This document shows, piece by piece, positions 1 to 64,000 of a DNA stretch of 64,000 bases. A program made the translations under genes and the position numbers. The notes under the pieces are model-generated. The model saw nothing but the letters and a program-made list of their open reading frames with translations. It searched no databases and was not told the origin of the DNA. Position 1 is the first letter of the stretch. Every line of letters starts with the position of its first letter. Origin of the DNA: Ignavibacteriota bacterium (GTDB taxonomy: Bacteria; Bacteroidota; Ignavibacteria; Ignavibacteriales; Melioribacteraceae); the NCBI GenBank assembly GCA_013112585.1, contig JABFGH010000008.1, positions 62,001 to 126,000 on the forward strand. Reading direction: 5' to 3'.

Positions 1-617
1 GCGGTTTTGATTTCAACATTGGATTCGGTAGCAAAAAGAACAACCGGCATACCGGCTCCTGTCATTTCATTTTCTTCAGCCAAAATAGAGGAAACCGTAC
101 CGTTAAATGGAGCTGTTAATTTTGTATAATCCAACTGATTTTTTGCAGCGCTCAATTGAGTCTGTGCCGTTTGTACCATCGATTTAGCTGATTCAAATTC
201 AGCTTTTACTTTTTCATATTCGCTCAGCGAAACATTATTATTTGCGTATAATTTTTCTATGCGATTAAAATTTGATCTGGCAATAGTGAGCTGTACTTCT
301 CCATTTTTTTGAGAACTAACTGCTTTCTCATAATTCAATTTATAATCAGTATCATCTAAAGCCGCAATTAATTCACCTTTTTGAACTGCTTCCCCCAACC
401 TTACATAAATCTTGTCTAAGGTTCCGCCAACTTTGAAACTTAGCCGGACTTCCTTTTGAGCTTGTGAAACGCCTGCAAAATTTCTTGTTGAACCGGCAGA
501 TATTTCAGTTACTTTTTTATAAAAAACCGGTCTTACGGTTTCGGATTTCTCATCATCGCCCCCGCAGGAAGCAAGGATAAAAAGAAGCAGAATTCCTATG
601 TGATAAAGTTTCATCAT
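1..617 (-). CDS. HlyD/RND-type efflux periplasmic adaptor lipoprotein (partial, C-terminus off the left edge)
   Basis: This is the N-terminal ~205 residues of a membrane-fusion protein that links an inner-membrane pump to an outer-membrane TolC channel. The start reads MMKLYHIGILLLFILASCGGDD: a lipoprotein signal with lipobox LASC, so the mature protein should be lipid-anchored at Cys. It is followed by a first biotinyl/lipoyl-like half (VRLSFKVGGTLDKIYVRLGE, then GELIAALDDTDY), an alpha-helical hairpin (IARSNFNRIEKLYANNNVS...), and the second lipoyl half (LDYTKLTAPFNGTVSSI). The ATG overlaps the stop of the upstream TolC gene by one base (TAATG), so the two are translationally coupled. A second ATG lies one codon in. 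The pump gene is not in the window and probably lies further left. Confidence 0.9.
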   Translation of the reverse strand, partial: MMKLYHIGILLLFILASCGGDDEKSETVRPVFYKKVTEISAGSTRNFAGVSQAQKEVRLSFKVGGTLDKIYVRLGEAVQKGELIAALDDTDYKLNYEKAVSSQKNGEVQLTIARSNFNRIEKLYANNNVSLSEYEKVKAEFESAKSMVQTAQTQLSAAKNQLDYTKLTAPFNGTVSSILAEENEMTGAGMPVVLFATESNVEIKT

Positions 618-2971
618 TATTCTCCGCTAACTAAAAAATTATTTAATCTATTTATATAAACTTTCTGTTCTTCCTCGCTGCTTAAAAACATAAACTTTCC
701 CTGTAGTCTTTCTAATTGGATATAATCTAAAAGATACTGATGGAAAGCAATTGACGAAAGATGTTTTGTTTGAGTCATTACATTTTGTGCATCAACAAGC
801 TGAACAAGACTGGCAACGCCTTGAGCGTAGGCATCCTGAACAATTTTATAATTATCTTCAGCGGCTAATGCTGCATATTTTGAAAGGTCAACCTCAAGAT
901 AAGAAGCTATCAGTTTTTCTACCCCTGCCCTGATACCGGTTTCAAAATTATTTATAAGTTCGTTTTCCTGATAAGATAACTTTTTAATTTCTATCTCAGA
1001 TTTTTCAATTTCCGTAATTGTTTTACCTCCCTTAAAAAGAGGAAAACGTAAATTTATACCGGCGCTCCAGGTTGCATCATCCGGCGGCGGCGGTATGGGA
1101 AGCTGCGGATTAGCAATTGTACCGTTTCTTACAAAAACTTGATCAACACTTCCGAACAAAAATATTTCCGGTAAAAAGAGTTGACGGTTATGCATCGATC
1201 TCTGCCTATCTAAAATTTTTCCTGCCGTAAATAACTGTTTCAATTCAGGTGAATTGTTTTTCATCTCACTCATTATAAAACTTGCATATAAATCCGATAA
1301 CGCGGGGTTTTCAAATAATTTTGAAAACAAATTTTGATCAATAATTATTGAACGGTCTATTTTGTCTGAATCAGGCAGTTTAATACTCTTATCAATCTGT
1401 TTATTTAGAAGACTATTTAGATTAAACATACTTGATTTGAATGAAGCGTGTGCATCGTTTAGCTTTATTTTGTTAAGGCTAAGTTCACTTTTCCAACGGT
1501 TAACATCAGATAAACCGGTATGCCCGCTTGCTTCTTTTGCTTCGGCAATCTGAAGGTTTTGTATCGTCGCATTAACATTATTGTTTTGAATGTTGAGATT
1601 ACTTTGAGCAAAAAGAACCGATAAGTAAGCATTTGAAATATCGGTAATAATATCGAGAACGGCGGCATCGGCTATGTGTTTCTTGTTCTCGGCAACAAGT
1701 TTATTTATTGCGATATTCGCGAATACCGGTTCCGAAAATATAACTTGATTTAATGAAACAGTACCTGTTATGGTAAACTCGCCCCTTTGACCCATCGAAG
1801 ATTCGACAAGGTTTTCACTTAATTCAACACCTGTTCCGGAAATCTCCAATTGAGGAAAAATATTCGACTTAGCAATTCTTACATCTTTTTCTGCCGAAGA
1901 AAAATCTTCTTTTGTAATTTTCCCCGTCAAATTATTTTTAAGAGCTTCTGCAATAGCTCCTCGCAGTGTTATTTCGTCTCCGTCGGGAAAAGTATCTACA
2001 TTTATTAATAGCGCTTCGTTAAGGAAATCTGCCGGGGGGAATTTTTTTGCGGTGCGCAGACTTGCAAAGTTAATTACCGGTTGACGTTTATTTTGTTCAA
2101 CGGAAACCGATATGCCAGCCGGATTTGCTCCTTCAACAAATTTTAAAATTCTAAGTGCTGTATGCCTCGCAAGCTGCCGGATAGTAAACTTGGGAGTCAT
2201 TGTTAGCGAAGCGCCCAATTCAACATAATCAATACCACCGGGCGCCATTGTAATTATTTTTCTTTTGTTTAACCCGTTGAATAACTTGATTATCTCATTT
2301 GTATTAAATTGAAGTAACGGCAGCACAATTGCAGCATCTGTTTCTTCCGAAAGTTTTTCTAATGTTGTACCGGCATCAGGTCCTGCAGAAACGATCGAAA
2401 CATTAAGAGAGTCATTTTTCTTTTTTATAAACGGAATAATTTGAGGGAAGTTTTCTTTGAGCGGTTCTGCTCCTATAATAGATAAATGACGAATATCGAA
2501 TATTTTGGAAAAAATTTTAAAATCTTCACTAAGATTTATTACCGGTTCGATGTATGTAAAATTATTAATTCCAGTAGAATAATCCACATTTAACGGTAAA
2601 GTTTGAAGTTCTAAATCGAGAATGTTAACAGCGAACGAAGGCTTAGCATAAGTTCCATAATTTACAAGTTCATTAGAAGAAATAAATCCAATCGAAATTA
2701 TTAAATCAATTTCGGGATCAGTCATAAATATTTGAATGTTTTGCCGGGCTGTCTCTTTATTCCAATTAGCGTCTATAACCTTATATAAAACATCGCTTCT
2801 TGGTTTGATTAACAAGTTTATCTCCTCATACAAAAATTCATTTAACGTGTTTAGTTCCTGCGAGTCGGCATCCTTAATAATACCTATTCGAAGAGGATCT
2901 TGAGCCGATAAGAGGGAGGAAAAAATAATGAGCAACAAAATTGAATTTAACAATGAATACAATGGTTTCAT
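617..2971 (-). CDS. TolC-family outer membrane efflux protein with N-terminal periplasmic-binding-protein-like domain
   Basis: 784 residues, against about 420-480 for an ordinary TolC protein. Residues 1-23 form a signal peptide ending LLSAQ. Residues ~24-310 look like an ABC substrate-binding (type 1 periplasmic-binding) fold: LRIGIIKDADSQE at the start, then alternating strands such as DLIISIGFISSNEL, ATIT-like DAAIVLPLLQFNT and RKIITMAPGGIDYV. Residues ~335-780 are the TolC part, with two repeats of long coiled helices (LRGAIAEALKNNLTGKI...; LFTAGKILDRQRSM...) and beta segments (LEISGTGVEL, AGINLRFPLFKGGKT). The gene is coupled to the HlyD-type adaptor downstream, so it should form the outer-membrane exit of that pump. 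The fusion suggests a ligand-sensing or substrate-recruiting module on the periplasmic side; that role is inference. Confidence 0.85.
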   Translation of the reverse strand: MKPLYSLLNSILLLIIFSSLLSAQDPLRIGIIKDADSQELNTLNEFLYEEINLLIKPRSDVLYKVIDANWNKETARQNIQIFMTDPEIDLIISIGFISSNELVNYGTYAKPSFAVNILDLELQTLPLNVDYSTGINNFTYIEPVINLSEDFKIFSKIFDIRHLSIIGAEPLKENFPQIIPFIKKKNDSLNVSIVSAGPDAGTTLEKLSEETDAAIVLPLLQFNTNEIIKLFNGLNKRKIITMAPGGIDYVELGASLTMTPKFTIRQLARHTALRILKFVEGANPAGISVSVEQNKRQPVINFASLRTAKKFPPADFLNEALLINVDTFPDGDEITLRGAIAEALKNNLTGKITKEDFSSAEKDVRIAKSNIFPQLEISGTGVELSENLVESSMGQRGEFTITGTVSLNQVIFSEPVFANIAINKLVAENKKHIADAAVLDIITDISNAYLSVLFAQSNLNIQNNNVNATIQNLQIAEAKEASGHTGLSDVNRWKSELSLNKIKLNDAHASFKSSMFNLNSLLNKQIDKSIKLPDSDKIDRSIIIDQNLFSKLFENPALSDLYASFIMSEMKNNSPELKQLFTAGKILDRQRSMHNRQLFLPEIFLFGSVDQVFVRNGTIANPQLPIPPPPDDATWSAGINLRFPLFKGGKTITEIEKSEIEIKKLSYQENELINNFETGIRAGVEKLIASYLEVDLSKYAALAAEDNYKIVQDAYAQGVASLVQLVDAQNVMTQTKHLSSIAFHQYLLDYIQLERLQGKFMFLSSEEEQKVYINRLNNFLVSGE

Positions 2972-3301
2972 ATCAATCTCTAAAATCTGGTAAATTATTT
3001 ATTAAGTCTCCTTACACATGTGTCATGCCCGTCCCGACGAGCAAGGATAATCGACATCTATAAAAGATTCACGCTTAAGACATGCGGGAATGACAGACTA
3101 TTTTCAAGATTTTGTGTAACATGAGTTACTAATTAACAAATGAAAAATCGTAGTTATATATAGAAAAAAGAGTCTATTCTATGTTAATTATAATTAAAGT
3201 TCCAGCCTGATCTCAAATCAGTCGGTAATTTATAAAAGTGGATTACCTTTGTAACAAATTAAGACTTCGTCTAACATATATCAACTATAAACATTTTTTA
3301 A
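2972..3301. other. Intergenic region with one REP-like inverted repeat
   Basis: About 330 bases between the divergent TolC gene and the MacB remnant. The only structure I see is the inverted repeat at 3021-3095. No convincing gene or ribosome binding site is visible. Confidence 0.5.
3021..3095. repeat. REP-like inverted repeat
   Basis: TGTCATGCCCG at 3021-3031 faces GCGGGAATGACA at 3084-3095 across about 50 bases. This is the shape of the common 'GTCATTCCCGC' palindromic elements found between genes in many bacteria. It lies beside a truncated gene, so it may mark an old rearrangement point. Confidence 0.6.
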
Positions 3302-4093
3302 TTTATTTTATCGGAAGATGATGCATGTATGGCACGCGTATGTGTTATGGGGGTTACAGTTATAAAAGAGCTGTTCGGCGAAACCAATCCAATAGGCGAA
3401 CAAATTCGTATTGGGAATATATCGTTTGAAGTAATTGGAATAATGCGGCCTCGCGGAACAAGCCCCGGCGGCGATATGGATAACCACATTTTTATCCCGC
3501 TTAAGACTTTGATGCGGAGAACTGTTAACATTGTTTATATATCCGGCACAAAAGTAAATTCAAATACAATTAGCGACCTTGAAATAGCAGAAGCAACTAT
3601 AACCTCAATATTGCGGGAGCGGCTTAAATTAACCGAAGACGAACCGGATGATTTTACAATTCAAAGCCAAGTCGATTTAATCGAAGCGCAAAAAGAAACA
3701 GGTGATACCTTTACCGCACTAACGGCGAGCATTGCCGGTGTTTCATTAATTGTAGGCGGGATAGGAATCCTTGCCGTTATGCTTTTGTCAATCAGAGAAA
3801 GAACAAACGAGATTGGTTTGCGGATGGCTGTCGGTGCCCGCCGCAAAGATATTCGTAATCAATTTATATTTGAATCTGCTTTTCTAAGCATCGGAGGGGG
3901 TATAATTGGTATTCTCATCGGTATTACCGTTTCGCTTTCAATAAGGTTTGTACTTGATTGGAGTATTATTATTTCGTTAACATCAGTTTTAATCTCGTTC
4001 GGATTTTCGATGATAATTGGATTGTTCTTCGGTGTGTACCCGGCTTACCGCGCTTCACTTTTAGACCCGATAGATGCTTTGCGAAGTGAATGA
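3302..4093 (+). pseudogene. MacB-type ABC transporter permease, N-terminally truncated remnant
   Basis: The reading frame keeps the C-terminal two thirds of a MacB/FtsX-type permease. It has the end of the periplasmic domain (ARVCVMGVTVIKELFGETNPIGEQIRI), then IGIMRPRGTSPGGDMDN, and three C-terminal membrane helices with the family signature REGTNEIGLRMAVGAR-like stretch (RERTNEIGLRMAVGARRKDI) and the end YPAYRASLLDPIDALRSE. The family is about 400 residues; only ~254 remain from the first ATG at 3329. Family-like residues (FILSEDDAC) continue upstream of that ATG to the in-frame stop at 3299, so the first membrane helix and half the periplasmic domain have been lost. There is no ribosome binding site at 3329. 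It may be the dead partner of the adjacent HlyD/TolC genes, although it faces the other way. Confidence 0.75.
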
Positions 4094-4490
4094 TGAAGTG
4101 AATGATATTGACGTTGGTAAATTGAATTAGGAAGAGAGGAAATTCTGCTTGATAATCTTCAGAAAGTGATTTATCTTAATTTCAGATAAATTATTCTGAT
4201 ATTCTAAACAAATGATTGAGCCGCAGTGCTTTTTGTCAAAAAGGTAAAAGACTTATGAAATATTATTTTGGATTATCGGTTACATCATTAATACAACCTG
4301 ATCAAAATTTCTTTATTATTTTGAAAGATTTATCTTTATATAAATCTATTTCCATATTGCAAAACACATCAAAATAATTACAAATTATTGCACAAGTTTT
4401 ATATTAATCAATTACTAAATGGTTTATTACTTAGATTATTAATAACCCGAAATCAAATTCGAATATTCACTAAACAAAGAGAGGTATAAA
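4094..4490. other. Intergenic region, AT-rich, no gene seen
   Basis: Nearly 400 bases between the permease remnant and the radical SAM gene. I find no homologous reading frame. It presumably holds the promoter of the radical SAM gene, whose ribosome binding site (AGAGAGG) lies just before 4491. Confidence 0.5.
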
Positions 4491-5741
4491 ATGGCTGAAT
4501 CTTATATTCCGCTGAATTCACTTTACAGGCTGCCTTGGTCAATGCCGGATAACAGTATCACCTGGTTGGAACCGTTGGCTCAGTGCAATTTGAGCTGCTA
4601 CGGCTGCTACCGCAAAAATATCAAAGATTCGCATAAACCGTTTGAAGAAGTTAAGCACGAACTCGATTTCATCCAATCTCAACGAAAATCAGATTGTATT
4701 TCGATAGCAGGCGGTGAACCTCTTTTATATAACAATATTATTGAATTGGTAGCAGATATTAAATCACGCGGATTAAAACCGATAATTAATACCAACGGTA
4801 TTGCCTTAACAAAAGAACTTTTACATAAATTGAAAAAAGCCGGCGTCTTCGGATTTACTTTTCATATCGACAGTAAACAAGGCAGAGGTAGAGAAGAAAA
4901 ATGGCAGGGCAAAAATGAAGTTGAGTTAAATGAACTGCGGCTTCATTATGCCGAGATGTTAGCCGAAGAGGGCGGAATTGCATGCTCATTTAATTCAACT
5001 GTTTATGATGATACACTCCAATACGTGCCCGAATTGGTTGATTGGGCGCATAAGCATATCGATATTGTTGATACTATGGTTTTTATTCTTTTCAGATATA
5101 TAACTCCCAACGTTCCTTTTGATTTTTATGCCGGCGATAAAAAAATTGAATGGGATGAAGTGCATTATCATTCCGACCACGAAGAAGTTGTAGATATTAT
5201 GGCGCCGGATGTAGTGAAAAAAATTAGAGAAAGATTTCCGGATTTTACCCCTTCAGCTTACTTAAACGGAACGCACCGCTCGGACTATTTTAAGTGGCTC
5301 CTTTCGGAAAGAATAGGGAATAAAAATAAAATTTTCGGCTATACAGGCAAAAAATTTATGGAATTCGTTATGGCTGGTTACCATTTCTTTACCGATAAAT
5401 ATTTATCCTATGCTTCGCCTAAAGTTACCTCGCTCGGCAGAGCAACTATGTTAAATGCATGGACTTTCGATAAAGGCGTAAGAGGGGCTTTAAAAAATTA
5501 TTTAAAATATATTGCCGTAAATCCTTTTCGAATTTTTAAAAAGGCACATATGCAGTCCATACTTATTATCCAGCCGGTTGATCTTCTTCCTAACGGCGAT
5601 CAAAATATGTGCGACGGCTGCCCCGATATAACATATTGGAAAGATAAAGACGGAACCGAAAAACTCGTATGGTCATGCAGGTTGGAAGAACCGATGCAGT
5701 ACGGTGATTTTTTGCATATGGTGCCGAAGAATAAAAACTAA
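4491..5741 (+). CDS. Radical SAM protein with C-terminal cysteine cluster
   Basis: 416 residues. The radical SAM [4Fe-4S] motif is CNLSCYGC (CX3CX2C) near residue 32, followed by the SAM-binding SIAGGEPLLY and the strand PIINTNGIALT. The C-terminal end carries more cysteines (NMCDGCPDITYWKD and WSCRLEEP), as in enzymes with an auxiliary iron-sulfur cluster. It should make a 5'-deoxyadenosyl radical for a modification I cannot name. A long middle region (residues ~130-350) with amphipathic helices and the segment AGYHFFTDKYLSYASPKVTSLGRA could suit a membrane-associated or lipid-like substrate; that is only a guess. The start is well supported by AGAGAGG six bases before ATG. The next gene in the same direction is the DUF2652-type protein at 6027. 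Confidence 0.85.
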   Translation: MAESYIPLNSLYRLPWSMPDNSITWLEPLAQCNLSCYGCYRKNIKDSHKPFEEVKHELDFIQSQRKSDCISIAGGEPLLYNNIIELVADIKSRGLKPIINTNGIALTKELLHKLKKAGVFGFTFHIDSKQGRGREEKWQGKNEVELNELRLHYAEMLAEEGGIACSFNSTVYDDTLQYVPELVDWAHKHIDIVDTMVFILFRYITPNVPFDFYAGDKKIEWDEVHYHSDHEEVVDIMAPDVVKKIRERFPDFTPSAYLNGTHRSDYFKWLLSERIGNKNKIFGYTGKKFMEFVMAGYHFFTDKYLSYASPKVTSLGRATMLNAWTFDKGVRGALKNYLKYIAVNPFRIFKKAHMQSILIIQPVDLLPNGDQNMCDGCPDITYWKDKDGTEKLVWSCRLEEPMQYGDFLHMVPKNKN

Positions 5742-6026
5742 GTATTGAACATCCGTTTGATGGTGCACGACGGATAATTTCTAAAGTTAATATAACGAAT
5801 GGAAAAAATTGGGAGAGCATTCCGTTAAAATGCCATTTGTAATTTTTTGTACTTCCGGTAAAGTCCGGTTGGTTTTTGATAGTGATTAAAAAGTGAATCT
5901 GAGATAGGCGGGCATCGTTACAATTGTAGCAGTTGTTTCCCATAATGTTATTGCTAAACCAGATTTATCAATTATCGTAATACGCTTTTTGCACGATTTG
6001 TAAATCTAAATATATTAGAGGACTTT

Positions 6027-7202
6027 TTGAATAGCGAATACAAAGTAATAGAAACAGAAACGAGTGAAGCCGCTATACAGCCTGCTTTAATTCTTATACC
6101 CGATATCAGCGGTTTTACAGAGTATATGAAAAATTCAGATTTAATCCATTGCCGCTATATTATTGCTGAACTGCTGGAAGTTATTTTGGATTCAAATATA
6201 CTGGGATTATCCGTTTCCGAATTAGAAGGTGATGCTGTTCTATTCTACAAATTCGGCAAGCCGCCCTCTTTAGAAGATACAATATCCCAATGCAATCATA
6301 TTTTTAAAAACTTTCACAGTTACATTAAACAATTTAATGCCGATAAACTTTGTGACTGCGTCTGCTGTAATAGTTCATCCGAGCTTTCTATAAAGTTTGT
6401 TGTGCATTACGGAAAAGTTAGTCCGGTTAAAATTAAATCGCACGAAAAACTTTTCGGCAGTGATGTAATTCTGGCTCATCGGTTGTTAAAAAGTAATATT
6501 AAAATTCACGAGTATATTATTTTTTCAAAAACTTATTTGATGACACAGGGTAAAAGTGAACTAAAAAAAATTATTGATTGGAATAAAATTGAAAAGAGTG
6601 AGGTAGAATTTAAGCATCTTGGAGCAGTTGAATATTACTTTCTTGATATGAGTATTTTAAAAGATAAAATAATCCACGAGCCCCGGCTCATGCCCATTAA
6701 GCATAATAGCAGTACAATAAAATATAAAATATACATTGATACCCCGCCTGATTTTGTTCGTACAATTATTACCAATTTTAAATTTAAGCCTAACTGGATA
6801 ACCGTTCTGCAAGAAATTCATTTCAACGAAAAAACAATTCCAAGAATAGGTGCAATACATAAATGTTTAATGAGTGATATTTTTTTTAAAACAATTTTGA
6901 TCGATTATCAGTCGGTGAGCATAAATGAAAGTAGAACCATTTACATAGAAAAACTAAGTAACAGCCCGGCTGGACTTGAGATGTATTTAACTTACAATCT
7001 AAAGGCTAAAGGATTAGGTACATTACTTTCACTTGAACTCGATTTTGTTAATAAAAGATTTTATTCAACACTGTTAAAACATTTTTTAAGAAGAAGGGCA
7101 AGCGGGAATAAAATAAAATCATCACTTAAAAAACTTAAATCATTATGCGAAGAGATTCATAATAAATTTGAAGGAGATTCACCAACCGGGGGCTCAACTT
7201 AA
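6027..7202 (+). CDS. DUF2652 domain protein with C-terminal SRPBCC-like region
   Basis: 391 residues. The N-terminal ~190 residues match what I know of DUF2652, a family remotely like class III nucleotide cyclase domains: ILIPDISGFTEYM, then IIAELLEVILD and LSVSELEGDAVLFYKFG. A CDCVCC cysteine run lies near residue 112. The C-terminal half (from about residue 215, KYKIYIDTPPDFVRTIITNF) resembles a START/SRPBCC ligand-binding fold. The start is TTG at 6027, preceded by AGAGGA. No function is established. The GDAVLFY stretch does not show the usual metal-binding aspartate pair of active cyclases, so catalysis is doubtful. Confidence 0.75.
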   Translation: MNSEYKVIETETSEAAIQPALILIPDISGFTEYMKNSDLIHCRYIIAELLEVILDSNILGLSVSELEGDAVLFYKFGKPPSLEDTISQCNHIFKNFHSYIKQFNADKLCDCVCCNSSSELSIKFVVHYGKVSPVKIKSHEKLFGSDVILAHRLLKSNIKIHEYIIFSKTYLMTQGKSELKKIIDWNKIEKSEVEFKHLGAVEYYFLDMSILKDKIIHEPRLMPIKHNSSTIKYKIYIDTPPDFVRTIITNFKFKPNWITVLQEIHFNEKTIPRIGAIHKCLMSDIFFKTILIDYQSVSINESRTIYIEKLSNSPAGLEMYLTYNLKAKGLGTLLSLELDFVNKRFYSTLLKHFLRRRASGNKIKSSLKKLKSLCEEIHNKFEGDSPTGGST

Positions 7203-7346
7203 ACAGCTCAAGTTAATCAAAAACAATTTAGATAAGTTAGCCTGATACACAAATTGCAGACATATTATATTATCACATCTTTAATCAATAATTTTGTAAA
7301 TTTCACAACCAAAAACTCACATAAATATTGAAAAGCAGGAACTGAT

Positions 7347-9149
7347 TTGACAGAATATATTGTTTTAGGATTAGCATCCATTTTAGCTGCGGGCATTGCT
7401 GCGCAGTGGCTTTCGTGGCGGCTGGGTCTGCCTTCAATTTTACTCCTTCTATTGTTCGGTTTTATTCTCGGTCCAATTACCAAAGTGCTTAACCCGGATG
7501 ATTTTTTCGGAGAACTATTATTCCCCTTCGTCTCCCTTTCTGTTGCAATTATACTTTTCGAAGGAGGTTTAACCCTAAAGTTTAAAGAGTTAAAAGCTGT
7601 TGGAAATGTTGTACTGCGTTTAATTTTAATCGGAATACCCATTACTTTGGTCTTGGCTACTTTTTTTGCCTATACAGTTTTAGAGTTTTCGTTTTTAATA
7701 TCACTTCTATTCGGTTCAATATTAGTAGTTACGGGTCCAACAGTAATACTGCCGATACTGCGTCAAGTTAAACCCAATAGCAAAATCAATTCTATTTTAA
7801 AGTGGGAAGGAATTGTAAATGATCCTATCGGTGCTTTAATTGCAATACTTGTTTTTGAAGCAATACTCGCTGCCGGCATTGAAGAAGCAACTATCATCAC
7901 AATATTAGGTTTGCTTAAAACTGTCTTTTTGAGTTCCCTCCTTGGTATAGTTGGTGCCGTTATTATAGTATTTATAATTAAACGTGATTTAGTACCGGAC
8001 TATTTACAAAACAGTATTTCATTAACATTAGCTTTATTAGTTTTCGTGATCAGCAATATTTTTCAAAAAGAGAGCGGGCTATTTGCAGTAACAATAATGG
8101 GAATTATGATAGCTAATCAAAAATCAATTGTTATAAAACATATAATTGAATTCAAAGAAAACATACGCCTGCTGCTTATTTCCGTATTATTTATAATTCT
8201 TGCTGCTCGATTGAATATTGAAACCTTAGAGGCATTAGGCTGGCAGAGTATTGTCTTCACAATTATTTTAATTTTGTTAGTTCGTCCGGCAGCGGTTTTT
8301 CTATCTACAATTAAAACCAAAATAAATTTCAACGAAAAAGTATTTGTATCGGCAATGGCGCCAAGAGGAATAGTTGCTGCAGCAGTTTCTGCTTTGTTTG
8401 CTTTGGAATTACAGAACGAAGGCATTGAAGAAGCAGCGGTGCTTGTACCGATAACTTTTATGGTTATTATTGCAACAATTACTGTTTACGGATTAAGTGC
8501 CGCTCCATTAGCCAAATATCTGAAACTTGCAAAACCCAATGCTCAAGGCTGTTTAATAATTGGGGCATCGCCCTTTGCACGCCGCATTGCCGAAGCGCTG
8601 CGCAATCTAAACTTTCAAGTTGTACTTGTTGATACTAATTGGGATAATATTAAAAAAGCCCGCATGGAAGGTTTTAGTAATTATTACGGCAGTGTTACTT
8701 CCGATTATATTATTGATGAGATTGATTACTACGGATTGGGAAAAATGATAAGTTTAACGCCCAATGATGAAGTAAACTCATTGGCTGCATTAAACTTCTC
8801 AAAAATATTCGGTGCTAATCAAGTTTTTCAGCTTCCTTCTTTCAGTAAAGAAAAGGAAGATAAAAATCATGTTGCGCGAGAGTTTAAAGGAAAAATATTA
8901 TTCGGTAAAAAATTTAATTTCCAATACCTAAACAATCTTGTGGAGAAGGGTTATTCAATTAAAAGTTCTAAAATAACTGACAAATATAATCTGAAGCAGA
9001 TAAACGAAAATTACGGTGCCGATCAAATTGTACATCTTTTTAAAGTAGTTGAAAAAGAACTTAACCCAATTTTAGAAGGAACCGAGTTAGACCTGAAAAA
9101 TGGAAATGTTTTAATCAGTTTATTGAAAGATAGCGAAGTTAAAAGCTAA
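7347..9149 (+). CDS. CPA1-type Na+(K+)/H+ antiporter with TrkA-N-like C-terminal domain
   Basis: 600 residues. About 12-13 membrane helices occupy residues 1-385, with the antiporter signatures FEGGL (71-75), GPTVILPIL (~130-138) and the ion-binding pair Asn158-Asp159 in EGIVNDPIGA. MAPRGIVAAAVSALFAL follows near residue 340. From ~395 there is a cytoplasmic Rossmann-like domain (GCLIIGASPFARRIAEAL, VVLVDTNWDNIKKARMEG, ISLTPNDEVNSLAAL) resembling TrkA-N/RCK domains. The glycine motif is GxSxFA rather than GxGxxG, so nucleotide binding may be altered. It likely exchanges monovalent cations for protons at the inner membrane. The start is TTG at 7347 with GCAGGA upstream. Confidence 0.9.
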   Translation: MTEYIVLGLASILAAGIAAQWLSWRLGLPSILLLLLFGFILGPITKVLNPDDFFGELLFPFVSLSVAIILFEGGLTLKFKELKAVGNVVLRLILIGIPITLVLATFFAYTVLEFSFLISLLFGSILVVTGPTVILPILRQVKPNSKINSILKWEGIVNDPIGALIAILVFEAILAAGIEEATIITILGLLKTVFLSSLLGIVGAVIIVFIIKRDLVPDYLQNSISLTLALLVFVISNIFQKESGLFAVTIMGIMIANQKSIVIKHIIEFKENIRLLLISVLFIILAARLNIETLEALGWQSIVFTIILILLVRPAAVFLSTIKTKINFNEKVFVSAMAPRGIVAAAVSALFALELQNEGIEEAAVLVPITFMVIIATITVYGLSAAPLAKYLKLAKPNAQGCLIIGASPFARRIAEALRNLNFQVVLVDTNWDNIKKARMEGFSNYYGSVTSDYIIDEIDYYGLGKMISLTPNDEVNSLAALNFSKIFGANQVFQLPSFSKEKEDKNHVAREFKGKILFGKKFNFQYLNNLVEKGYSIKSSKITDKYNLKQINENYGADQIVHLFKVVEKELNPILEGTELDLKNGNVLISLLKDSEVKS

Positions 9150-9170
9150 GATTACCAGAGAGTGAACCGA

Positions 9171-10490
9171 ATGACAAAACAAAAATTTTTACAAGGTTTA
9201 GAAAAAGCATATTCACTTATCAACAATGAAGAAGATGCCCGAATATGTAAAGATATATCAGAAGATGCATGCAGATATGTTCCCTCAAATTTTTTTCTGA
9301 TAATAGTAAGTAATACATTAACAAAATTAGGCGATGCATTGGGCAATCCTAAAACAGTGCTTGCCTGGTTGATGGGTTATGTAAACGCCCCATTATATTT
9401 GATCAGCTTTCTCGTACCCATCCGGGAATCGGGTTCAATGCTGCCGCAAATTTTCATCGCAAGTTATGTGCGGCAAAAACCATTGCGAAAATGGGTCTGG
9501 GTTGTAGGATCAATTCTGCAATTTGTTTCTATGGCTGGTATTGGTATTGCGGCAGTTTCATTTACCGGCGCAACTGCAGGCTGGATCATAATATTGCTGC
9601 TTATGATATTTAGTTTATCAAGAGGATTATGTTCTGTTTCATCAAAAGATGTAATGGGTAAAACTATTCCTAAAACAAGGCGAGGAAGATTAAAAGGATT
9701 CAGCACAGCAATTTCGGGCATATTTGTTTTAGCAGTAGGGCTGTTTATGATACTTAAAAAAGAAGAAGATTTAAGTATTGAGTTTTACGGCTATCTTATA
9801 TTTTTTGCCGGAGTTTTATGGGTATTAGCTGCTGCCGTTTATTCGAGGATCAAAGAGTACCCCGGCGAAACTTCAGGCGGGGGTAACGCATTTAAAGAAG
9901 CAATTGCCCGTCTTGATCTGCTCAAAAATGATAAACCTTTTCGCAACTTTGTTATTGCCCGATCGCTTCTTTTAAGCTCTGCACTTACTGCACCATTTTA
10001 TGTTGTTATTGCACAAAGTTATTTAGGTAAAGACATTTACATTTTAGGATTATTTATTATTGCGGGGGGAATTGCATCAATTATAAGCGCACCAATTTGG
10101 GGTAAGATGGCAGATGACTCAAGTAGGCGGGTAATGATAATTGCTGTTATGATCGCATCTGTGCTGGGTATTGCTATGTTTGTGATTATGACCTGGATAC
10201 CTTTTCTGCGCGACTTACATTGGATTTACCCTTTCGCATTTTTTATACTGGGCATTGCACATAGCGGAGTTAGATTAGGACGCAAAACTTATATAATTGA
10301 TATGGCGGGCGGCAACAGACGTACTGATTATGTTGCTGTAAGCAATACAATAATCGGATTTGTTCTATTAATCACCGGCGGTATCAGCGCATTAGCTTCA
10401 ATAATTTCTCCCGAAGGAATTATACTTGTGCTCTCTTTGTTCGGTTTAGCCGGAGCATACACGAGCAATAAATTGCCGGATGTTCAATAA
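9171..10490 (+). CDS. Major facilitator superfamily transporter
   Basis: About 439 residues with roughly 11-12 hydrophobic helices. An N-terminal soluble stretch of ~45 residues precedes the first helix. The intracellular loop between helices 2 and 3 is ASYVRQKPLRKWVW, and a helix 8-9 loop reads GKMADDSSRRVMIIAV, typical of MFS proteins. The substrate is unknown. A GTG at 9162 opens the frame, but ATG at 9171 sits at the right distance from CAGAGAG, so I prefer it. It follows the antiporter by about 20 bases and is probably co-transcribed. It converges with tamB with only 18 bases between them. Confidence 0.8.
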   Translation: MTKQKFLQGLEKAYSLINNEEDARICKDISEDACRYVPSNFFLIIVSNTLTKLGDALGNPKTVLAWLMGYVNAPLYLISFLVPIRESGSMLPQIFIASYVRQKPLRKWVWVVGSILQFVSMAGIGIAAVSFTGATAGWIIILLLMIFSLSRGLCSVSSKDVMGKTIPKTRRGRLKGFSTAISGIFVLAVGLFMILKKEEDLSIEFYGYLIFFAGVLWVLAAAVYSRIKEYPGETSGGGNAFKEAIARLDLLKNDKPFRNFVIARSLLLSSALTAPFYVVIAQSYLGKDIYILGLFIIAGGIASIISAPIWGKMADDSSRRVMIIAVMIASVLGIAMFVIMTWIPFLRDLHWIYPFAFFILGIAHSGVRLGRKTYIIDMAGGNRRTDYVAVSNTIIGFVLLITGGISALASIISPEGIILVLSLFGLAGAYTSNKLPDVQ

Positions 10491-10508
10491 AGTTTATATT
10501 AGAAGCAG

Positions 10509-13500
10509 CTACCAGTCAAACTTCAGTATAAAGTCAAAGCCGGAGTTTTTATCATTGCCTTCTACCAATTGTAAAAATAAATACTTTGTTAAACCATATT
10601 CTAAAGTTACAATTCGCGGATTAGTTTCATTTGTTTCAGTGCTGCCGAATCCACTTTCGTAACTGACGTACAGATCATCCGTTAAATATTTACCCGCTGT
10701 AAGTGTTGCACTGTTCCAGCTATTGTTCCCTTCAATTTCAATTACATCTAATCCTAAAGCACTGCCCAGTGTAGAAGATAATTGTGCTGCTAAAAAGTTG
10801 CCTGCTATTGTTTTCGCTAAATCGGCATTACTGTTGCTTACATTTGTACGCTGGCTTTGCGTAAGCTGGTCTAAACTTCTTCCGAACAGCAAGTAAGAGA
10901 TTGCATTGCCCTCATCAATTTGAGTATCATCTATTAGAAAAGTGAGATTCGGATCTTCCGGCGTTCCCTTCACAATTATCTGCAAATATTGTTTGCTTCT
11001 GTCAGCACCTCTAAACATATACTCAAGTGTCATGGCTAATTCGGGGTTGATTTTGCTTCCGCCGGTAAAAAATATTTTTCCTTCAATAACATCAAACTCT
11101 TTTCCGTACACTTCTACTTTGCCTCTAACCACATTAACGTTACCGAATAGTTCTAATAGTGCGCCCGTTTTAATTACGTCAAGTTCACCGCTTAGTTCAA
11201 TATTTAATTGCGGCGATACTATCCATGTATTTTTTGGTATAACCAATGTAAACTGACCATTAATTTTTTTAATAAACCTGTATTGTGATTCAGCTTTTTT
11301 CAAACTATCTGCAATTTGCTTTTTAGATGCTGCAAAATTAGAATCACTCTCCTCAAGTTCTCTTATTAAAATAGGCTCGCTGCCGTCGTATTCTTTTTCC
11401 GCTGCCGTATTCGTAAAATAAGGCAGAAAAACACGCGAGCGAAGAATTTCAATTTTACCGTTAAATTTTGCTTCGCCGGATTGATTGGTAAAATTTATTT
11501 CACCGTCAATTTTAGCTTCATAATTTTCTGTTTCGGCTGCTGTAAATTTATCGGCAATAATTTTAACATTTAATTCATCAATCTCACCTGATAACAATCC
11601 TTTTTGATATGATGCAAATCCATCAACGTTTATTGAACCCTCTCCGCTTTCAATACTAAATTCGTGCAGGTAAAATTTTTCCTTTTCTGCTTCAAAATTT
11701 AAGTTAAAGTTTTCATAACGCACACCTAAAATTTTACTCTCAATTGCGGCATCATCAACAGTAAAAAATCCATCAACAATTAAATTGTTTAGTGAATTTG
11801 AAAAATTAATATCGCTGGATATTACGCCCTGTACTTCTTGAATATTCTCATTGAATTTGGATAGCTGTGCTAATTCAAGTGAATCAATTTTAATATTAAA
11901 ACTAAGCGGTTCATTGCCGGGTATTATTGTTTCGCTGCTATCGGCATTTATAACTATTGGCAGAAATCCGCTCGAAAGAATTTTTGCTTTTCCATTATTC
12001 AACAAAAAATCCCAATTTAATTTTTCATCTATTAAACTGAACTCTGCACTCACCCCGCCTAATTCTTTTTCATCATATTTTAAATCGGTAATCTTAATAT
12101 TTCCTTTCGACTTCGGAGAATTTAAACTTCCTTCCAAGCTTAGCCTTGTATCAATTGTTGCCGAGGCATTAAAATCATTAATAAAAATCCCGGCTAACTC
12201 CCCTACTTTGAAGTTTGCGATATTGATTTTTAAATCACTGTCAGTCGGATCAAATTTGCCCTCAATGCTTATCTTTTGACCGCCATTAAATAAATCAAAA
12301 TCTGAGATTAAATATCTATTATCAGCAATTAGAATCTTCAAGGAATCATTTTTATTTTTCCACGCCTGATCTAATAAATTCAGTTCAAGTTGACTAATTG
12401 TTATTGCAATAGTCGAATCCATAATTACTTCGGAATCAATAAATAAGTCCGCCGTATCATTCAATGTTACATTTACAGTTGTACTGATTCTGTCTGCTGA
12501 ATATTCCGCATTAAGTGAGATTTTATCAATTGATGTTTCTGATGATTTTATTTGTTCAATTGATGAATTAAGACCCGCAATTATTTCGCTTTCATTTATT
12601 TCGGCATGCAGTTCACCATTTATACTTTCAATAGAATTTTCCTCAAATCTAATTTCACTTAAATTGTAATTTGAGTTTAAAATAAGTGAGTCGATTTTCC
12701 CTTTGATATCTCCATCAATTTTTCCTTTCGCGCCAATTGATTCATAATTTTTTAATTGAGGAACAGCCGACAAATTTTTAACAACTGCATTGAATGATAA
12801 ATTACTTTCATTTAATTGGCTTAATTTGCCGTAGGCATTTAAGTCTGCTGCCGGACTGCTAAATTCGAACTTATCTATTTTAATGATGCCCGGTTCCATT
12901 GTTATTGCAGAGTTAAGATCATCAATTGGGTACTGCATAAAAGAGGAGTTAGCAGCCTCTACCGATAAACTGCCATTCATTAATTCAGGAGAAAACCCGT
13001 TTACGCTGCCTGCAATTGTTAGATTTATATTTGATGGAATACTGTCATTAAGCAATACCGGTGCGGTGTTAAGGTTTTTTAATTCTGCATTAAAATTAAA
13101 TTGCTGTTCTTCTTCTATACCATCAATATTAAAATTGCCATTCAGTAAACCGAATTCGGAAACCAATTTAATTTTTGAATTTATATTCCCATTATTAACA
13201 TCGGCAGTAAGAATTAACGAATCCAAATTGCGTTTCATCAATTTGGAATTTTCAATTTTGACTCTGCCTGTCAAATTTAATTTTTCAATTTCTATTCCTT
13301 CACCTTCAGCAAAAATTTCACCATTAATATTTGATTGTGCTGACTTATCATTAATCCAATCGGAGACATTAATATTTTTGAACTCAAGTTTTGTGTTATA
13401 ACTTGGTTCTGTTTTGATGCTGCCAAAATCCCCTTTCAAACCAATTTTCTGTAAACTATCCGCTAAACTTATGTTGATATTTCCTTCACCACTTTTGTAT

Positions 13501-14345
13501 TCGGCTTTCAATTTTAATACGGGATTTAATTGAATACCTGATTCGGGCAAAAACTCCTTAAATTCATTGAAGCGGATTGGTTTTGTTTCGGCATTAATTT
13601 TAGATGTGCCGGATTCATCAATGTAGTATTGACCTGATGCGCTTAGTTTATTATATGCTGTTTCAATAGTCAAATCTGCAAGATCAATTTTGTTCTCAAG
13701 CATACTTGCATCAACGTTAATCTCATTAATTTTTAAGTCAGGCTGCAAAGTTACCAACGAAAACTTTTTAAGTTTCAGTTTTTTGATTTCCGGGTTAATA
13801 GAAGCCGCCGCCTCTAAGTTTATATCATTGATCTGTTTTGGTATAGCCGATGTAGAATCAACTGTAAAAATATTTATACTCGAGTTTTTTACTTGAAATA
13901 AATCTAGAGATATTTCCCAATTGAAACTGCTCGTATCATTCTCGGCAGCAGTCTCTCCACCATCCCGCATCAATTTGCTTATGTTCCAAGTGGAATCATT
14001 AATTTGAGTTAATTGTAAAAACATCGAGTCAATTTTTATATAGTCTATTCCGATTGAATTAGATAGAAGCCCCCATAAACTATAATCAAGTGCGACTTGC
14101 TTTATAAATAGTATTTGCTGCTCATCTTGCTTAATACTTATTTCATTTATTTCTAAGTCACTCAGCAAACTGCCTTCAATGCTGCCAATTTTTAATGTTC
14201 CGTTTAAGTTTTCATTTGCAATATCTTCTACTTCATTTTTTAAAATATCTTTAAACCATCCCGTTTGTGTAAACAGCAATAGGAGCATCAGCAGCACAAT
14301 AACTGAAGCAAATACGTAAGCTGATATTTTTAAAGTTTTCTTCAT
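10509..14345 (-). CDS. tamB: Translocation/assembly module protein TamB (DUF490)
   Basis: 1278 residues. An N-terminal signal anchor (residues ~5-27, ISAYVFASVIVLLMLLLLF) is followed by a very long run of beta strands of the AsmA/DUF490 repeat type (IEGSLLSDLEINEISIKQD..., repeated LNLTGRVKIENSKL-like units). The conserved C-terminal DUF490 domain includes QYLQIIVKGTPEDPNLTF and ISYLLFGRSLDQLT. The protein forms a hydrophobic groove from inner to outer membrane and, with a BamA/TamA-type barrel, is linked to outer-membrane protein insertion and phospholipid transport. The partner barrel is immediately upstream (3-base gap), which strongly supports the call. Confidence 0.92.
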   Translation of the reverse strand: MKKTLKISAYVFASVIVLLMLLLLFTQTGWFKDILKNEVEDIANENLNGTLKIGSIEGSLLSDLEINEISIKQDEQQILFIKQVALDYSLWGLLSNSIGIDYIKIDSMFLQLTQINDSTWNISKLMRDGGETAAENDTSSFNWEISLDLFQVKNSSINIFTVDSTSAIPKQINDINLEAAASINPEIKKLKLKKFSLVTLQPDLKINEINVDASMLENKIDLADLTIETAYNKLSASGQYYIDESGTSKINAETKPIRFNEFKEFLPESGIQLNPVLKLKAEYKSGEGNINISLADSLQKIGLKGDFGSIKTEPSYNTKLEFKNINVSDWINDKSAQSNINGEIFAEGEGIEIEKLNLTGRVKIENSKLMKRNLDSLILTADVNNGNINSKIKLVSEFGLLNGNFNIDGIEEEQQFNFNAELKNLNTAPVLLNDSIPSNINLTIAGSVNGFSPELMNGSLSVEAANSSFMQYPIDDLNSAITMEPGIIKIDKFEFSSPAADLNAYGKLSQLNESNLSFNAVVKNLSAVPQLKNYESIGAKGKIDGDIKGKIDSLILNSNYNLSEIRFEENSIESINGELHAEINESEIIAGLNSSIEQIKSSETSIDKISLNAEYSADRISTTVNVTLNDTADLFIDSEVIMDSTIAITISQLELNLLDQAWKNKNDSLKILIADNRYLISDFDLFNGGQKISIEGKFDPTDSDLKINIANFKVGELAGIFINDFNASATIDTRLSLEGSLNSPKSKGNIKITDLKYDEKELGGVSAEFSLIDEKLNWDFLLNNGKAKILSSGFLPIVINADSSETIIPGNEPLSFNIKIDSLELAQLSKFNENIQEVQGVISSDINFSNSLNNLIVDGFFTVDDAAIESKILGVRYENFNLNFEAEKEKFYLHEFSIESGEGSINVDGFASYQKGLLSGEIDELNVKIIADKFTAAETENYEAKIDGEINFTNQSGEAKFNGKIEILRSRVFLPYFTNTAAEKEYDGSEPILIRELEESDSNFAASKKQIADSLKKAESQYRFIKKINGQFTLVIPKNTWIVSPQLNIELSGELDVIKTGALLELFGNVNVVRGKVEVYGKEFDVIEGKIFFTGGSKINPELAMTLEYMFRGADRSKQYLQIIVKGTPEDPNLTFLIDDTQIDEGNAISYLLFGRSLDQLTQSQRTNVSNSNADLAKTIAGNFLAAQLSSTLGSALGLDVIEIEGNNSWNSATLTAGKYLTDDLYVSYESGFGSTETNETNPRIVTLEYGLTKYLFLQLVEGNDKNSGFDFILKFDW

Positions 14346-14348
14346 AAA

Positions 14349-16172
14349 CTAAAATGCATGTCCCACACTTATAAAATATTGCACTTGTGCTCTTCCTTCA
14401 AATACGGGAATTGCAAGATCGAGCCGCACCGGACCGATTGGCGTAGAGACACGTAATCCCAATCCGGAAGCATACCTCAACTCATCTGCAATAAATGTTA
14501 GTTCGCTACTCCAAACATTACCATAATCGAGAAAGGTGACTCCGGAAATAATCCAAAATAGGGGGAACCTGAATTCGATATTGCTTTCAAAAATACTTTT
14601 ACCGCCAATCGGCTGTCCTTCATTATCTTTGGGTCCTAATTGTGCACGTGACCATCCTCGTATTGATGAGCTTCCCCCTGAATAAAATCTTTCTTCGTAG
14701 GGAATAAAGTTATCATTATCGTATGAGAAGATTGTTCCGGCTTTAAATCTAAATGCTAAAATAAGCCGGTCAATTGTTTCAATATATTTTCGGTATTCAA
14801 TTGATGGTCTGAAAAAATGATATTTGCTTCGAAGTCCCAAGCCTGAATAATGCAGAGTAACCGAGCTTAAAGAACCTTTGTCAGGATCAAATACCGGGTC
14901 TGATGTAATTCTCTCCAATCCGAGTTCAATGCTGGATTTGTTGTAAATTTCATTGATGTTAAATTTTAATCTCTCAACTTGTGAGATACTATTTGTATCG
15001 AGTGTGCTCCGCTCAAATGAATATTTTATTGATGCACTGATATCAAAAAATATTGGTCGTTGAAGGGTAAAATCAGCACCGAATCTTTTTAGTGTAAAAC
15101 CCGGTTCCGTTTGCCTGATAATAAAGTTATTAACCGATAAGTTTGTCAAATCCCAAATAAAATCAGGCTGCAAAAAATTTAATCTAATATGGTAAGGCTC
15201 TAACGAAGAATGTTTTGCATAAAATTTTAACTGCCTCGCTCCGCCTAAAAAGCCAAGCCAGCGTTGATCAATTGAAGCCCTGAACTTTTCATCGCGTCCA
15301 TAGCCCAACCCAATTTTTGTATTAAACTGGGGGGCTTCTTCCAATTTTATTTTAATTGGAATTTTCTTTTCGCTGCTGTTACTTAGCTGAGCGCTTAATG
15401 AAACTATATAAAACAAGCCAAGTTTATAAATCCTTTTCTGAGTTTCGTCCAATGCGCTGCCGTTATAAATATCGCCTTCATTAAATGTAACCTTATTTAG
15501 TATCAGCGATTCTTCTACTCTTTTATTCCCTTCAATTTTTATATCGCCGAATTCGGAACGTAACCCCGCATCAATTTGCCAAGTTATTTTTACACTGTTA
15601 TCGGCTGTATCAATATTCAGTGAATAATCCGATTTTACAAATGGATAACCTTCATTAATTAAATAGTTAGTAATTTTATTTTTATCATTTGTAATTTTTT
15701 CATCAATAAACCGCGCCCCTTCAACCAGCAATAATTCACTTTTTAGATTTTCAATCGAGTCAATCTTTTTATTGCCGCTAATCTCAAAATTTGTTTTGCT
15801 CACTCTTATCGGCTTGTTCTCATTTATAGTTATTTCAATTTCGAGAGTTTCGCTTTTATCATCGGCAGAAAAGTTAACATCGGTTATCTCGGCATTAATA
15901 AAACCCTGCCTCTGATAGTGTTTTATAATTCGCTCTTTATCTCGTTCAAAAATTACTTGTGTAAACTTAAAAGGATCTTCAAACAGTATATTATCGGCAA
16001 ACCACCCTGTTGCATAATGCTCTACTCTTGCTAAAAGTTCATCTGAAGAAATAGTATCATTACCTATAAATGTAATGTCTCTAACAATATAGTTCTCTTG
16101 TGCAAATGAGTAATTAACAACGAAAAATATTAGGAAAATTAAATAAGAATATTTTGCTTCAGGAAATTTCAT
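14349..16172 (-). CDS. BamA/TamA-family outer membrane assembly protein
   Basis: 607 residues with signal peptide (LIFLIFFVVNYSFAQ). The N-terminal ~300 residues hold POTRA repeats (YIVRDITFIGNDTISSDELLARV; IRVSKTNFEISGNKKID; GDIKIEGNKRVEESLILNKVTFNEGDIYNGSALDETQKRI). The C-terminal half is a surface-antigen beta barrel with YSGGSSSIRGWSRAQLGP, the conserved lid-lock motif region (IRGW), GLGLRVSTPIGPVRLDLAIP, and a terminal phenylalanine. Pairing with tamB (3-base gap) suggests the TamA role, but BamA-type proteins of this phylum look alike, so I give no symbol. The gene is 2 bases from the upstream phosphoesterase. Confidence 0.9.
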   Translation of the reverse strand: MKFPEAKYSYLIFLIFFVVNYSFAQENYIVRDITFIGNDTISSDELLARVEHYATGWFADNILFEDPFKFTQVIFERDKERIIKHYQRQGFINAEITDVNFSADDKSETLEIEITINENKPIRVSKTNFEISGNKKIDSIENLKSELLLVEGARFIDEKITNDKNKITNYLINEGYPFVKSDYSLNIDTADNSVKITWQIDAGLRSEFGDIKIEGNKRVEESLILNKVTFNEGDIYNGSALDETQKRIYKLGLFYIVSLSAQLSNSSEKKIPIKIKLEEAPQFNTKIGLGYGRDEKFRASIDQRWLGFLGGARQLKFYAKHSSLEPYHIRLNFLQPDFIWDLTNLSVNNFIIRQTEPGFTLKRFGADFTLQRPIFFDISASIKYSFERSTLDTNSISQVERLKFNINEIYNKSSIELGLERITSDPVFDPDKGSLSSVTLHYSGLGLRSKYHFFRPSIEYRKYIETIDRLILAFRFKAGTIFSYDNDNFIPYEERFYSGGSSSIRGWSRAQLGPKDNEGQPIGGKSIFESNIEFRFPLFWIISGVTFLDYGNVWSSELTFIADELRYASGLGLRVSTPIGPVRLDLAIPVFEGRAQVQYFISVGHAF

Positions 16173-16174
16173 AT

Positions 16175-16960
16175 TTAAAAATTTTCTCTCTTAAAAGATT
16201 TTGCTGTATCCAAAAAATACTTCTCGTTTTTAAACCTCATTATTTTAATAATAGTTTCTTCAGATTTAACTTCAATTAAATTGTAGCTATTCTCTTCACC
16301 CCTTACTCTATTTGATGTTGCTGTGCCCGCTTGTGCAGCAATAATAGAATTAGCATCCTTATAAAACTTTTGAACATCCCCCGAATACCCTTTGTGTAAA
16401 TGCCCCGAAAACATCATATCAATTCCGCAATCATTCAGTTCTTTAATAAACAAGCCTGACCTGCCAAGCATTTTATGTTTCTTTACTTCCGGTGAAGGGA
16501 TCAAATTATGGTGAATAACAACACCTTTAAAACGCGGTTCGGGAACACCGCAAAAAATATTTTTCAAATGCTCAATCTGTTTAATTGAAATTCTGCCGCT
16601 TTTAATTGTTAACGAACGTGCTGAATTTATACCAACGATAATCATTTCCTCATCTTTATAAATGGGAAATTCCTCGTCACTAATATACTTTCTGAATTTT
16701 TTTAACGGTCTAAAAAACCGCCGGAAAATATTCCACAATGATATATCATGATTACCGGGAACAACAATCTGGGGAAAATTAATTTTCTCTAGAAATTCAG
16801 CAGCAGCTATATACTGTTCTGATTTTGCACGCTGTGTTAAGTCACCGCTTACAATCAATAAGTCCGGACACGCGGAATTAATATCATGCACCAAAGCATC
16901 AACTATTTTTTTTTCTTCCGTTCCGAAATGTAAATCAGAAATGTGAATAATTTTTTTCAT
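16175..16960 (-). CDS. Metallophosphoesterase (calcineurin-like)
   Basis: 261 residues. The five metallophosphoesterase motifs are visible: DLHFG near residue 9 (D-x-H), VSGDLTQ (GD), VVPGNHD (GNHD), VIHHN (H), and FSGHLHKGY (GHxH). This is a cytoplasmic class III-type fold with a two-metal centre, probably acting on phosphodiesters; the exact substrate is unknown. The start overlaps the stop of the diacylglycerol-kinase-like gene by one base (TAATG), and the TamA-like gene follows after 2 bases. This places it in an envelope/lipid operon, so a lipid-linked substrate is plausible. Confidence 0.88.
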   Translation of the reverse strand: MKKIIHISDLHFGTEEKKIVDALVHDINSACPDLLIVSGDLTQRAKSEQYIAAAEFLEKINFPQIVVPGNHDISLWNIFRRFFRPLKKFRKYISDEEFPIYKDEEMIIVGINSARSLTIKSGRISIKQIEHLKNIFCGVPEPRFKGVVIHHNLIPSPEVKKHKMLGRSGLFIKELNDCGIDMMFSGHLHKGYSGDVQKFYKDANSIIAAQAGTATSNRVRGEENSYNLIEVKSEETIIKIMRFKNEKYFLDTAKSFKRENF

Positions 16961-17859
16961 TACTTAGCTGCCAATAACTTTACTGCTTTAGGTGTAATTT
17001 TATAAGTAAGCGGTGTATCCATTTTATAAAGTTCGCCATCGGCGGCTACAGTAATTTTTTTCTTCCGCGAATGAATAATGATTTCTTCTGCCGAATTTGA
17101 AATGAAATCTTTTTCTTTATGCAGAAAAGAAAATAATGCCTTAACAGCAATTCTGATTAGACACCAGCGGTACTTACATTTAGTATGATAAACATAAATT
17201 TTGCCGGCTACTAAACTTTCTCTCATTCCCAAACTCAATAAATTAAAATGATATTTATTGTTACCGATAAATACAAATGGAGTTTTATCCTTAAAAACTT
17301 TCCCTTCAGTTTTCACTTCAACATAAATCATTGGGAAAAGATAAAAAGTTCGGATAAGTGCTAACGACATTGCAGTAAGCTTATTAAGTCTATATTCTTT
17401 TTGAGTTTTTTCTCTAATTTTAACTGATGTTGTATATAAACCGATTGATGAATTATTAACAAAGTAATCCCCGTTTATAGTTCCTATATCAATCTCTTTT
17501 ACATTAAAATTTTTAATTACTTTCAATGCCTCTTCGGTGTTCTCGGGAATTCCGTTATCGCTTGCGAAATTATTAAATGTTCCGTTGGGTATTATACCTA
17601 AAGGTATATTGTTTTCAACAACTAAATTTACAAAGCTGCTAATTGTTCCGTCACCGCCGGATATAATTATTGCTTTAATTTCCTCTGCCTCATGCTTAAT
17701 CTTTTCAGCATCAATGTTATCAGTTGTAATATCGATAAAGACAAACTCGGTGTTTTCGTTTTCGCCGGTTTTTAAAATACTTAATACCTTATCTTTAAAT
17801 TCATTCGTATTAAAAGTATCAGGTCCCGATTTTGGGTTAAAGATCACTAAAATTTTCAT
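16960..17859 (-). CDS. Diacylglycerol kinase family lipid kinase
   Basis: 299 residues. The DAGK catalytic signature is present: an N-terminal IFNPKSGP, then IIISGGDGTISSFVNLV (the GGDGT ATP-binding motif), GIIPNGTFNNFASDNGIP, and the C-terminal VAADGEL. Family members phosphorylate diacylglycerol, sphingoid or undecaprenol-type lipids at the inner membrane. The conserved 'GTGNDFAR' stretch reads GTFNNFAS here, as in the YegS/BmrU-like branch. It is the first gene of the compact operon that continues into the phosphoesterase, TamA-like barrel and tamB. Confidence 0.88.
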   Translation of the reverse strand: MKILVIFNPKSGPDTFNTNEFKDKVLSILKTGENENTEFVFIDITTDNIDAEKIKHEAEEIKAIIISGGDGTISSFVNLVVENNIPLGIIPNGTFNNFASDNGIPENTEEALKVIKNFNVKEIDIGTINGDYFVNNSSIGLYTTSVKIREKTQKEYRLNKLTAMSLALIRTFYLFPMIYVEVKTEGKVFKDKTPFVFIGNNKYHFNLLSLGMRESLVAGKIYVYHTKCKYRWCLIRIAVKALFSFLHKEKDFISNSAEEIIIHSRKKKITVAADGELYKMDTPLTYKITPKAVKLLAAK

Positions 17860-17936
17860 TTAGTTTTATCCATAAAAATTTATTATTGAAAAAGTAATTA
17901 AGTGAGGCTGTAATTTGAAATTAAAAAATTATCTAA

Positions 17937-18905
17937 TCAATTAATTTCCGAGTAATTTTTATCATCAACAGATTCTTCTAATTGCTGAGTTGTCTTTTTA
18001 ATTCTTATAAAATCTTTTCTTAATTCAAGCGGAACGGTGGAATACTTTCGCCTAATTACATAGGTAAACTCCGCACCAAAAAAGAAAATTATGCTCGAAT
18101 AATAGATCCAAATTAATAGAATAACCAGTGAACCTGCTGCTCCGTAAACATTGCCGTAATAAGTATTTCCTAAATAAAACCCGATTAAATATTTACCTAT
18201 GTTAAATAAAATTGAAGTAAATAATGCTCCTTGCCAAACATAACTCCATTTAATTTTTGTGTCGGGTAAAAACTTAAAAAGCAATCCGAATAGAATAGTA
18301 AAAACAATTAAAGATACTGCAATATCACTATATTTTAATACTGGTATTAGGTTTGGTATCGACCCGCCAATAAACTTAGTAACCGCGCCTATTAAAGCAC
18401 TAATTATCAATGATGTAATTAGTAGAAATCCAATTCCAAAAATGAAAGGGAAAGTTAAAAGTCTGTTTTTGAAAAATAACTTAAAGCCTTTGCCCGGCTT
18501 AACTTCAATACCCCAAACAATATTTAAGGATTCTTTCAATTCAATAAAAACACCAAGTGAACCAAACAATAAAACACCTGCACTTATTACAGTTGGTATA
18601 ATTCCGGTATCTTTAAAAAATGAGTAAGACATTAATTCTTCAAATAAAACAGCACCTTTTTCGCCAATTAATTCGCGCACTTGTGTAATAATTGAAGATG
18701 ATGCCTCCTGCTGCCCAAGCACTAATCCAGCTGTGGATACAATTATAACAAGCAGCGGTACTAAGGATAAAATTGAGTAAAAGGATAACGAGGCGGCTAA
18801 TTTAAGCGCTTTATCATCTACCCATTGCAGGTATGTTTCTTCAAGAATTGATGGCAGGTCCTTGATACGAATTTTACTTCTATTATTTTTTTTATTTTCA
18901 GTCAT
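17937..18905 (-). CDS. YihY/BrkB-family inner membrane protein
   Basis: 322 residues with about six membrane helices. Family landmarks are LAASLSFYSILSLVPLLVIIVS near the N-terminus, ELKESLNIVWGIE in the middle, and the end LIWIYYSSIIFFFGAEFTYVIRRK. The family is often misnamed ribonuclease BN and its function is not established; BrkB was linked to serum resistance and members may be transporters. It lies 77 bases upstream of the lipid-kinase operon on the same strand, and could share its transcript. Confidence 0.88.
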   Translation of the reverse strand: MTENKKNNRSKIRIKDLPSILEETYLQWVDDKALKLAASLSFYSILSLVPLLVIIVSTAGLVLGQQEASSSIITQVRELIGEKGAVLFEELMSYSFFKDTGIIPTVISAGVLLFGSLGVFIELKESLNIVWGIEVKPGKGFKLFFKNRLLTFPFIFGIGFLLITSLIISALIGAVTKFIGGSIPNLIPVLKYSDIAVSLIVFTILFGLLFKFLPDTKIKWSYVWQGALFTSILFNIGKYLIGFYLGNTYYGNVYGAAGSLVILLIWIYYSSIIFFFGAEFTYVIRRKYSTVPLELRKDFIRIKKTTQQLEESVDDKNYSEIN

Positions 18906-18947
18906 AAATTCATCGAATTGATGAAGTGATAGAATCCGCCATTTAAA

Positions 18948-19703
18948 TTATCGCGGTGTATGCTCTTGCTTTCTGTTAAGAAAAGCCCTGTAGCAATCAT
19001 ACAATTTATTTTCAAATTTCATATCAATATCTTTTGCGTGTTCAAATTCAGGAATTTCTTCAACAGTTTTTTTATCAACACTTAAAAATATTTTTGAGCT
19101 TTGATAATCAACTTTATCAATCCATTTGGGCGAAATTAAAACAAACTTTCCGCCAGGCAGCCAATGAAGCCATTTTCTTGTATCAATAACAAGATATTTA
19201 ATATTCCAATTGTTGTCGTCAATAATAAAGCTGTCAACAACTCCAATATCGCCATCTAGCGCTTCAACATCATAAGACCTTACTTCGCGAATACTTCTTA
19301 AATGAGGGTCGCCCGATGAAACATCCTTATTATGTTCATCATCCTTCATAGCAAACATCGATTGAAGTGCAGGGTCCATTGACCAGTAAGCAGGCCAGTC
19401 GTAATAATCTCCCAATAACTTTTCATGCTGAAGCGAAACCGGTTCATCTTCGGAAATACTTGGGCTGCTTTCAATCTGTTCTCTCTTTAAATTTACTGAT
19501 AATTCCTTCTCTTTAAAGTCAGGCTTTTCCACTGAATTCGGCGAAAGTAAAACGCGTCTTCCGGTCAACCATTTTCCGGTATCTGCAACAAGGTAGCGGG
19601 TTGTCCAGGTTACATCATCAAAATAAAAATCATAAACGTAACCAATATCACCATCTATTGCATCTATTTTTAATCTTTCAAGATCCTTAACAACATGTAA
19701 CAT
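18948..19703 (-). CDS. Tandem PRC-barrel domain protein
   Basis: 251 residues with two PRC-barrel copies. The first spans ~1-70 (IDAIDGDIGYVYDFYFDDVTWTTR followed by YLVADTGKWLTGRRVLLSP). The second spans ~135-215 (VEALDGDIGVVDSFIIDDNNWN, then YLVIDTRKWLHWLPGGKFVLISP). They share the same GDIG...Y/FxxDDxxW pattern, so it is an internal duplication. No signal peptide or membrane helix is seen. PRC barrels occur in photosynthetic reaction centre H subunits and RimM; stand-alone forms like this are often stress-related proteins of unknown role. It has its own upstream gap and a coiled-coil neighbour. Confidence 0.85.
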   Translation of the reverse strand: MLHVVKDLERLKIDAIDGDIGYVYDFYFDDVTWTTRYLVADTGKWLTGRRVLLSPNSVEKPDFKEKELSVNLKREQIESSPSISEDEPVSLQHEKLLGDYYDWPAYWSMDPALQSMFAMKDDEHNKDVSSGDPHLRSIREVRSYDVEALDGDIGVVDSFIIDDNNWNIKYLVIDTRKWLHWLPGGKFVLISPKWIDKVDYQSSKIFLSVDKKTVEEIPEFEHAKDIDMKFENKLYDCYRAFLNRKQEHTPR

Positions 19704-19767
19704 AAAAGTTCCTATAATTCTTTTTCATTAGTATCGTTTACAGGTATAAAATTAATATCATCCGTGA

Positions 19768-20052
19768 TTAAAATTTACTTTTCACATTTTCAATTGTTTC
19801 TTTTATTTCATCTTCAATTTTTTCAATTCCGTTTTTTATTTCTGACCAAGCCTCTTCAGAAGAACCTTTTAATACTTCTATTCTATTTTTAAGATTTTCT
19901 TTTTTAATATTTAATTCAGCAATTCGTTTATTTAGGTTTACTTTAACTTCATCGGATGACTCTTTTAATTTCATTTCTAATTTGGAAATTTCAGAATCCC
20001 ATGTTTTTAATTTTAATGATAATTTGTCAATATACTCTTTTCTCTCATTCAT
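19768..20052 (-). CDS. Small coiled-coil protein, sll1863-like
   Basis: 94 residues, almost entirely charged alpha helix with heptad pattern (KLSLKLKTWDSEISKLEMKLKES..., LNKRIAELNIKKENLKNRIEVLKG, then SEEAWSEIKNGIEKIEDEIKETIENVKSKF). The frame is open upstream, but GGAGGAAAAA directly before the ATG at 20052 fixes the start there. It resembles the sll1863-type stress coiled-coil proteins often found near PRC-barrel genes; the function is unknown. Confidence 0.75.
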   Translation of the reverse strand: MNERKEYIDKLSLKLKTWDSEISKLEMKLKESSDEVKVNLNKRIAELNIKKENLKNRIEVLKGSSEEAWSEIKNGIEKIEDEIKETIENVKSKF

Positions 20053-20308
20053 TTTTTCCTCCGTTCTTGTTAATAGAATCAATTATAAATAATTCATTTA
20101 CTCCTTATTGTTGATAGATAAATTGGTGAAAAACTTTCTCAGATTTTGAATCAATATGGAATTTTTTTTCATTTTGTTAGCAGATGAATCTGGTATAATA
20201 CTATAAAAAAGTTTGATAAATATCAAATTTTTGAACTTTTTACTAAAAATCCTAAAAGAATTAAAATTATAAATTAAAAATAAATTGAGTAGATGATGTA
20301 AAAAAAAT

Positions 20309-20335
20309 TTAAGTATTGGATTAAATAATACTTAA
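20309..20335. promoter_or_regulatory. Perfect 9-bp inverted repeat upstream of the sigma-54 activator gene
   Basis: TTAAGTATT at 20309-20317 and AATACTTAA at 20327-20335, separated by 9 bases, end 24 bases before the ATG at 20360. It could be an operator for autoregulation or an mRNA hairpin. There is no T-run typical of a terminator directly after it. Confidence 0.5.
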
Positions 20336-20359
20336 CTTTGTTAAAAAAAATATAGTTTT

Positions 20360-21727
20360 ATGGCAAACTCCAAAGAGCAGCTCCGTTTACTCATCTTCGA
20401 AAAATCAACCACAATAAAAAAACAAGTAAAGCGTATTCTTTCGGAAAAAATTGAGCATCTGGAAAACTGCAAAGAGTTAAATGTTTTTCAACGAAAAGTT
20501 GAAAAAACAAATTATAATTTAATTTTAATAACTACCGAGAGACTGCTTCAGAATAAGATAGGAACGCTTAAGGCAATAAGAACACTATTATCAAAAAACC
20601 CAACGAACCAAATAATTATTTTAGCTGACAAGAGTGATATTACTATTGCAATGGAATCAATTAAAGCAGGTTCATATCAATATGCAATTTTACCTGTTCC
20701 GGATGATGAACTGATTTTACTGTTAAATACGGCACTCGAAACCAAACCTTCGGTAATTGAAGAATATACACAACCAAAACATCAAGATAGATTATTAGAG
20801 ATCATCGGTTCCTCCCAAAATATGCAGGTGGTTTACGAACAGATTAAACAGGCTGCAGGTTCTCACATTCCCGTGCTGATACTCGGCGAAACAGGAACAG
20901 GAAAAGACCTGGTTGCTCAAACAATTCACCGCTTAAGTAAGCAGCACGAAAATCCATACTTGCCCGTAAATTTAGGTGCGCTCCCCTCCGAACTAATTGC
21001 AAGCGAGCTGTTCGGTCATGAGCAGGGTGCGTTTACCGGTGCGCTTAACCAGCACGTTGGTGTTTTTGAGCAGGCAAAAGAAGGAACTGTTTTTTTAGAC
21101 GAGATCGATTCCATTGATGAAAAAGTTCAGATTAGTTTACTTAGACTTTTAGAAAATAGTAAGTTTAAAAGATTAGGCGGCAGAAAGCTTGTAACAACTA
21201 ATTCGAGATTAATTGCAGCATCGAACGAAAACTTAGAAGCTCTGGTTGACAAAGGAAGTTTTAGAAGTGATTTATACTACCGGTTAGATGTATTCAGAAT
21301 TACTCTGCCTTCACTCAGAGATCGAAAATCCGACATTGCAATCATTGCAAATGAATTGATATTAAAATATTCTAAAATGTATAAAAAGCGAATAAGCACA
21401 ATCTCTAACGAAGCATTAGAATCTTTAATCAATTACAACTGGGCAGGTAATGTGCGTGAACTAAAAAATGTTATTCAGCGCGCGGTGCTTGTCTGCAAAA
21501 CCGATATTTTAGAACTGAACGATTTACCTGACAGATTTAGGTTAGGGAATGATAAAAGTGATACAATTAAGGTACCGCTTGGTACAAAGTTATCGGAAGC
21601 TGAAAGAGAAATTGTATTGCAGACCCTATCTCTATGCGGTAATAATAAAAAGGAAACTGCTGAAAAATTGGGAATAAGCAGAAGAGCTCTTTATAATAAA
21701 TTGAAACGATTCGGCATACCTCTGTAA
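20360..21727 (+). CDS. Sigma-54-dependent activator (NtrC type) with degenerate receiver domain
   Basis: 455 residues. Residues ~8-128 have the receiver fold (LRLLIFEKS; NYNLILITTERLL; QIIILADKSD; QYAILPVPDDEL), but the phospho-acceptor aspartate is Thr58, the acidic pair is replaced by EKS, and the conserved lysine is Leu111. The AAA+ domain is intact: Walker A GETGTGKD (176-183), sigma-54 contact loop GAFTGA (223-228), Walker B TVFLDEID (~244-250), and the arginine-containing SDLYYRLDVFRI. The C-terminal Fis-type helix-turn-helix reads NNKKETAEKLGISRRALYNKLKRFG. It should activate sigma-54 promoters without classical phosphorylation. A palindrome and a -24/-12 promoter directly downstream make the next operon its likely target. 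Confidence 0.92.
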   Translation: MANSKEQLRLLIFEKSTTIKKQVKRILSEKIEHLENCKELNVFQRKVEKTNYNLILITTERLLQNKIGTLKAIRTLLSKNPTNQIIILADKSDITIAMESIKAGSYQYAILPVPDDELILLLNTALETKPSVIEEYTQPKHQDRLLEIIGSSQNMQVVYEQIKQAAGSHIPVLILGETGTGKDLVAQTIHRLSKQHENPYLPVNLGALPSELIASELFGHEQGAFTGALNQHVGVFEQAKEGTVFLDEIDSIDEKVQISLLRLLENSKFKRLGGRKLVTTNSRLIAASNENLEALVDKGSFRSDLYYRLDVFRITLPSLRDRKSDIAIIANELILKYSKMYKKRISTISNEALESLINYNWAGNVRELKNVIQRAVLVCKTDILELNDLPDRFRLGNDKSDTIKVPLGTKLSEAEREIVLQTLSLCGNNKKETAEKLGISRRALYNKLKRFGIPL

Positions 21728-21776
21728 ACTTTTTGCACGCACCTCCACTGATTGAAAATCATTTGTAAATTATATG

Positions 21777-21807
21777 CACATGTAAATTTACATTGAAAAT
21801 ACATGTG
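21777..21807. promoter_or_regulatory. Putative upstream activator site for the sigma-54 activator
   Basis: A perfect 14-bp palindrome ATGTAAATTTACAT (21780-21793) lies inside a wider inverted repeat, CACATGT (21777-21783) and ACATGTG (21801-21807). It sits about 100 bases upstream of the -24/-12 promoter, the usual distance for an enhancer bound by an NtrC-type activator. Confidence 0.6.
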
Positions 21808-21892
21808 GTTATTTTATGCACACTTAATAAAACTCAAAATAAATCGGATAATAAAAAATTAGTTTTCAGCTCATTTTCTTACTATTCAATTA

Positions 21893-21907
21893 TGGTATAA
21901 ACCTTGC
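21893..21907 (+). promoter_or_regulatory. Sigma-54 (-24/-12) promoter
   Basis: TGGTATAAACCTTGC matches the TGGCAC-N5-TTGC consensus at the invariant GG and GC with exact spacing. Transcription should begin near 21919, about 28 bases before the ATG at 21947. The gene upstream encodes a sigma-54 activator. Confidence 0.8.
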
Positions 21908-21946
21908 ATAAAGAGTTCCGATTTAGATTTTTATTAAAGATGGAAA

Positions 21947-22312
21947 ATGAATGTTTTAATATTAACAGATGATTCGAATAGCAATACCGTAAGAATAGTA
22001 AATAAAACAAAATACTTACCGCTGGTCTGCAATTCAGTTTTATCTTCATCAGATTTAATTAAGCACCATAAAATTGATGCACTTATAATTGATAAAATTC
22101 ATAGGAATGCAGATGCGCTTGAATTTATTATTAACGCAATAGAACTAAACTGCAAAGCGGATTTTTTTGTTGTAAAAAGTAAGGCTAACGAAAATTCAAT
22201 TAATGAAATTGGAAGAAATAAACTAAATGTTAATGTAATTAATGAAGATAATTTACTTCAAGAATTAATCGAATTAAAAACCAAACGAAAAGACTTAAAC
22301 AGATATGTATAA
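21947..22312 (+). CDS. Receiver-like protein of unknown function
   Basis: 121 residues with the alternating strand/helix pattern of a response-regulator receiver: MNVLILTDDSNSNTVRIV at the start (two aspartates after strand 1), DALIIDKIHRNADAL (an aspartate at the end of strand 3), and ADFFVVKSKANENSINEI. No output domain follows. The conserved Lys-Pro near the end is not clear, so it may be a divergent or pseudo-receiver. It is the first gene after the sigma-54 promoter and overlaps the M23-like gene by 8 bases, so it probably takes part in or controls the pathway encoded by this operon. Confidence 0.6.
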   Translation: MNVLILTDDSNSNTVRIVNKTKYLPLVCNSVLSSSDLIKHHKIDALIIDKIHRNADALEFIINAIELNCKADFFVVKSKANENSINEIGRNKLNVNVINEDNLLQELIELKTKRKDLNRYV

Positions 22313-22961
22313 TAGTTTCTCAAATATAATCTCAATTGATTACAAGAATGAACCCTTTTCAATTTTAGATTTGAGCAAAACAAACAATGAATTGCAAACT
22401 CTTCAATTCAATAAAACCGGTGCTTTCAGTAAATATGTTAATTCAAAAATTGAAAGTGCCAATGCAAAATTCGCTATCGGCAAATACGGCGAAGATCGGA
22501 TAATTTACAATGACAGCACTGTATTTAAAGGAAGCGAAAGAAGAAGTATTCATCTAGGAATTGATTTTTGGACTGAGGCGGGAGTTGATGTTTTTGCACC
22601 GCTTGATTCAGAGGTACATAGTTTTAAAAATAATAATAACTCTGGTGATTACGGTCCGACAATAATTTTAATGCACAAAAACGAATCACAAGTTTTATAT
22701 ACACTTTACGGTCATTTAAGTTTAAGCTCGATTCAAAATTTAGAAGTAGGGAAAAAATTTAGTAGAGGTGATAAAATTGGAGAGATAGGAAACACGGATG
22801 TAAACGGAAATTGGCCCCCGCATCTTCATTTTCAACTTATTACGAACATGCTCAATTATCATGGAGATTTCCCCGGAGTTTGCAAACCTTCTGAAAAAGA
22901 AAAGTTTTTTCAATTATCTCCAAATCCTAATACAGTATTGAAAATACCGGAATTGGATTAA
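22305..22961 (+). CDS. M23-family peptidase-like protein, no signal peptide
   Basis: 218 residues. LytM/M23 zinc-site motifs are present: HLGIDFW (HxxxD, ~residues 82-88), YTLYGHLSL, and PPHLHFQL (HxH). The protein has no signal peptide or membrane anchor, unlike peptidoglycan hydrolases. The C-terminal part (GDFPGVCKPSEKEKFFQLSPNPN) resembles, from my knowledge of the families, the M23 domain embedded between a kinase-like (APH) and a class III aminotransferase domain in large fusion proteins. A cytoplasmic role in amino acid metabolism therefore seems likelier than wall cleavage. Its neighbours are an acetyltransferase, racemases and an amidohydrolase. Confidence 0.8.
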   Translation: MYNSFSNIISIDYKNEPFSILDLSKTNNELQTLQFNKTGAFSKYVNSKIESANAKFAIGKYGEDRIIYNDSTVFKGSERRSIHLGIDFWTEAGVDVFAPLDSEVHSFKNNNNSGDYGPTIILMHKNESQVLYTLYGHLSLSSIQNLEVGKKFSRGDKIGEIGNTDVNGNWPPHLHFQLITNMLNYHGDFPGVCKPSEKEKFFQLSPNPNTVLKIPELD

Positions 22962-22990
22962 ATTAAATAATAAGAATAAAAGGAATAACA

Positions 22991-23446
22991 ATGTTAGATA
23001 TTAAAAAGATAACATCAGATAACGAATTTGATAATAATTTAACCAGGGAAAAGTTTATAGATTTTTTACACAAACATTTAGGAGAGTTTGGTGACCCGAA
23101 AAAAGATATTGATAGATCTATTGATTATGCTTTTTCCGGTGCAGAAGGAAAAGGGGGTTTTTTATTAGCAGCCTATTACGAAAAAAAATTGGTAGGTGCC
23201 TTAGTAATAAACAAAACCGGAATGGACGGCTACATACCTGAAAACATTTTAGTTTATGTTGCCGTTGACGGAAGCTACAGAAATAAAGGATTCGGTAGAG
23301 AAATAGTTGAAAAGGCGTTTATGCTTGCCGACGGCAATGTTAAACTACACGTTGAATATGATAATCCTGCAAAACGATTATACGAAAGAGTTGGGATGAC
23401 TAATAAATACGCAGAGATGAGATACATTAAAGGGAATAAAAAATAA
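22991..23446 (+). CDS. GNAT family N-acetyltransferase
   Basis: 151 residues of GNAT fold. The acetyl-CoA-binding motif A is ENILVYVAVDGSYRNKGFGREIVEKAF (RxxGFG form of Q/RxxGxG/A), preceded by LVGALVINKTG and followed by HVEYDNPAKRLYERVGM, where aromatic and arginine residues typically hold the substrate. Within this operon it may acetylate an amino acid or a related amine. The stop overlaps the start of the next gene by one base (TAATG). Confidence 0.85.
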   Translation: MLDIKKITSDNEFDNNLTREKFIDFLHKHLGEFGDPKKDIDRSIDYAFSGAEGKGGFLLAAYYEKKLVGALVINKTGMDGYIPENILVYVAVDGSYRNKGFGREIVEKAFMLADGNVKLHVEYDNPAKRLYERVGMTNKYAEMRYIKGNKK

Positions 23447-24531
23447 TGGCAACTTTAAAAGTTTACACTGATAGAATAATTCAAAACGTTAAAAAGCTGA
23501 ACTCATTTCTCGGGGCAGAAGATATCGAATGGTCTCTGGTAACAAAAATGCTGAACGGCAACAAGTCTATTCTGGAAAAAATACTTCTGGATGAATCAAT
23601 AGAAAAAGTGCATTCCATTGCCGATTCAAGATTATCGAATTTGAAGGTTATAAAAAAAATTAATCCCAAATTAGTTACTATGTATATAAAACCGCCTGCA
23701 CCAAGTTTAGCAAAAAGCATTGTTGAATTTGCCGATATCTCCATGAACTCATCTCTTGAAACAATTGAAGTACTTAATGAAGAGGCAATGCGGCAGGACG
23801 TAATTCATAAAATAATTGTAATGATTGAAATGGGTGAATTACGAGAAGGTGTACTTAGAGATAATGTACTTCGTTTTTACGATAAAGTATTTAACCTTTC
23901 CAATATTGATATAATAGGTATTGGTACAAATCTCGGCTGTATGTATGGTATTGAGCCTACTTACGATAAATTAATTCAGTTGAGTTTATATGAACAGTTG
24001 ATAGAGGCAAAATTTGGTCATAACCTGCAAATTGTTTCGGGCGGCAGTTCAATTACCCTTCCCTATTCATTGGAACAAAAACTTCCTAAAGGTGCAAATC
24101 ATTTTAGAATTGGTGAAGCCGCCTTTTTAGGAGTATCTCCGCTCAATAATAAAAAATTTAAAAATCTTTCCACAAATGCTTTAGAGTTTAAAGCTGAAAT
24201 ATTAGAGATTGAAAAGAAAAGTTATTCACCCGATGGAATTGTTGGAGATGGAAACATAGGGCATATTTCAGATAAGGTTGATGAAGCTGATCCTTATGCA
24301 GAATCGTATCGGGCTATTGTTGATTTTGGTGTTCTTGATGTTGAAGTGGATAATTTAATTAGCAAGAATAAAAATATTTCATACTTCGGAACCACTTCCG
24401 ATATGACTGTTTATGATCTCGGTAATTCAAAATCAAAAATTAAAGTCGGGCATAAATTAAAATTCACTCCTAATTATATGGCAGCGGCACGATTGCTGAA
24501 TTCCAAATATGTTGAAATTGAAGTTGTTTAA
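23446..24531 (+). CDS. Ornithine-racemase-like PLP enzyme (alanine racemase N-terminal fold)
   Basis: 361 residues with the fold III alanine-racemase barrel. The PLP lysine is probably Lys34 in SLVTKMLNGN. Family-specific stretches are IGIGTNLGCMYGIEPTYDKL and IVSGGSSITLPY, which I associate with the ornithine racemase (Orr)/YhfX-type branch rather than with true alanine racemase, and FRIGEAAFLG near the phosphate-binding site. It should racemise or epimerise an amino acid at the alpha carbon; the exact substrate is not readable. It is coupled to the GNAT upstream and sits 18 bases before the symporter gene. Confidence 0.82.
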   Translation: MATLKVYTDRIIQNVKKLNSFLGAEDIEWSLVTKMLNGNKSILEKILLDESIEKVHSIADSRLSNLKVIKKINPKLVTMYIKPPAPSLAKSIVEFADISMNSSLETIEVLNEEAMRQDVIHKIIVMIEMGELREGVLRDNVLRFYDKVFNLSNIDIIGIGTNLGCMYGIEPTYDKLIQLSLYEQLIEAKFGHNLQIVSGGSSITLPYSLEQKLPKGANHFRIGEAAFLGVSPLNNKKFKNLSTNALEFKAEILEIEKKSYSPDGIVGDGNIGHISDKVDEADPYAESYRAIVDFGVLDVEVDNLISKNKNISYFGTTSDMTVYDLGNSKSKIKVGHKLKFTPNYMAAARLLNSKYVEIEVV

Positions 24532-24549
24532 TTCTAATAACGGAACTTT

Positions 24550-25980
24550 ATGCATTGGATTGATCTGACAATTATTGTGGTATATCTTTTTTCCATGCTG
24601 GGAATTGGATTTTACTTTCTTAAAAAAAATAAAAACCCTGATGATTATTACGTAGGAGGCAGAAGTCTCGGAAGTTTTCATGTTGGACTATCGGTAGTTG
24701 CAACTGATGTTGGCGGAGGTTTTTCTATCGGCTTAGGCGGATTAGGTTTTGTTATGGGATTATCCGGCTCTTGGATGCTTTTTACCGGGTTGATAGGAGC
24801 ATGGCTGAGTGCAATTTTTCTTATTCCTAAAATTCATAAAATGGAAAACTTTAAACAGCTATACACATTTCCGCAAGTGCTGCAATATTTTTACAACGGT
24901 AAAGTTGCTATTGCGGCTGGAATAATATCCGGCATTGGTTATATCGGCTTTACCAGCTCGCAAATTTTAGCAGGCGCAAAATTAGCCTCCGCTTCATTTG
25001 TCGATCTTAATCTTAATACAGCATTAATTATTATGGGCGTAATTGTAGTAATCTATACAGTGCTGGGCGGAATAAAAGCTGTAATTTACACCGATACTTT
25101 TCAGTGGATTATTTTAATGGCGGGATTAATTTTTATCGGCATACCTGTTTCATATAATGCAGTTGGCGGTTACGCCGAAATAGTAAAAATTGTACCCGAT
25201 GGCTTTTTAACTTTAACAAATGTAAAATGGCAGACACTTGTAAATTGGGGAGTAACAATTATTCCAATCTGGTTTGTTGGAATGACACTCTATCAAAGAA
25301 TTTTTTCATGCAGAACAGAAAAGGAAGCAAAGAAAGCCTGGTTTACTGCAGGCTTATTTGAATATCCGGTAATGGCTTTTATGGGTGTACTGCTCGGCAT
25401 GTTTTCGCGAGTTGCCGCAGATGGAGGAATGTTTGCTTACCTGGGCTATGAATCAATTTCATCTCTCGATTCGGAAATGGGTTTGCCGATGCTGCTGCGT
25501 ACTGTTTTACCTGTTGGGTTAATGGGTTTGATGATGGCTGCATATTTTTCTGCAATAATGTCAACGGCAGATAGCTGTTTGATGGCTGCTTCCGGAAATT
25601 TTTTAACCGATATTATTTCAATATTTTTTCCCAAACAACGAACAAGTAAACATGAATTGCGAGTATCGCAGATACTTACACTCGTTTTAGGAACCATTGC
25701 AGTTCTGTTAGCAAGCTATATGCAAAATGTTTTGGAGCTTATGCTCTACTCCTATGCATTTATGGTTTCGGGGTTATTCGTTCCGGTTGTTGGCGCTCTT
25801 TATTGGAAAAGAGCTGCACCTGCGGCAGCATTTTTTTCGATGATTGCCGGTGGAACAACTACTATTACTCTAATTGTTGCAAATATAAAATTACCTTTAG
25901 ACCTTGATGCAAATATTTTTGGTATTTCTGTTTCTGCAATTGTATTTATTATTGGATCATTAATGAGCAAACAAAAATAA
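24550..25980 (+). CDS. Sodium:solute symporter (SSS family)
   Basis: 476 residues with about 13 membrane helices. SSS hallmarks are the N-terminal FYFLKKNKNPDDYYVGGRSLGSFHVGLSVVATDVGGG, then IYTVLGGIKAVIYTDTFQWIILMAG and the Na+-site region LMMAAYFSAIMSTADSCLMAASGNFLTDI. It likely imports the substrate of the pathway (an amino acid or an N-acyl amino acid) driven by sodium. It lies between the ornithine-racemase-like gene and the amidohydrolase, and the stop is one base from the next ATG. Confidence 0.92.
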   Translation: MHWIDLTIIVVYLFSMLGIGFYFLKKNKNPDDYYVGGRSLGSFHVGLSVVATDVGGGFSIGLGGLGFVMGLSGSWMLFTGLIGAWLSAIFLIPKIHKMENFKQLYTFPQVLQYFYNGKVAIAAGIISGIGYIGFTSSQILAGAKLASASFVDLNLNTALIIMGVIVVIYTVLGGIKAVIYTDTFQWIILMAGLIFIGIPVSYNAVGGYAEIVKIVPDGFLTLTNVKWQTLVNWGVTIIPIWFVGMTLYQRIFSCRTEKEAKKAWFTAGLFEYPVMAFMGVLLGMFSRVAADGGMFAYLGYESISSLDSEMGLPMLLRTVLPVGLMGLMMAAYFSAIMSTADSCLMAASGNFLTDIISIFFPKQRTSKHELRVSQILTLVLGTIAVLLASYMQNVLELMLYSYAFMVSGLFVPVVGALYWKRAAPAAAFFSMIAGGTTTITLIVANIKLPLDLDANIFGISVSAIVFIIGSLMSKQK

Positions 25981-25981
25981 T

Positions 25982-27145
25982 ATGAATGAAAGTGAAAATA
26001 GTTTTGACCTAAGCGAGCTAATCGAACTTCGTAAAACAATTCATGCAAATCCCGAACTTGCTCATGAAGAAAAAAACACTGCTGAAAGACTGACAAGGTT
26101 TATAAAAAAATTTAATCCCGATAAAATTATTGAAAGAATTGCCGGCAATGGTGTTGCTTTTATTTATGAAGGAAATAAAAATGGTCCTGTTATATTACTA
26201 CGCGCCGAGCTTGATGCCTTACCTATAACTGAAGAATGTGAGTTTGATTATAAATCTGTAAATAATGGAGTCTCGCATAAATGCGGTCATGATGGTCACA
26301 TGACAATATTAGCAGGTTTAGCACGTAAACTAAATGAGAACAAGATAAATAAAGGTAAAGTGGTATTACTTTTTCAGCCGGCAGAAGAAATTGGCGAAGG
26401 GGCGGAAAAAATTATAAATGATAAAAAATTTACTGAGATTAAGCCCGACTATGCTTTTGCGCTGCATAATTTACCGGGATTCAAAAAACATGAAATCATA
26501 ATCAGAAATAACACCTTTGCCGCGGCTTCCGTTGGAATGAAGGTAGAACTTAAAGGGAAAACCTCTCATGCAGCTCATCCTGAAAATGGAATTAGCCCCT
26601 CGGATGCTGTTGCAGATATAATTAAAAAATTTAATTCTGTAATAAATGCTATTAAAAATGAAAATTTTGATTTTGGATTAGTTACAATCATACATGTCAG
26701 CATTGGCGAAAAAGCTTTTGGAACATCACCCGGTTATGCAGAGGTTTATGCAACCTTGCGCGCAAATTCAGATGCCGACTTAGAGGTTATAAAATCCAAA
26801 TGTGTAGAGATTGTTGAACTGATAGCAAAAGAGGAAAAACTTAAATCTGAAATTAGCTGGACGGAAGCTTTTCCGGCTACGGTAAATGATCCTGAAGCAG
26901 TTGATTTTATTATAAGTGCGGCTAATCAATTAAAATTAAATATAAAAAATATTGATTCGCCCTTTAGATGGACAGAAGACTTTGGACATTTTACAAAAAC
27001 TTACACAGGTGCTCTTTTTGGGCTTGGTGCCGGTAAGCAGACTCCTCAACTCCATAATCCCGATTATGATTTTCCCGATGAATTAATTTTGACTGGAATA
27101 AATATATTTCATACAATCATACAAAATATTTTAGCAGAAGAATAA
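25982..27145 (+). CDS. M20 family amidohydrolase / aminoacylase
   Basis: 387 residues. Signatures of the IAA-amino acid/hippurate hydrolase branch are visible: LRKTIHANPELAHEE, LLRAELDALPI, the Cys-containing metal motif SHKCGHDGHM, QPAEEIGEGAEK (catalytic glutamates) and the metal-binding FALHNLPG. A dimerisation domain follows (VELKGKTSHAAHPENG). The family cleaves N-acyl groups or amide bonds from amino acids. With a GNAT, two racemases and a symporter in the operon, it may deacylate an imported N-acyl-D- or L-amino acid. No signal peptide, so cytoplasmic. Confidence 0.9.
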   Translation: MNESENSFDLSELIELRKTIHANPELAHEEKNTAERLTRFIKKFNPDKIIERIAGNGVAFIYEGNKNGPVILLRAELDALPITEECEFDYKSVNNGVSHKCGHDGHMTILAGLARKLNENKINKGKVVLLFQPAEEIGEGAEKIINDKKFTEIKPDYAFALHNLPGFKKHEIIIRNNTFAAASVGMKVELKGKTSHAAHPENGISPSDAVADIIKKFNSVINAIKNENFDFGLVTIIHVSIGEKAFGTSPGYAEVYATLRANSDADLEVIKSKCVEIVELIAKEEKLKSEISWTEAFPATVNDPEAVDFIISAANQLKLNIKNIDSPFRWTEDFGHFTKTYTGALFGLGAGKQTPQLHNPDYDFPDELILTGINIFHTIIQNILAEE

Positions 27146-27146
27146 A

Positions 27147-28304
27147 ATGTTTGAAACATCGATAATTGAATTAAGTAAATCAAATTTTAAGAGTAATATT
27201 AAATACATTCAAGATTTAATTGGTGAGAATGTATTGCTTGCACCGGTAATTAAGGGCAACGCATACGGACATGGAATTGAGCAATTTGTTCTGATGGCTC
27301 AAACCTGCTGTAAAATAAAAATATTTTGTGTGTACAGTGCCTGCGAGGCTCTGCGCGTATTTAAAACCGCTAAAGCCAAAACCAGAATTATAATAATGGG
27401 CTGGCTTGATAATGATGAAGTTGAATGGGCAATAAAAAACAATATAGAATATTACGTATTTGATATCGACCGGTTAAGAACTTCTATTGAAAAATCAAAG
27501 AAAGTTAAAAAACCTGCTTTGATTCATTTGGAATTGGAAACAGGAATGAACAGAACTGGTTTTGAAAATAAAGAACTTATGGAAGCAATTGATATTTTAA
27601 AATCACGAAACGCCAGGCATCTTAAACTGAAAGGAATTTGCACCCATTATGCCGGTGCAGAAAGCATTGCAAATTATTTTAGGGTACGTAAGCAATATAA
27701 TAACTTTAAAAAGCTGACAAGCATGCTCTCCAATAACGGAGTTATTGCCGGGAGTTATCATTCCTCAAGTTCTGCCGCAACAATAACTTATCCTAAAATG
27801 CGGATGGATATGGTTCGTGTAGGAATTTTAATGTATGGTTTCTGGCCCAGTCAGGAAACATTTGTTGGTCACAGTACAAAACAAAAATTGCATGAGGACC
27901 CTTTAAAAAGAGTAATCTCCTGGAAAACAAAGGTTATGAGTGTGAAGTCGGTAAAGAAAGGTGAATTTATTGGCTACGGTACACACTACTTTGCAGAACG
28001 TAATACAGACATAGCAATTCTTCCGGTTGGTTACGGACATGGCTACAGCCGTTCACTAAGTAATTCCGGCGTTGTACTTATACACGGCAGGCGGGCAGCG
28101 GTTGCCGGAATTGTTAATATGAACTTAACAATTGTTGACATAACCGATATACCAAATGTAAAAAAAGGTGATGAAGTTGTTCTTATCGGCGAACAGAAAA
28201 ATAATTGTATTTCTGTTTCTTCATTCACCGCAATGAGTGACCAGTTAAATTATGAACTTCTTACCAGACTGCCGATAGATATTCCGAGACAGATTGTGGA
28301 TTAA
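27147..28304 (+). CDS. Alanine racemase family protein
   Basis: 385 residues. The PLP lysine is Lys36 in the canonical APVIKGNAYGHG. RVGILMYGFWP, the second active-site region FIGYGTHYFAERNTDIAILPVGYGHGYSR and the C-terminal barrel (VVLIHGRRAAVAGIVNMNLTIVDITDI) are all of the Alr type. The usual GRVCMDQ stretch reads GIVNMNL, so it is a divergent Alr. It should interconvert L- and D-amino acids. A second, non-paralogous racemase in one operon suggests a catabolic or epimerising pathway and not only cell-wall D-alanine supply. It is the last gene of the operon. Confidence 0.85.
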   Translation: MFETSIIELSKSNFKSNIKYIQDLIGENVLLAPVIKGNAYGHGIEQFVLMAQTCCKIKIFCVYSACEALRVFKTAKAKTRIIIMGWLDNDEVEWAIKNNIEYYVFDIDRLRTSIEKSKKVKKPALIHLELETGMNRTGFENKELMEAIDILKSRNARHLKLKGICTHYAGAESIANYFRVRKQYNNFKKLTSMLSNNGVIAGSYHSSSSAATITYPKMRMDMVRVGILMYGFWPSQETFVGHSTKQKLHEDPLKRVISWKTKVMSVKSVKKGEFIGYGTHYFAERNTDIAILPVGYGHGYSRSLSNSGVVLIHGRRAAVAGIVNMNLTIVDITDIPNVKKGDEVVLIGEQKNNCISVSSFTAMSDQLNYELLTRLPIDIPRQIVD

Positions 28305-28310
28305 AAAAAG

Positions 28311-28356
28311 ATGCATGAATGGATGGATGAATGATTGAATGAATGATTGAATGATT
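28311..28356. repeat. Short-unit tandem repeat (TGAATGAT-like)
   Basis: Directly after the racemase stop, the sequence runs through degenerate 4- and 8-base units of the form GAATGGATGGATGAATGATTGAAT. It looks like a microsatellite-type slippage tract and not coding. Confidence 0.6.
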
Positions 28357-28562
28357 TGCTTAGTGTCTTAATGAAGATTCTAAAAATTATACTCTCTTGC
28401 AATAATAATATTTCCCGCTATTATTTCTTTTTATCAAAGACTCCAAAAATTCAGTAGCCTTTTTTAAAGGTTGTATTACCTCTTTTCATATTGTAATTTT
28501 GAATAAGATTAAAACATTCTATTAGGGGAATAAAATAAAAGGGAAACTTATAGAGACTTAAA

Positions 28563-29015
28563 ATGAAAAATATTTTTGCAATATCATTTTCAATTTTATT
28601 CATTTTCTCCGGCTGCAGTGTAATTGGACTGGGAATAGGTATTTATAATCATGAGGATCCTGAATACAAAGTATTTTATCACTTAGACTTGCTAAAAGAA
28701 TTAACTCCTGGGACTAAAATTATTTTAGAATTGAATGATGGTGAAAAAGTAAAAGGTAAATTCATTTATTTTGAAGAACAAACTCATGGTGAAAACTTTC
28801 AAAATGATTCTATCGGTCAAAAAGTATTTTGGGAAATCTCAATAAAAACTTCTGATAAATACAGTAAAACATATTTAAGCTACGAAGTCAGAACAATTAA
28901 AGAAGTAATTAATGAAAGAAACTATGCTGTGCCGATTGGATTAGGAATTGGACTTGCTGTTGATGTGTTAGTTTATTTTTACATTAAATCACTTGATTTG
29001 AATTTTGGAGGGTAA
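28563..29015 (+). CDS. Hypothetical lipoprotein
   Basis: 150 residues. The N-terminus MKNIFAISFSILFIFSGCSVIG is a lipoprotein signal with lipobox FSGC. The mature part has a basic/beta stretch (TKIILELNDGEKVKGKFIYFEE), reminiscent of an SH3-like or Sm-like small barrel, and a hydrophobic C-terminal helix (VPIGLGIGLAVDVLVYFYI) that could insert in a membrane. I do not recognise the family. It is an isolated gene between the racemase operon and the toxin/antitoxin pair. Confidence 0.65.
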   Translation: MKNIFAISFSILFIFSGCSVIGLGIGIYNHEDPEYKVFYHLDLLKELTPGTKIILELNDGEKVKGKFIYFEEQTHGENFQNDSIGQKVFWEISIKTSDKYSKTYLSYEVRTIKEVINERNYAVPIGLGIGLAVDVLVYFYIKSLDLNFGG

Positions 29016-29130
29016 ATAAGTTTCAACAATTCATTTCATATCATGAGCTAACCATTAGGATACAAATTTAGAACACAAAAAATAACACTGATATTTGTCT
29101 TGGGATTATATATAATATCGTTTCAATAAG

Positions 29131-29550
29131 ATTAGATTTGTAATAGATGCAAACATAATTGGCTCTGCTTCAAAATCTAAGAATGGATTTTCATTTAAAT
29201 TATTATCAATGATTGATGATAAAAGATTTCAAGTTTTTATATCCGTTCCTTTGATCTTGGAATATGAAGATGCAGTAAAACGAAACAGTTCAGATATAAA
29301 ACTTAGTTCAACTGAAATAGATGATGTTTTAGATTATATATGCCTTATCGGAAATCAAAGAAAAATATTCTACTTATGGAGACCCTTTTTAAAGGATAGT
29401 AAAGATGATATGGTTCTTGAAATAGCTGTTGAATCTAATTCTGACTTTATAATTAGTTTTAATAAAAAAGATTTTAAAGGAATTGAAAAGTTCAATTTAG
29501 AGGTAATTACTCCCAAAGAATTTCTTAAAAAAATTGGAGAAAAAATATGA
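29131..29550 (+). CDS. PIN-family toxin (COG1569 type), apparent ATT start
   Basis: About 140 residues if it starts at 29131. The N-terminal strand IRFVIDANIIGSASKSKNG carries the first PIN aspartate and matches the usual 'MRFVIDTNV' beginning of this toxin family, but the expected ATG reads ATT. No ATG, GTG or TTG is in frame between the stop at 29113 and the ATG at 29209, and starting at 29209 would remove the first catalytic aspartate. Other acidic residues are present (LILEYEDAV, KDDMVLEIAVESNSDFIISFNKKDF). PIN toxins are metal-dependent RNases. The stop overlaps the antitoxin ATG by four bases (ATGA). Either an ATT start is used or the toxin is inactivated. Confidence 0.75.
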   Translation: MRFVIDANIIGSASKSKNGFSFKLLSMIDDKRFQVFISVPLILEYEDAVKRNSSDIKLSSTEIDDVLDYICLIGNQRKIFYLWRPFLKDSKDDMVLEIAVESNSDFIISFNKKDFKGIEKFNLEVITPKEFLKKIGEKI

Positions 29551-29780
29551 GTATTATAAGTTTAAGATTACCGGAATCCTTACATAAAAAAGCCAGGGAT
29601 ATTGCTAAGAAAGAAAAAACTTCTATAAATCAATTAGTCTCTTCAGCATTAGGCGAAAAAATATCTGCAATTATGACTGAAGAATATATTGAAAATAGAG
29701 CTAAAAAAGGGAGTCGTGCTAAGTTTAAAAAAGCGCTAAAAAAAGTTGCCGATACTGAACCAAATACTATGGACCAATAA
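29547..29780 (+). CDS. Ribbon-helix-helix antitoxin (HicB/CopG-like)
   Basis: 77 residues. The N-terminal MSIISLRLPESLHKKARDIAKKEKTSINQLVSSAL is a ribbon-helix-helix DNA-binding motif; the C-terminal part (MTEEYIENRAKKGSRAKFKKALKKV) resembles the toxin-binding tail of proteins commonly named HicB-family antitoxins paired with PIN toxins. It overlaps the toxin gene by four bases. It would bind the toxin and repress the operon. Confidence 0.82.
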   Translation: MSIISLRLPESLHKKARDIAKKEKTSINQLVSSALGEKISAIMTEEYIENRAKKGSRAKFKKALKKVADTEPNTMDQ

Positions 29781-30156
29781 TGATAGAGATTATTAGTGTA
29801 CGATAGTTTTAGATATGTTAAAGATGATTCGCTTTTCGGAAAATAAAATCTACCGTCATTGCAAGGAATCCGTCGGCTGACGAAGCAATCTGCTGATAAG
29901 AGATGACAATTAACAGATTGCTTCCCCGCAAAATACTACAGCGGGAAAGGCGAAAAAAACCCTACAAACAATCCGTAAACCGACGGAGGCGGGAGGCAAT
30001 GACAGCCATATTCTGAATATAATTACGAAAACCACTTTGTGTTCAGTTTATTGCCACCGCTAAAAAAATCAACTCTTCTTTAACACAGTCCAACTTGTTT
30101 ATTAAAGCTATCGTACTTATTTTGAATTCAAAATTTATAAATCAATCCTACTAATT
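29781..30156. other. Intergenic region carrying a palindromic repeat element
   Basis: 376 bases after the antitoxin. Most of it is the nested palindromic element at 29855-30003; the rest holds the promoter region of the PAP2 gene. No gene seen. Confidence 0.5.
29855..30003. repeat. Nested palindromic element (MITE/REP-like)
   Basis: Outer arms GTCATTGC (29855-29862) and GCAATGAC (29996-30003) enclose CCGTCGG/CCGACGG arms and an inner pair AAGCAATCTG (29883-29892) / CAGATTGCTT (29914-29923). The GC content is visibly higher than the surroundings. This matches the general pattern of the 'GTCATTGCGAGG...GAAGCAATC' dispersed repeats of many bacterial phyla. No transposase is encoded. Confidence 0.7.
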
Positions 30157-30762
30157 ATGGCAGATTTTTTATACTCAATTGATGTAGCAATTTTTCATTT
30201 CATTAACAGCACAATCTCAAATTCTCTGTTCGATAAATTTTTCCCCTTCATTACAGAAGTAAAGCATTGGTATTTACTCTACTTTGTGCTATTGGGAACA
30301 GTTTGGGTTAAGGGTGGCAGAATAGGAAAAATTGCCGTAATCGGATCAATTTTACTGATAACAATTTCTGATCAATTCAGCAGCACATTTTTAAAGAACT
30401 GGGTTATGAGGATTAGACCCTGCCAGGTTTTAGATGCTAAAATTTTCGCTGATTCTGTTGATTGTCCCAGTTCATATTCTTTTCCCTCATCACACGCGGT
30501 AAATAACTTTGCAATTGCAGTTTATTTTATACGTATTTTTCCAAAATACAAATGGGTTCTTCTGATAACAGCATTTTTAGTAGCACTTTCCAGAACTTAT
30601 GTCGGGGTGCATTATCCCTCCGATATTTTCTTCGGAGGATTAATCGGTGCATCTATTGGTTATTTATTATCTATTGCCGCATTAAAAACAAATGAATATT
30701 TTTCATTAAAAACTGATAAAAATCAAAACGCAAAAGACTACACTGATGAAAACAAAACTTGA
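30157..30762 (+). CDS. PAP2-family membrane phosphatase
   Basis: 201 residues with about six membrane helices. The three acid-phosphatase motifs are KNWVMRIRP (KX6RP), PSSHAVN (PSxH form of PSGH) and SRTYVGVHYPSD (SRX5HX3D). Members dephosphorylate lipid phosphates such as undecaprenyl pyrophosphate or phosphatidic acid at the outer face of the inner membrane. The C-terminus overlaps the AMP nucleosidase gene by 17 bases. Confidence 0.88.
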   Translation: MADFLYSIDVAIFHFINSTISNSLFDKFFPFITEVKHWYLLYFVLLGTVWVKGGRIGKIAVIGSILLITISDQFSSTFLKNWVMRIRPCQVLDAKIFADSVDCPSSYSFPSSHAVNNFAIAVYFIRIFPKYKWVLLITAFLVALSRTYVGVHYPSDIFFGGLIGASIGYLLSIAALKTNEYFSLKTDKNQNAKDYTDENKT

Positions 30763-31519
30763 AATAGCAAAAAATTGGCTGCCGAGATATACCGGTACTC
30801 CAATTGACGAATTTGGTGACTATTTACTTCTAACTAACTTTAATAATTACGTTACAAAATTTTCCGACAAATTTAGCTGTAATGTAAACGGAATCGGAAA
30901 ACCGATGCAGTCAGCAACAAACTCTGCCGGACTTTCAATTATTAATTTTGGTATGGGTTCTTCCATGGCGGCTACAATTATGGATATTCTTGTTGCACGC
31001 AACCCAAAGGGAGTTCTATTTCTCGGAAAATGCGGCGGATTAAAACAATCAACTGAGATTGGACATTTTATTTTACCAACTGCTGCAATACGGGGCGAAG
31101 GAACCAGTAACGATTATATGCCGAGAGTGGTACCTGCATTGCCCTCCTTTAAATTGCATAAATTTGTTTCAAATAAAATTATTCATCATAAAATGGATTA
31201 CCGAACCGGAGTTATTTACACAACAAATAGAAGAGTTTGGGAGTGGGATAAAAAATTCAAAAAATATTTACGAAGATTAGGCGCAATTGGAATTGATATG
31301 GAAACCGCAACAATTTTTATTGTCGGCTATGCTAATCAAATTGCGCGCGGTGCATTATTGCTGGTTTCCGACTTGCCGATGATACCCGAAGGAGTTAAAA
31401 CCGAGGAATCAGATAAAATGATAACTGAAGAATATGTCGATTTGCATCTTCAAATTGGTATAGAAGCTATGACGGAAATTGGCAGTAAGGGGGAACAAAT
31501 TAAGCATTTTACTTATTAA
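30746..31519 (+). CDS. amn: AMP nucleosidase
   Basis: 257 residues of the PNP/UDP phosphorylase fold, close in sequence style to the short AMP nucleosidases of Bacteroidota. Motifs include SIINFGMGSSMAATIMDIL, VLFLGKCGGLKQS (phosphate or ribose site), GIDMETATIFIVGYANQI (the ribose-binding GxDMEsA motif) and ALLLVSDLP (catalytic aspartate). It splits AMP to adenine and ribose 5-phosphate. The gene overlaps the PAP2 gene, so the two are likely translated from one message. Confidence 0.88.
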   Translation: MKTKLEIAKNWLPRYTGTPIDEFGDYLLLTNFNNYVTKFSDKFSCNVNGIGKPMQSATNSAGLSIINFGMGSSMAATIMDILVARNPKGVLFLGKCGGLKQSTEIGHFILPTAAIRGEGTSNDYMPRVVPALPSFKLHKFVSNKIIHHKMDYRTGVIYTTNRRVWEWDKKFKKYLRRLGAIGIDMETATIFIVGYANQIARGALLLVSDLPMIPEGVKTEESDKMITEEYVDLHLQIGIEAMTEIGSKGEQIKHFTY

Positions 31520-31581
31520 AGTGGTATATATTTTATATCTTAACTTTTAGTTAGTTTTGTTAATAAACAACAGGTACTAGG

Positions 31582-32019
31582 ATGAAAACAAGAGCGAGCA
31601 TATTTACCTTAATATTTTTAGGCTTATTTGTTAGTACAATTTGGGCACAGCCAAATAAAGAAGCTGATGATATTAAAAACACTTTAACTGTTATTTTTGA
31701 TTTAAGTAAAGCCGATGATTTTGAAGGCGCAGCAAAATATATTGTCTATTCCGGAGATGATAATGCTAGAAAATTTGTTGATACTTATAATTATAAGGTA
31801 CGCCGCGAAGCGAAAGATGTTAAAAGAATTACAAAAAAAATTAAAGCTCTGCTTGATATAACCGATAAATATAATTTTATCGATTTCAAAAACGAAACAA
31901 GAGATGCAAACAAAATTTATATTCAAATGGTTAATTTCGTCAGCAGCGGTCAGCAGCTTACTACAAAGTTTGAATTTTTGAAAGTAGGCGATAAATATTT
32001 ACTGCTCAGCGTAAAGTAA
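31582..32019 (+). CDS. Hypothetical secreted protein
   Basis: 145 residues with a signal peptide (IFTLIFLGLFVSTIWAQ). The mature part is a small alpha+beta domain (IKNTLTVIFDLSKADDFEGAAKYIVYSG; YIQMVNFVSSGQQLTTKFEFLKVGDKYLLLSV) like DUF4878/NTF2-type lumazine-like folds, in which a helical start is followed by a curved sheet; that assignment is weak. A good intrinsic terminator follows at 32035-32056. Confidence 0.65.
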   Translation: MKTRASIFTLIFLGLFVSTIWAQPNKEADDIKNTLTVIFDLSKADDFEGAAKYIVYSGDDNARKFVDTYNYKVRREAKDVKRITKKIKALLDITDKYNFIDFKNETRDANKIYIQMVNFVSSGQQLTTKFEFLKVGDKYLLLSVK

Positions 32020-32034
32020 TAACAAATTAATTAA

Positions 32035-32056
32035 ATGCCCCATGCGGGCATTTTTT
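32035..32056 (+). terminator. Rho-independent terminator
   Basis: ATGCCC (32035-32040), 5-base loop, GGGCAT (32046-32051), then a run of T to 32056. It ends the transcript of the secreted protein gene. It also shows that the ATG at 32035 inside the stem is not a start codon. Confidence 0.85.
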
Positions 32057-32070
32057 ATTCAATTGAAAGT

Positions 32071-32511
32071 ATGAACAATTCTCTTCAAACCGCAATTTTC
32101 AAAAAGCTTGATAACATTTTTATAATTCTTTTATCAAGCCAACTCTTCTTAATAATAACTTCATTTTTTATTGCCTCAAATAATTATTCAGTAACAGCAA
32201 GTAATGTAGGGAATGAACTAAGGCTTGCTATTATGATAATTACTTTAACTGCGGTTGTTATTGTTAGAGGCTATTACAATTCAACTATTTCCAAAATAAA
32301 ACTAATGCCTACGCTTGATGAAAAAATTGATGCCTTTTACGCTGCAAGTATAAATCGTTTGGCTGTTACTGAAATTTTAAGTCTTATTAATTTGATAACA
32401 TTTTTAACCACAACTCAATACGTCTTTATAATAATTTCCATCATCCTTTTTATTCTTTTTATAGTTTATCGCCCAACCGAAAAAGTTTTTGAATCAGAAT
32501 TAAATAAATAA
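32071..32511 (+). CDS. Hypothetical inner membrane protein
   Basis: 146 residues with about four membrane helices (IFIILLSSQLFLIITSFFIA; LRLAIMIITLTAVVIVRGYY; AVTEILSLINLITFL; YVFIIISIILFILFIVY). The frame opens at 32035, but that ATG lies in a terminator stem, so I take the ATG at 32071, preceded by GAAAG. The family is not recognised. Confidence 0.65.
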   Translation: MNNSLQTAIFKKLDNIFIILLSSQLFLIITSFFIASNNYSVTASNVGNELRLAIMIITLTAVVIVRGYYNSTISKIKLMPTLDEKIDAFYAASINRLAVTEILSLINLITFLTTTQYVFIIISIILFILFIVYRPTEKVFESELNK

Positions 32512-32594
32512 CATAATTTAATTTTCAAGCTGATTTATCTTTGGAGTAATATTCTTTATTTTAGTTTATCAAATCAACTGAGTTGAGGTAATAA

Positions 32595-33200
32595 ATGGAA
32601 AGGATATCATTAAGACCCAATCGTAAACTACTTAACAAACAATTTTATGTACTTCTAACAATAACAGCATTTAATTTATTTTTAGGATTACTCCTTCAGA
32701 TTTTAATTCCATTGGGGAAAGCTACACCCGAGCAAGTTTCAATAATTTTATGGCCAATATTAATTGGTTTAATAATTTTAATGTGGATAATTGCAACTCC
32801 AATAATTTTTCTCTGGGTAAAAAATTTAGAGTATTTTATTGAGGAGGAGCGGATTAGAATTCATAAAGGAATTTTAACAAAAATTCAGCAGAACATTCCT
32901 TACAGAGCCGTAACTGATTTTCAACTTCACAGGTCACTTTACGACAGATTTCTCGGCATCGGTTCAATTCGAATTCAGACTGCAGGTCAAACACAATCAC
33001 CAACCGGTTACGAGGCGAATATAGCAGGCTTGGTTGATTGGGACAATTTGATGCGCGAGTTGAGAAAACGGCTTAAAAGATTTCATGGTGAAGCAATAAC
33101 AGATAAAGAGGGAGAGGAAAGATTAGAGACCTCCGATGATGTTTTTGAACAAATTTTGATTGAGTTAAGGGAAATCAAAAAAGTATTAAAAGATAGATAA
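32595..33200 (+). CDS. Bacterial PH domain membrane protein (YdbS/YdbT type)
   Basis: 201 residues. Two membrane helices (FYVLLTITAFNLFLGLLLQIL and IILWPILIGLIILMWIIATPIIFLWV) precede a bPH2 domain: IEEERIRIHKGILTKIQQNIPYRAVTDFQLHRSLYDRFLGIGSIRIQTAG. The C-terminal ~50 residues are charged and probably helical. These proteins are of unknown function and sit in the inner membrane. GAGG lies upstream of the ATG. Confidence 0.85.
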   Translation: MERISLRPNRKLLNKQFYVLLTITAFNLFLGLLLQILIPLGKATPEQVSIILWPILIGLIILMWIIATPIIFLWVKNLEYFIEEERIRIHKGILTKIQQNIPYRAVTDFQLHRSLYDRFLGIGSIRIQTAGQTQSPTGYEANIAGLVDWDNLMRELRKRLKRFHGEAITDKEGEERLETSDDVFEQILIELREIKKVLKDR

Positions 33201-33617
33201 TAGGTAGAGAAGTTAATGCAGTTCTATTTACAGGATCTTTTTGCATCTGTACTTGTCACAAACACACCTTAGAATTTTTTGATAATATCTATACATCTAA
33301 GTTGACCATCGCCCTTTAAAAGAAAAAGCTGAAAGAGAGAAGTCAGTTTTTTCTTTGCGAGCTTTGCGTGAAAAGTTTTTAAAGTCTTTGCACGCCAAGA
33401 CGCTAAGACGCAAAGTTTTAAAATTATTCTTTCTGTCTTCCAAAGTTTAGTTTTAATTAAATCAGGTAATCTCAATTGATTATCATCTATTTTTACGTAA
33501 ATCAGACCAGTTCTTTCTTAGCGGTCTATGCGTGAAAGGCTTTTAACCGCAGAGGATGCGAGACAGACACCATTATCTATGGAAGAGCTAAGAAAAAATT
33601 AAATGACGCGAAAACAA
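33201..33617. repeat. Intergenic region with eroded dispersed-repeat sequence
   Basis: About 400 bases. The part from ~33345 to 33420 has phrases such as GCGAGCTTTGCGTGAAAAG and ACGCCAAGACGCTAAGACGC, and 33510-33565 has a related GCGGTCTATGCGTGAAAGG. These are decayed copies of an intergenic repeat, common in such genomes. The reading frame at 33269-33475 lies inside it and is not a gene. Confidence 0.5.
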
Positions 33618-34214
33618 TCAGAGAAGTTTTTGCAGTTCTATTTTACTATACCTTTTAAGCATCTGTTTTCTAACTTTTTCGAGAGGATATTTATCTTTAT
33701 TCATTAGGTAGCCGAGAAATATCCCGTCAAATAAACCGCCAAAAATTCTTGCTTCGGCAACAGCGTTTTTCATTCCGATTCTTCTGAATATTTGTTCGAA
33801 TACTTTATACATTGAATCATAAACTTCATCAAAAATTAAAACCGAGCTTTTTAAAACACTTGGCTGAAAAATAATTCCCATGTAAAGAAGCCAAAACTCC
33901 TCATTATCTTTTACATACTTAAAGGAATAATTTATTATCAATTTCAATTTTTCAAATGGGTCATCAGATTTATTCATAACTATCTCAACCTGATTACTCA
34001 TCTCCTGCATTAAAATTAATAAAGCCTCCAGTAAATGTTTTTTACTCTTATAATAGTTGTAGGCTAAACCCTTTGACACTCCCGCAGCTTCGGCGATATC
34101 GCTCATGGATGTTCCATGAAAACCCTTTCTTGCAAATAGCTTTAATGCAGCCTCAAGAATTTTTTTACTTGTCTTTTCCCGCAGTAATTTATTTTGTTCC
34201 GGTGTTCTCGGCAT
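33618..34214 (-). CDS. TetR family transcriptional regulator
   Basis: 198 residues. The N-terminal helix-turn-helix is typical: KKILEAALKLFARKGFHGTSMSDIAEAAGVSKGLAYNYYKSKKHLLEALL. The C-terminal ~140 residues are a helical ligand-binding domain. A palindrome at 34221-34240 sits directly before its start codon and a second, nearly identical one lies before the divergent export operon at 34335-34354. It therefore probably represses itself and that operon until a lipophilic ligand binds. Confidence 0.9.
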   Translation of the reverse strand: MPRTPEQNKLLREKTSKKILEAALKLFARKGFHGTSMSDIAEAAGVSKGLAYNYYKSKKHLLEALLILMQEMSNQVEIVMNKSDDPFEKLKLIINYSFKYVKDNEEFWLLYMGIIFQPSVLKSSVLIFDEVYDSMYKVFEQIFRRIGMKNAVAEARIFGGLFDGIFLGYLMNKDKYPLEKVRKQMLKRYSKIELQKLL

Positions 34215-34220
34215 TTTCTA

Positions 34221-34240
34221 TTGAATAAATGTTCAGTCAA
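34221..34240. promoter_or_regulatory. TetR operator 1 (predicted)
   Basis: TTGAATAAATGTTCAGTCAA is an imperfect palindrome seven bases upstream of the TetR start. It matches the reverse complement of the second site at 34335-34354 in 18 of 20 bases. Confidence 0.75.
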
Positions 34241-34334
34241 AAATTACTTTATTTTTGGTTTACTTTCAACACTTTCCAAATTTTATGAGTAATTTATAAT
34301 TATAATTGACAAATAAATAAATTTATTTTAGTTT

Positions 34335-34354
34335 TTGACTGAACGTTTAGTCAA
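34335..34354. promoter_or_regulatory. TetR operator 2 (predicted)
   Basis: TTGACTGAACGTTTAGTCAA is a 20-base palindrome with a single mismatched pair. It lies 46 bases upstream of the LolA-like gene, within its promoter region, and repeats the site next to the TetR gene. Confidence 0.78.
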
Positions 34355-34399
34355 TTAAAACGTCTAACTTTTCAGAATTCAAAAAAATAAGTGAGTATT

Positions 34400-35137
34400 A
34401 TGAAACTGACTATAATTTTAACCCTGTTTTTAAGCTGTTCTGTTTTTGCTCAAACCGCTGATGAAATAATCAACAAAGCCGAAAAACTAATTAAGGGTGA
34501 ATCAGCCCACGGAATAGTTGAAATGACAATTACCACTCCCCATTTTACACGAACACTCAAAATGGAAAACTGGTGGGTAGGAAATGAAAAGGCGCTTATC
34601 GTTACTAAATCCCCAAAAAAAGAAGAAGGCAACAAAACATTAAAGATTGGTAATGAAATGTGGACGTACCTTAAGCACACAGAAACAACAATTAAAATTC
34701 CTCCCTCAATGATGCTGCAGTCCTGGAACGGATCGGATTTTACAAATGACGATCTTGTTCGGGAATCGAATATGAATGAAGATTATAACATTAAGCTATA
34801 TGGTGATGACACAATTGATACTACACTTTGCTGGAAAATTCAACTTGATCCTAAACCTGATGCACCTGTTGTTTGGGGTAAACTGTTTTATTGGGTTTCC
34901 AAAAATAATTTTACACCGGTAAAGGTTGAATACTATGACGAAAAAGGAAGTTTAATGAGATATATGAGTTTTTCTGAGTTAAAAAAATTCGGCGATAGAA
35001 CACTCCCCTCGGTTTGGGCAATGCATAATGTTAAAAAAGAAGGACATAAAACGGCAATGAAAATTCTTGAAATGAAATTTAATATAAAAATTAAAGATAG
35101 AATATTTTCGTTTAGAGAATTAGAGCGGGGAAATTAA
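34400..35137 (+). CDS. LolA-like outer membrane lipoprotein-sorting protein
   Basis: 245 residues with a signal peptide (LTIILTLFLSCSVFAQ). The mature part is a half-barrel of the LolA/LppX kind: ADEIINKAEKLIKGESAHGIVEMTITTPHFTRTLKMENWW, then ALIVTKSPKKEEGNKTLKIGNEMWTYLKHTETTIKIPPSMM. The family carries lipids or lipoproteins across the periplasm. A GTG at 34391 is also in frame, but ATG 34400 has GTGAG at the right distance. It heads an operon with FtsX-type permeases and a LolD-type ATPase, so it probably works as their periplasmic carrier. Confidence 0.85.
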   Translation: MKLTIILTLFLSCSVFAQTADEIINKAEKLIKGESAHGIVEMTITTPHFTRTLKMENWWVGNEKALIVTKSPKKEEGNKTLKIGNEMWTYLKHTETTIKIPPSMMLQSWNGSDFTNDDLVRESNMNEDYNIKLYGDDTIDTTLCWKIQLDPKPDAPVVWGKLFYWVSKNNFTPVKVEYYDEKGSLMRYMSFSELKKFGDRTLPSVWAMHNVKKEGHKTAMKILEMKFNIKIKDRIFSFRELERGN

Positions 35138-35138
35138 A

Positions 35139-36368
35139 ATGAAACTTTTAGTAAAGTTAGCATGGCGTAATATCTGGCGCAATAAACGCCGATCTGTTTT
35201 AACCCTTATCGCTATTGTATTTGCAGCCTTTGCCTCTGTTGTTATGAGAGGAATACAAGAAGGTACTTACGAACTGAATATTAAAAATGCCGTGAATATG
35301 TTTTCCGGCTATCTCCAAATTCAAAAAACCGGTTATCAGGAAAATCCTTCATTAAATAAAAATTTTATACTTAGCGATGATATTAAAAATGCCATTTCAT
35401 CTGTTGATGGAATTATTGGATATGCACCAAGAGTTTATGCCGATGGATTAATTAGCTACAAAGATAACTCACTCGGTACCGCAATTTTCGGCGTCGATCC
35501 CGCACAGGAGATTAATACTTCCAACTTTATGAATAGAATTAATAAGGGAAAATTTTTTAATACCTCCGACGGATATGAAATAGTATTGGGAACAAAGCTG
35601 CTCGAAAATTTGAAAGCAGAAATTGGAGATGACATAGTAATACTTGCACAAGGTTTTGATGGCTCGCTCGGTAATCTAAAATTCAAAATTGTTGGAACAA
35701 TAAAAATGGGTCTCGCGCAATTCGATGCCTCCTCTGCATTTATCGGTTTAGAAACTGCTCAAGAATTAGCAGCCATGTATGGAAGGATTCATGCCATTGC
35801 AATTAAGGTTGACGATATAAACAGTTTGGAAAGAATAGTAGGTAAACTTGCAAATAAAATTGATGATGAAAATATTGCAGTGCTGCCCTGGGATGAAGTA
35901 ATGGCAGACTTTAAGCAGTCAATTGAATTAGATAATGTAAGCGGAATTTTTATGCTCCTAATTCTAATTGTAATTGTTGCATTCGGAATTCTAAATACTG
36001 TGTTGATGTCGGTTACCGAAAGGTTTAATGAGTTCGGGGTAATTCTTTCTATTGGAATGCCGCAGCTTAAACTTGTATTGGTCGTCCTGTTAGAAACAAT
36101 TTTTCTCACACTGATCGGGATTATTATTGGAAATATTATCGGCTGGATAATAAACTATATAATAATCTTAAACCCAATTGAGTTCAGCGGCGAACTGGGT
36201 AAAATATATGAGGAGTATGGATTCCTTCCTCGAATGGAAGCTGTTAATTATCCATCAATTTTTATTAACACAACTTTAACAATTTTAATCGTTTCAATAA
36301 TTTCAAGCTTATACCCGGCTTACAAAACTTTTAAGTTAGAGCCGTTGAAGGGAATTAGATATACGTAA
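35139..36368 (+). CDS. ABC transporter permease, LolC/E (FtsX) type
   Basis: 409 residues. One N-terminal membrane helix (LVKLAWRNIWRNKRRSVLTLIAIVFAAFASVVM), a periplasmic domain to ~residue 260, then three helices (SGIFMLLILIVIVAFGILNTVLMSV; LVLVVLLETIFLTLIGIIIGNIIGW; FINTTLTILIVSIISSLYPAYKTFKL). RFNEFGVILSIGMPQ and YPAYKTFKLEPLKGIRYT are family signatures. It probably pairs with the second permease at 36520 as a heterodimer around the ATPase at 37767. The product starts one base after the LolA-like stop. Confidence 0.9.
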   Translation: MKLLVKLAWRNIWRNKRRSVLTLIAIVFAAFASVVMRGIQEGTYELNIKNAVNMFSGYLQIQKTGYQENPSLNKNFILSDDIKNAISSVDGIIGYAPRVYADGLISYKDNSLGTAIFGVDPAQEINTSNFMNRINKGKFFNTSDGYEIVLGTKLLENLKAEIGDDIVILAQGFDGSLGNLKFKIVGTIKMGLAQFDASSAFIGLETAQELAAMYGRIHAIAIKVDDINSLERIVGKLANKIDDENIAVLPWDEVMADFKQSIELDNVSGIFMLLILIVIVAFGILNTVLMSVTERFNEFGVILSIGMPQLKLVLVVLLETIFLTLIGIIIGNIIGWIINYIIILNPIEFSGELGKIYEEYGFLPRMEAVNYPSIFINTTLTILIVSIISSLYPAYKTFKLEPLKGIRYT

Positions 36369-36410
36369 AAGGTGAGAAGTAAAAGGTGAGAAGTGAAAGG
36401 TGAAAAGGCA
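36367..36410. repeat. 14-bp tandem repeat between the two permease genes
   Basis: Two exact copies of AAAAGGTGAGAAGT (36367-36380, 36381-36394) and a degenerate third (GAAAGGTGAAAAGG). The tract continues as purine-rich spacer. Its first two bases fall in the stop codon of the upstream permease. Confidence 0.7.
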
Positions 36411-36519
36411 GGAGGCAAAAGTGAAAAGTGCATACTGCCTGGTGGCAGGTGGGAGTTAAAAATATAAATTGGAACAGATAGAATTTAAAATTAATTGTTG
36501 TAATCATAAAGGATAGAAA

Positions 36520-37734
36520 ATGCTGCTAAAACTTTCATGGCGCAATATATGGCGGAATAAACGACGTTCTCTCGTTGTGCTGGGTTCGGTAATTGTTGGA
36601 ATTATTGCGGTTTTGTTTATGAACGGATTCATGAACGGAATGCTCAATCAAATGCTTTCAAATCAAATCAGTACGAGTGTTTCTCATATTCAAATTCATA
36701 AAAAGGGTTTTAATGATAATAAAACTGTTCAAAATTATTTACCCAATCCTGCTAATGTAGATAACATACTTAGAGATAATAAGGATATTAAAGCCTTCAG
36801 CAAACGTGTAATTACATTCGGTCTAATCAGCAGTGCATCCAATTCTTCGGGTGTGTATATAAACGGTATTGTTCCTGAAGAGGAAAAACAAGTATCAATT
36901 ATAAACCGGCAAATAGTTGAGGGTGAATATTTTTCCGGCGGAAAAGGAGAAATTGTTATCGGCAGTAAACTTGCTGAAAAACTTGACGTCACTCTCGGCG
37001 ATAAGGTTGTTGCAATGTCTAATACTCCAAGCGGAACAATCGGTTCTGAAGTATTTAGAGTTGTAGGAATTTTCAAAACATTTAGTTCCGAATTTGATAA
37101 ATCCTTTATTTACATACCGATGCAGACCGTACAGGAAATGCTGAACATTGATGATAAAATTTATGAGTTTGCAATTGTTACCAAGGATTATCATAAAGTT
37201 GAAGAAGTTAAAAATTCAATTAATGAAGAATTAAATCAAAACTATGAGGTTCTCTCTTATAAGGATTTGCTTCCCTTTCTTGTATATCAAATTGATTTAA
37301 GTAAAGAATCGATGTGGATTTTTAATGTAATAATTGAGCTTGCATTAATTTTCGGAATCATAAATGCTATGCTGATGGCTGTGTTTGAAAGGATAAATGA
37401 AATCGGCGTCCTCATGTCAATTGGAATGAAGAACATTAAAATTTTTACAATGATACTTCTTGAAGGATTAATCATAGGTATAATCGGTACTGCAGTTGGA
37501 CTTGGATTAGGTTACTTGATTATGCTGCCGCTTCAAAAAGTCGGACTCAATTTGGCAATCTATACCGAAAGCCTGGAATCCTTCGGAGTCGGTGCCGTAA
37601 TTTACCCAACGGTTTCAATTGATGATGTAATTGGAATTTTAATTGCTATTCCTTTTATATCAATTGTGGGTGCAATTTACCCTGCCTACAAAGCGATAAA
37701 ATTAGATCCCGTTTACGCAATTAGATATGTATAA
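36520..37734 (+). CDS. ABC transporter permease, LolC/E (FtsX) type, second copy
   Basis: 404 residues, a diverged paralogue of the permease just upstream: both begin LxWRNIWRNKRRS and share the GSKLAEKL / GTKLLENL periplasmic motif and the C-terminal YPAYKAIKLDPVYAIRYV. One N-terminal and three C-terminal helices (IFNVIIELALIFGIINAMLMAVFERINEIGVLMSIGM etc.). The periplasmic part includes VVGIFKTFSSEFDKSFIYIPM. The 150-base spacer from the first copy contains a 14-bp tandem repeat. It likely forms the second half of a heterodimeric exporter. Confidence 0.9.
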   Translation: MLLKLSWRNIWRNKRRSLVVLGSVIVGIIAVLFMNGFMNGMLNQMLSNQISTSVSHIQIHKKGFNDNKTVQNYLPNPANVDNILRDNKDIKAFSKRVITFGLISSASNSSGVYINGIVPEEEKQVSIINRQIVEGEYFSGGKGEIVIGSKLAEKLDVTLGDKVVAMSNTPSGTIGSEVFRVVGIFKTFSSEFDKSFIYIPMQTVQEMLNIDDKIYEFAIVTKDYHKVEEVKNSINEELNQNYEVLSYKDLLPFLVYQIDLSKESMWIFNVIIELALIFGIINAMLMAVFERINEIGVLMSIGMKNIKIFTMILLEGLIIGIIGTAVGLGLGYLIMLPLQKVGLNLAIYTESLESFGVGAVIYPTVSIDDVIGILIAIPFISIVGAIYPAYKAIKLDPVYAIRYV

Positions 37735-37766
37735 AATCTAAAAATAATTTTAATTGGAAAAATGAA

Positions 37767-38438
37767 ATGGAAATTTTAAAAACAGAAAATTTAGAAAAAG
37801 TTTATGAAGATAACGGCGTTCCTGTGCATGCTCTAAAAGGAATAAACCTTACCATAAATAAAGGCGACTATTTAGTTATTGCAGGACCTTCCGGCTCCGG
37901 CAAAACAACACTGCTAAATTTGCTTGGTGCGCTGGATACTCCCACAAAAGGAAAAATTCTATTTGAAGGAACTGACCTTGCAAAGAAATCACGCAGAGAA
38001 CTTTCAGAATTTAGATTGCAGAATCTTGGATTTATTTTTCAAGCCTACAATCTAATTCCGGTATTAACCGCAATCGAAAATATTGAATTCAGTATGATGC
38101 TTTCGGGAATACCTGAAAATGAAAGACGAGAAAGAGCGTTAAGTCTTATGCATGAATTAGATATTAAGGAATTAGCAGACAAGCGCCCAAATGAAATGAG
38201 CGGCGGACAGCAGCAGAGAGTTGCAGTTGCAAGAGCAATTGTTAATGATCCCGAAGTTGTTTTAGCCGATGAACCTACAGCTAATTTAGATTCGGCAACG
38301 GGCTCTGTGCTGCTTGACTTGATGGAGAAGATGAATAAAGAGAAGAATATTACATTTATTTTTTCATCCCATGATAAACAGGTAATTGATAGAGCAGGTA
38401 TTTTATTAAAATTAAAAGATGGAAAAATTGAAAAATGA
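37767..38438 (+). CDS. ABC transporter ATP-binding protein, LolD/MacB type
   Basis: 223 residues. Walker A GPSGSGKTT, Q-loop FIFQAYNLIPVLTAIENIEFSM, signature MSGGQQQRVAVARAIV, Walker B VVLADEPTANLD, H-loop FIFSSHDKQV. The LIPVLTAxENI stretch is characteristic of the LolD/MacB-type (FtsE-like) subfamily that drives periplasmic mechanics. It follows the two permeases closely. The stop overlaps the SDR gene start by four bases (ATGA). Confidence 0.93.
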   Translation: MEILKTENLEKVYEDNGVPVHALKGINLTINKGDYLVIAGPSGSGKTTLLNLLGALDTPTKGKILFEGTDLAKKSRRELSEFRLQNLGFIFQAYNLIPVLTAIENIEFSMMLSGIPENERRERALSLMHELDIKELADKRPNEMSGGQQQRVAVARAIVNDPEVVLADEPTANLDSATGSVLLDLMEKMNKEKNITFIFSSHDKQVIDRAGILLKLKDGKIEK

Positions 38439-39301
38439 AAAAAGTTTTATTAGCCGGCGCCACCGGTTATCTTGGTAAATTTATTTTAGATGAGCTTCAA
38501 AAGAGAGATTATTCAACAGTTGCATTAACGCGAAACAGGCAGATCGATAATTTCGATGATCAGTCAGGCATTGAAATTAAATACGCTGATGTTACAAAAC
38601 CGGAAACCTTATCCGGTATTTGCAAGGGTGTCGATTATGTAATTTCAACAGTTGGAATAACAAAACAGAAAGATGGTTTAACATATATGGATGTAGATTA
38701 TCAGGCAAATCTTAATCTACTAAATGAAGCAATAAATAATGGCGTTTCTAAATTCATCTATGTATCAGTTCTCAATGGCGAAAAACTGAGACATCTTAAA
38801 ATTTGTGAAGCAAAAGAAAAATTTGTTGATGATTTTAAAAACTCCGGAATTGATTACAGCATCATCCGCCCAAACGGATTTTTCTCCGATATGTCTGAAT
38901 TCCACACCATGGCATCAAAGGGAAAAATTTATTTATTCGGCGATGGGGAGTATAAAGTCAATCCGATTCATGGTGAGGATTTAGCAGAAATTTGTGTTAA
39001 GGCAATAGAACAAAACAAAACAGAAATTGAGGTCGGCGGACCGGAGATACTTACTCATAATCAAATAGCTGAAACTGCATTTGCTGCTGTTGGCAAGCCG
39101 GTTAAGATTTCTCACATCCCAAATTCATTAAGAAAAATAATTCTTTCTTTAATTAGAACTTTTACAAGTTCAAAAACCTACGGACCAATTGAGTTTTTCA
39201 TGACTGTTATGGCAATGGATATGGTTGCAAGCAAAAATGGCAAACATTCGTTGAAAGAATATTTTGCAGAATTAACAGAGACGGGTAAGAATAATGAGTA
39301 A
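38435..39301 (+). CDS. NAD(P)-binding SDR / NmrA-like protein
   Basis: 288 residues with an atypical short-chain dehydrogenase fold. The dinucleotide motif is LLAGATGYLGKFIL (GxxGxxG). YADVTKPETLSGICKGVDYVISTVGI and FIYVSVLNGEKLRHLKICEAKEKFVDDFKNSGIDYSIIRPNGFF follow, as in extended or NmrA-like SDRs. The usual YxxxK catalytic pair is not evident at the standard place (LKICEAKEK occupies it), so the catalytic role is uncertain. It is in the TetR-controlled export operon, overlapping both neighbours. Confidence 0.82.
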   Translation: MKKVLLAGATGYLGKFILDELQKRDYSTVALTRNRQIDNFDDQSGIEIKYADVTKPETLSGICKGVDYVISTVGITKQKDGLTYMDVDYQANLNLLNEAINNGVSKFIYVSVLNGEKLRHLKICEAKEKFVDDFKNSGIDYSIIRPNGFFSDMSEFHTMASKGKIYLFGDGEYKVNPIHGEDLAEICVKAIEQNKTEIEVGGPEILTHNQIAETAFAAVGKPVKISHIPNSLRKIILSLIRTFTSSKTYGPIEFFMTVMAMDMVASKNGKHSLKEYFAELTETGKNNE

Positions 39302-39680
39302 TATGTTTACAAAGCTTTACCTAATTAATTTTGCTCTTTTAATAACGCATGAAATTGATTCTGCTTACTGGCATGAATGGAAACTCTTCGGCATCCCGGG
39401 AGGAATACAAGTTTTTCTTCTGCTTAACCTGATATTTATTTTGTTCTTTTTAATAGGTGCTGAAGCAGTTGCAAATTCTAAAAGGAGTGCTATTGCTTTT
39501 ACATGTTTATTGGCATTTGCAGGTGTTGCTGCTTTTTTTATCCATACTTACTTTATACTTCAAGGAAATAATGAATTTCTTTTGCCTGTCTCAATTATGA
39601 TTTTAATATTACTTCTAATTACTTCATCAATTCAGCTATATATTGTTTTTAGAAATAGAAATGCATTTAAAAAAATATAA
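39294..39680 (+). CDS. Small membrane protein, DUF6713-like
   Basis: 128 residues with about four helices. It begins FTKLYLINFALLITHEIDSAYWHEWKLFGIPGG, in which acidic and histidine residues lie close to the membrane (HEIDSAYWHEW); the rest is mostly hydrophobic. I believe it belongs to DUF6713 but cannot confirm this. It overlaps the SDR gene by 8 bases, so it is part of the export operon. Confidence 0.65.
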   Translation: MSNMFTKLYLINFALLITHEIDSAYWHEWKLFGIPGGIQVFLLLNLIFILFFLIGAEAVANSKRSAIAFTCLLAFAGVAAFFIHTYFILQGNNEFLLPVSIMILILLLITSSIQLYIVFRNRNAFKKI

Positions 39681-39710
39681 CATTGTTGAATCTTTATTAC
39701 CTAAATAAAA

Positions 39711-40862
39711 ATGATTAAAAAAGTTTTATTACTATTTTTTTTCTTGAGCCTCAATAATCTAAAAGCTCAAATTGATTACAGCTTTTCAGGTTACGCTGTA
39801 AATTTTCCAATCTATTCTTCAATACCGGCAAGGCTTGCAAATACTTTTAACGCAAAAGAAAATCAAATATCCGACTTAACCAGATTAAGATTTAGACCGG
39901 CGGTTTATCTTTGGGATGGTGCAAGATTAAATTTAGAATATGAAATTGCCGCACTATATTTTAACTCCCCAAATGTTTTAACAGGAATTACAAATCAAAA
40001 AACTAATACACAATTAGTTAGAATGAACTGGAGCCCGATAGATGAAAATAATTTTAGAGTTAATCATTTAATTGACAGGCTATACCTGAAACAGGGCTTT
40101 TCATTCGGAAATATTATCATCGGTCGTCAACGAATTTCGTGGGGTTCGGGCAGAATTTGGAATCCTACAGATCTTTTTAATCCAAACAATCCGGCTAATT
40201 TTTCAAAAATTGAAAAAGATGGAGCCGACGCAATTTCCGCTAATTATTATATCGGTAATTTTACTGATCTAAATATTGTTTTTAACCCGAAAGAAAAAAT
40301 TAAAGAGAGCAATTTCGCAGCAAGATTTAGAACAAATATTGAGGAATATGACCTTAGTTTAATTGCCGGAAGATTTCAGAAAAGAATTATTGCCGGTTGG
40401 GATTTTGCCGGTAATTTATTTACTGCGGGTTTTCGCGGAGAAGGAATTTTTTCATTTGATGAAGAGAACTTATCCGATAACTTTGCCAAGTTTATTGTAG
40501 GACTTGATTACCAATTTACACCTAAATTTTATACACTGCTTGAATATCATTTTAATGGCGAAGGTAAGACCAACAAGATGAATTATGAATTACAGAAATT
40601 AGCCGCCGGTGAAATACTTAATCTCAATAAAAACTATTTCAACCTTTCTGCCAATTACCAGTACACTCCCCTCTTGTTGTTTTCATTATCAAATATGATA
40701 AATATTAATGATGGTTCAGGGTTAATTTCTCTATCCGCAAATTATTCCGTTACATCCGATTTTTATATTTATGCCGGTTCTCAAATTACATTTGGCGAGG
40801 ATTTTACAGAGTATTGGTTTTACGGAAATTCTTTTTACATGCAGTTTGAATATTATTTTTAG
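39711..40862 (+). CDS. Outer membrane beta-barrel protein of the export operon
   Basis: 383 residues with a signal peptide (LLLFFFLSLNNLKAQ). The rest is amphipathic strands ending in aromatic residues (LRFRPAVYLWDGARLNLEYEIAALYF; INDGSGLISLSANYSVTSDFYIYAGSQITFGEDFTEYWFYGNSFYMQFEYYF), with a terminal phenylalanine typical of barrels. A conserved segment GRQRISWGSGRIWNPTDLFNP resembles that of DUF1302-type barrels, which accompany LolA-like proteins and lipid pumps. As last gene of the operon it may be the outer-membrane exit. Confidence 0.75.
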   Translation: MIKKVLLLFFFLSLNNLKAQIDYSFSGYAVNFPIYSSIPARLANTFNAKENQISDLTRLRFRPAVYLWDGARLNLEYEIAALYFNSPNVLTGITNQKTNTQLVRMNWSPIDENNFRVNHLIDRLYLKQGFSFGNIIIGRQRISWGSGRIWNPTDLFNPNNPANFSKIEKDGADAISANYYIGNFTDLNIVFNPKEKIKESNFAARFRTNIEEYDLSLIAGRFQKRIIAGWDFAGNLFTAGFRGEGIFSFDEENLSDNFAKFIVGLDYQFTPKFYTLLEYHFNGEGKTNKMNYELQKLAAGEILNLNKNYFNLSANYQYTPLLLFSLSNMININDGSGLISLSANYSVTSDFYIYAGSQITFGEDFTEYWFYGNSFYMQFEYYF

Positions 40863-40961
40863 CTTCCCCTTCTTTTGAACTTGACTATTGTTTCGGAATT
40901 ATTATTATATCTGATGTACTCCAATTTTTCTAAAATCTTTTAATATTTGAGGAGCAAAAAA

Positions 40962-41198
40962 ATGAGTGTTATTGTTCCTAAAAATAAGTCACAAAAAACA
41001 AACAAAAATTCGGAGAAGTCGAAACAGGAAAACCAAATGCGCACTAAACCTTCAGACAACTTTCATAACCGCGAGATCCAAGTAAAAATTGATGACACAG
41101 TTAGCTCAATTATTATCAAAAAATCTCAAACATTGGTTAAAGAAGGTCTCTTTAAAAAAGGCAAATCAAATATGCCGAGCGAGCTTTGGTTAGGTTAA
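40962..41198 (+). CDS. Small basic hypothetical protein
   Basis: 78 residues, lysine-rich N-terminus (VIVPKNKSQKTNKNSEKSKQENQ) with low complexity, then VKIDDTVSSIIIKKSQTLVKEGLFKKGKSNMPSELWLG. The ATG at 40962 is preceded by GAGGAG at good spacing, which supports a real gene; the upstream in-frame start at 40947 has none. The family is not recognised. Confidence 0.55.
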   Translation: MSVIVPKNKSQKTNKNSEKSKQENQMRTKPSDNFHNREIQVKIDDTVSSIIIKKSQTLVKEGLFKKGKSNMPSELWLG

Positions 41199-41270
41199 TG
41201 TTTTAGTTGATTTTTCCGGTTTAAGTTTATTTAAATTTTTAATGATTTAAAAATCAACGGCTATCTATTG

Positions 41271-42086
41271 TTATTTTTGAAGCCTCTCTTTCACCTCCCT
41301 AATTGTGTTTCCTCTCCGCACCAGCCAAACACCAAATAAAATTATTAGCGCTCCAATCGCAATTGTTGAATTCAGAGTTTCATCTAAAATTAACCAGCCT
41401 AAAAAAAGTGCTATAATTGGATTTATATAAGTATAGGTTGCAACAAATGAAACCGGTAAATGCTCAATTGCATAAATGTAAGCTGCATAACCAAAAAATG
41501 AACCGAAAATGATCAAGTAGAGTATTGATAAAACTCCATTTTGATTTAATTCGAAATAATTATGCTCACCTAAAATAATTCCCAGCAATGTTTGAGCAAT
41601 TCCGGCAACTATCATTTGAATTGACGCACTCATTAAAGCATGAATAGTAATTTTATTGTACTTGGAAAATAGCGAACCAACCGACCATGAAATAACCGAT
41701 AGAAGGATGAGTAATATTCCTACAAAATATTCTGTATCAAATAAATTATTAATATCATCCCATAAAATAATTGCTACTCCGCTGAACCCGCAAAGTAACC
41801 CTAAAATAATAATTAGATTAAATTTTTTCCCACTCGGCAAAACTGATTCAAACCCTGTCATCCAAAACGGCATTGTAGTTATCAGCAAAGCTGCCAAGCC
41901 GCTCGGAACCCATTGCTCTGCTGTTACAACTAATCCGTTTGCAACGCCTATTAGTAATATTCCAACCAGCGCTGAATGGAATAGTTCATAAACAGAAGGC
42001 AGCTTGTACTTTTTATACCATAAAAAAATAAAAAAGAATGTACCGGCAATTATCCATCTTATTCCGGCAAAGAGCATAGGCGGCAT
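41271..42086 (-). CDS. EamA/DMT-family transporter with no canonical start codon for the first helix
   Basis: 271 residues from the first ATG, with nine clear helices in two EamA halves (second half starts FVGILLILLSVISWSVGSLFSKYN). A normal family member has ten helices and ~290-300 residues. Homologous sequence for helix 1 (AYLAWASICIVWGTTYLAIRIGVES) is readable upstream in the same frame, from about 42161 to 42089, but this frame contains no ATG, GTG or TTG back to the stop at 42236. AAGGAAG at ~42192-42198 precedes an ATC codon at 42185. So either a rare start codon is used or a start mutation truncates the protein. The substrate is unknown. Confidence 0.8.
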   Translation of the reverse strand: MPPMLFAGIRWIIAGTFFFIFLWYKKYKLPSVYELFHSALVGILLIGVANGLVVTAEQWVPSGLAALLITTMPFWMTGFESVLPSGKKFNLIIILGLLCGFSGVAIILWDDINNLFDTEYFVGILLILLSVISWSVGSLFSKYNKITIHALMSASIQMIVAGIAQTLLGIILGEHNYFELNQNGVLSILYLIIFGSFFGYAAYIYAIEHLPVSFVATYTYINPIIALFLGWLILDETLNSTIAIGALIILFGVWLVRRGNTIREVKERLQK

Positions 42087-42332
42087 ACTTTCAACACCAA
42101 TTCTTATAGCCAGGTAAGTTGTTCCCCAAACAATACATATTGATGCCCAGGCAAGGTACGCACGTATATTTCTTTTATCTTCGATTAAGTCTTCCTTGAA
42201 AACCTGATTTATAAATAGAATTTTAATCTGTGTTTATTTTTTCTATTAACCAAATATTTTTGAATTATAGCCTCTAATTTTTGTAATTTTGTTCAACTTA
42301 TTACTATAACTTTTAAATTAATTTTTTATTCA

Positions 42333-42857
42333 ATGAATACCGAAAAAAATCCCGCGAACAATCTCGTAATTAGGAAAGCCGAAGCCGGCGATGCCGAAAC
42401 TGTATTGTTCTTTATAAAACAATTAGCCGATTATGAAAAACTATCGCATGAAGTTAAGGCTAACGTTGATACACTTAAACAAAATTTATTCAGTGATAAC
42501 TCGAATGCAAATGCCGTGCTGGCATTTTATAATAATGAGCCTGTCGGCTTTGCACTTTACTTTTATAATTTCTCAACTTTTCTCGGTAAGCGTGGTATTT
42601 ATTTAGAAGACCTTTTTGTATTGCCGGATATGCGCGGGAAAGGGTTCGGTAAAAAATTATTTTTACATTTAATAGCAATTGCAAAAAAAAATAATTGCGG
42701 CAGATTCGAGTTTTCTGTTTTGGATTGGAATGAACCCTCTATTAAATTTTACAAAAGTTTGGGTGCTGAAAGTATGGATGATTGGACAGCCTTTAGAATT
42801 GATGAAAACAGAATAAATAAATTAACAGAAACTTATAACTTTTCAATTTCGGAATAA
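42333..42857 (+). CDS. GNAT family N-acetyltransferase
   Basis: 174 residues. IRKAEAGDAETVLFFIKQLADYEKL at the start is like diamine (spermidine/spermine-type) acetyltransferases; the acetyl-CoA motif is LEDLFVLPDMRGKGFGKKLFLHLIAIA and the C-terminal substrate region FSVLDWNEPSIKFYKSLGA. A polyamine or thialysine-like substrate is plausible from the EDLFVxPxxRGxGxGxxL pattern. It lies two bases before the MscS-type channel gene and likely shares its transcript. Confidence 0.85.
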   Translation: MNTEKNPANNLVIRKAEAGDAETVLFFIKQLADYEKLSHEVKANVDTLKQNLFSDNSNANAVLAFYNNEPVGFALYFYNFSTFLGKRGIYLEDLFVLPDMRGKGFGKKLFLHLIAIAKKNNCGRFEFSVLDWNEPSIKFYKSLGAESMDDWTAFRIDENRINKLTETYNFSISE

Positions 42858-42859
42858 AT

Positions 42860-44077
42860 ATGTTCGATAATATTTTGCAATGGTTTGAGACTCATCCGCT
42901 TCTCTTTAGTGCGTCAAAATTTACACTTGTTCTAATTGTCGCATTTGTCGTTTACATAATTACTAAACATTTTTTGTTCAAAGGATTAACCAATTTAGTT
43001 CAGCGGACAAAAACTAAATACGATGACATATTAATCAACAGCAAAATTCTTAATAGAATTGCATACATCCCGCCGCTAATCGTTATCCACGCTTTTTCGT
43101 ATGTATTGATTGACTTTCAAGAAATGATTTTCCGTATTGTCGAATCGTTGATAGTATTATTTCTACTCCTCGCAGCCGGAACATTTTTAACTTCGTTAAC
43201 CGATATTCTGCAGAGAACGGAAACCTTTAAAGACCGACCTATTAAAGGCTATATGCAGGTTGTTAAAATTATTATGTTCGTACTCGGCAGCATAGTTATA
43301 ATTGGTTTTATTGCCGGGCAGGAACCCTGGCAGCTATTAGGCGGTATTGGTGCGTTATCAGCTGTGCTGCTTCTTGTTTTCCGGGATTCAATTTTATCCT
43401 TCGTGGCAAGCGTTCAAATTACTTCTTACGATTTAGTAAAAGTCGGCGATTGGATTGAGGTGCCTTCGTTCAATACCGACGGCGATGTTATTGATATTTC
43501 ATTAAATATTATTAAAGTTCAAAATTTTGATAAAACGATTTCTGTAATTCCCACTTATAAATTAATCGACAGCTCTTTCAAGAATTGGCGCGGTATGCAG
43601 GATAGCGGCGGCAGAAGGATTAGGCGCTCAATTAATATTGATATGGCAAGTGTAAAATTTTGTACCGAAGAAATGCTGAACAAATTTAGAAAATTTGAAC
43701 ATATCTCAGAGTATATTGATAAAAAAAATAATGAGGTAAAACTTTATAATGAGGCTAAAAAAATTAACGTGGAAGAATTGGTAAACGGCAGAAGACTTAC
43801 TAACATTGGTACATTCAGAGCTTACTTGAAAGCTTATCTTAAGCAGCGTGAAGATATTTCAGACAGGCTTACTTTTTTAGTAAGGCAGCTTGAACCTAAT
43901 CCTAATGGCATTCCAATGCAGATATATGTTTTTACCACAACAACTGTATGGGGTAAATATGAAAAAATTCAAGCTGATATTTTTGACCATATTATGGCTG
44001 TAATTCCTCAGTTTGAATTACGGGTTTTTCAAAATCCTAGCGGACAAGATTTTAAGTCCTTAGCAACTAAAGAATAG
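42860..44077 (+). CDS. MscS-family mechanosensitive ion channel (YbdG-like)
   Basis: 405 residues. Four or five helices occupy residues 1-175 (LVLIVAFVVYIITKHFLF; IVESLIVLFLLLAAGTFL; YMQVVKIIMFVLGSIVIIGFIAG). The pore helix and MscS beta domain follow: LLGGIGALSAVLLLVFRDSILSFVASVQITSYDLVKVGDWIEVPSFNTDGDVIDISLNIIKVQNFDKTISVIPTYKLIDSSFKNWRGMQDSGGRRIRRSI. The latter sequence, with its NWRGM stretch, is typical of the YbdG branch, which responds to mild hypo-osmotic stress. Confidence 0.9.
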   Translation: MFDNILQWFETHPLLFSASKFTLVLIVAFVVYIITKHFLFKGLTNLVQRTKTKYDDILINSKILNRIAYIPPLIVIHAFSYVLIDFQEMIFRIVESLIVLFLLLAAGTFLTSLTDILQRTETFKDRPIKGYMQVVKIIMFVLGSIVIIGFIAGQEPWQLLGGIGALSAVLLLVFRDSILSFVASVQITSYDLVKVGDWIEVPSFNTDGDVIDISLNIIKVQNFDKTISVIPTYKLIDSSFKNWRGMQDSGGRRIRRSINIDMASVKFCTEEMLNKFRKFEHISEYIDKKNNEVKLYNEAKKINVEELVNGRRLTNIGTFRAYLKAYLKQREDISDRLTFLVRQLEPNPNGIPMQIYVFTTTTVWGKYEKIQADIFDHIMAVIPQFELRVFQNPSGQDFKSLATKE

Positions 44078-44099
44078 AATAAAAGGAAGTAAGGAAATT

Positions 44100-45257
44100 A
44101 TGACAAAAGGAACAGTAGCAGATGGAATTGCTTTTGCACTGCATGATCTAGGAGTGAAAGTATTAACACATGTACCGGGTTACGGCGGCAGTGAAACTTT
44201 TCAAAGTTTTAAAAATATTGCCATGAAAAATCCGCCAATCTCTTTTAATGAAGAGGTAGCATACTCAATCGTGCATGGCGCTAGTATGGTTGGTCAAAGA
44301 TCGGCACTTTTAACTAAATCGCAAGGCTTTGTTAAGGCAGGTAATGCAGTAACGGATTCATTATACACGGAATTGACGGCAGGATTTGTAACAATCATTT
44401 TTGAAGATAAAGTAGGCAGCCGCTCCGATAATATAATGGAAATAGAACCGACGCTTCAAGGCTTCTATTTTCCTTACGAAGTTGGGAATGAAGAAAATAT
44501 TTACAACGAAGTAATAAAATGTTTTCAAGAATCGGAAAAAAGAAAAATTCCTTTTGCTCTGCTTGTCGATGCGGCTAAAATCGAAATGCCGATATCTTTT
44601 GAAAGGAGAAATGATCTAAAGAAAAATTTTGAGTATAAAAGAAATATTTTAGATCATGTTGTATCTCCCCTCTTGTCTGAATATCAAAATAAAGTATTCT
44701 CGGCAAAAAAATTCTACGGAGATTCTAGTGCAATTGAAAGACCGGAATTGCCGTTAGTACCCGATAAATTACCTGAAAGAATGAAACCAACTGCTATTAA
44801 GTATCTGCCCTTCTTTGATGCATTCAAAGAATTCCGCGGAGATATTGTTACCGGCGATACCAGCACCTCAAGTGCATTTGCGCTGCCGCCATACAATGCA
44901 ATTGATTTAGTTACACACATTGGCGGAAGTATTCCTTTAGCAGTAGGAGCTTATTCTGCCGGGTTTAAAAATGTGTGGGCGCTGACCGGAGATTTTGGTT
45001 TTATTGCAAGCGGACACATGGGACTGGTTGAAATCATTCAGCGGAATATTCCAATTAAAATTGTAATCTTTTATAACAAGCAGGCGGCTGCCACTGGCGG
45101 GCAGCAAATACCTAAAATAATTCTGATGCGCATGCTTGCTGGATATAATAATTATTTGATTCATCTATCCAATCCAAGTGACCCGTTTGAAATTAACCAG
45201 GCATTAACAGAGGTAAGTGAGGCGGATGATTTTAAAATCCTGCTAATTAATTATTGA
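44100..45257 (+). CDS. Orphan TPP-dependent enzyme-like protein
   Basis: 385 residues with two thiamine-enzyme-like domains. The N-terminal pyrimidine-binding-like part is ADGIAFALHDLGVKVLTHVPGYGGSETF... ISFNEEVAYSIVHGASMVGQRSALLTKSQGFVKAGNAV, with a glutamate (FNEE) where TPP enzymes have their activating glutamate. The C-terminal part has GGSIPLAVGAYSAG and GDFGFIASGHMGLVEIIQRNIPIKIVIFYNKQAAATGGQQ, like the indolepyruvate ferredoxin oxidoreductase alpha subunit, but the TPP motif GD(G/S) is GDF and the usual ferredoxin and gamma subunits are absent. It may be a decarboxylase or have lost activity. The stop overlaps the cupin gene region. Confidence 0.7.
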   Translation: MTKGTVADGIAFALHDLGVKVLTHVPGYGGSETFQSFKNIAMKNPPISFNEEVAYSIVHGASMVGQRSALLTKSQGFVKAGNAVTDSLYTELTAGFVTIIFEDKVGSRSDNIMEIEPTLQGFYFPYEVGNEENIYNEVIKCFQESEKRKIPFALLVDAAKIEMPISFERRNDLKKNFEYKRNILDHVVSPLLSEYQNKVFSAKKFYGDSSAIERPELPLVPDKLPERMKPTAIKYLPFFDAFKEFRGDIVTGDTSTSSAFALPPYNAIDLVTHIGGSIPLAVGAYSAGFKNVWALTGDFGFIASGHMGLVEIIQRNIPIKIVIFYNKQAAATGGQQIPKIILMRMLAGYNNYLIHLSNPSDPFEINQALTEVSEADDFKILLINY

Positions 45258-45265
45258 TTCATCTA

Positions 45266-45589
45266 ATGGAAATAAATAATCTATTTGAAAATATACCTCC
45301 AAAATTGGATGAAGAAATAATTGAAAAAATTCTAACCGCAGATAATTTTAAAGTTGAAAGAATAATTTCGGAATGTCATTCATCACCAAAAAATTTTTGG
45401 TATGATCAATCCGCCAATGAATTTGTACTTTTACTAAAAGGAAGTGCATGCATAAATTTTGAAAATGGTTCATCTAAAATTTTAAAGCCCGGTGATTACT
45501 TAATAATAAAGGCACACGATAAACATCGAGTTGAATGGACAGACAAAAATGTTAAAACTATTTGGCTGACCATTCATTATAAAAATTGA
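45266..45589 (+). CDS. Cupin domain protein
   Basis: About 107 residues, a single cupin barrel: FVLLLKGSACINFENGSSKILKPGDYLIIKAHDKHRVEWTDKNVKTIWLTIHY. PGDYLIIKAHDKHRVE is the second cupin motif with histidines that may bind metal. A TTG at 45254 also opens the frame; I prefer ATG 45266. The stop is a few bases before the start of the DUF819 gene and it follows the TPP-like gene, so these three likely form an operon. Confidence 0.75.
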   Translation: MEINNLFENIPPKLDEEIIEKILTADNFKVERIISECHSSPKNFWYDQSANEFVLLLKGSACINFENGSSKILKPGDYLIIKAHDKHRVEWTDKNVKTIWLTIHYKN

Positions 45590-45600
45590 AGGAGTTTATA

Positions 45601-46749
45601 TTGGAAGAAACTACTCTAATTACCTCTGAACAGCATTGGGTACTTTGGGCAATATTATTTACGGTAGGGGCATTCGGGCTTTGGGCTGAAAAAACTAAAT
45701 GGGGTTCTAAATTATCCGCAGTTGTAATTTCAATTCTTGGCACATTCCTTCTATCAAATTTATATATTATTCCAACTTCCGCTCCCGCTTATGATATTGT
45801 TTGGTCATACCTGGTTCCTTTGGCAATTCCATTACTTCTCTTTAAAGCTAACTTAAAAAGAATAATAAAAGAAGCGGGTCCAACATTATTGGCATTTGTA
45901 TTTGGCGGCATTGGGACCATTATAGGAACAGTGTTAGCATTTAATTTAATTCCGCTCGGTAAACATGCATGGCAGCTTGCAGCAATTTTTTCATCTACCT
46001 ACATTGGCGGATCAATGAATTATGTTGCCGCAGCAGAAGCAGTACAACTGCGTTCGGGCGACATACTCGCAGCCGGAATTGCTGCCGATAATTTAGTTAT
46101 GGCGGTTTACTTTTTGGTTTTGTTTGCCTTGCCATCTGTTAAACTGCTTCAGAAATTTTACCCGAATAGAAGACTCGAAGTAAATAATATTGAAGATAGT
46201 TCCAATGATAAATTAATTGAGGAATCCAATAAGCTAAGTCTTATGGATATGGCAAAAGCATTAGCAATCGGTTTTGTAGTCTGTGCTATCGGTTTTGCTC
46301 TTGCCGATTTAACTGGCATTAAAGGAACTGGAATTTTAATTATTACGGCACTCGTTGTAATTGCCGCTACTGTTTTTCCTAAGCAAATGGGAGAAATAAA
46401 AGGTGCAGATAAAATAGGCACTTTGCTGATGCAGATATTTTTTGCTGCCATAGGAGCCAGTGCTAATATTATGGTTGTGCTAAAATTCGGACCGGCATTA
46501 TTTATATTCGCCGCATTAATTTTAACTGTGCATTTATTTTTTCTTTTATTAGCCGGTTACATATTTAAATTAGACCTTGCTGAACTTGTTATTGCATCTA
46601 ATGCAAACATGGGCGGACCAACAACCGCCGCTGCAATGGCTGTTGCCCGCAAATGGAAATCGCTTGTTATACCTGCAATACTCTGCGGCACACTCGGTTA
46701 TGCAATTGCAACTTTTATTGGTGTGGCTTTGGGGTATTGGCTTAAATAA
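45601..46749 (+). CDS. DUF819 family membrane protein
   Basis: 382 residues with about ten helices. Family stretches are the N-terminal WVLWAILFTVGAFGLWAEKTKWGSKLSAVVISILGTFLLSN, LAIPLLLFKANLKRIIKEAGPTL, AAIFSSTYIGGSMNYVAAAEA and IASNANMGGPTTAAAMAVARKWKSLVIPAILCGTLGYAIATFIG. The two NMGGP/YIGGSMNY-like repeats suggest an inverted-repeat transporter. The function is not established (YjcL-type). The start is TTG at 45601, set by AAGGAG six bases upstream; a TTG at 45586 is too close to the cupin stop. Confidence 0.85.
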   Translation: MEETTLITSEQHWVLWAILFTVGAFGLWAEKTKWGSKLSAVVISILGTFLLSNLYIIPTSAPAYDIVWSYLVPLAIPLLLFKANLKRIIKEAGPTLLAFVFGGIGTIIGTVLAFNLIPLGKHAWQLAAIFSSTYIGGSMNYVAAAEAVQLRSGDILAAGIAADNLVMAVYFLVLFALPSVKLLQKFYPNRRLEVNNIEDSSNDKLIEESNKLSLMDMAKALAIGFVVCAIGFALADLTGIKGTGILIITALVVIAATVFPKQMGEIKGADKIGTLLMQIFFAAIGASANIMVVLKFGPALFIFAALILTVHLFFLLLAGYIFKLDLAELVIASNANMGGPTTAAAMAVARKWKSLVIPAILCGTLGYAIATFIGVALGYWLK

Positions 46750-47174
46750 GTACGTAGAGATGTGGAAACGTAGAGACATTTATATCGGGCTTCGACTTTT
46801 CGTTAATCGAAGAATCGAAAATCGATAATTCAAGGCAGTCACGTTCGCACCATGACTGTGAAAGCTTATTTTTGGGTATAGAAATAAAAAGGCAAAGGCA
46901 ATAATGAATATCGAACACCGAATTTTGAATATCGAGTTAAAGGATAAGTCTATTAGTTTTTACTTCATTATTCGATATTTATCATTTGATATTTGAATTT
47001 TGTTATTTGTTTTTTGGAATTTGTTTTTTGGAATTTGCGATTTAGTTTTATTCAATCATTTGACTTGCAACTTGCAAACCTGAAACTTTTCAATCTGCAA
47101 CCAATCCCAAATCAATCTTGACATTCTCAAATTCTAAATTGTAAATTAAGTTTAGTATTTCAATAGATATTAAA
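46750..47174. other. Intergenic region of eroded repeats
   Basis: 425 bases after the DUF819 gene. It holds palindromic phrases (GAATATCGAACACCGAATTTTGAATATCGAG at ~46908-46938 in a shorter form), two copies of a 14-bp unit (47010-47037) and AT-rich filler. The frame at 46577-46828 is a shadow of the DUF819 gene. No gene seen. Confidence 0.5.
47010..47037. repeat. Two copies of a 14-bp tandem unit related to the array at 59.55 kb
   Basis: TTTTTTGGAATTTG twice in a row. Its reverse complement CAAATTCCAAAAAA differs by one base from the unit CAAATCCCAAAAAA of the array at 59552-59663, so the same repeat family occurs in two intergenic regions on opposite strands. Confidence 0.75.
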
Positions 47175-47360
47175 ATGAATCTTAAACGATCAAACGACAG
47201 ATACTTAGCCGGTGTGTGCGGCGGATTGGCTGAACAATTCGGTGTTAGTCCATTTTTAATGAGAGTACTTTACGCAGCGGTTTCGTTTATAACTTTTGTT
47301 TTACCCGGTTTAATAGTTTACATTGTTTTGTGGAACACTATGGAAAAACCGGATGAGTGA
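47175..47360 (+). CDS. PspC domain protein
   Basis: 61 residues with one PspC domain: LKRSNDRYLAGVCGGLAEQFGVSPFLMRVLYAAVSFITFVLPGLIVYIVLWNTM. The first half is the conserved DRYLAGVCGGLAEQFG, and a membrane helix ends the protein. PspC proteins sit in the inner membrane and belong to the phage-shock response to envelope damage. It is a short stand-alone form. Confidence 0.88.
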   Translation: MNLKRSNDRYLAGVCGGLAEQFGVSPFLMRVLYAAVSFITFVLPGLIVYIVLWNTMEKPDE

Positions 47361-47422
47361 AATAATCCGCACACGTGATATATTTTTATCTTATTAGTAC
47401 TTCATAAAAAATATTTTACTTA

Positions 47423-47965
47423 ATGAAAAAAATTACACTAACCATATTTATTCTATTGATATTCTCATCACTATCAACTGCTCAATTTTTAAATTCAAAT
47501 ATTGGCGCGTATTTGGGTATTGGCTCAATCAAGGGACGTTCAACTGCGCAAACTAGTTTTGCTGCTAATCTGTTTTATGATTTTCAAGTACCTTTCATTT
47601 CTGATGCCTCATTTCGACTTAACTATCTCCATTCAAGAAAAGTAGAATATTTCCTCCCCGAAAATCGGAAAGGGAAATACTATCCTTTTATTCATGCAAT
47701 AAGTTTAAAAGCATTCATTAACCAATCTTTAAGTGAATTGTTTTATGTTGAAGAAGGAGCCGGACTTGTTGCAGTAAATGACAGAACTTTTAGTGATACC
47801 AACGTTTGGGATTACGGGATTGCATTTAATTTACTCGGCGGCATTGATTTACGACTTCTTAATAAAGGATTTAAATTAGGTGCCGGTATTGAATATGGAA
47901 TTACTTTCAATAATACTACTGCTTCTTACTTTTCATTTCATTTACAATCTCAATTCTATTTTTAA
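47423..47965 (+). CDS. Outer membrane beta-barrel protein
   Basis: 180 residues with a signal peptide (LTIFILLIFSSLSTAQF). The rest alternates short amphipathic strands (SNIGAYLGIGSIKGRSTAQTSFAANLFYDFQVPF; FNLLGGIDLRLLNKGFKLGAGIEYGITFNNTTASYFSFHLQSQFYF) and ends in phenylalanine, consistent with a small 8-stranded barrel. No close family recognised. Confidence 0.65.
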   Translation: MKKITLTIFILLIFSSLSTAQFLNSNIGAYLGIGSIKGRSTAQTSFAANLFYDFQVPFISDASFRLNYLHSRKVEYFLPENRKGKYYPFIHAISLKAFINQSLSELFYVEEGAGLVAVNDRTFSDTNVWDYGIAFNLLGGIDLRLLNKGFKLGAGIEYGITFNNTTASYFSFHLQSQFYF

Positions 47966-48080
47966 TTATTTAATAATTTGCCGCCGGATAATTGAATGTA
48001 AAAAATTATTTTTTTGACAAGGTAAGGATGTCTTATTATCGTTTTTTTTATTATATTGGAGTAGAAAAAAATAATTGATT

Positions 48081-49424
48081 ATGCCTATATCTGAAGAAAA
48101 AATAGTAGCTCTAAAACATGCTAACGAAATACTGAACAGTATTGTTGAAGGCGTTTTTACAGTTGATAAAAATTTAAAGATCACATATTTGAATACAGCC
48201 GCCGAGAGAATTACGGGGGTTAAACAGGGTGATGCAATCGGTCACTACTGTTTTGAAACACTTCGCTCAAACTTATGTGAAATAGCATGTCCGATTAAAC
48301 ACTCAATTAAAACGGGCGAGAATGTTGTAAATAATCAAGTAAAAATTTTACGCCCCGACGGTAAGGAAATTCCCGTAAGCATTAATGCCTCGGTATTAAA
48401 AGACGAGCAGGGAAATATCATCGGAGGCGTTGAAACATTCCGAGATTTTTCGGCTATTGAATCATTAAAAAAAGAGATTGAACAGAAATACACTTATGAA
48501 GATATCATATCAAAAAATCATAAAATTTTAGAAATATTTAGTATCCTCCCAAACATTGCCGAAAGTGAAAGCACGGTATTAGTCCAGGGTCAAAGCGGAT
48601 CCGGTAAAGAACTGTTTGCCCGTGCAATTCATAATTTAAGTTATAGAAGCAAAGGACCCTTTGTTGCAGTAAACTGCGGTGCACTTCCCGATAACCTTTT
48701 GGAATCGGAATTATTCGGATATAAAAAAGGCGCCTTTACCGATGCAAAAAAAGATAAACCCGGAAGATTTGAATTAGCACGCGGCGGAACAATTTTTCTT
48801 GATGAAGTTGAAAGCCTCTCCCCTTCAACACAAGTAAAACTGCTGCGCGTTCTGCAGGAAAAAGAATTTGAACCACTCGGTTCCACTGCACCTGTAAAAT
48901 CGGATGTAAGGATTATTTCTGCAACAAAAACATGCTTAAACCAGTTGGTTAAAAAAGATAAATTCAGAGATGATTTATTTTTCCGGTTGAATATTGTTCG
49001 TATTGAACTTCCGCCTCTTATTCATCGAAGAGATGATATACCGCTTTTGATAAATCACTTTATCGAAAAATTTGGTCATAAAATGCATAAGTATATTACC
49101 GGCGTTTCGGGCGATGTGCTGGAACTGCTGATGAATTATGATTATAGCGGAAATGTTCGTGAACTTGAAAATATTATTGAACACGCATTTGTAATGTGTC
49201 AAGAAGAAATTATTCAGCTTAAACATTTACCCCCTGAAATAAGTCTGCCGCAAGAATCTAAAAATGAAGTTAAAGAAATAACTAACCCCCTTGAAACTAC
49301 CGAACGTAAAACAATTAAAGCCACACTCGAAAAACATAATTGGAATAAGGTTGAAGCAGCAAAAGCATTAAACTTGCACCGAAGTACACTTTGGCGCAAA
49401 ATGAAAAAGCTCGGCTTAACCTAA
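48081..49424 (+). CDS. PAS-domain sigma-54-dependent activator
   Basis: 447 residues. A PAS domain (residues ~13-125: ILNSIVEGVFTVDKNLKITYLNTAAERITG) holds a cysteine set (Cys57, Cys66, Cys70 in CFETLRSNLCEIACPIK) of the kind seen in anaerobic redox-sensing PAS activators, where an iron-sulfur cluster or redox switch is suspected. The AAA+ domain has Walker A GQSGSGKE (170-177), the loop GAFTDA (217-222, a known variant of GAFTGA), Walker B GTIFLDEVE and arginine finger DDLFFRLNIVRI. The C-terminal Fis helix-turn-helix reads NWNKVEAAKALNLHRSTLWRKMKKLG. I use ATG 48081 and not the TTG at 48075. It lies directly upstream of the cytochrome operon. Confidence 0.92.
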   Translation: MPISEEKIVALKHANEILNSIVEGVFTVDKNLKITYLNTAAERITGVKQGDAIGHYCFETLRSNLCEIACPIKHSIKTGENVVNNQVKILRPDGKEIPVSINASVLKDEQGNIIGGVETFRDFSAIESLKKEIEQKYTYEDIISKNHKILEIFSILPNIAESESTVLVQGQSGSGKELFARAIHNLSYRSKGPFVAVNCGALPDNLLESELFGYKKGAFTDAKKDKPGRFELARGGTIFLDEVESLSPSTQVKLLRVLQEKEFEPLGSTAPVKSDVRIISATKTCLNQLVKKDKFRDDLFFRLNIVRIELPPLIHRRDDIPLLINHFIEKFGHKMHKYITGVSGDVLELLMNYDYSGNVRELENIIEHAFVMCQEEIIQLKHLPPEISLPQESKNEVKEITNPLETTERKTIKATLEKHNWNKVEAAKALNLHRSTLWRKMKKLGLT

Positions 49425-49428
49425 AAGC

Positions 49429-49458
49429 GTTGCGTTGATGCAACTGTTGCAAACAACA
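49429..49458. promoter_or_regulatory. Putative upstream activator sites, two adjacent inverted repeats
   Basis: GTTGCGTTGATGCAAC (49429-49444) and TGTTGCAAACAACA (49445-49458) lie directly after the stop of the PAS activator gene and about 90-120 bases before the candidate sigma-54 promoter at 49548. The position fits enhancer sites for this activator. Confidence 0.55.
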
Positions 49459-49547
49459 AGTCGCATAAATGAAACATTAAAAATTCACACCTTTTCGTTC
49501 ACACCTTAAAAACCCTATAAACAGCTCTTTTTTACCAAAATATTTTT

Positions 49548-49562
49548 TGGCTTAGCCTTTGT
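49548..49562 (+). promoter_or_regulatory. Candidate sigma-54 (-24/-12) promoter
   Basis: TGGCTTAGCCTTTGT fits TGGCAC-N5-TTGC in spacing and at the GG, but the -12 element is TTGT instead of TTGC. The expected start of transcription (~49574) is about 20 bases before the ATG at 49595. The preceding gene encodes a sigma-54 activator. Confidence 0.55.
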
Positions 49563-49594
49563 CTATACACAAACAATTAAAATAATTTGGAAGA

Positions 49595-49921
49595 ATGAAA
49601 AAGATAATAATACCGGCATTTGGAAGTAGAATTTCACCTCGATTAGATTTTGCTAAGTACATCCACATAATAGAAGTAGATGGTAAAAAAATAATTAAGC
49701 GGGATCTTATTCAGATAATTACGCAAAACAGACTCAATAGAATTCAGCAATTAATAAAACTTTCGCCCGATGTAATAATTTGTGATGGACTTACGGAAAT
49801 GTGTTTAAATGAATTTAAAAAGGCAAAAGTTGAAGTGGTACCCTGGGTAAACGGTGAAATTGAAGAAATAATCAAAATGTATTTGGAAGGTAAATTAGAA
49901 AGTAGATTAAAAATAAAATAA
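49595..49921 (+). CDS. NifX/NafY-type dinitrogenase iron-molybdenum cofactor family protein
   Basis: 108 residues: KIIIPAFGSRISPRLDFAKYIHIIEVDGKKI at the start and LIKLSPDVIICDGLTEMCLNEFKKAKVEVVPWVNGEIEEII in the middle match the stand-alone cofactor-binding fold (NifX/MTH1175-like). These small proteins bind FeMo-co precursors or other metal clusters. No nitrogenase genes are in the window, so the likely job is with the electron-transfer operon it opens. GGAAGA lies before the ATG. Confidence 0.8.
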   Translation: MKKIIIPAFGSRISPRLDFAKYIHIIEVDGKKIIKRDLIQIITQNRLNRIQQLIKLSPDVIICDGLTEMCLNEFKKAKVEVVPWVNGEIEEIIKMYLEGKLESRLKIK

Positions 49922-49953
49922 AATTCAGTTATTAAATAAAAGGTTCAAAATAT

Positions 49954-50853
49954 ATGTCGCAAAACCGCAGAGATTTTTTAAAGACTGTTGCCGCCATTGG
50001 CACAAGCGCAGGTGCTTTATCTGCTCTATCGCCAAACAAGGTAAAGGCAAAATCACCGGAAAACCTTTCTGAAGAGAGAATGGGAGTTCTTGTTGATGCA
50101 ACTGTATGTATCGGCTGCAGAAAGTGTGAATGGGCATGCCGCGGCGCTCATGATATCGAGAATGGTAACATTCAAGATTATGCTGATGAAAAGGTTTTTG
50201 AAACAAACCGCCGACCCGATTACGATAATTTGACAATCGTAAACCGATATGAAAGCAGTGACGAAAAATTAAGCAATGTAAAATTGCAATGTATGCACTG
50301 CGATCATCCTGCATGCGTTTCGGCTTGTATTGTTGGCGCAATAAGCAAAAAGAAAAACGGTTCCGTAGTTTGGGATACAGATATGTGCATCGGCTGCCGA
50401 TACTGCATGGTAGCTTGCCCGTTTCAAATTCCCGCTTTTGAATATCACAAAGCATTAGACCCTAAAATTGTTAAATGCGATTTTTGCGATGAAAGAACGA
50501 TGGAAGGTAAACTGCCCGCATGTACTGCAATTTGCCCCGTTGAAGCGCTAACATACGGCAAGCGTGAAGATCTTCTTATCGAAGCAAAACGAAGATTTAA
50601 AAATAACCCTGATAGATATTATCAGCATATCTTCGGTGAACACGAGATTGGCGGAACATCATGGCTTTACATTGCCGATAAAGATTTAGCTGGAACTGTG
50701 TTCCCGAAACTGGACAATAGAACTGCCCCCGGTGTATCAGAATCAATTCAGCATGGACTGTTTGCATACTTTGTACCTCCGGTTGCCGTTTATGCATTGC
50801 TTGGCGGTATAATGTGGCTTACTAAAGACAAGAAAAAAACGGAGGGAAAATAA
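49954..50853 (+). CDS. HybA-like 4Fe-4S ferredoxin subunit with Tat signal
   Basis: 299 residues. The N-terminus has a Tat motif (NRRDFLKTVAAIG) and hydrophobic region. Four [4Fe-4S] clusters are suggested: CIGCRKCEWAC (~res 49), CMHCDHPACVSAC, CIGCRYCMVACPF and CDFCDERTMEGKLPACTAICP. A C-terminal helix (FAYFVPPVAVYALLGGIMWL) anchors it in the membrane, facing the periplasm. It transfers electrons between a periplasmic partner and the NrfD-type quinol subunit encoded next. Its stop overlaps that start by one base. Confidence 0.9.
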   Translation: MSQNRRDFLKTVAAIGTSAGALSALSPNKVKAKSPENLSEERMGVLVDATVCIGCRKCEWACRGAHDIENGNIQDYADEKVFETNRRPDYDNLTIVNRYESSDEKLSNVKLQCMHCDHPACVSACIVGAISKKKNGSVVWDTDMCIGCRYCMVACPFQIPAFEYHKALDPKIVKCDFCDERTMEGKLPACTAICPVEALTYGKREDLLIEAKRRFKNNPDRYYQHIFGEHEIGGTSWLYIADKDLAGTVFPKLDNRTAPGVSESIQHGLFAYFVPPVAVYALLGGIMWLTKDKKKTEGK

Positions 50854-52097
50854 TGGAACATCCTCATAAACCAACTCCGCTTACAAAAAAGTTTTTTACT
50901 CCATGGGTAATTGTTTTAGCGGCAATTGCTCTTAACGGTATCCTTTTCTTGTTAGCAAGATTTGTATTCGGGATAGGCGCGGTAACAAATTTAGATAATC
51001 AATACCCCTGGGGAATTTGGATTGGATTAGATGTAGCTGCCGGAGTTGCATTGGCTGCCGGCGGATTTACAACTGCGGCAATAGGGCACATTATGCATAA
51101 CGATAAATATGAAAGCATAATAAGACCTGCACTGCTAACAGCGCTGCTAGGCTATACTTTTGTTGCTGTCAGCGTAATGGTCGATTTAGGAAGATGGTAT
51201 TACATTTGGCATCCGATAATAATGTGGAACGGCAACTCTGCCCTTTTTGAAGTAGGCATTTGTGTAATGATTTATTTAACCGTTCTTTACATAGAATTTT
51301 TGCCTATTGTAACCGAAAGATTTATAGGTAGAGTAAACTTACCGGGCATACTCAGCCGGTTCAATAAACTTGTAAACACCTTTCTTATAAAACTTGATAA
51401 AGGTTTAGATAAAACAATGTTCATCTTTATTATTGCTGGTGTTGTTTTATCATGTCTCCATCAATCATCATTGGGAACATTAATGATAATTGCCGGACCC
51501 AAAATGCACCCGCTCTGGCAAACACCTATACTGCCGTTATTGTTTCTCCTCTCGGCAATAGCAGTAGGCTTTCCCATGGTTATTATGGAATCACTCACGG
51601 CTTCACGGTCATTTGGACTTAAGCCTGAAACTGAAGTGCTAAACAGTTTATCGCGCTTTATTGCACCGCTGTTAGGAATTTACCTGATTGCTAAAATTGG
51701 CGATATGGTAATAAGAGAAACATTCGTTTACTTATCAGAACTGAATTCAACAACAATTTTATTTGGAATTGAAGTAGTAATAGGAGTGATTGTTCCGCTC
51801 CGAATGTTTATGTCGCCTGCCGTGCGGGAATCAACAAAAGGCTTATATATTGCTTCAATGCTTGTAATATTTGGAATTGTGATGAACCGTTTTAACAATT
51901 TTATTACGGCATATAATCCACCTTATGCTTTAGATTCTTATATGCCTTCAATTGGAGAAATCTCTGTGACCCTTGGCTTTATTGCAATTGAGATACTTCT
52001 ATACAGATTATTTGTAAAGATATTCCCTGTTATCAGTATCCCTGCAAAAAAATCACTTTCAAAAACCAAATTTGCAATAAGGGGGGCGGCAAAATGA
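50853..52097 (+). CDS. NrfD/HybB-family quinol-interacting membrane subunit
   Basis: 414 residues with nine or ten membrane helices: WVIVLAAIALNGILFLLARFVFGIG, QYPWGIWIGLDVAAGVALAAGGFTTAAIGHIM (the family's conserved start), LGYTFVAVSVMVDLGRWYYIWHPIIMWNGNSALFEVGICVMIYLTVLYIEFLP, then VLSCLHQSSLGTLMIIAGPKMHPLW. The SCLHQSSLG stretch is typical of HybB/DmsC-type quinone sites. It exchanges electrons with menaquinone. No hydrogenase or molybdopterin subunit is next to it; a 13-heme cytochrome follows with 4-base overlap (ATGA). Confidence 0.9.
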   Translation: MEHPHKPTPLTKKFFTPWVIVLAAIALNGILFLLARFVFGIGAVTNLDNQYPWGIWIGLDVAAGVALAAGGFTTAAIGHIMHNDKYESIIRPALLTALLGYTFVAVSVMVDLGRWYYIWHPIIMWNGNSALFEVGICVMIYLTVLYIEFLPIVTERFIGRVNLPGILSRFNKLVNTFLIKLDKGLDKTMFIFIIAGVVLSCLHQSSLGTLMIIAGPKMHPLWQTPILPLLFLLSAIAVGFPMVIMESLTASRSFGLKPETEVLNSLSRFIAPLLGIYLIAKIGDMVIRETFVYLSELNSTTILFGIEVVIGVIVPLRMFMSPAVRESTKGLYIASMLVIFGIVMNRFNNFITAYNPPYALDSYMPSIGEISVTLGFIAIEILLYRLFVKIFPVISIPAKKSLSKTKFAIRGAAK

Positions 52098-53206
52098 AAG
52101 TAACTATTAAAATTCTACTTCTATTATTTATTTGCAGCCTATCAGTTTCGGCACAAATACAAAGTTTGGCTAAACATGCTCAAATGAATATCGATTGTAA
52201 AAGCTGCCATGTTTGCGATACGCCTACAAAAGCTGATCCATGTTTAATACTTTGTCCGCGCTACAAACTTGAAGTTGTACGCCACTCACCCGATGAAGGA
52301 CCGGATCATATAATAATTGATAAAATTAAAGTTGAAAAAGATTTATATAAGCCTGTTCAATTCTCTCACAGGCTCCATTCCGAAATGTCTTTAATGTCCG
52401 GCGGATGTTCCTCCTGCCATCATTTTAATCCTCCCGGCAACATTGTTGAATGCAGTGAATGTCACGAGCCGAATAGAGCACGCACAGATTTAAGTAAACC
52501 CGATCTTAAAGGTGCATACCATCGCCAGTGCATGGATTGCCACTATAGCTGGGATGCAAAAGTTGAATGTGCTGATTGCCATGAATTAAATAGTTCGGAG
52601 ACAGAGAGTGTGAGACTTGAAGCGATGCCTTCAAAAAGTCATCCTAAAGTAAAAGAGCCCGAAAAGATAGTTTATGAAACCGGCAGCGATGAAGGCGACT
52701 TAGTTACTTTCTTCCACAATGAACATATTTCACTTTTTAATTTGGAATGTACAGACTGCCACAGCAATGAAAGCTGTGCACAATGCCATAGCCAGAAAGA
52801 AAAAGTGGAAAGACCAATTTTGGCTGATGCACATGAAAACTGCTCGGCGTGCCATGATACTGAAGATGATTGTACAAGCTGCCACATGGAAATGGAACGA
52901 GCACCGTTTAATCATTTTAAGTCTTCCGGCTTCAGCCTTAAAAAATATCATTCGGATGTTTCCTGTATCTCATGCCACACTGCAGGCGGTGGTTTTACCG
53001 GATTAAATAAAAACTGTATTAGTTGTCATAATTTTGAAGACGAAGATTTTGATCATGGAGTAACCGGTTTAACACTGGATGACATTCATATTGAAAACGA
53101 ATGTGCAGACTGCCATACCGAAACAGTTTATTCCAAGGTTAGCTGCGATACTTGCCATGATGAAGATATAACATACCCTGCTTCTTTGCCGGGTACAAAA
53201 AAATAG
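52094..53206 (+). CDS. Thirteen-heme c-type cytochrome
   Basis: 370 residues with a signal peptide (ILLLLFICSLSVSAQ). I count 13 CXXCH motifs: CKSCH, CSSCH, CSECH, CMDCH, CADCH, CTDCH, CAQCH, CSACH, CTSCH, CISCH, CISCH, CADCH and CDTCH. Many histidines between them can be sixth ligands (e.g. VQFSHRLHSEM). It belongs to the cytochrome c3/c7-like multiheme group. As the third gene after the HybA/HybB pair, it is the probable periplasmic electron acceptor of this quinol-oxidising module. No transmembrane anchor is seen after the signal peptide. Confidence 0.9.
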   Translation: MKVTIKILLLLFICSLSVSAQIQSLAKHAQMNIDCKSCHVCDTPTKADPCLILCPRYKLEVVRHSPDEGPDHIIIDKIKVEKDLYKPVQFSHRLHSEMSLMSGGCSSCHHFNPPGNIVECSECHEPNRARTDLSKPDLKGAYHRQCMDCHYSWDAKVECADCHELNSSETESVRLEAMPSKSHPKVKEPEKIVYETGSDEGDLVTFFHNEHISLFNLECTDCHSNESCAQCHSQKEKVERPILADAHENCSACHDTEDDCTSCHMEMERAPFNHFKSSGFSLKKYHSDVSCISCHTAGGGFTGLNKNCISCHNFEDEDFDHGVTGLTLDDIHIENECADCHTETVYSKVSCDTCHDEDITYPASLPGTKK

Positions 53207-53217
53207 TTGAGAAAAGT

Positions 53218-55089
53218 ATGCTTAAAAAAATAGGTTTCAAATTAGCATTGATTGTAAGTTTAACAACAATAATTATTATTGGAATATACGCTTACATCAG
53301 CATTCAATCACAAAGAGAAGTTCTGCTGGAAGAGGTTCACCGTCATGTAGATCAGCTAAGTGAAACTATAAAAATGAGCATACACGATGATATGATGGCT
53401 AATAACCGCGGGCAAATTCAAAATATTATAAATATAATTGGCGAAGAAGATTGTTTTAAACAAGTTAGGCTGCTGAATAAAGAAGGAACAATAACCTACT
53501 CTAATAGTCCCAATGATATTGGTAGAATGGTTGACAAAAAAGCAGAAGCATGTTATAAATGCCATGCTGAAGATAAGCCGCTTGAAAAACTGCCGATAAA
53601 GGAAAGAACCAGGATATATAAACTCCATCCGGATTCTGCAAGGGTAATGGGAATTATAAACCCCATCGCAAATGAAAGGTCTTGCTGGGAATCGGGATGT
53701 CATGTTCATGATTCCGATCAAACAGTGCTTGGGGTATTGGACTTAACAGTTTGCTTAAAACAAGTTGATACTGAAATTAAAAAAAGTGAAATAAAACTTT
53801 TACTTTTTTCATTAATAGCTATTGCCGCAATTGGAATTATCATTGGTATTTTTATTAGAAGATGGGTGGATAAGCCTGTAAAGGAATTGCTAAAAGCTAC
53901 TAATAATGTTGCCGTTGGTAATTGGAATTATAAAATTGATACCAAAAGCAAAGATGAACTCGGTACTCTTTCTAATTCATTTAACAATATGACGCAGAAA
54001 TTAACCGAGATGAAACTTCAATTAGTTCAGTCGGATAAATTAGCATCACTTGGTAAACTTGCCGCAGGGGTTGCACATGAAATAAATAATCCTTTAACCG
54101 GGGTTCTTACCTACAGCAGCTACTTACTGAAAAGATCAAAAGGCAATCCCGAGTTTGAAGCTGACCTAAAAGTAATAGTAAGGGAAACTAAACGCAGCAG
54201 AGAAATTGTAAAAGGTCTGCTTGATTTTGCACGTCAATCAGCTCCCCAAAAAAACAGAGCATCTATTAACGACATCGTTGAAAACTCAATAACAGTGGTA
54301 AGTAATGCACTTAGTCTGAATAAAATAAAACTTATTAAAGATTTTGAAAAAGAACTTCCATTAATCACCGTAGATGCAAGTCAAATTCAGCAGACATTTA
54401 CAAACTTGATTGTTAACGCAATTGATGCAATAGGAAAATCCGGCGGAGAATTAAGGATTGAAACGAAACAAATAAGCTTATCGGCTTATGGTGTTAAGCA
54501 GATTAAAAATGCAGTATGCCCGAACGGACACAGCCTGATGGACCCTGATCATAAAATTGATGGGTCGGCATCCTTAAAAGTTAAAATAAAATACAATTCC
54601 AATGAAGGCTATCTGCACATGGACCCGGTTTACGGCAGGCAGGCACATCATTATGGAATTCCCCTGCTGAAAAACAAACCTGTTGAATTATCATGCCCTG
54701 AATGTAATATTTCTCTAAAGGCTAAAAATAAAAACTGCCCCGAATGCGGCACAACAGTTTACCAAATTGAAATACCCGGAAAAGGGTTTATAGAAGGATG
54801 CTTAAAATACGGCGGTACATGGCAAAAGTGGGAATATGCCGATTCTGAAGGCGAAGTACGTTACATTCAAATTAAGTTTAAGGATACCGGAGAAGGTATT
54901 CATGAAGATAATTTAAGTAAAATATTTGATCCCTTTTATTCCACAAAAGGTCAAAAAGGAACCGGACTCGGACTTTCAGTTATTTGGGGGATCATTGATA
55001 AACACAACGGATTTATTTCTGTTGATAGTAAAATTGGAGAGGGAACTGAATTTACAATTAGGCTGCCTCTCGATTCAAAAATCAGGTGA
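53218..55089 (+). CDS. Heme-motif sensor histidine kinase with zinc-ribbon-like insert
   Basis: 623 residues. Membrane helices at ~8-28 and ~192-214 enclose a periplasmic domain with a CXXCH motif (Cys112-His116, CYKCH) and a second heme-like motif CX4CH (Cys156-His162, CWESGCH). A HAMP linker (~215-265) is followed by the H-box (His287 in LAAGVAHEINNPLTG), N-box (Asn400, LIVNAIDA), G1 DTGEG (556-560) and G2 GTGLGL (581-586). Between N-box and G1, residues ~416-549 are an insert with CPNGH (434-438), CPEC (493-496) and CPEC (507-510), like a rubredoxin/zinc-ribbon domain. It probably senses redox state or a gas through c-type heme and phosphorylates the regulators that follow. Confidence 0.88.
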   Translation: MLKKIGFKLALIVSLTTIIIIGIYAYISIQSQREVLLEEVHRHVDQLSETIKMSIHDDMMANNRGQIQNIINIIGEEDCFKQVRLLNKEGTITYSNSPNDIGRMVDKKAEACYKCHAEDKPLEKLPIKERTRIYKLHPDSARVMGIINPIANERSCWESGCHVHDSDQTVLGVLDLTVCLKQVDTEIKKSEIKLLLFSLIAIAAIGIIIGIFIRRWVDKPVKELLKATNNVAVGNWNYKIDTKSKDELGTLSNSFNNMTQKLTEMKLQLVQSDKLASLGKLAAGVAHEINNPLTGVLTYSSYLLKRSKGNPEFEADLKVIVRETKRSREIVKGLLDFARQSAPQKNRASINDIVENSITVVSNALSLNKIKLIKDFEKELPLITVDASQIQQTFTNLIVNAIDAIGKSGGELRIETKQISLSAYGVKQIKNAVCPNGHSLMDPDHKIDGSASLKVKIKYNSNEGYLHMDPVYGRQAHHYGIPLLKNKPVELSCPECNISLKAKNKNCPECGTTVYQIEIPGKGFIEGCLKYGGTWQKWEYADSEGEVRYIQIKFKDTGEGIHEDNLSKIFDPFYSTKGQKGTGLGLSVIWGIIDKHNGFISVDSKIGEGTEFTIRLPLDSKIR

Positions 55090-55096
55090 AAGAAAA

Positions 55097-55888
55097 ATGG
55101 ATGGAAAAAATATTTTAGTGATTGACGACGAACAATTAATTATTGATTCGGTAGAAAAAATAGTTTCGCTTGAAGATATAACGGTTGATTATGCCTTAAC
55201 GGCAGAAACAGCATTAGAGAAAATGAAAACCGGAAACTACAATCTAATTTTAACAGATATTATGATGCCTGAAATGGACGGATTTCAGTTACTTGAAAAA
55301 ATGAGATTGACTAAAATTGATATCCCTGTAATAATGACAACAGGATACTCTACCGGTGAAAATGCTATACGTGCCCTGCATGATGGTGCTTTGGCATTTA
55401 TTCCAAAACCGTTTGATATTGATGAACTAATAAGTATTGTTAAACGGGGAATAAAATTTAGTGAACTTCAAAATTCAATAAAAGATGATCAGAGTGATAC
55501 AATAGCTTACGTGCCATGCCCCTCGGCTTACTATCGATTGGGATATACAAGCTGGATTAGGTTTGACGGCGAAGGTATAGTTGCCATTGGCATTACCGAT
55601 TGTTTCTTAAATACAATTACTAAAATTAAAGAGATTGAGTTTTTACATAGCGACTTAAAAGTTTTTCAAGGAACACCATACGCAAAGTTTATTGATGAAA
55701 ATGAATTACCGAATCCCGTGCTATCGCCTTTAAGCGGTACAATAATAAAACAAAATGAACAGCTTAAAACGAATATTCCTTTAGTTGAAAAAGACCCCTA
55801 CTTTGATGGTTGGATATATAAAGTACTTCCCGATGATTTAGATAATGAACTTAAAAAATTAACTCCATGCAGTTCGGATAGATTATAA
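55097..55888 (+). CDS. Response regulator with C-terminal GcvH-like domain
   Basis: 263 residues from the ATG at 55097 (AAGAAA upstream); the frame is open earlier but overlaps the kinase. The receiver (1-125) is complete: acidic pair DDE near 10-12, phospho-acceptor Asp54 in ILTDIMMPEM, Lys104 in IPKPFD. Residues ~145-255 resemble the H protein of the glycine cleavage system (YTSWIRFDGEGIVAIGITDCFLNTITKIKEIEFLHSDLKVFQGTPYAKF, then VLSPLSGTIIKQNEQL). The lipoyl-attachment lysine position carries no lysine (ENELPNPVLSPLSG), so lipoylation is unlikely there. There is no DNA-binding domain. It is most likely a partner of the heme kinase. Confidence 0.85.
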   Translation: MDGKNILVIDDEQLIIDSVEKIVSLEDITVDYALTAETALEKMKTGNYNLILTDIMMPEMDGFQLLEKMRLTKIDIPVIMTTGYSTGENAIRALHDGALAFIPKPFDIDELISIVKRGIKFSELQNSIKDDQSDTIAYVPCPSAYYRLGYTSWIRFDGEGIVAIGITDCFLNTITKIKEIEFLHSDLKVFQGTPYAKFIDENELPNPVLSPLSGTIIKQNEQLKTNIPLVEKDPYFDGWIYKVLPDDLDNELKKLTPCSSDRL

Positions 55889-55933
55889 AATGAAATTAAA
55901 AAATAAAATAATAAACATTTACCGGAGACCACG

Positions 55934-57076
55934 ATGGCACTATTTATAGTTGCGCTAATCTTATTTGTAATATTAGATGTTTTAATTCGATACTTTATAA
56001 AGCAGCAAAAAGAAAAAAAATTAAAACGAGAAAGAGCTGCTGTGCTTGAAGAAAGTATAAATCTTGATTTTAGCAAAGAAGCAAAAACATTAAAACGTGC
56101 AGAAATTGACAACCCAAAAGCAAAAATTTTATGCGTTGATGATGAAGCGGTTATTTTGGATAGCTTCAGAAAAATTTTAGTTCTTGAAGGTTACTCAATT
56201 GACACAGTTGAAAGCGGCGGTGAAGCATTGTCACTCATAAAATCAAATCATTATGATTTTGTTTTTACTGATTTGAAAATGCCTGAAATGAGCGGCGTAG
56301 ATGTAACCAAAGCAGTAAAGCACTTGCGCCCCGATATTGACGTGATGATTATTACCGGGTTTGCTTCAGTAGATACAGCTGTAGAATGTATGAAATATGG
56401 TGCTATGGATTATGTAGAAAAACCTTTCACCGAAGATGAACTGATTGAATTTACAAACAAAGCCTTAATCAAGCGTAAAGATAATATTCAGAAGCAGCTT
56501 AAGCCGCGCGTTCATATATCTCATTTTGATGAAGATACATCAATAGGCGATAACGAATTTTCTATACCCGGCGGTGTGTTCATTTCTGAAGGTCACGCAT
56601 GGGCTTCCGTTGATCAAGACGGCACTGTTAAAATTGGTATTGATGATTTTGCAAAAAAGATCATCGGTAAAATTGATGATATTGATTTTCCGAATCTAGG
56701 AATGAAAGTGGAAAAAGGAAATCCTCTTTTCAGCATAAAGCAAAATAGAAAAAGTATTACTTTCAATGCTCCTATTTCAGGAACTGTTACTGCTGTAAAC
56801 GATAAGCTGACAGAAGACCTGGATGTTTTGGAATATTCGTCTTATGAAAAAAATTGGTTCTGCGCAATTGATGCCGATAAATTGGATGAAGAACTGCCTA
56901 AACTAAAAATTGGTAAATCGGCTGTTAACTTTTACCAAAGAGATATTGATGACTGCAGAGAAACTTTTGCTAAGCTATTAGAAGACACCGGAAAAGAAAA
57001 CATGTATGTTGGAGCAATGGAAAAACTAGAAGAGAAAGATTGGAATACTGTAGCAGCAACTTTTTTTGATAGATAA
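55934..57076 (+). CDS. Membrane-anchored response regulator with C-terminal GcvH-like domain
   Basis: 380 residues. An N-terminal helix (ALFIVALILFVILDVLIRYFI) and a charged linker precede a receiver (62-180): VDDEAVIL, Asp113 in FTDLKMPEM, Lys163 in VEKPFT. A GcvH-like domain at ~205-330 follows (EGHAWASVDQDGTVKIGIDDFAKKIIGKIDDIDF; then SIKQNRKSITFNAPISGTVTAVNDKL). The ESVK-type motif is replaced by IKQNRKSITFNAP, so a lysine is near but not exactly at the lipoyl site. A ~45-residue helical tail ends the protein. It is a paralogue of the preceding regulator and is tethered to the inner membrane, so it may act on a membrane complex and not on DNA. Confidence 0.85.
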   Translation: MALFIVALILFVILDVLIRYFIKQQKEKKLKRERAAVLEESINLDFSKEAKTLKRAEIDNPKAKILCVDDEAVILDSFRKILVLEGYSIDTVESGGEALSLIKSNHYDFVFTDLKMPEMSGVDVTKAVKHLRPDIDVMIITGFASVDTAVECMKYGAMDYVEKPFTEDELIEFTNKALIKRKDNIQKQLKPRVHISHFDEDTSIGDNEFSIPGGVFISEGHAWASVDQDGTVKIGIDDFAKKIIGKIDDIDFPNLGMKVEKGNPLFSIKQNRKSITFNAPISGTVTAVNDKLTEDLDVLEYSSYEKNWFCAIDADKLDEELPKLKIGKSAVNFYQRDIDDCRETFAKLLEDTGKENMYVGAMEKLEEKDWNTVAATFFDR

Positions 57077-57089
57077 TTCTAAAAATCTA

Positions 57090-57116
57090 CAAATAACTTT
57101 TTAGTTATTTGTTTTC
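57090..57116 (+). terminator. Rho-independent terminator of the cytochrome/regulator operon
   Basis: CAAATAACT (57090-57098) and AGTTATTTG (57103-57111) form a 9-bp perfect stem with a T4 loop, followed by TTTTCTCTT. It ends the run of genes beginning at 49595. Confidence 0.75.
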
Positions 57117-57131
57117 TCTTCTTTGTTATTT

Positions 57132-57164
57132 ATGCCCGGCAATTAAATTTTAATCGTCGGGCAT
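57132..57164. other. Long hairpin of unknown role
   Basis: ATGCCCGGC (57132-57140) pairs with GTCGGGCAT (57156-57164; one G-T pair), and the loop contains a further ATTAAA/TTTAAT stem. It lies 15 bases after the first terminator. It has no strong T-run, so it may be a second, less certain terminator or an RNA structure. Confidence 0.55.
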
Positions 57165-57381
57165 TTAATAAATTCAGCTAAACAATTATTAACTGATTGA
57201 AATAATTTTTAACTAAGTTTTGATATTTGACATAAAAATAATTTGATAAAAAAAATCACATTAATATCTTTTACACTTGCCATATTTATAAAATCTCAAT
57301 AACTTAGAATAACAGATATTAATCTCTTTTATCATATTCAAAGTTTGATTTACTAAATTAAGCATTAAATAAAGTAAGCAT

Positions 57382-59478
57382 ATGAAAAAACTACAATCTC
57401 AGACATCCCTCTCAATTTTATTATTTATTATTTTCCTTGTAGTTCCAAATAAAAATATATTTGCTCAGAACGAAGATTGCATGGATTGTCATTACGACAA
57501 TACCCTCACCATGTTCAAGGGAGAAAAAGAAATTTCACTCTTTTTAAATGAAGAAGTATTTCTGATGTCAACCCATGCTGACATGCTTTGTATTGACTGT
57601 CATGAAGGCTTTGACCCTTACGAAGAACCCCATATGGAAGGTGAGAATATCAGCTACGTAAACTGCGGCACCTGCCATGAAGATGCTTATGATGAGCATA
57701 AAGAAAGTATTCATGGTATTTCTATGGAACTTGGTTCTGATGAAGCTGCAAAATGCTGGGATTGCCACGGGGCGCACGGTATTCAATATGTAAGTGAAGC
57801 ATCTAGTTTGGTTCACCCTAAAAATTTAGCTGTAACCTGTGCTAAGTGCCATGATAATCCTGAAATTGTACAGAAGTATGGATTGAGCGCTTCCAAACCG
57901 GGAATGTCCTACTCAAATTCAGTACATGGTAAGCTGGTAATGGAAGGTGATACTGATGCTGCAAGCTGTGTTGATTGCCACGGAGTTCACGATATCAAAA
58001 ATAAAATGCAGCCGGGTTCTAGAATTTCAACTTTTAATGTTCCCGAAATGTGCGGTGAATGTCATCAGGATGCCTCAGAAAATTACATGGAATCAATCCA
58101 TTGGATACGAGCAAAAAAAGGTGCTAAGTTTTCACCTGTTTGCAATGACTGCCATAGTGAGCACAGCATACAGCAAGTTTCTACCGAGTCGAATAAAATT
58201 GATCAAAACATTCTTCAAGAAAAAATTTGTGTAAGCTGTCATCAAGATCCGAAATTAATTCAAAAATATGATTTATCGGAAGAGCAAACTATTCAGTATC
58301 AAGATAGTTATCACGGTCTTGCCGTAATGCGCGGCAGTACAAAAGCTGCAAGATGCATCGACTGTCATAATGACCACAAAATTTTACCTTCGTCGCATCC
58401 GGAATCATCTGTGAGTGAAGAAAATGTAACTGCTACCTGTCAAAAATGTCACGCGAGGGCTACACCGGTTTTTTCAAAAAGCTACTCACATATTTCTGCA
58501 AACGAAGCTTCACGTAAAGTTGAATCGTTTGTTAGCTCGCTTTACTTCTGGCTGATTATTTCAGTTATCGGGGGAATGGCAATTCATAACCTTATTATTT
58601 TTGTTGCTGAAATTAAGCGGAAAAGAAAGAAAGGTGCTAATGTTATCTCAATACCGCGTTTCACAAAAAATGAAGTAATTCAGCATATTTTGCTTTTCAC
58701 CTCATTTATAATTTTAGCAATTACCGGCTTTGCTCTTAGATATCCTCAAAGCTGGTGGTCCGCGGGGCTGCTGGATCTCGGTATGACTGAAACTGTGAGA
58801 ATGAATATTCATAGAGTTGCCGCCGTTGTTATGATGACTCTCGGTTTATATCATATAATTTATTTGTTAGTAACTGAGCGCGGAAGAGATGTACTAAAAA
58901 ACTTACTGCCTACTTTTTATGATATAAAAAATGTTAGTGAAAACATGCTTTATTATTTAGGCTTTAGTAAAACTAAACCGGAATTTGATAAATACGATTA
59001 TATTGAAAAAGCTGAATACTGGGCATTAATTTGGGGTACACTTATTATGGGTATTACAGGTCTATTCCTCTGGTTCCCTACCCTGGTTGGCGAATGGGCG
59101 CCTACCTGGTTAATTAAAGTGAGTGAGATAATTCACTTTTACGAAGCAATACTTGCATCACTTGCAATTGTAGTATGGCATTGGTTCTTCGTAATTTTCC
59201 ATCCAAAAGAATACCCGATGAGTTTCACATGGATTGACGGTAAAATGTCTTTAGAAACTTACCGACATCATCATGAAAGACATTTCAAAAGAGTATTAAA
59301 GGAATGGACTGAATTTGATGCAGGCAACTTGGATGAAAAGAAAGTATCATACACTACAAAGCTATTTGCAAAAACACTGAAGGAAAACGGTGTTGAAGCA
59401 AAAGATGTATTTGCTAACGAACTAAGCAAAGATGCAAAACTGCGTGCCTGGTTTGAGGAGAATGTAAAACAAAACTAA
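57382..59478 (+). CDS. CbcL-like fusion of multiheme cytochrome c and cytochrome b
   Basis: 698 residues. A signal peptide (LLFIIFLVVPNKNIFAQ) precedes a periplasmic domain to about residue 370 with 11 CXXCH motifs (CMDCH, CIDCH, CGTCH, CWDCH, CAKCH, CVDCH, CGECH, CNDCH, CVSCH, CIDCH, CQKCH). The C-terminal half has membrane helices of the di-heme cytochrome b/b561 type with candidate heme histidines (IQHILLFTSFIILAITG; MNIHRVAAVVMMTLGLYHIIYLL; EIIHFYEAILASLAIVVWHWFFVIFHP). The layout is that of CbcL in Geobacter, which oxidises menaquinol and passes electrons to periplasmic carriers in Fe(III) respiration. It is likely transcribed alone; a terminator follows at 59501. Confidence 0.88.
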   Translation: MKKLQSQTSLSILLFIIFLVVPNKNIFAQNEDCMDCHYDNTLTMFKGEKEISLFLNEEVFLMSTHADMLCIDCHEGFDPYEEPHMEGENISYVNCGTCHEDAYDEHKESIHGISMELGSDEAAKCWDCHGAHGIQYVSEASSLVHPKNLAVTCAKCHDNPEIVQKYGLSASKPGMSYSNSVHGKLVMEGDTDAASCVDCHGVHDIKNKMQPGSRISTFNVPEMCGECHQDASENYMESIHWIRAKKGAKFSPVCNDCHSEHSIQQVSTESNKIDQNILQEKICVSCHQDPKLIQKYDLSEEQTIQYQDSYHGLAVMRGSTKAARCIDCHNDHKILPSSHPESSVSEENVTATCQKCHARATPVFSKSYSHISANEASRKVESFVSSLYFWLIISVIGGMAIHNLIIFVAEIKRKRKKGANVISIPRFTKNEVIQHILLFTSFIILAITGFALRYPQSWWSAGLLDLGMTETVRMNIHRVAAVVMMTLGLYHIIYLLVTERGRDVLKNLLPTFYDIKNVSENMLYYLGFSKTKPEFDKYDYIEKAEYWALIWGTLIMGITGLFLWFPTLVGEWAPTWLIKVSEIIHFYEAILASLAIVVWHWFFVIFHPKEYPMSFTWIDGKMSLETYRHHHERHFKRVLKEWTEFDAGNLDEKKVSYTTKLFAKTLKENGVEAKDVFANELSKDAKLRAWFEENVKQN

Positions 59479-59500
59479 TTTGCTTCATTTAAATATTTCA

Positions 59501-59528
59501 AAAAAGCTGCTCTGTTGGGCAGCTTTTT
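59501..59528 (+). terminator. Rho-independent terminator
   Basis: AAAAAGCTGC (59501-59510), 8-base loop, GCAGCTTTTT (59519-59528). A clear stem with T-run 22 bases after the CbcL-like stop. Confidence 0.88.
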
Positions 59529-59551
59529 CTGTTTAAAAAGATTTAGAAAAA

Positions 59552-59675
59552 CAAATCCCAAAAAACAAATCCCAAATGACAAATCCCAAATGACAAATCC
59601 CAAAAAACAAATCCCAAATGACAAATCCCAAAAAACAAATCCCAAAAAACAAATCCCAAATGACAAATTCCAAAC
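59552..59675. repeat. 14-bp tandem repeat array
   Basis: Eight 14-bp units in a row, each CAAATCCCAAAAAA (type A) or CAAATCCCAAATGA (type B), in the order A B B A B A A B, then a partial CAAATTCCAAACC. The first full unit begins at 59552. The two variants differ by three bases at the end. The long open frames over this stretch are artefacts of the repeat. Confidence 0.9.
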
Positions 59676-59739
59676 CTGCCTGCCGGAAGGCGGGTGACAA
59701 ATAACAACTTTAGCCGGTGAGGTTTAAACAAAGGAAATC

Positions 59740-60077
59740 TCGATCTTAGTATCACCGCCGGGGGAGTTTGAGTTATACCAAAACTACCCAAATCCATTTA
59801 ACCCAATACAACGATCAGTTTTACAAAACCAGCCCTACCATTACTCCCTCCCCTTACCAAGGGAAGGGCTGGGAAGGGGTTTGTAACACTAAAATTTTAT
59901 GATATACTAGGAGCCGAGGTTGATGTACTTGTAAAAGAAAAACTATCAGCCGGTTTTCACTAAACAGAATGGACTGCAAATAACTATTCCAGCAGTATGT
60001 ACATTTACCAATTGCAGATCGAAGGTATAAATGTTGAAACAAAATTTTTCAGCAAAAATATACACCTGATTAAATAA
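59740..60077 (+). pseudogene. Remnant of a T9SS-type C-terminal sorting domain, with an inserted repeat
   Basis: Reading from ~59761 gives GEFELYQNYPNPFNP, the conserved start of the C-terminal sorting domain in Ignavibacteria. After a ~50-base palindromic insertion the domain resumes in another frame at 59883: VTLKFYDILGAEVDVLVKEKLSAGFH, a stop at 59961, then TEWTANNYSSSMYIYQLQ and ending at the stop 60075-60077. The continuing similarity to known domains (VSLKIYDILGREVATLVNE...) across stop and frameshift shows a dead gene end, and not a live protein. The parent gene's N-terminal part is absent. Confidence 0.75.
59846..59868. repeat. Palindromic repeat inserted in the sorting-domain remnant
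   Basis: CCCTCCCCTT (59846-59855) and AAGGGAAGGG (59859-59868) form a 9-of-10 stem across a 3-base loop. This core lies in a GC-rich segment (~59831-59882) that interrupts the protein frame between NPFNP and VTLKF. The phrase is of the widespread 'CCCCTTACCAAGGGAAGGG' intergenic repeat type. Confidence 0.65.
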
Positions 60078-60115
60078 TGAAAAATGAATTAAGGATGAGA
60101 TATTAAATACAAAAA

Positions 60116-60142
60116 AAACCGCTCTAAAAATTTGAGCGGTTT
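60116..60142 (-). terminator. Terminator of the FMN-binding protein gene
   Basis: AAACCGCTC (60116-60124) and GAGCGGTTT (60134-60142) form a 9-bp stem; on the minus strand it is followed by a run of T (60111-60118 is A-rich on plus). It ends the transcript of the gene at 60170-60853. Confidence 0.85.
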
Positions 60143-60169
60143 CCATTTGAAAATATTTTCAGAATAATT

Positions 60170-60853
60170 TTATTTAACTCGTGCTTTCTCTAAAGCTTTT
60201 GCAACCGCAAGCTGAATTCCTGAGGTGGACATAGTAGCCTTCGAGATTACATCTACATCAATTGATTGCCCTTTAACAATAGCAGCAGGAGTTTTTTCTT
60301 TAGCTTCGTTTACAGGCTTGCCGTATTTTTTATGGTCTGTACTTTGATCATATTTTGAAACTTTAATATCAGTTATAGCATTCTCGCTAACAGTTACTTC
60401 AACTTCAATTTCGCCGCTGTGTTTTTTATCGCTTCTGCCAACCGATGCACCTTTATAAGTACCGGCTTTATATTTATTAAGAGATGCTTTTTCGAGAGCT
60501 TTTGCAACGGCTAAATTAAGTCCGATTGAGGACATTGTTGCGCCGGAAATAACATCAACATCTACGGAATTTTTCTTTGTCATGTTAGCAGGCACTTCCT
60601 CTTCTGCTTTTACAACAGCCTTGCCGTATTTTTTATGATCAACACTTTGGTCATATTTTAAAACTTTTATTTCTTCAATACCTTTCTCATTAACTTTTAC
60701 TTCAACTTCAATTTCACCGCTATGTTTTTTATCGCTTCTACCTACTGCACTTCCTTTGTATGTACCGGGCTTGTATTGTGCAAAGGCATCGGAACTTATA
60801 ATAAGCAACACTGAAAAAAATGCAGCAGAAAATAATTTGAAATACTTATGCAT
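60170..60853 (-). CDS. Secreted protein with two FMN-binding domains
   Basis: 227 residues. A signal peptide (LFSAAFFSVLLIISSDAFAQ) and two near-identical ~95-residue domains (27-125 and 130-226), each starting YKxGTYKGxxVGRSDKKHSGEIEVEV. The flavin-attachment-like motif is VISGATMSS in copy one, but VISKATMST in copy two, where Gly is Lys. FMN_bind proteins can carry covalently bound FMN on a threonine and work in periplasmic electron transfer. The duplication seems recent, since the sequences stay alike. It is on the opposite strand to the cytochrome genes and has its own terminator. Confidence 0.85.
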   Translation of the reverse strand: MHKYFKLFSAAFFSVLLIISSDAFAQYKPGTYKGSAVGRSDKKHSGEIEVEVKVNEKGIEEIKVLKYDQSVDHKKYGKAVVKAEEEVPANMTKKNSVDVDVISGATMSSIGLNLAVAKALEKASLNKYKAGTYKGASVGRSDKKHSGEIEVEVTVSENAITDIKVSKYDQSTDHKKYGKPVNEAKEKTPAAIVKGQSIDVDVISKATMSTSGIQLAVAKALEKARVK

Positions 60854-61127
60854 ATTGATTCTCCTTTAGATTAAATAATTATATTAATTTGTCTATTTTA
60901 TTTACAAATAATACTATGTTTTAGATGCATATTCAAGAATAATGATTCAACCTTTATTATATAAAATAAAAAACTGTTTGTTCCAAATTTTTTCTAATAC
61001 AAAATTGCCTATTAAAAAATTAAATCATATATTTGAATAGATATTAAGTCATATTTGTCATTTTTATCCGTTATAAAAAATAAACGTAAATTGACAAAAT
61101 TATTTTAATAAGATTAAAGGAGGTAAC

Positions 61128-61697
61128 ATGCGTAGTAAAATTTATGTTCTGATATGTGCTGCAGTTTCATTCTCCTTTCTAGCATTTACAAATAATCCCA
61201 TCTCACCAAAAGATAAAAATCCCGGTTTTGTTGGAACTAAATCATGCGGTATGTGCCACAAAAAAGAAAAAGACGGTGCACAGCTAAAAGTTTGGAAAGA
61301 AAGCCAGCATGCAAAAGCCTACGAAACACTGAATAGTGAAACAGCCGATAAAATTTCTATGGAACTGTACGGCAAAAAAGCTATTGAAGCTGAAGAGTGT
61401 TTAGTTTGCCATGCCAGCGGCTACGATGTTGATGCTTCCTTAATTGGCAAAAAATTTAAAATTGAAGAAGGGGTTCAATGTGAAACATGCCACGGACCCG
61501 GTTCTGATTATAAAAGTTTAAAGATTATGAAAGACAGAGAAAAATCTGTTGCAAACGGATTAAGAATTTTTAATTCCGAAGAAGAAATAGAAAAGTTTTG
61601 TATTACCTGCCACAACCCCGATAGCCCAACTTATGTTGAGTTTAAGTTCGAAGAGATGTGGCGCCAAATAAGTCATGATATACCTGAAAAGAACTAA
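61128..61697 (+). CDS. Tetraheme cytochrome c (c554 type)
   Basis: 189 residues. A signal peptide (LICAAVSFSFLAF) is followed by four CXXCH motifs: CGMCH, CLVCH, CETCH and CITCH. GTKSCGMCHKKEKDGAQLKVWKESQHAKAYETL and GVQCETCHGPGSDY are typical of the cytochrome c-554/multiheme 'cytochrome c family' proteins, with His in SQHAKA as a possible sixth ligand. It is periplasmic. AAGGAGGTAAC directly before the ATG is a very strong ribosome binding site, so it may be highly made. The barrel gene follows in 17 bases. Confidence 0.88.
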   Translation: MRSKIYVLICAAVSFSFLAFTNNPISPKDKNPGFVGTKSCGMCHKKEKDGAQLKVWKESQHAKAYETLNSETADKISMELYGKKAIEAEECLVCHASGYDVDASLIGKKFKIEEGVQCETCHGPGSDYKSLKIMKDREKSVANGLRIFNSEEEIEKFCITCHNPDSPTYVEFKFEEMWRQISHDIPEKN

Positions 61698-61714
61698 AGT
61701 AAAATAGGTTGACT

Positions 61715-62992
61715 ATGAGAAAACTATCCATTGCTCTACTGATTGTTTTTTTACCTGCTCTCAATTTTGCTCAAAATGTGAACGGTAGAATTTCATCATC
61801 CCTCTATTCATTCGAAAGGCAGAACAGCCTTAGTGAATCGGAAAAATATTTGCGGGCATTTCAAACATTAAGATTGAATCTTTCCGAAGGTCAGTTCTCG
61901 ATTAAATCCAGAGTTAATGTTGAAGCAAATATTACAAACAAACTTGTTGATGATCCGCGTGTAAGGTTTTACAATTTATTTGTTGAAGCCAGAAACATCG
62001 CGGATATAGCTACAATTAAACTCGGAAGACAGCCGCTTATTAATAGCATTGCCGGCGGAGTTTATGACGGTGCAAGTTTGAAACTTAAACATAACGGTTA
62101 TTCCCTATCCGGCTTTTTTGGCGGTAATGTTCCGGCTTATCAAAAATTGGAAATTACCGATGACTGGGAGAACGATTATGTGCTTGGCGGTAAATTAGTT
62201 GTAACCGCATTAGAAGACTTCAAATTCAAGGCGATGTATATCGATAAGAATTTTAAGCAGACATCCTACTTGGCATCAAGACTGGATGCAAGCCTTAACC
62301 CTATTGATACATTGATCGAACGGAATTCACTCCAATACCGATATCTCTCCGGCGAGGCTGCTTATTCTAATGCCGATTATTTTGACGCTACTGTTAAATA
62401 TGATTATGATGTAAACTTGAACACAACATCAAAAGTTCAATTCTTCGGCAGACTTAACTACGTTGAAGATTTCGGCTTTACACTGTTTTATAATTACCGC
62501 GAACCGCGTGTCCGCTACAATTCAATTTTTTCCGTATTCGATTACGGCAACACACAGGAAATTGAATTCGGTACCGATTATAAAATAACCCCAATGTTTA
62601 CTGTTGTTGGAAAGTTCGCAAATGTTTCATTTAAAGGTGATGATTCCCAAAGAATGACAGTTGGAGTTAATTCTAATTACGGAACTATCCGATACAGAAA
62701 AAATTTCGGGTATGCCGGAGAACTTGATGCTGTTTCCGTTCACACAGCTAAATCATTTTTGAAAGGATTAATAACTCCATCGATAGGTTTAGCCTATACG
62801 AATTATAAGCTTAGCGAAGATGCGGAAAAGAACAGCATTGTTACATTGTTAGCCGGAGTAAACTACCGCCCAATAAGACTATTATCACTGGATGTTCAAG
62901 GGCAGTACCTGCAAAACAAAATCTATAAGAACGATTTAAGATTGTTCGTTAAATTAAATTTTTGGTTCAACACTAACTTAGAAATGATATAA
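61715..62992 (+). CDS. Outer membrane beta-barrel protein (possible cytochrome porin)
   Basis: 425 residues with a signal peptide (LSIALLIVFLPALNFAQ). The rest is a series of amphipathic beta strands (RAFQTLRLNLSEGQFSIKSRVNVEAN; VKYDYDVNLNTTSKVQFFGRLNYVEDFGFTLFYNYREPRVRYNS). There is no heme motif and the sequence is not clearly related to MtrB/PioB. It sits between a tetraheme cytochrome and a long multiheme cytochrome, two bases before the latter, so a porin sheath for an electron conduit is plausible but unproven. I use ATG 61715 and not TTG 61709. Confidence 0.7.
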   Translation: MRKLSIALLIVFLPALNFAQNVNGRISSSLYSFERQNSLSESEKYLRAFQTLRLNLSEGQFSIKSRVNVEANITNKLVDDPRVRFYNLFVEARNIADIATIKLGRQPLINSIAGGVYDGASLKLKHNGYSLSGFFGGNVPAYQKLEITDDWENDYVLGGKLVVTALEDFKFKAMYIDKNFKQTSYLASRLDASLNPIDTLIERNSLQYRYLSGEAAYSNADYFDATVKYDYDVNLNTTSKVQFFGRLNYVEDFGFTLFYNYREPRVRYNSIFSVFDYGNTQEIEFGTDYKITPMFTVVGKFANVSFKGDDSQRMTVGVNSNYGTIRYRKNFGYAGELDAVSVHTAKSFLKGLITPSIGLAYTNYKLSEDAEKNSIVTLLAGVNYRPIRLLSLDVQGQYLQNKIYKNDLRLFVKLNFWFNTNLEMI

Positions 62993-62993
62993 T

Positions 62994-64000
62994 ATGAAGA
63001 GCAAATTTTATCTACTCAGTTTATTGTTATCAGTAACATTAATATTTACACTTTCAGCGTTTCAAACGAATTCTGAAAATGACGATAAAATTGATAACAA
63101 GAATATCATCAAATTTTCTCACATGCTGCATGCTGAACAAATGGATTGCGCTGACTGCCATACCGGTGCTGCTGAAAGTACAGCACTTAGCGACAGGCTG
63201 CTGCCCGACAAACCAACATGCGCCGAATGCCATGATGTGGAAGATGAAGACAATTGCGAGCTTTGCCACTATGAAGAAAATTATGAAGCCTTAGTTCAAT
63301 CAGAATCGCAGCTGATCTTTAGCCACAAATACCATTTGGACGATAAAGAAATGAGCTGTGAAGAATGCCATGCAGGTTTTGCAGAAATCGATTACAGCAG
63401 CGAATTGAAAAACCCTAATCCGGCAATGGCTAATTGCTATACATGCCATAATGATATAAGCGTTGCTTCCAACGCCTGCGAATCATGCCATATTTCTACT
63501 GTTGGTTTAATTCCGGAGACTCATAAAAAAGTAAATTTTGTTGATCGGCATGGATTTTCAGCAGATGAAGAAAGCTGCCAAATGTGCCATGCAAGTTCCT
63601 TCTGCGAGGATTGCCACGTTGCAACAAATGCGTTTGATAACCCAAACAGGCTAAATGATTTTTATACTCCTTACTCACCGCATAATTATATTGATGATAC
63701 TAAACAGCAAGTGATTTCAAGAGTACATGAATTAAACTACCGTTATACACATGGTATTGATGCAAAAGGAAAATCATTTGAATGCACTACATGCCATGAA
63801 ACTGAAACATTCTGTGCAGAGTGCCACAGCTCGGACGGCGGTGATTTTGCAATGGGCGGAATAGTTCCTCTATCGCATACTGCACCTGACTTTTTAATGG
63901 GAAGCGGCGGCGAGCATGCTGTATTGGCTAAGCGCGATATAGAGCGATGTGCTTCTTGCCACGATACACAAGGCGCTGATCCTAATTGTATTCAATGTCA
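62994..64000 (+). CDS. Multiheme cytochrome c (partial, runs off the right edge)
   Basis: At least 335 residues are in the window and the frame is still open at the end. A signal-like N-terminus (LLSLLLSVTLIFTLSAF) is followed by CXXCH motifs: CADCH, CAECH, CELCH, CEECH, CYTCH, CESCH, CQMCH, CEDCH, CTTCH, CAECH, CASCH, and CIQC at the very edge. This gives 11 complete motifs and a twelfth cut off. Paired histidine phrases (FSHMLH, FSHKYH) resemble cytochrome c3/c7-type sixth ligands. The start ATG is two bases after the barrel gene's stop, suggesting coupling with it. It is likely the periplasmic or surface partner of that barrel. Confidence 0.85.
   Translation, partial: MKSKFYLLSLLLSVTLIFTLSAFQTNSENDDKIDNKNIIKFSHMLHAEQMDCADCHTGAAESTALSDRLLPDKPTCAECHDVEDEDNCELCHYEENYEALVQSESQLIFSHKYHLDDKEMSCEECHAGFAEIDYSSELKNPNPAMANCYTCHNDISVASNACESCHISTVGLIPETHKKVNFVDRHGFSADEESCQMCHASSFCEDCHVATNAFDNPNRLNDFYTPYSPHNYIDDTKQQVISRVHELNYRYTHGIDAKGKSFECTTCHETETFCAECHSSDGGDFAMGGIVPLSHTAPDFLMGSGGEHAVLAKRDIERCASCHDTQGADPNCIQC

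Follow-up and report, generated by a model that had tools for sequence, protein, structure and literature searches.

Receiver proteins with GcvH-like domains lacking the lipoyl lysine are linked to a HybA/NrfD/multiheme cytochrome module in Ignavibacteria

What might a two-component system control when its response regulators carry a domain like that of the glycine cleavage H protein (GcvH) in place of a DNA-binding part? Two adjacent genes, here called RR1 and RR2, raise this question in a stretch of 64,000 nucleotides from an Ignavibacteriota bacterium (contig JABFGH010000008.1, positions 62,001 to 126,000; "the window" below). The host genome is 4.9 Mb, and the nearest named loci are those of Melioribacter, Stygiobacter and other Ignavibacteria. 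A first-pass annotation, made from the sequence by itself, had proposed that phosphorylation of the two proteins controls a GcvH-like adaptor at an electron-transfer complex, not transcription. We therefore consider below the proteins themselves, their neighbours, and relatives in which the receiver is missing or has decayed.

Two receivers joined to H-protein folds

RR1 (55097..55888; genes are on the plus strand of the window unless stated otherwise) encodes a soluble protein of 263 amino acids with a receiver at residues 6-115, a GcvH-like domain at about 139-255 and a C-terminal PCSSDR tail. RR2 (55934..57076) encodes 380 amino acids, with a membrane helix at about residues 2-20, a receiver at 65-172, a GcvH-like domain at about 209-332 and a helical C-terminal tail. 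Its first 20 or so residues are hydrophobic and are followed by a K/R-rich stretch, which fits an N-out/C-in topology, and the N-terminal helix extends beyond its membrane part to residue 43. The Pfam families Response_reg (E-values of 5.7e-27 for RR1 and 5.9e-30 for RR2) and GCV_H (2.2e-16 and 2.5e-19) match both proteins, and the same search detected no DNA-binding family in either. Both have a receiver fold with the acidic pocket, phospho-accepting aspartate, Thr/Ser and lysine in place (D10/D11/D54/T82/K104 in RR1 and D69/D70/D113/T141/K163 in RR2). The first-pass description of two consecutive receiver and GcvH-like proteins with complete phosphorylation residues, no DNA-binding part and a membrane helix at the N-terminus of the second, together with its gene boundaries, thus holds.

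The receiver residues are very nearly invariant among relatives. In the 82 RR2 relatives, D113, T141 and K163 are present in 82/82 and D69/D70 in 81/81; in the 77 RR1 relatives D54 is found in 75/75, K104 in 77/77 and T82 in 71/75, the remaining ones having Ser. The receiver and the GcvH-like domain are both retained in 48/48 and 52/52 aligned relatives. RR1 relatives mostly have C-C-H-C at the positions of C141, C195, H206 and C258 (51/78 rows), and the window protein has CYNC there (C141, Y195, N206, C258), lacking the second Cys and the His as do three others; these positions could be those of a metal or redox site that the window protein has lost.

AlphaFold models of the two proteins (mean pLDDT 92.6 for RR1 and 86.6 for RR2) match solved H proteins, the RR1 model superimposing on 1htp with a Z score of 20.2 and an rmsd of 1.6 A over 122 residues and the RR2 model giving Foldseek TMt values mostly of 0.83-0.91, so the C-terminal domains do have the hybrid barrel fold that the first-pass annotation had assigned to them. 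The pTM of 0.89 for RR1 is compatible with fixed packing of its two domains, and that of 0.58 for RR2 leaves its domain arrangement undefined. In the alignment, the position that the lipoyl lysine occupies in the genome's true GcvH (EAVKTVS, L001) holds E in RR1 and R in RR2, in agreement with the earlier observation that this lysine is missing from the first protein and its motif altered in the second. Among relatives this column holds K in 0/77 RR1 and 16/82 RR2 proteins and the ExVK context has been lost, and we rejected a role as lipoyl carrier on this column. Replacement of the canonical GcvH was likewise rejected, as each of ten genomes checked retains a separate and much stronger GcvH match. 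It has also to be considered that a lysine at a shifted position bears lipoate or some other thiol cofactor, in the manner of LbpA in the sHdr pathway. The H-protein fold is in favour of this, as is a K found there or beside it in some RR2 proteins, and we judge it most improbable given the unconserved hairpin lysine and the true GcvH in the same genomes. Since the phosphorylation residues are near-invariant while the lipoyl lysine is not conserved, selection has retained the receiver and the fold and let the cofactor site go.

The earlier description of the pair as twins fared less well. In a tree of GcvH domains, RR2 groups with one set of receiver-less membrane-anchored proteins (TM-GcvH, below) and RR1 forms its own clade beside that of GcvH (the domain is short and the root arbitrary). 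An origin by tandem duplication looks unlikely on this basis and was rejected, as the two domains fall in different groups.

An apparent respiratory operon and its conservation

RR1 and RR2 are the last genes of an apparent operon in the order NifX-like, HybA, NrfD, multiheme cytochrome c, kinase, RR1, RR2. The first encodes a small NifX/NifB-like protein (49595..49921; Nitro_FeMo-Co at 25.7 bits, with a family cut-off of 26.3), and it is followed by genes for a HybA/HmcB-like tail-anchored iron-sulfur protein with a twin-arginine signal (49954..50853), an NrfD/HybB/HmcC-like quinol-interacting membrane protein (50853..52097) and a periplasmic multiheme cytochrome c with 13 CxxCH motifs, counted by eye in the translation (52094..53206). 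The presence of these last three in one operon identifies a module of the HybA-HybB/Hmc type; because scores do not reach the equivalog cut-offs that NCBIfam sets for HmcB/HmcC and HybA/HybB, it is best described as homologous to Hmc and Hyd-2 and as neither of them. In the sensor histidine kinase (53218..55089), heme-c-type motifs, CxxCH and Cx4CH, are conserved in a periplasmic domain, which is followed by HAMP, HisKA and HATPase_c. Its HATPase_c is interrupted by a Cys-rich, zinc-ribbon-like insertion (CPxxH..., CPxC...CPxCG; residues ~430-545, window 54500-54860) that is conserved in 65 aligned relatives and absent from the distant L149 kinase. Downstream lies a gene for a multiheme cytochrome c fused to a cytochrome b561-type domain (57382..59478), which is 3' of the set in many Melioribacteraceae-like genomes, though not in all. 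Between it and a gene on the minus strand for a protein with two FMN_bind stretches (60170-60853), which adjoins the electron-transfer region, is an AT-rich tandem repeat (59547-59674; period 14/42, about 9 copies) that yields a spurious repetitive open reading frame.

We scanned GTDB genomes with a pattern taken from the GcvH domain alone, and hence blind to neighbouring genes, and obtained 80 loci. Nearly all of those long enough carry HybA, NrfD, the cytochrome, the kinase, RR1 and RR2 in that order on one strand. The first-pass annotation had suggested looking for genomes in which the pair co-occurs with HybA/NrfD and the heme-type kinase. At the testable loci the kinase was found in 63/63, NrfD in 55/55 and HybA in 54/55, and the cytochrome in 52/55. 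Far from being found mainly elsewhere, the regulators essentially always adjoin these genes. RR1 passed a strict upstream-gap rule in 62/73 loci, and in the 11 exceptions it is still just upstream, its stop-to-stop frame overlapping that of RR2. Of 79 genomes of the same family, 50 have RR2 together with this NrfD, 23 have neither and 6 are discordant, so that 73 agree (Fisher p = 9e-14, not corrected for phylogeny).

The whole set recurs across many anaerobes, being found in Ignavibacteria, Calditrichota, and Gemmatimonadetes and Kiritimatiellaeota MAGs. Strong RR2 matches occur in 14/40 genomes in the phylum of a Calditrichaceae MAG, 4/150 in that of a Gemmatimonadetes MAG and 2/145 in that of a Kiritimatiellaeota MAG. 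All six genes are present in a different order in L149, from a distant genome of the same phylum, and a search of plasmids matched only generic receivers. Some loci have a second, divergent RR2-like protein (~47-50% identical to RR2; L091:2727, L107:2358, L140:2476, G013:C37:3462-4556), which lies upstream of a different HybA/NrfD pair and ahead of the kinase-RR1-RR2 set.

Linkage of this kind is also compatible with an assembly factor, or with a regulator whose target lies elsewhere. RR1 and RR2 might be regulated assembly or quality-control factors that fold, insert or cofactor-load HybA, NrfD and the cytochromes, phosphorylation timing this work to redox conditions, and would then not be lasting subunits. 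The gene neighbourhood is the same under this proposal, a NifX-like protein is encoded in the same operon, and HybA, which can be without a Tat signal in the receiver-less operons described below, would there need partners for export. We think it unlikely on balance: the family searches gave no match to a known redox-enzyme maturation family, and RR2 and most of its receiver-less relatives consistently have a membrane anchor in which an acidic residue is conserved, which better fits a resident partner than a transient soluble chaperone.

Phosphorylated RR1 and RR2 might instead sequester or activate a transcription factor, gene expression then being the real output. A PAS-type sigma-54 activator without a receiver (48075..49424), likely the transcriptional regulator of the operon, is encoded upstream in the window, and homologues are present in L098, L114, L115 and L139. 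A weak sigma-54 (-24/-12)-like site in the window (49548..49563, plus strand) has a score of 7, a value common in shuffled sequence, and is listed because better sites, scoring 8-10, lie upstream of hybA in L098, L114, L115, L118 and L139, at 373-401 bp in four of these and 574 bp in L114; all five have the NifX-like gene and four the adjacent activator. In addition, the partner of such a kinase in receiver-less operons is a sigma-54 regulator, with a receiver of its own in the one scanned. What counts against this reading, to which we give rather little credence, is that a sigma-54 gene is absent directly upstream of the RR pair at most loci, whereas the link to HybA and NrfD is near-universal.

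Relatives without a receiver and a decayed receiver

Some RR2 homologues lack the receiver and resemble RR2 at the membrane helix, the GcvH domain and the C-terminal motif. These receiver-less TM-GcvH proteins are encoded within 3.5 kb of HybA or NrfD matches in 32/32 cases, which makes it probable that the GcvH part goes with the complex and that the receiver is an addition to it. In five such operons, followed over a longer stretch, NrfD is succeeded or adjoined by a second protein that is soluble and Cys-rich, and after it come a heme-motif kinase and then a sigma-54 regulator, which is of the NtrC type with a receiver in the one scanned. Two of three soluble companions tested matched Pfam GCV_H (those in L146 and L147, with no Pfam match in L148). 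The companions (L147:11508-12353, L146:4787-5572, L148:12083-12832, and those in L151 and L153) start with a conserved motif resembling CIWxxxGxxxYKLCDxxFxCxxCxF, perhaps a metal site, ahead of the GcvH-like part. From gene content, the membrane-anchored GcvH-like partner appears to be the constant element, and the receiver to sit either on it or on the transcription factor; of all the evidence, these operons argue most strongly for a GcvH-like domain that works for the complex. They also bear on the idea that the heme-type kinase uses RR1 and RR2 as phosphate sinks or as a buffering pair, with the GcvH domain doing no more than anchoring them near it. Two receivers per kinase and the lack of a DNA-binding output agree with such a role, which nevertheless seems improbable to us, since the receiver-less relatives keep the HybA/NrfD link though they are unable to act as a sink.

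In a genome that is 99% complete (G349), HybA, NrfD, the cytochrome and RR2 are kept together at one locus (L150), and the genome contains no RR1 and no kinase-sensor ortholog that we could find, the best kinase match having an E-value of 6e-8 and 22% identity. RR2 at this locus (L150:748-1845, minus strand) is a pseudo-receiver protein in which DDE has become EKD and the phospho-accepting Asp has become Gly, with loss of the acidic pocket. This single genome on a long branch is suggestive of a receiver that decayed where the kinase is missing while the anchored GcvH part stayed with the complex.

A possible switch on a quinol-linked complex and its relation to known systems

Our favoured reading, to which we assign a probability of about one half from these sequence comparisons, is that the GcvH-like proteins RR1 and RR2 act, unlipoylated and under the control of phosphorylation, as subunits or docking adaptors on the cytosolic face of the quinol-linked HybA/NrfD/multiheme cytochrome complex. 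The membrane kinase, with its heme-c-type motifs, would sense periplasmic redox state or electron load and phosphorylate the receivers of both proteins, and this would alter the position that the GcvH-like domain takes up on the complex. RR2 would be held beside NrfD by its membrane helix, and the soluble RR1 could bind the complex or leave it. The phospho-switch would then gate complex assembly or electron flow, with transcription of the operon left to the separate sigma-54 activator. Contact would have to be made through NrfD or the C-terminal tail of HybA, because the iron-sulfur protein is predicted to be periplasmic. The first-pass proposal of an adaptor at the complex stood up to each computational test applied to it and is supported in part, by the gene linkage, the receiver-less homologues and the receiver decay; what we infer is that binding is physical and cytosolic, that the kinase binds heme, and which way phosphorylation acts and to what effect. 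The recurrence of the whole set across many anaerobes suggests that the respiratory complex itself, in addition to its genes, is under the control of the kinase. A broader statement, that the two-component output is direct post-translational control of the quinol complex, the kinase phosphorylating dedicated pseudo-lipoyl subunits and a membrane-anchored GcvH-like subunit having either gained the receiver by insertion or lost it, we advance more tentatively, as possible with the odds somewhat against it.

If true, related redox kinases switch either genes, in the operons with NtrC-type regulators, or the complex itself, in those with receiver-GcvH proteins, so that nature would provide two ways of controlling a single respiratory module for comparison. 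The HybA/NrfD/multiheme modules, which are widespread and thought to feed reduction in the periplasm or of metals, would gain two more components, at present concealed by the annotations "response regulator" and "glycine cleavage H protein".

RR1 and RR2 resemble GcvH (PF01597) in fold (Z ~20) and in the core motifs HxW and G-[IV]-x-[DT]-[DE]-[FY], but they lack the lipoyl lysine, are fused to receivers (and in RR2 to a membrane helix) and are linked to HybA/NrfD. LbpA of the sHdr pathway is a GcvH-like protein devoted to a redox complex and not to glycine cleavage, and it works via bound lipoate; RR1 and RR2, in contrast, have lost the lipoyl site, gained a phospho-receiver and lie among HybA/NrfD genes. 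Response regulators with non-DNA-binding outputs, in which the receiver drives protein-protein contact, are a known kind.

The Hmc operon of Desulfovibrio vulgaris has a similar HmcB/HmcC-like pair, multiheme cytochrome and adjacent regulators, rrf1/rrf2, described as regulators of hmc expression (PMC10924467); it differs in having HmcD-F as well, and the accessible text of that source does not mention GcvH-like proteins. The same text describes a module of tail-anchored FeS protein, HybB-like quinol oxidase and octaheme cytochrome, which shares the HybA-NrfD-CytC core with the window and for which it reports no conserved flanking genes (PMC10924467), whereas in the loci studied here it is consistently accompanied by the kinase and by two receiver-GcvH genes. 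In Melioribacter roseus, of the same organism group as the window, the NrfCD cluster Mros1571-1572 has been proposed to be a quinol:acceptor reductase feeding periplasmic multiheme cytochromes, perhaps for Fe(III) reduction (PMC3534657); it is possibly the counterpart of the window operon, though the accessible part of that report describes no regulators for it. In agreement with the first-pass statement that no characterised case was known, a literature search with limited cover of subscription papers found no described receiver-GcvH protein or GcvH-type output. The combination is thus new as far as we have searched, while its parts are of known kinds, and it is conserved well beyond chance.
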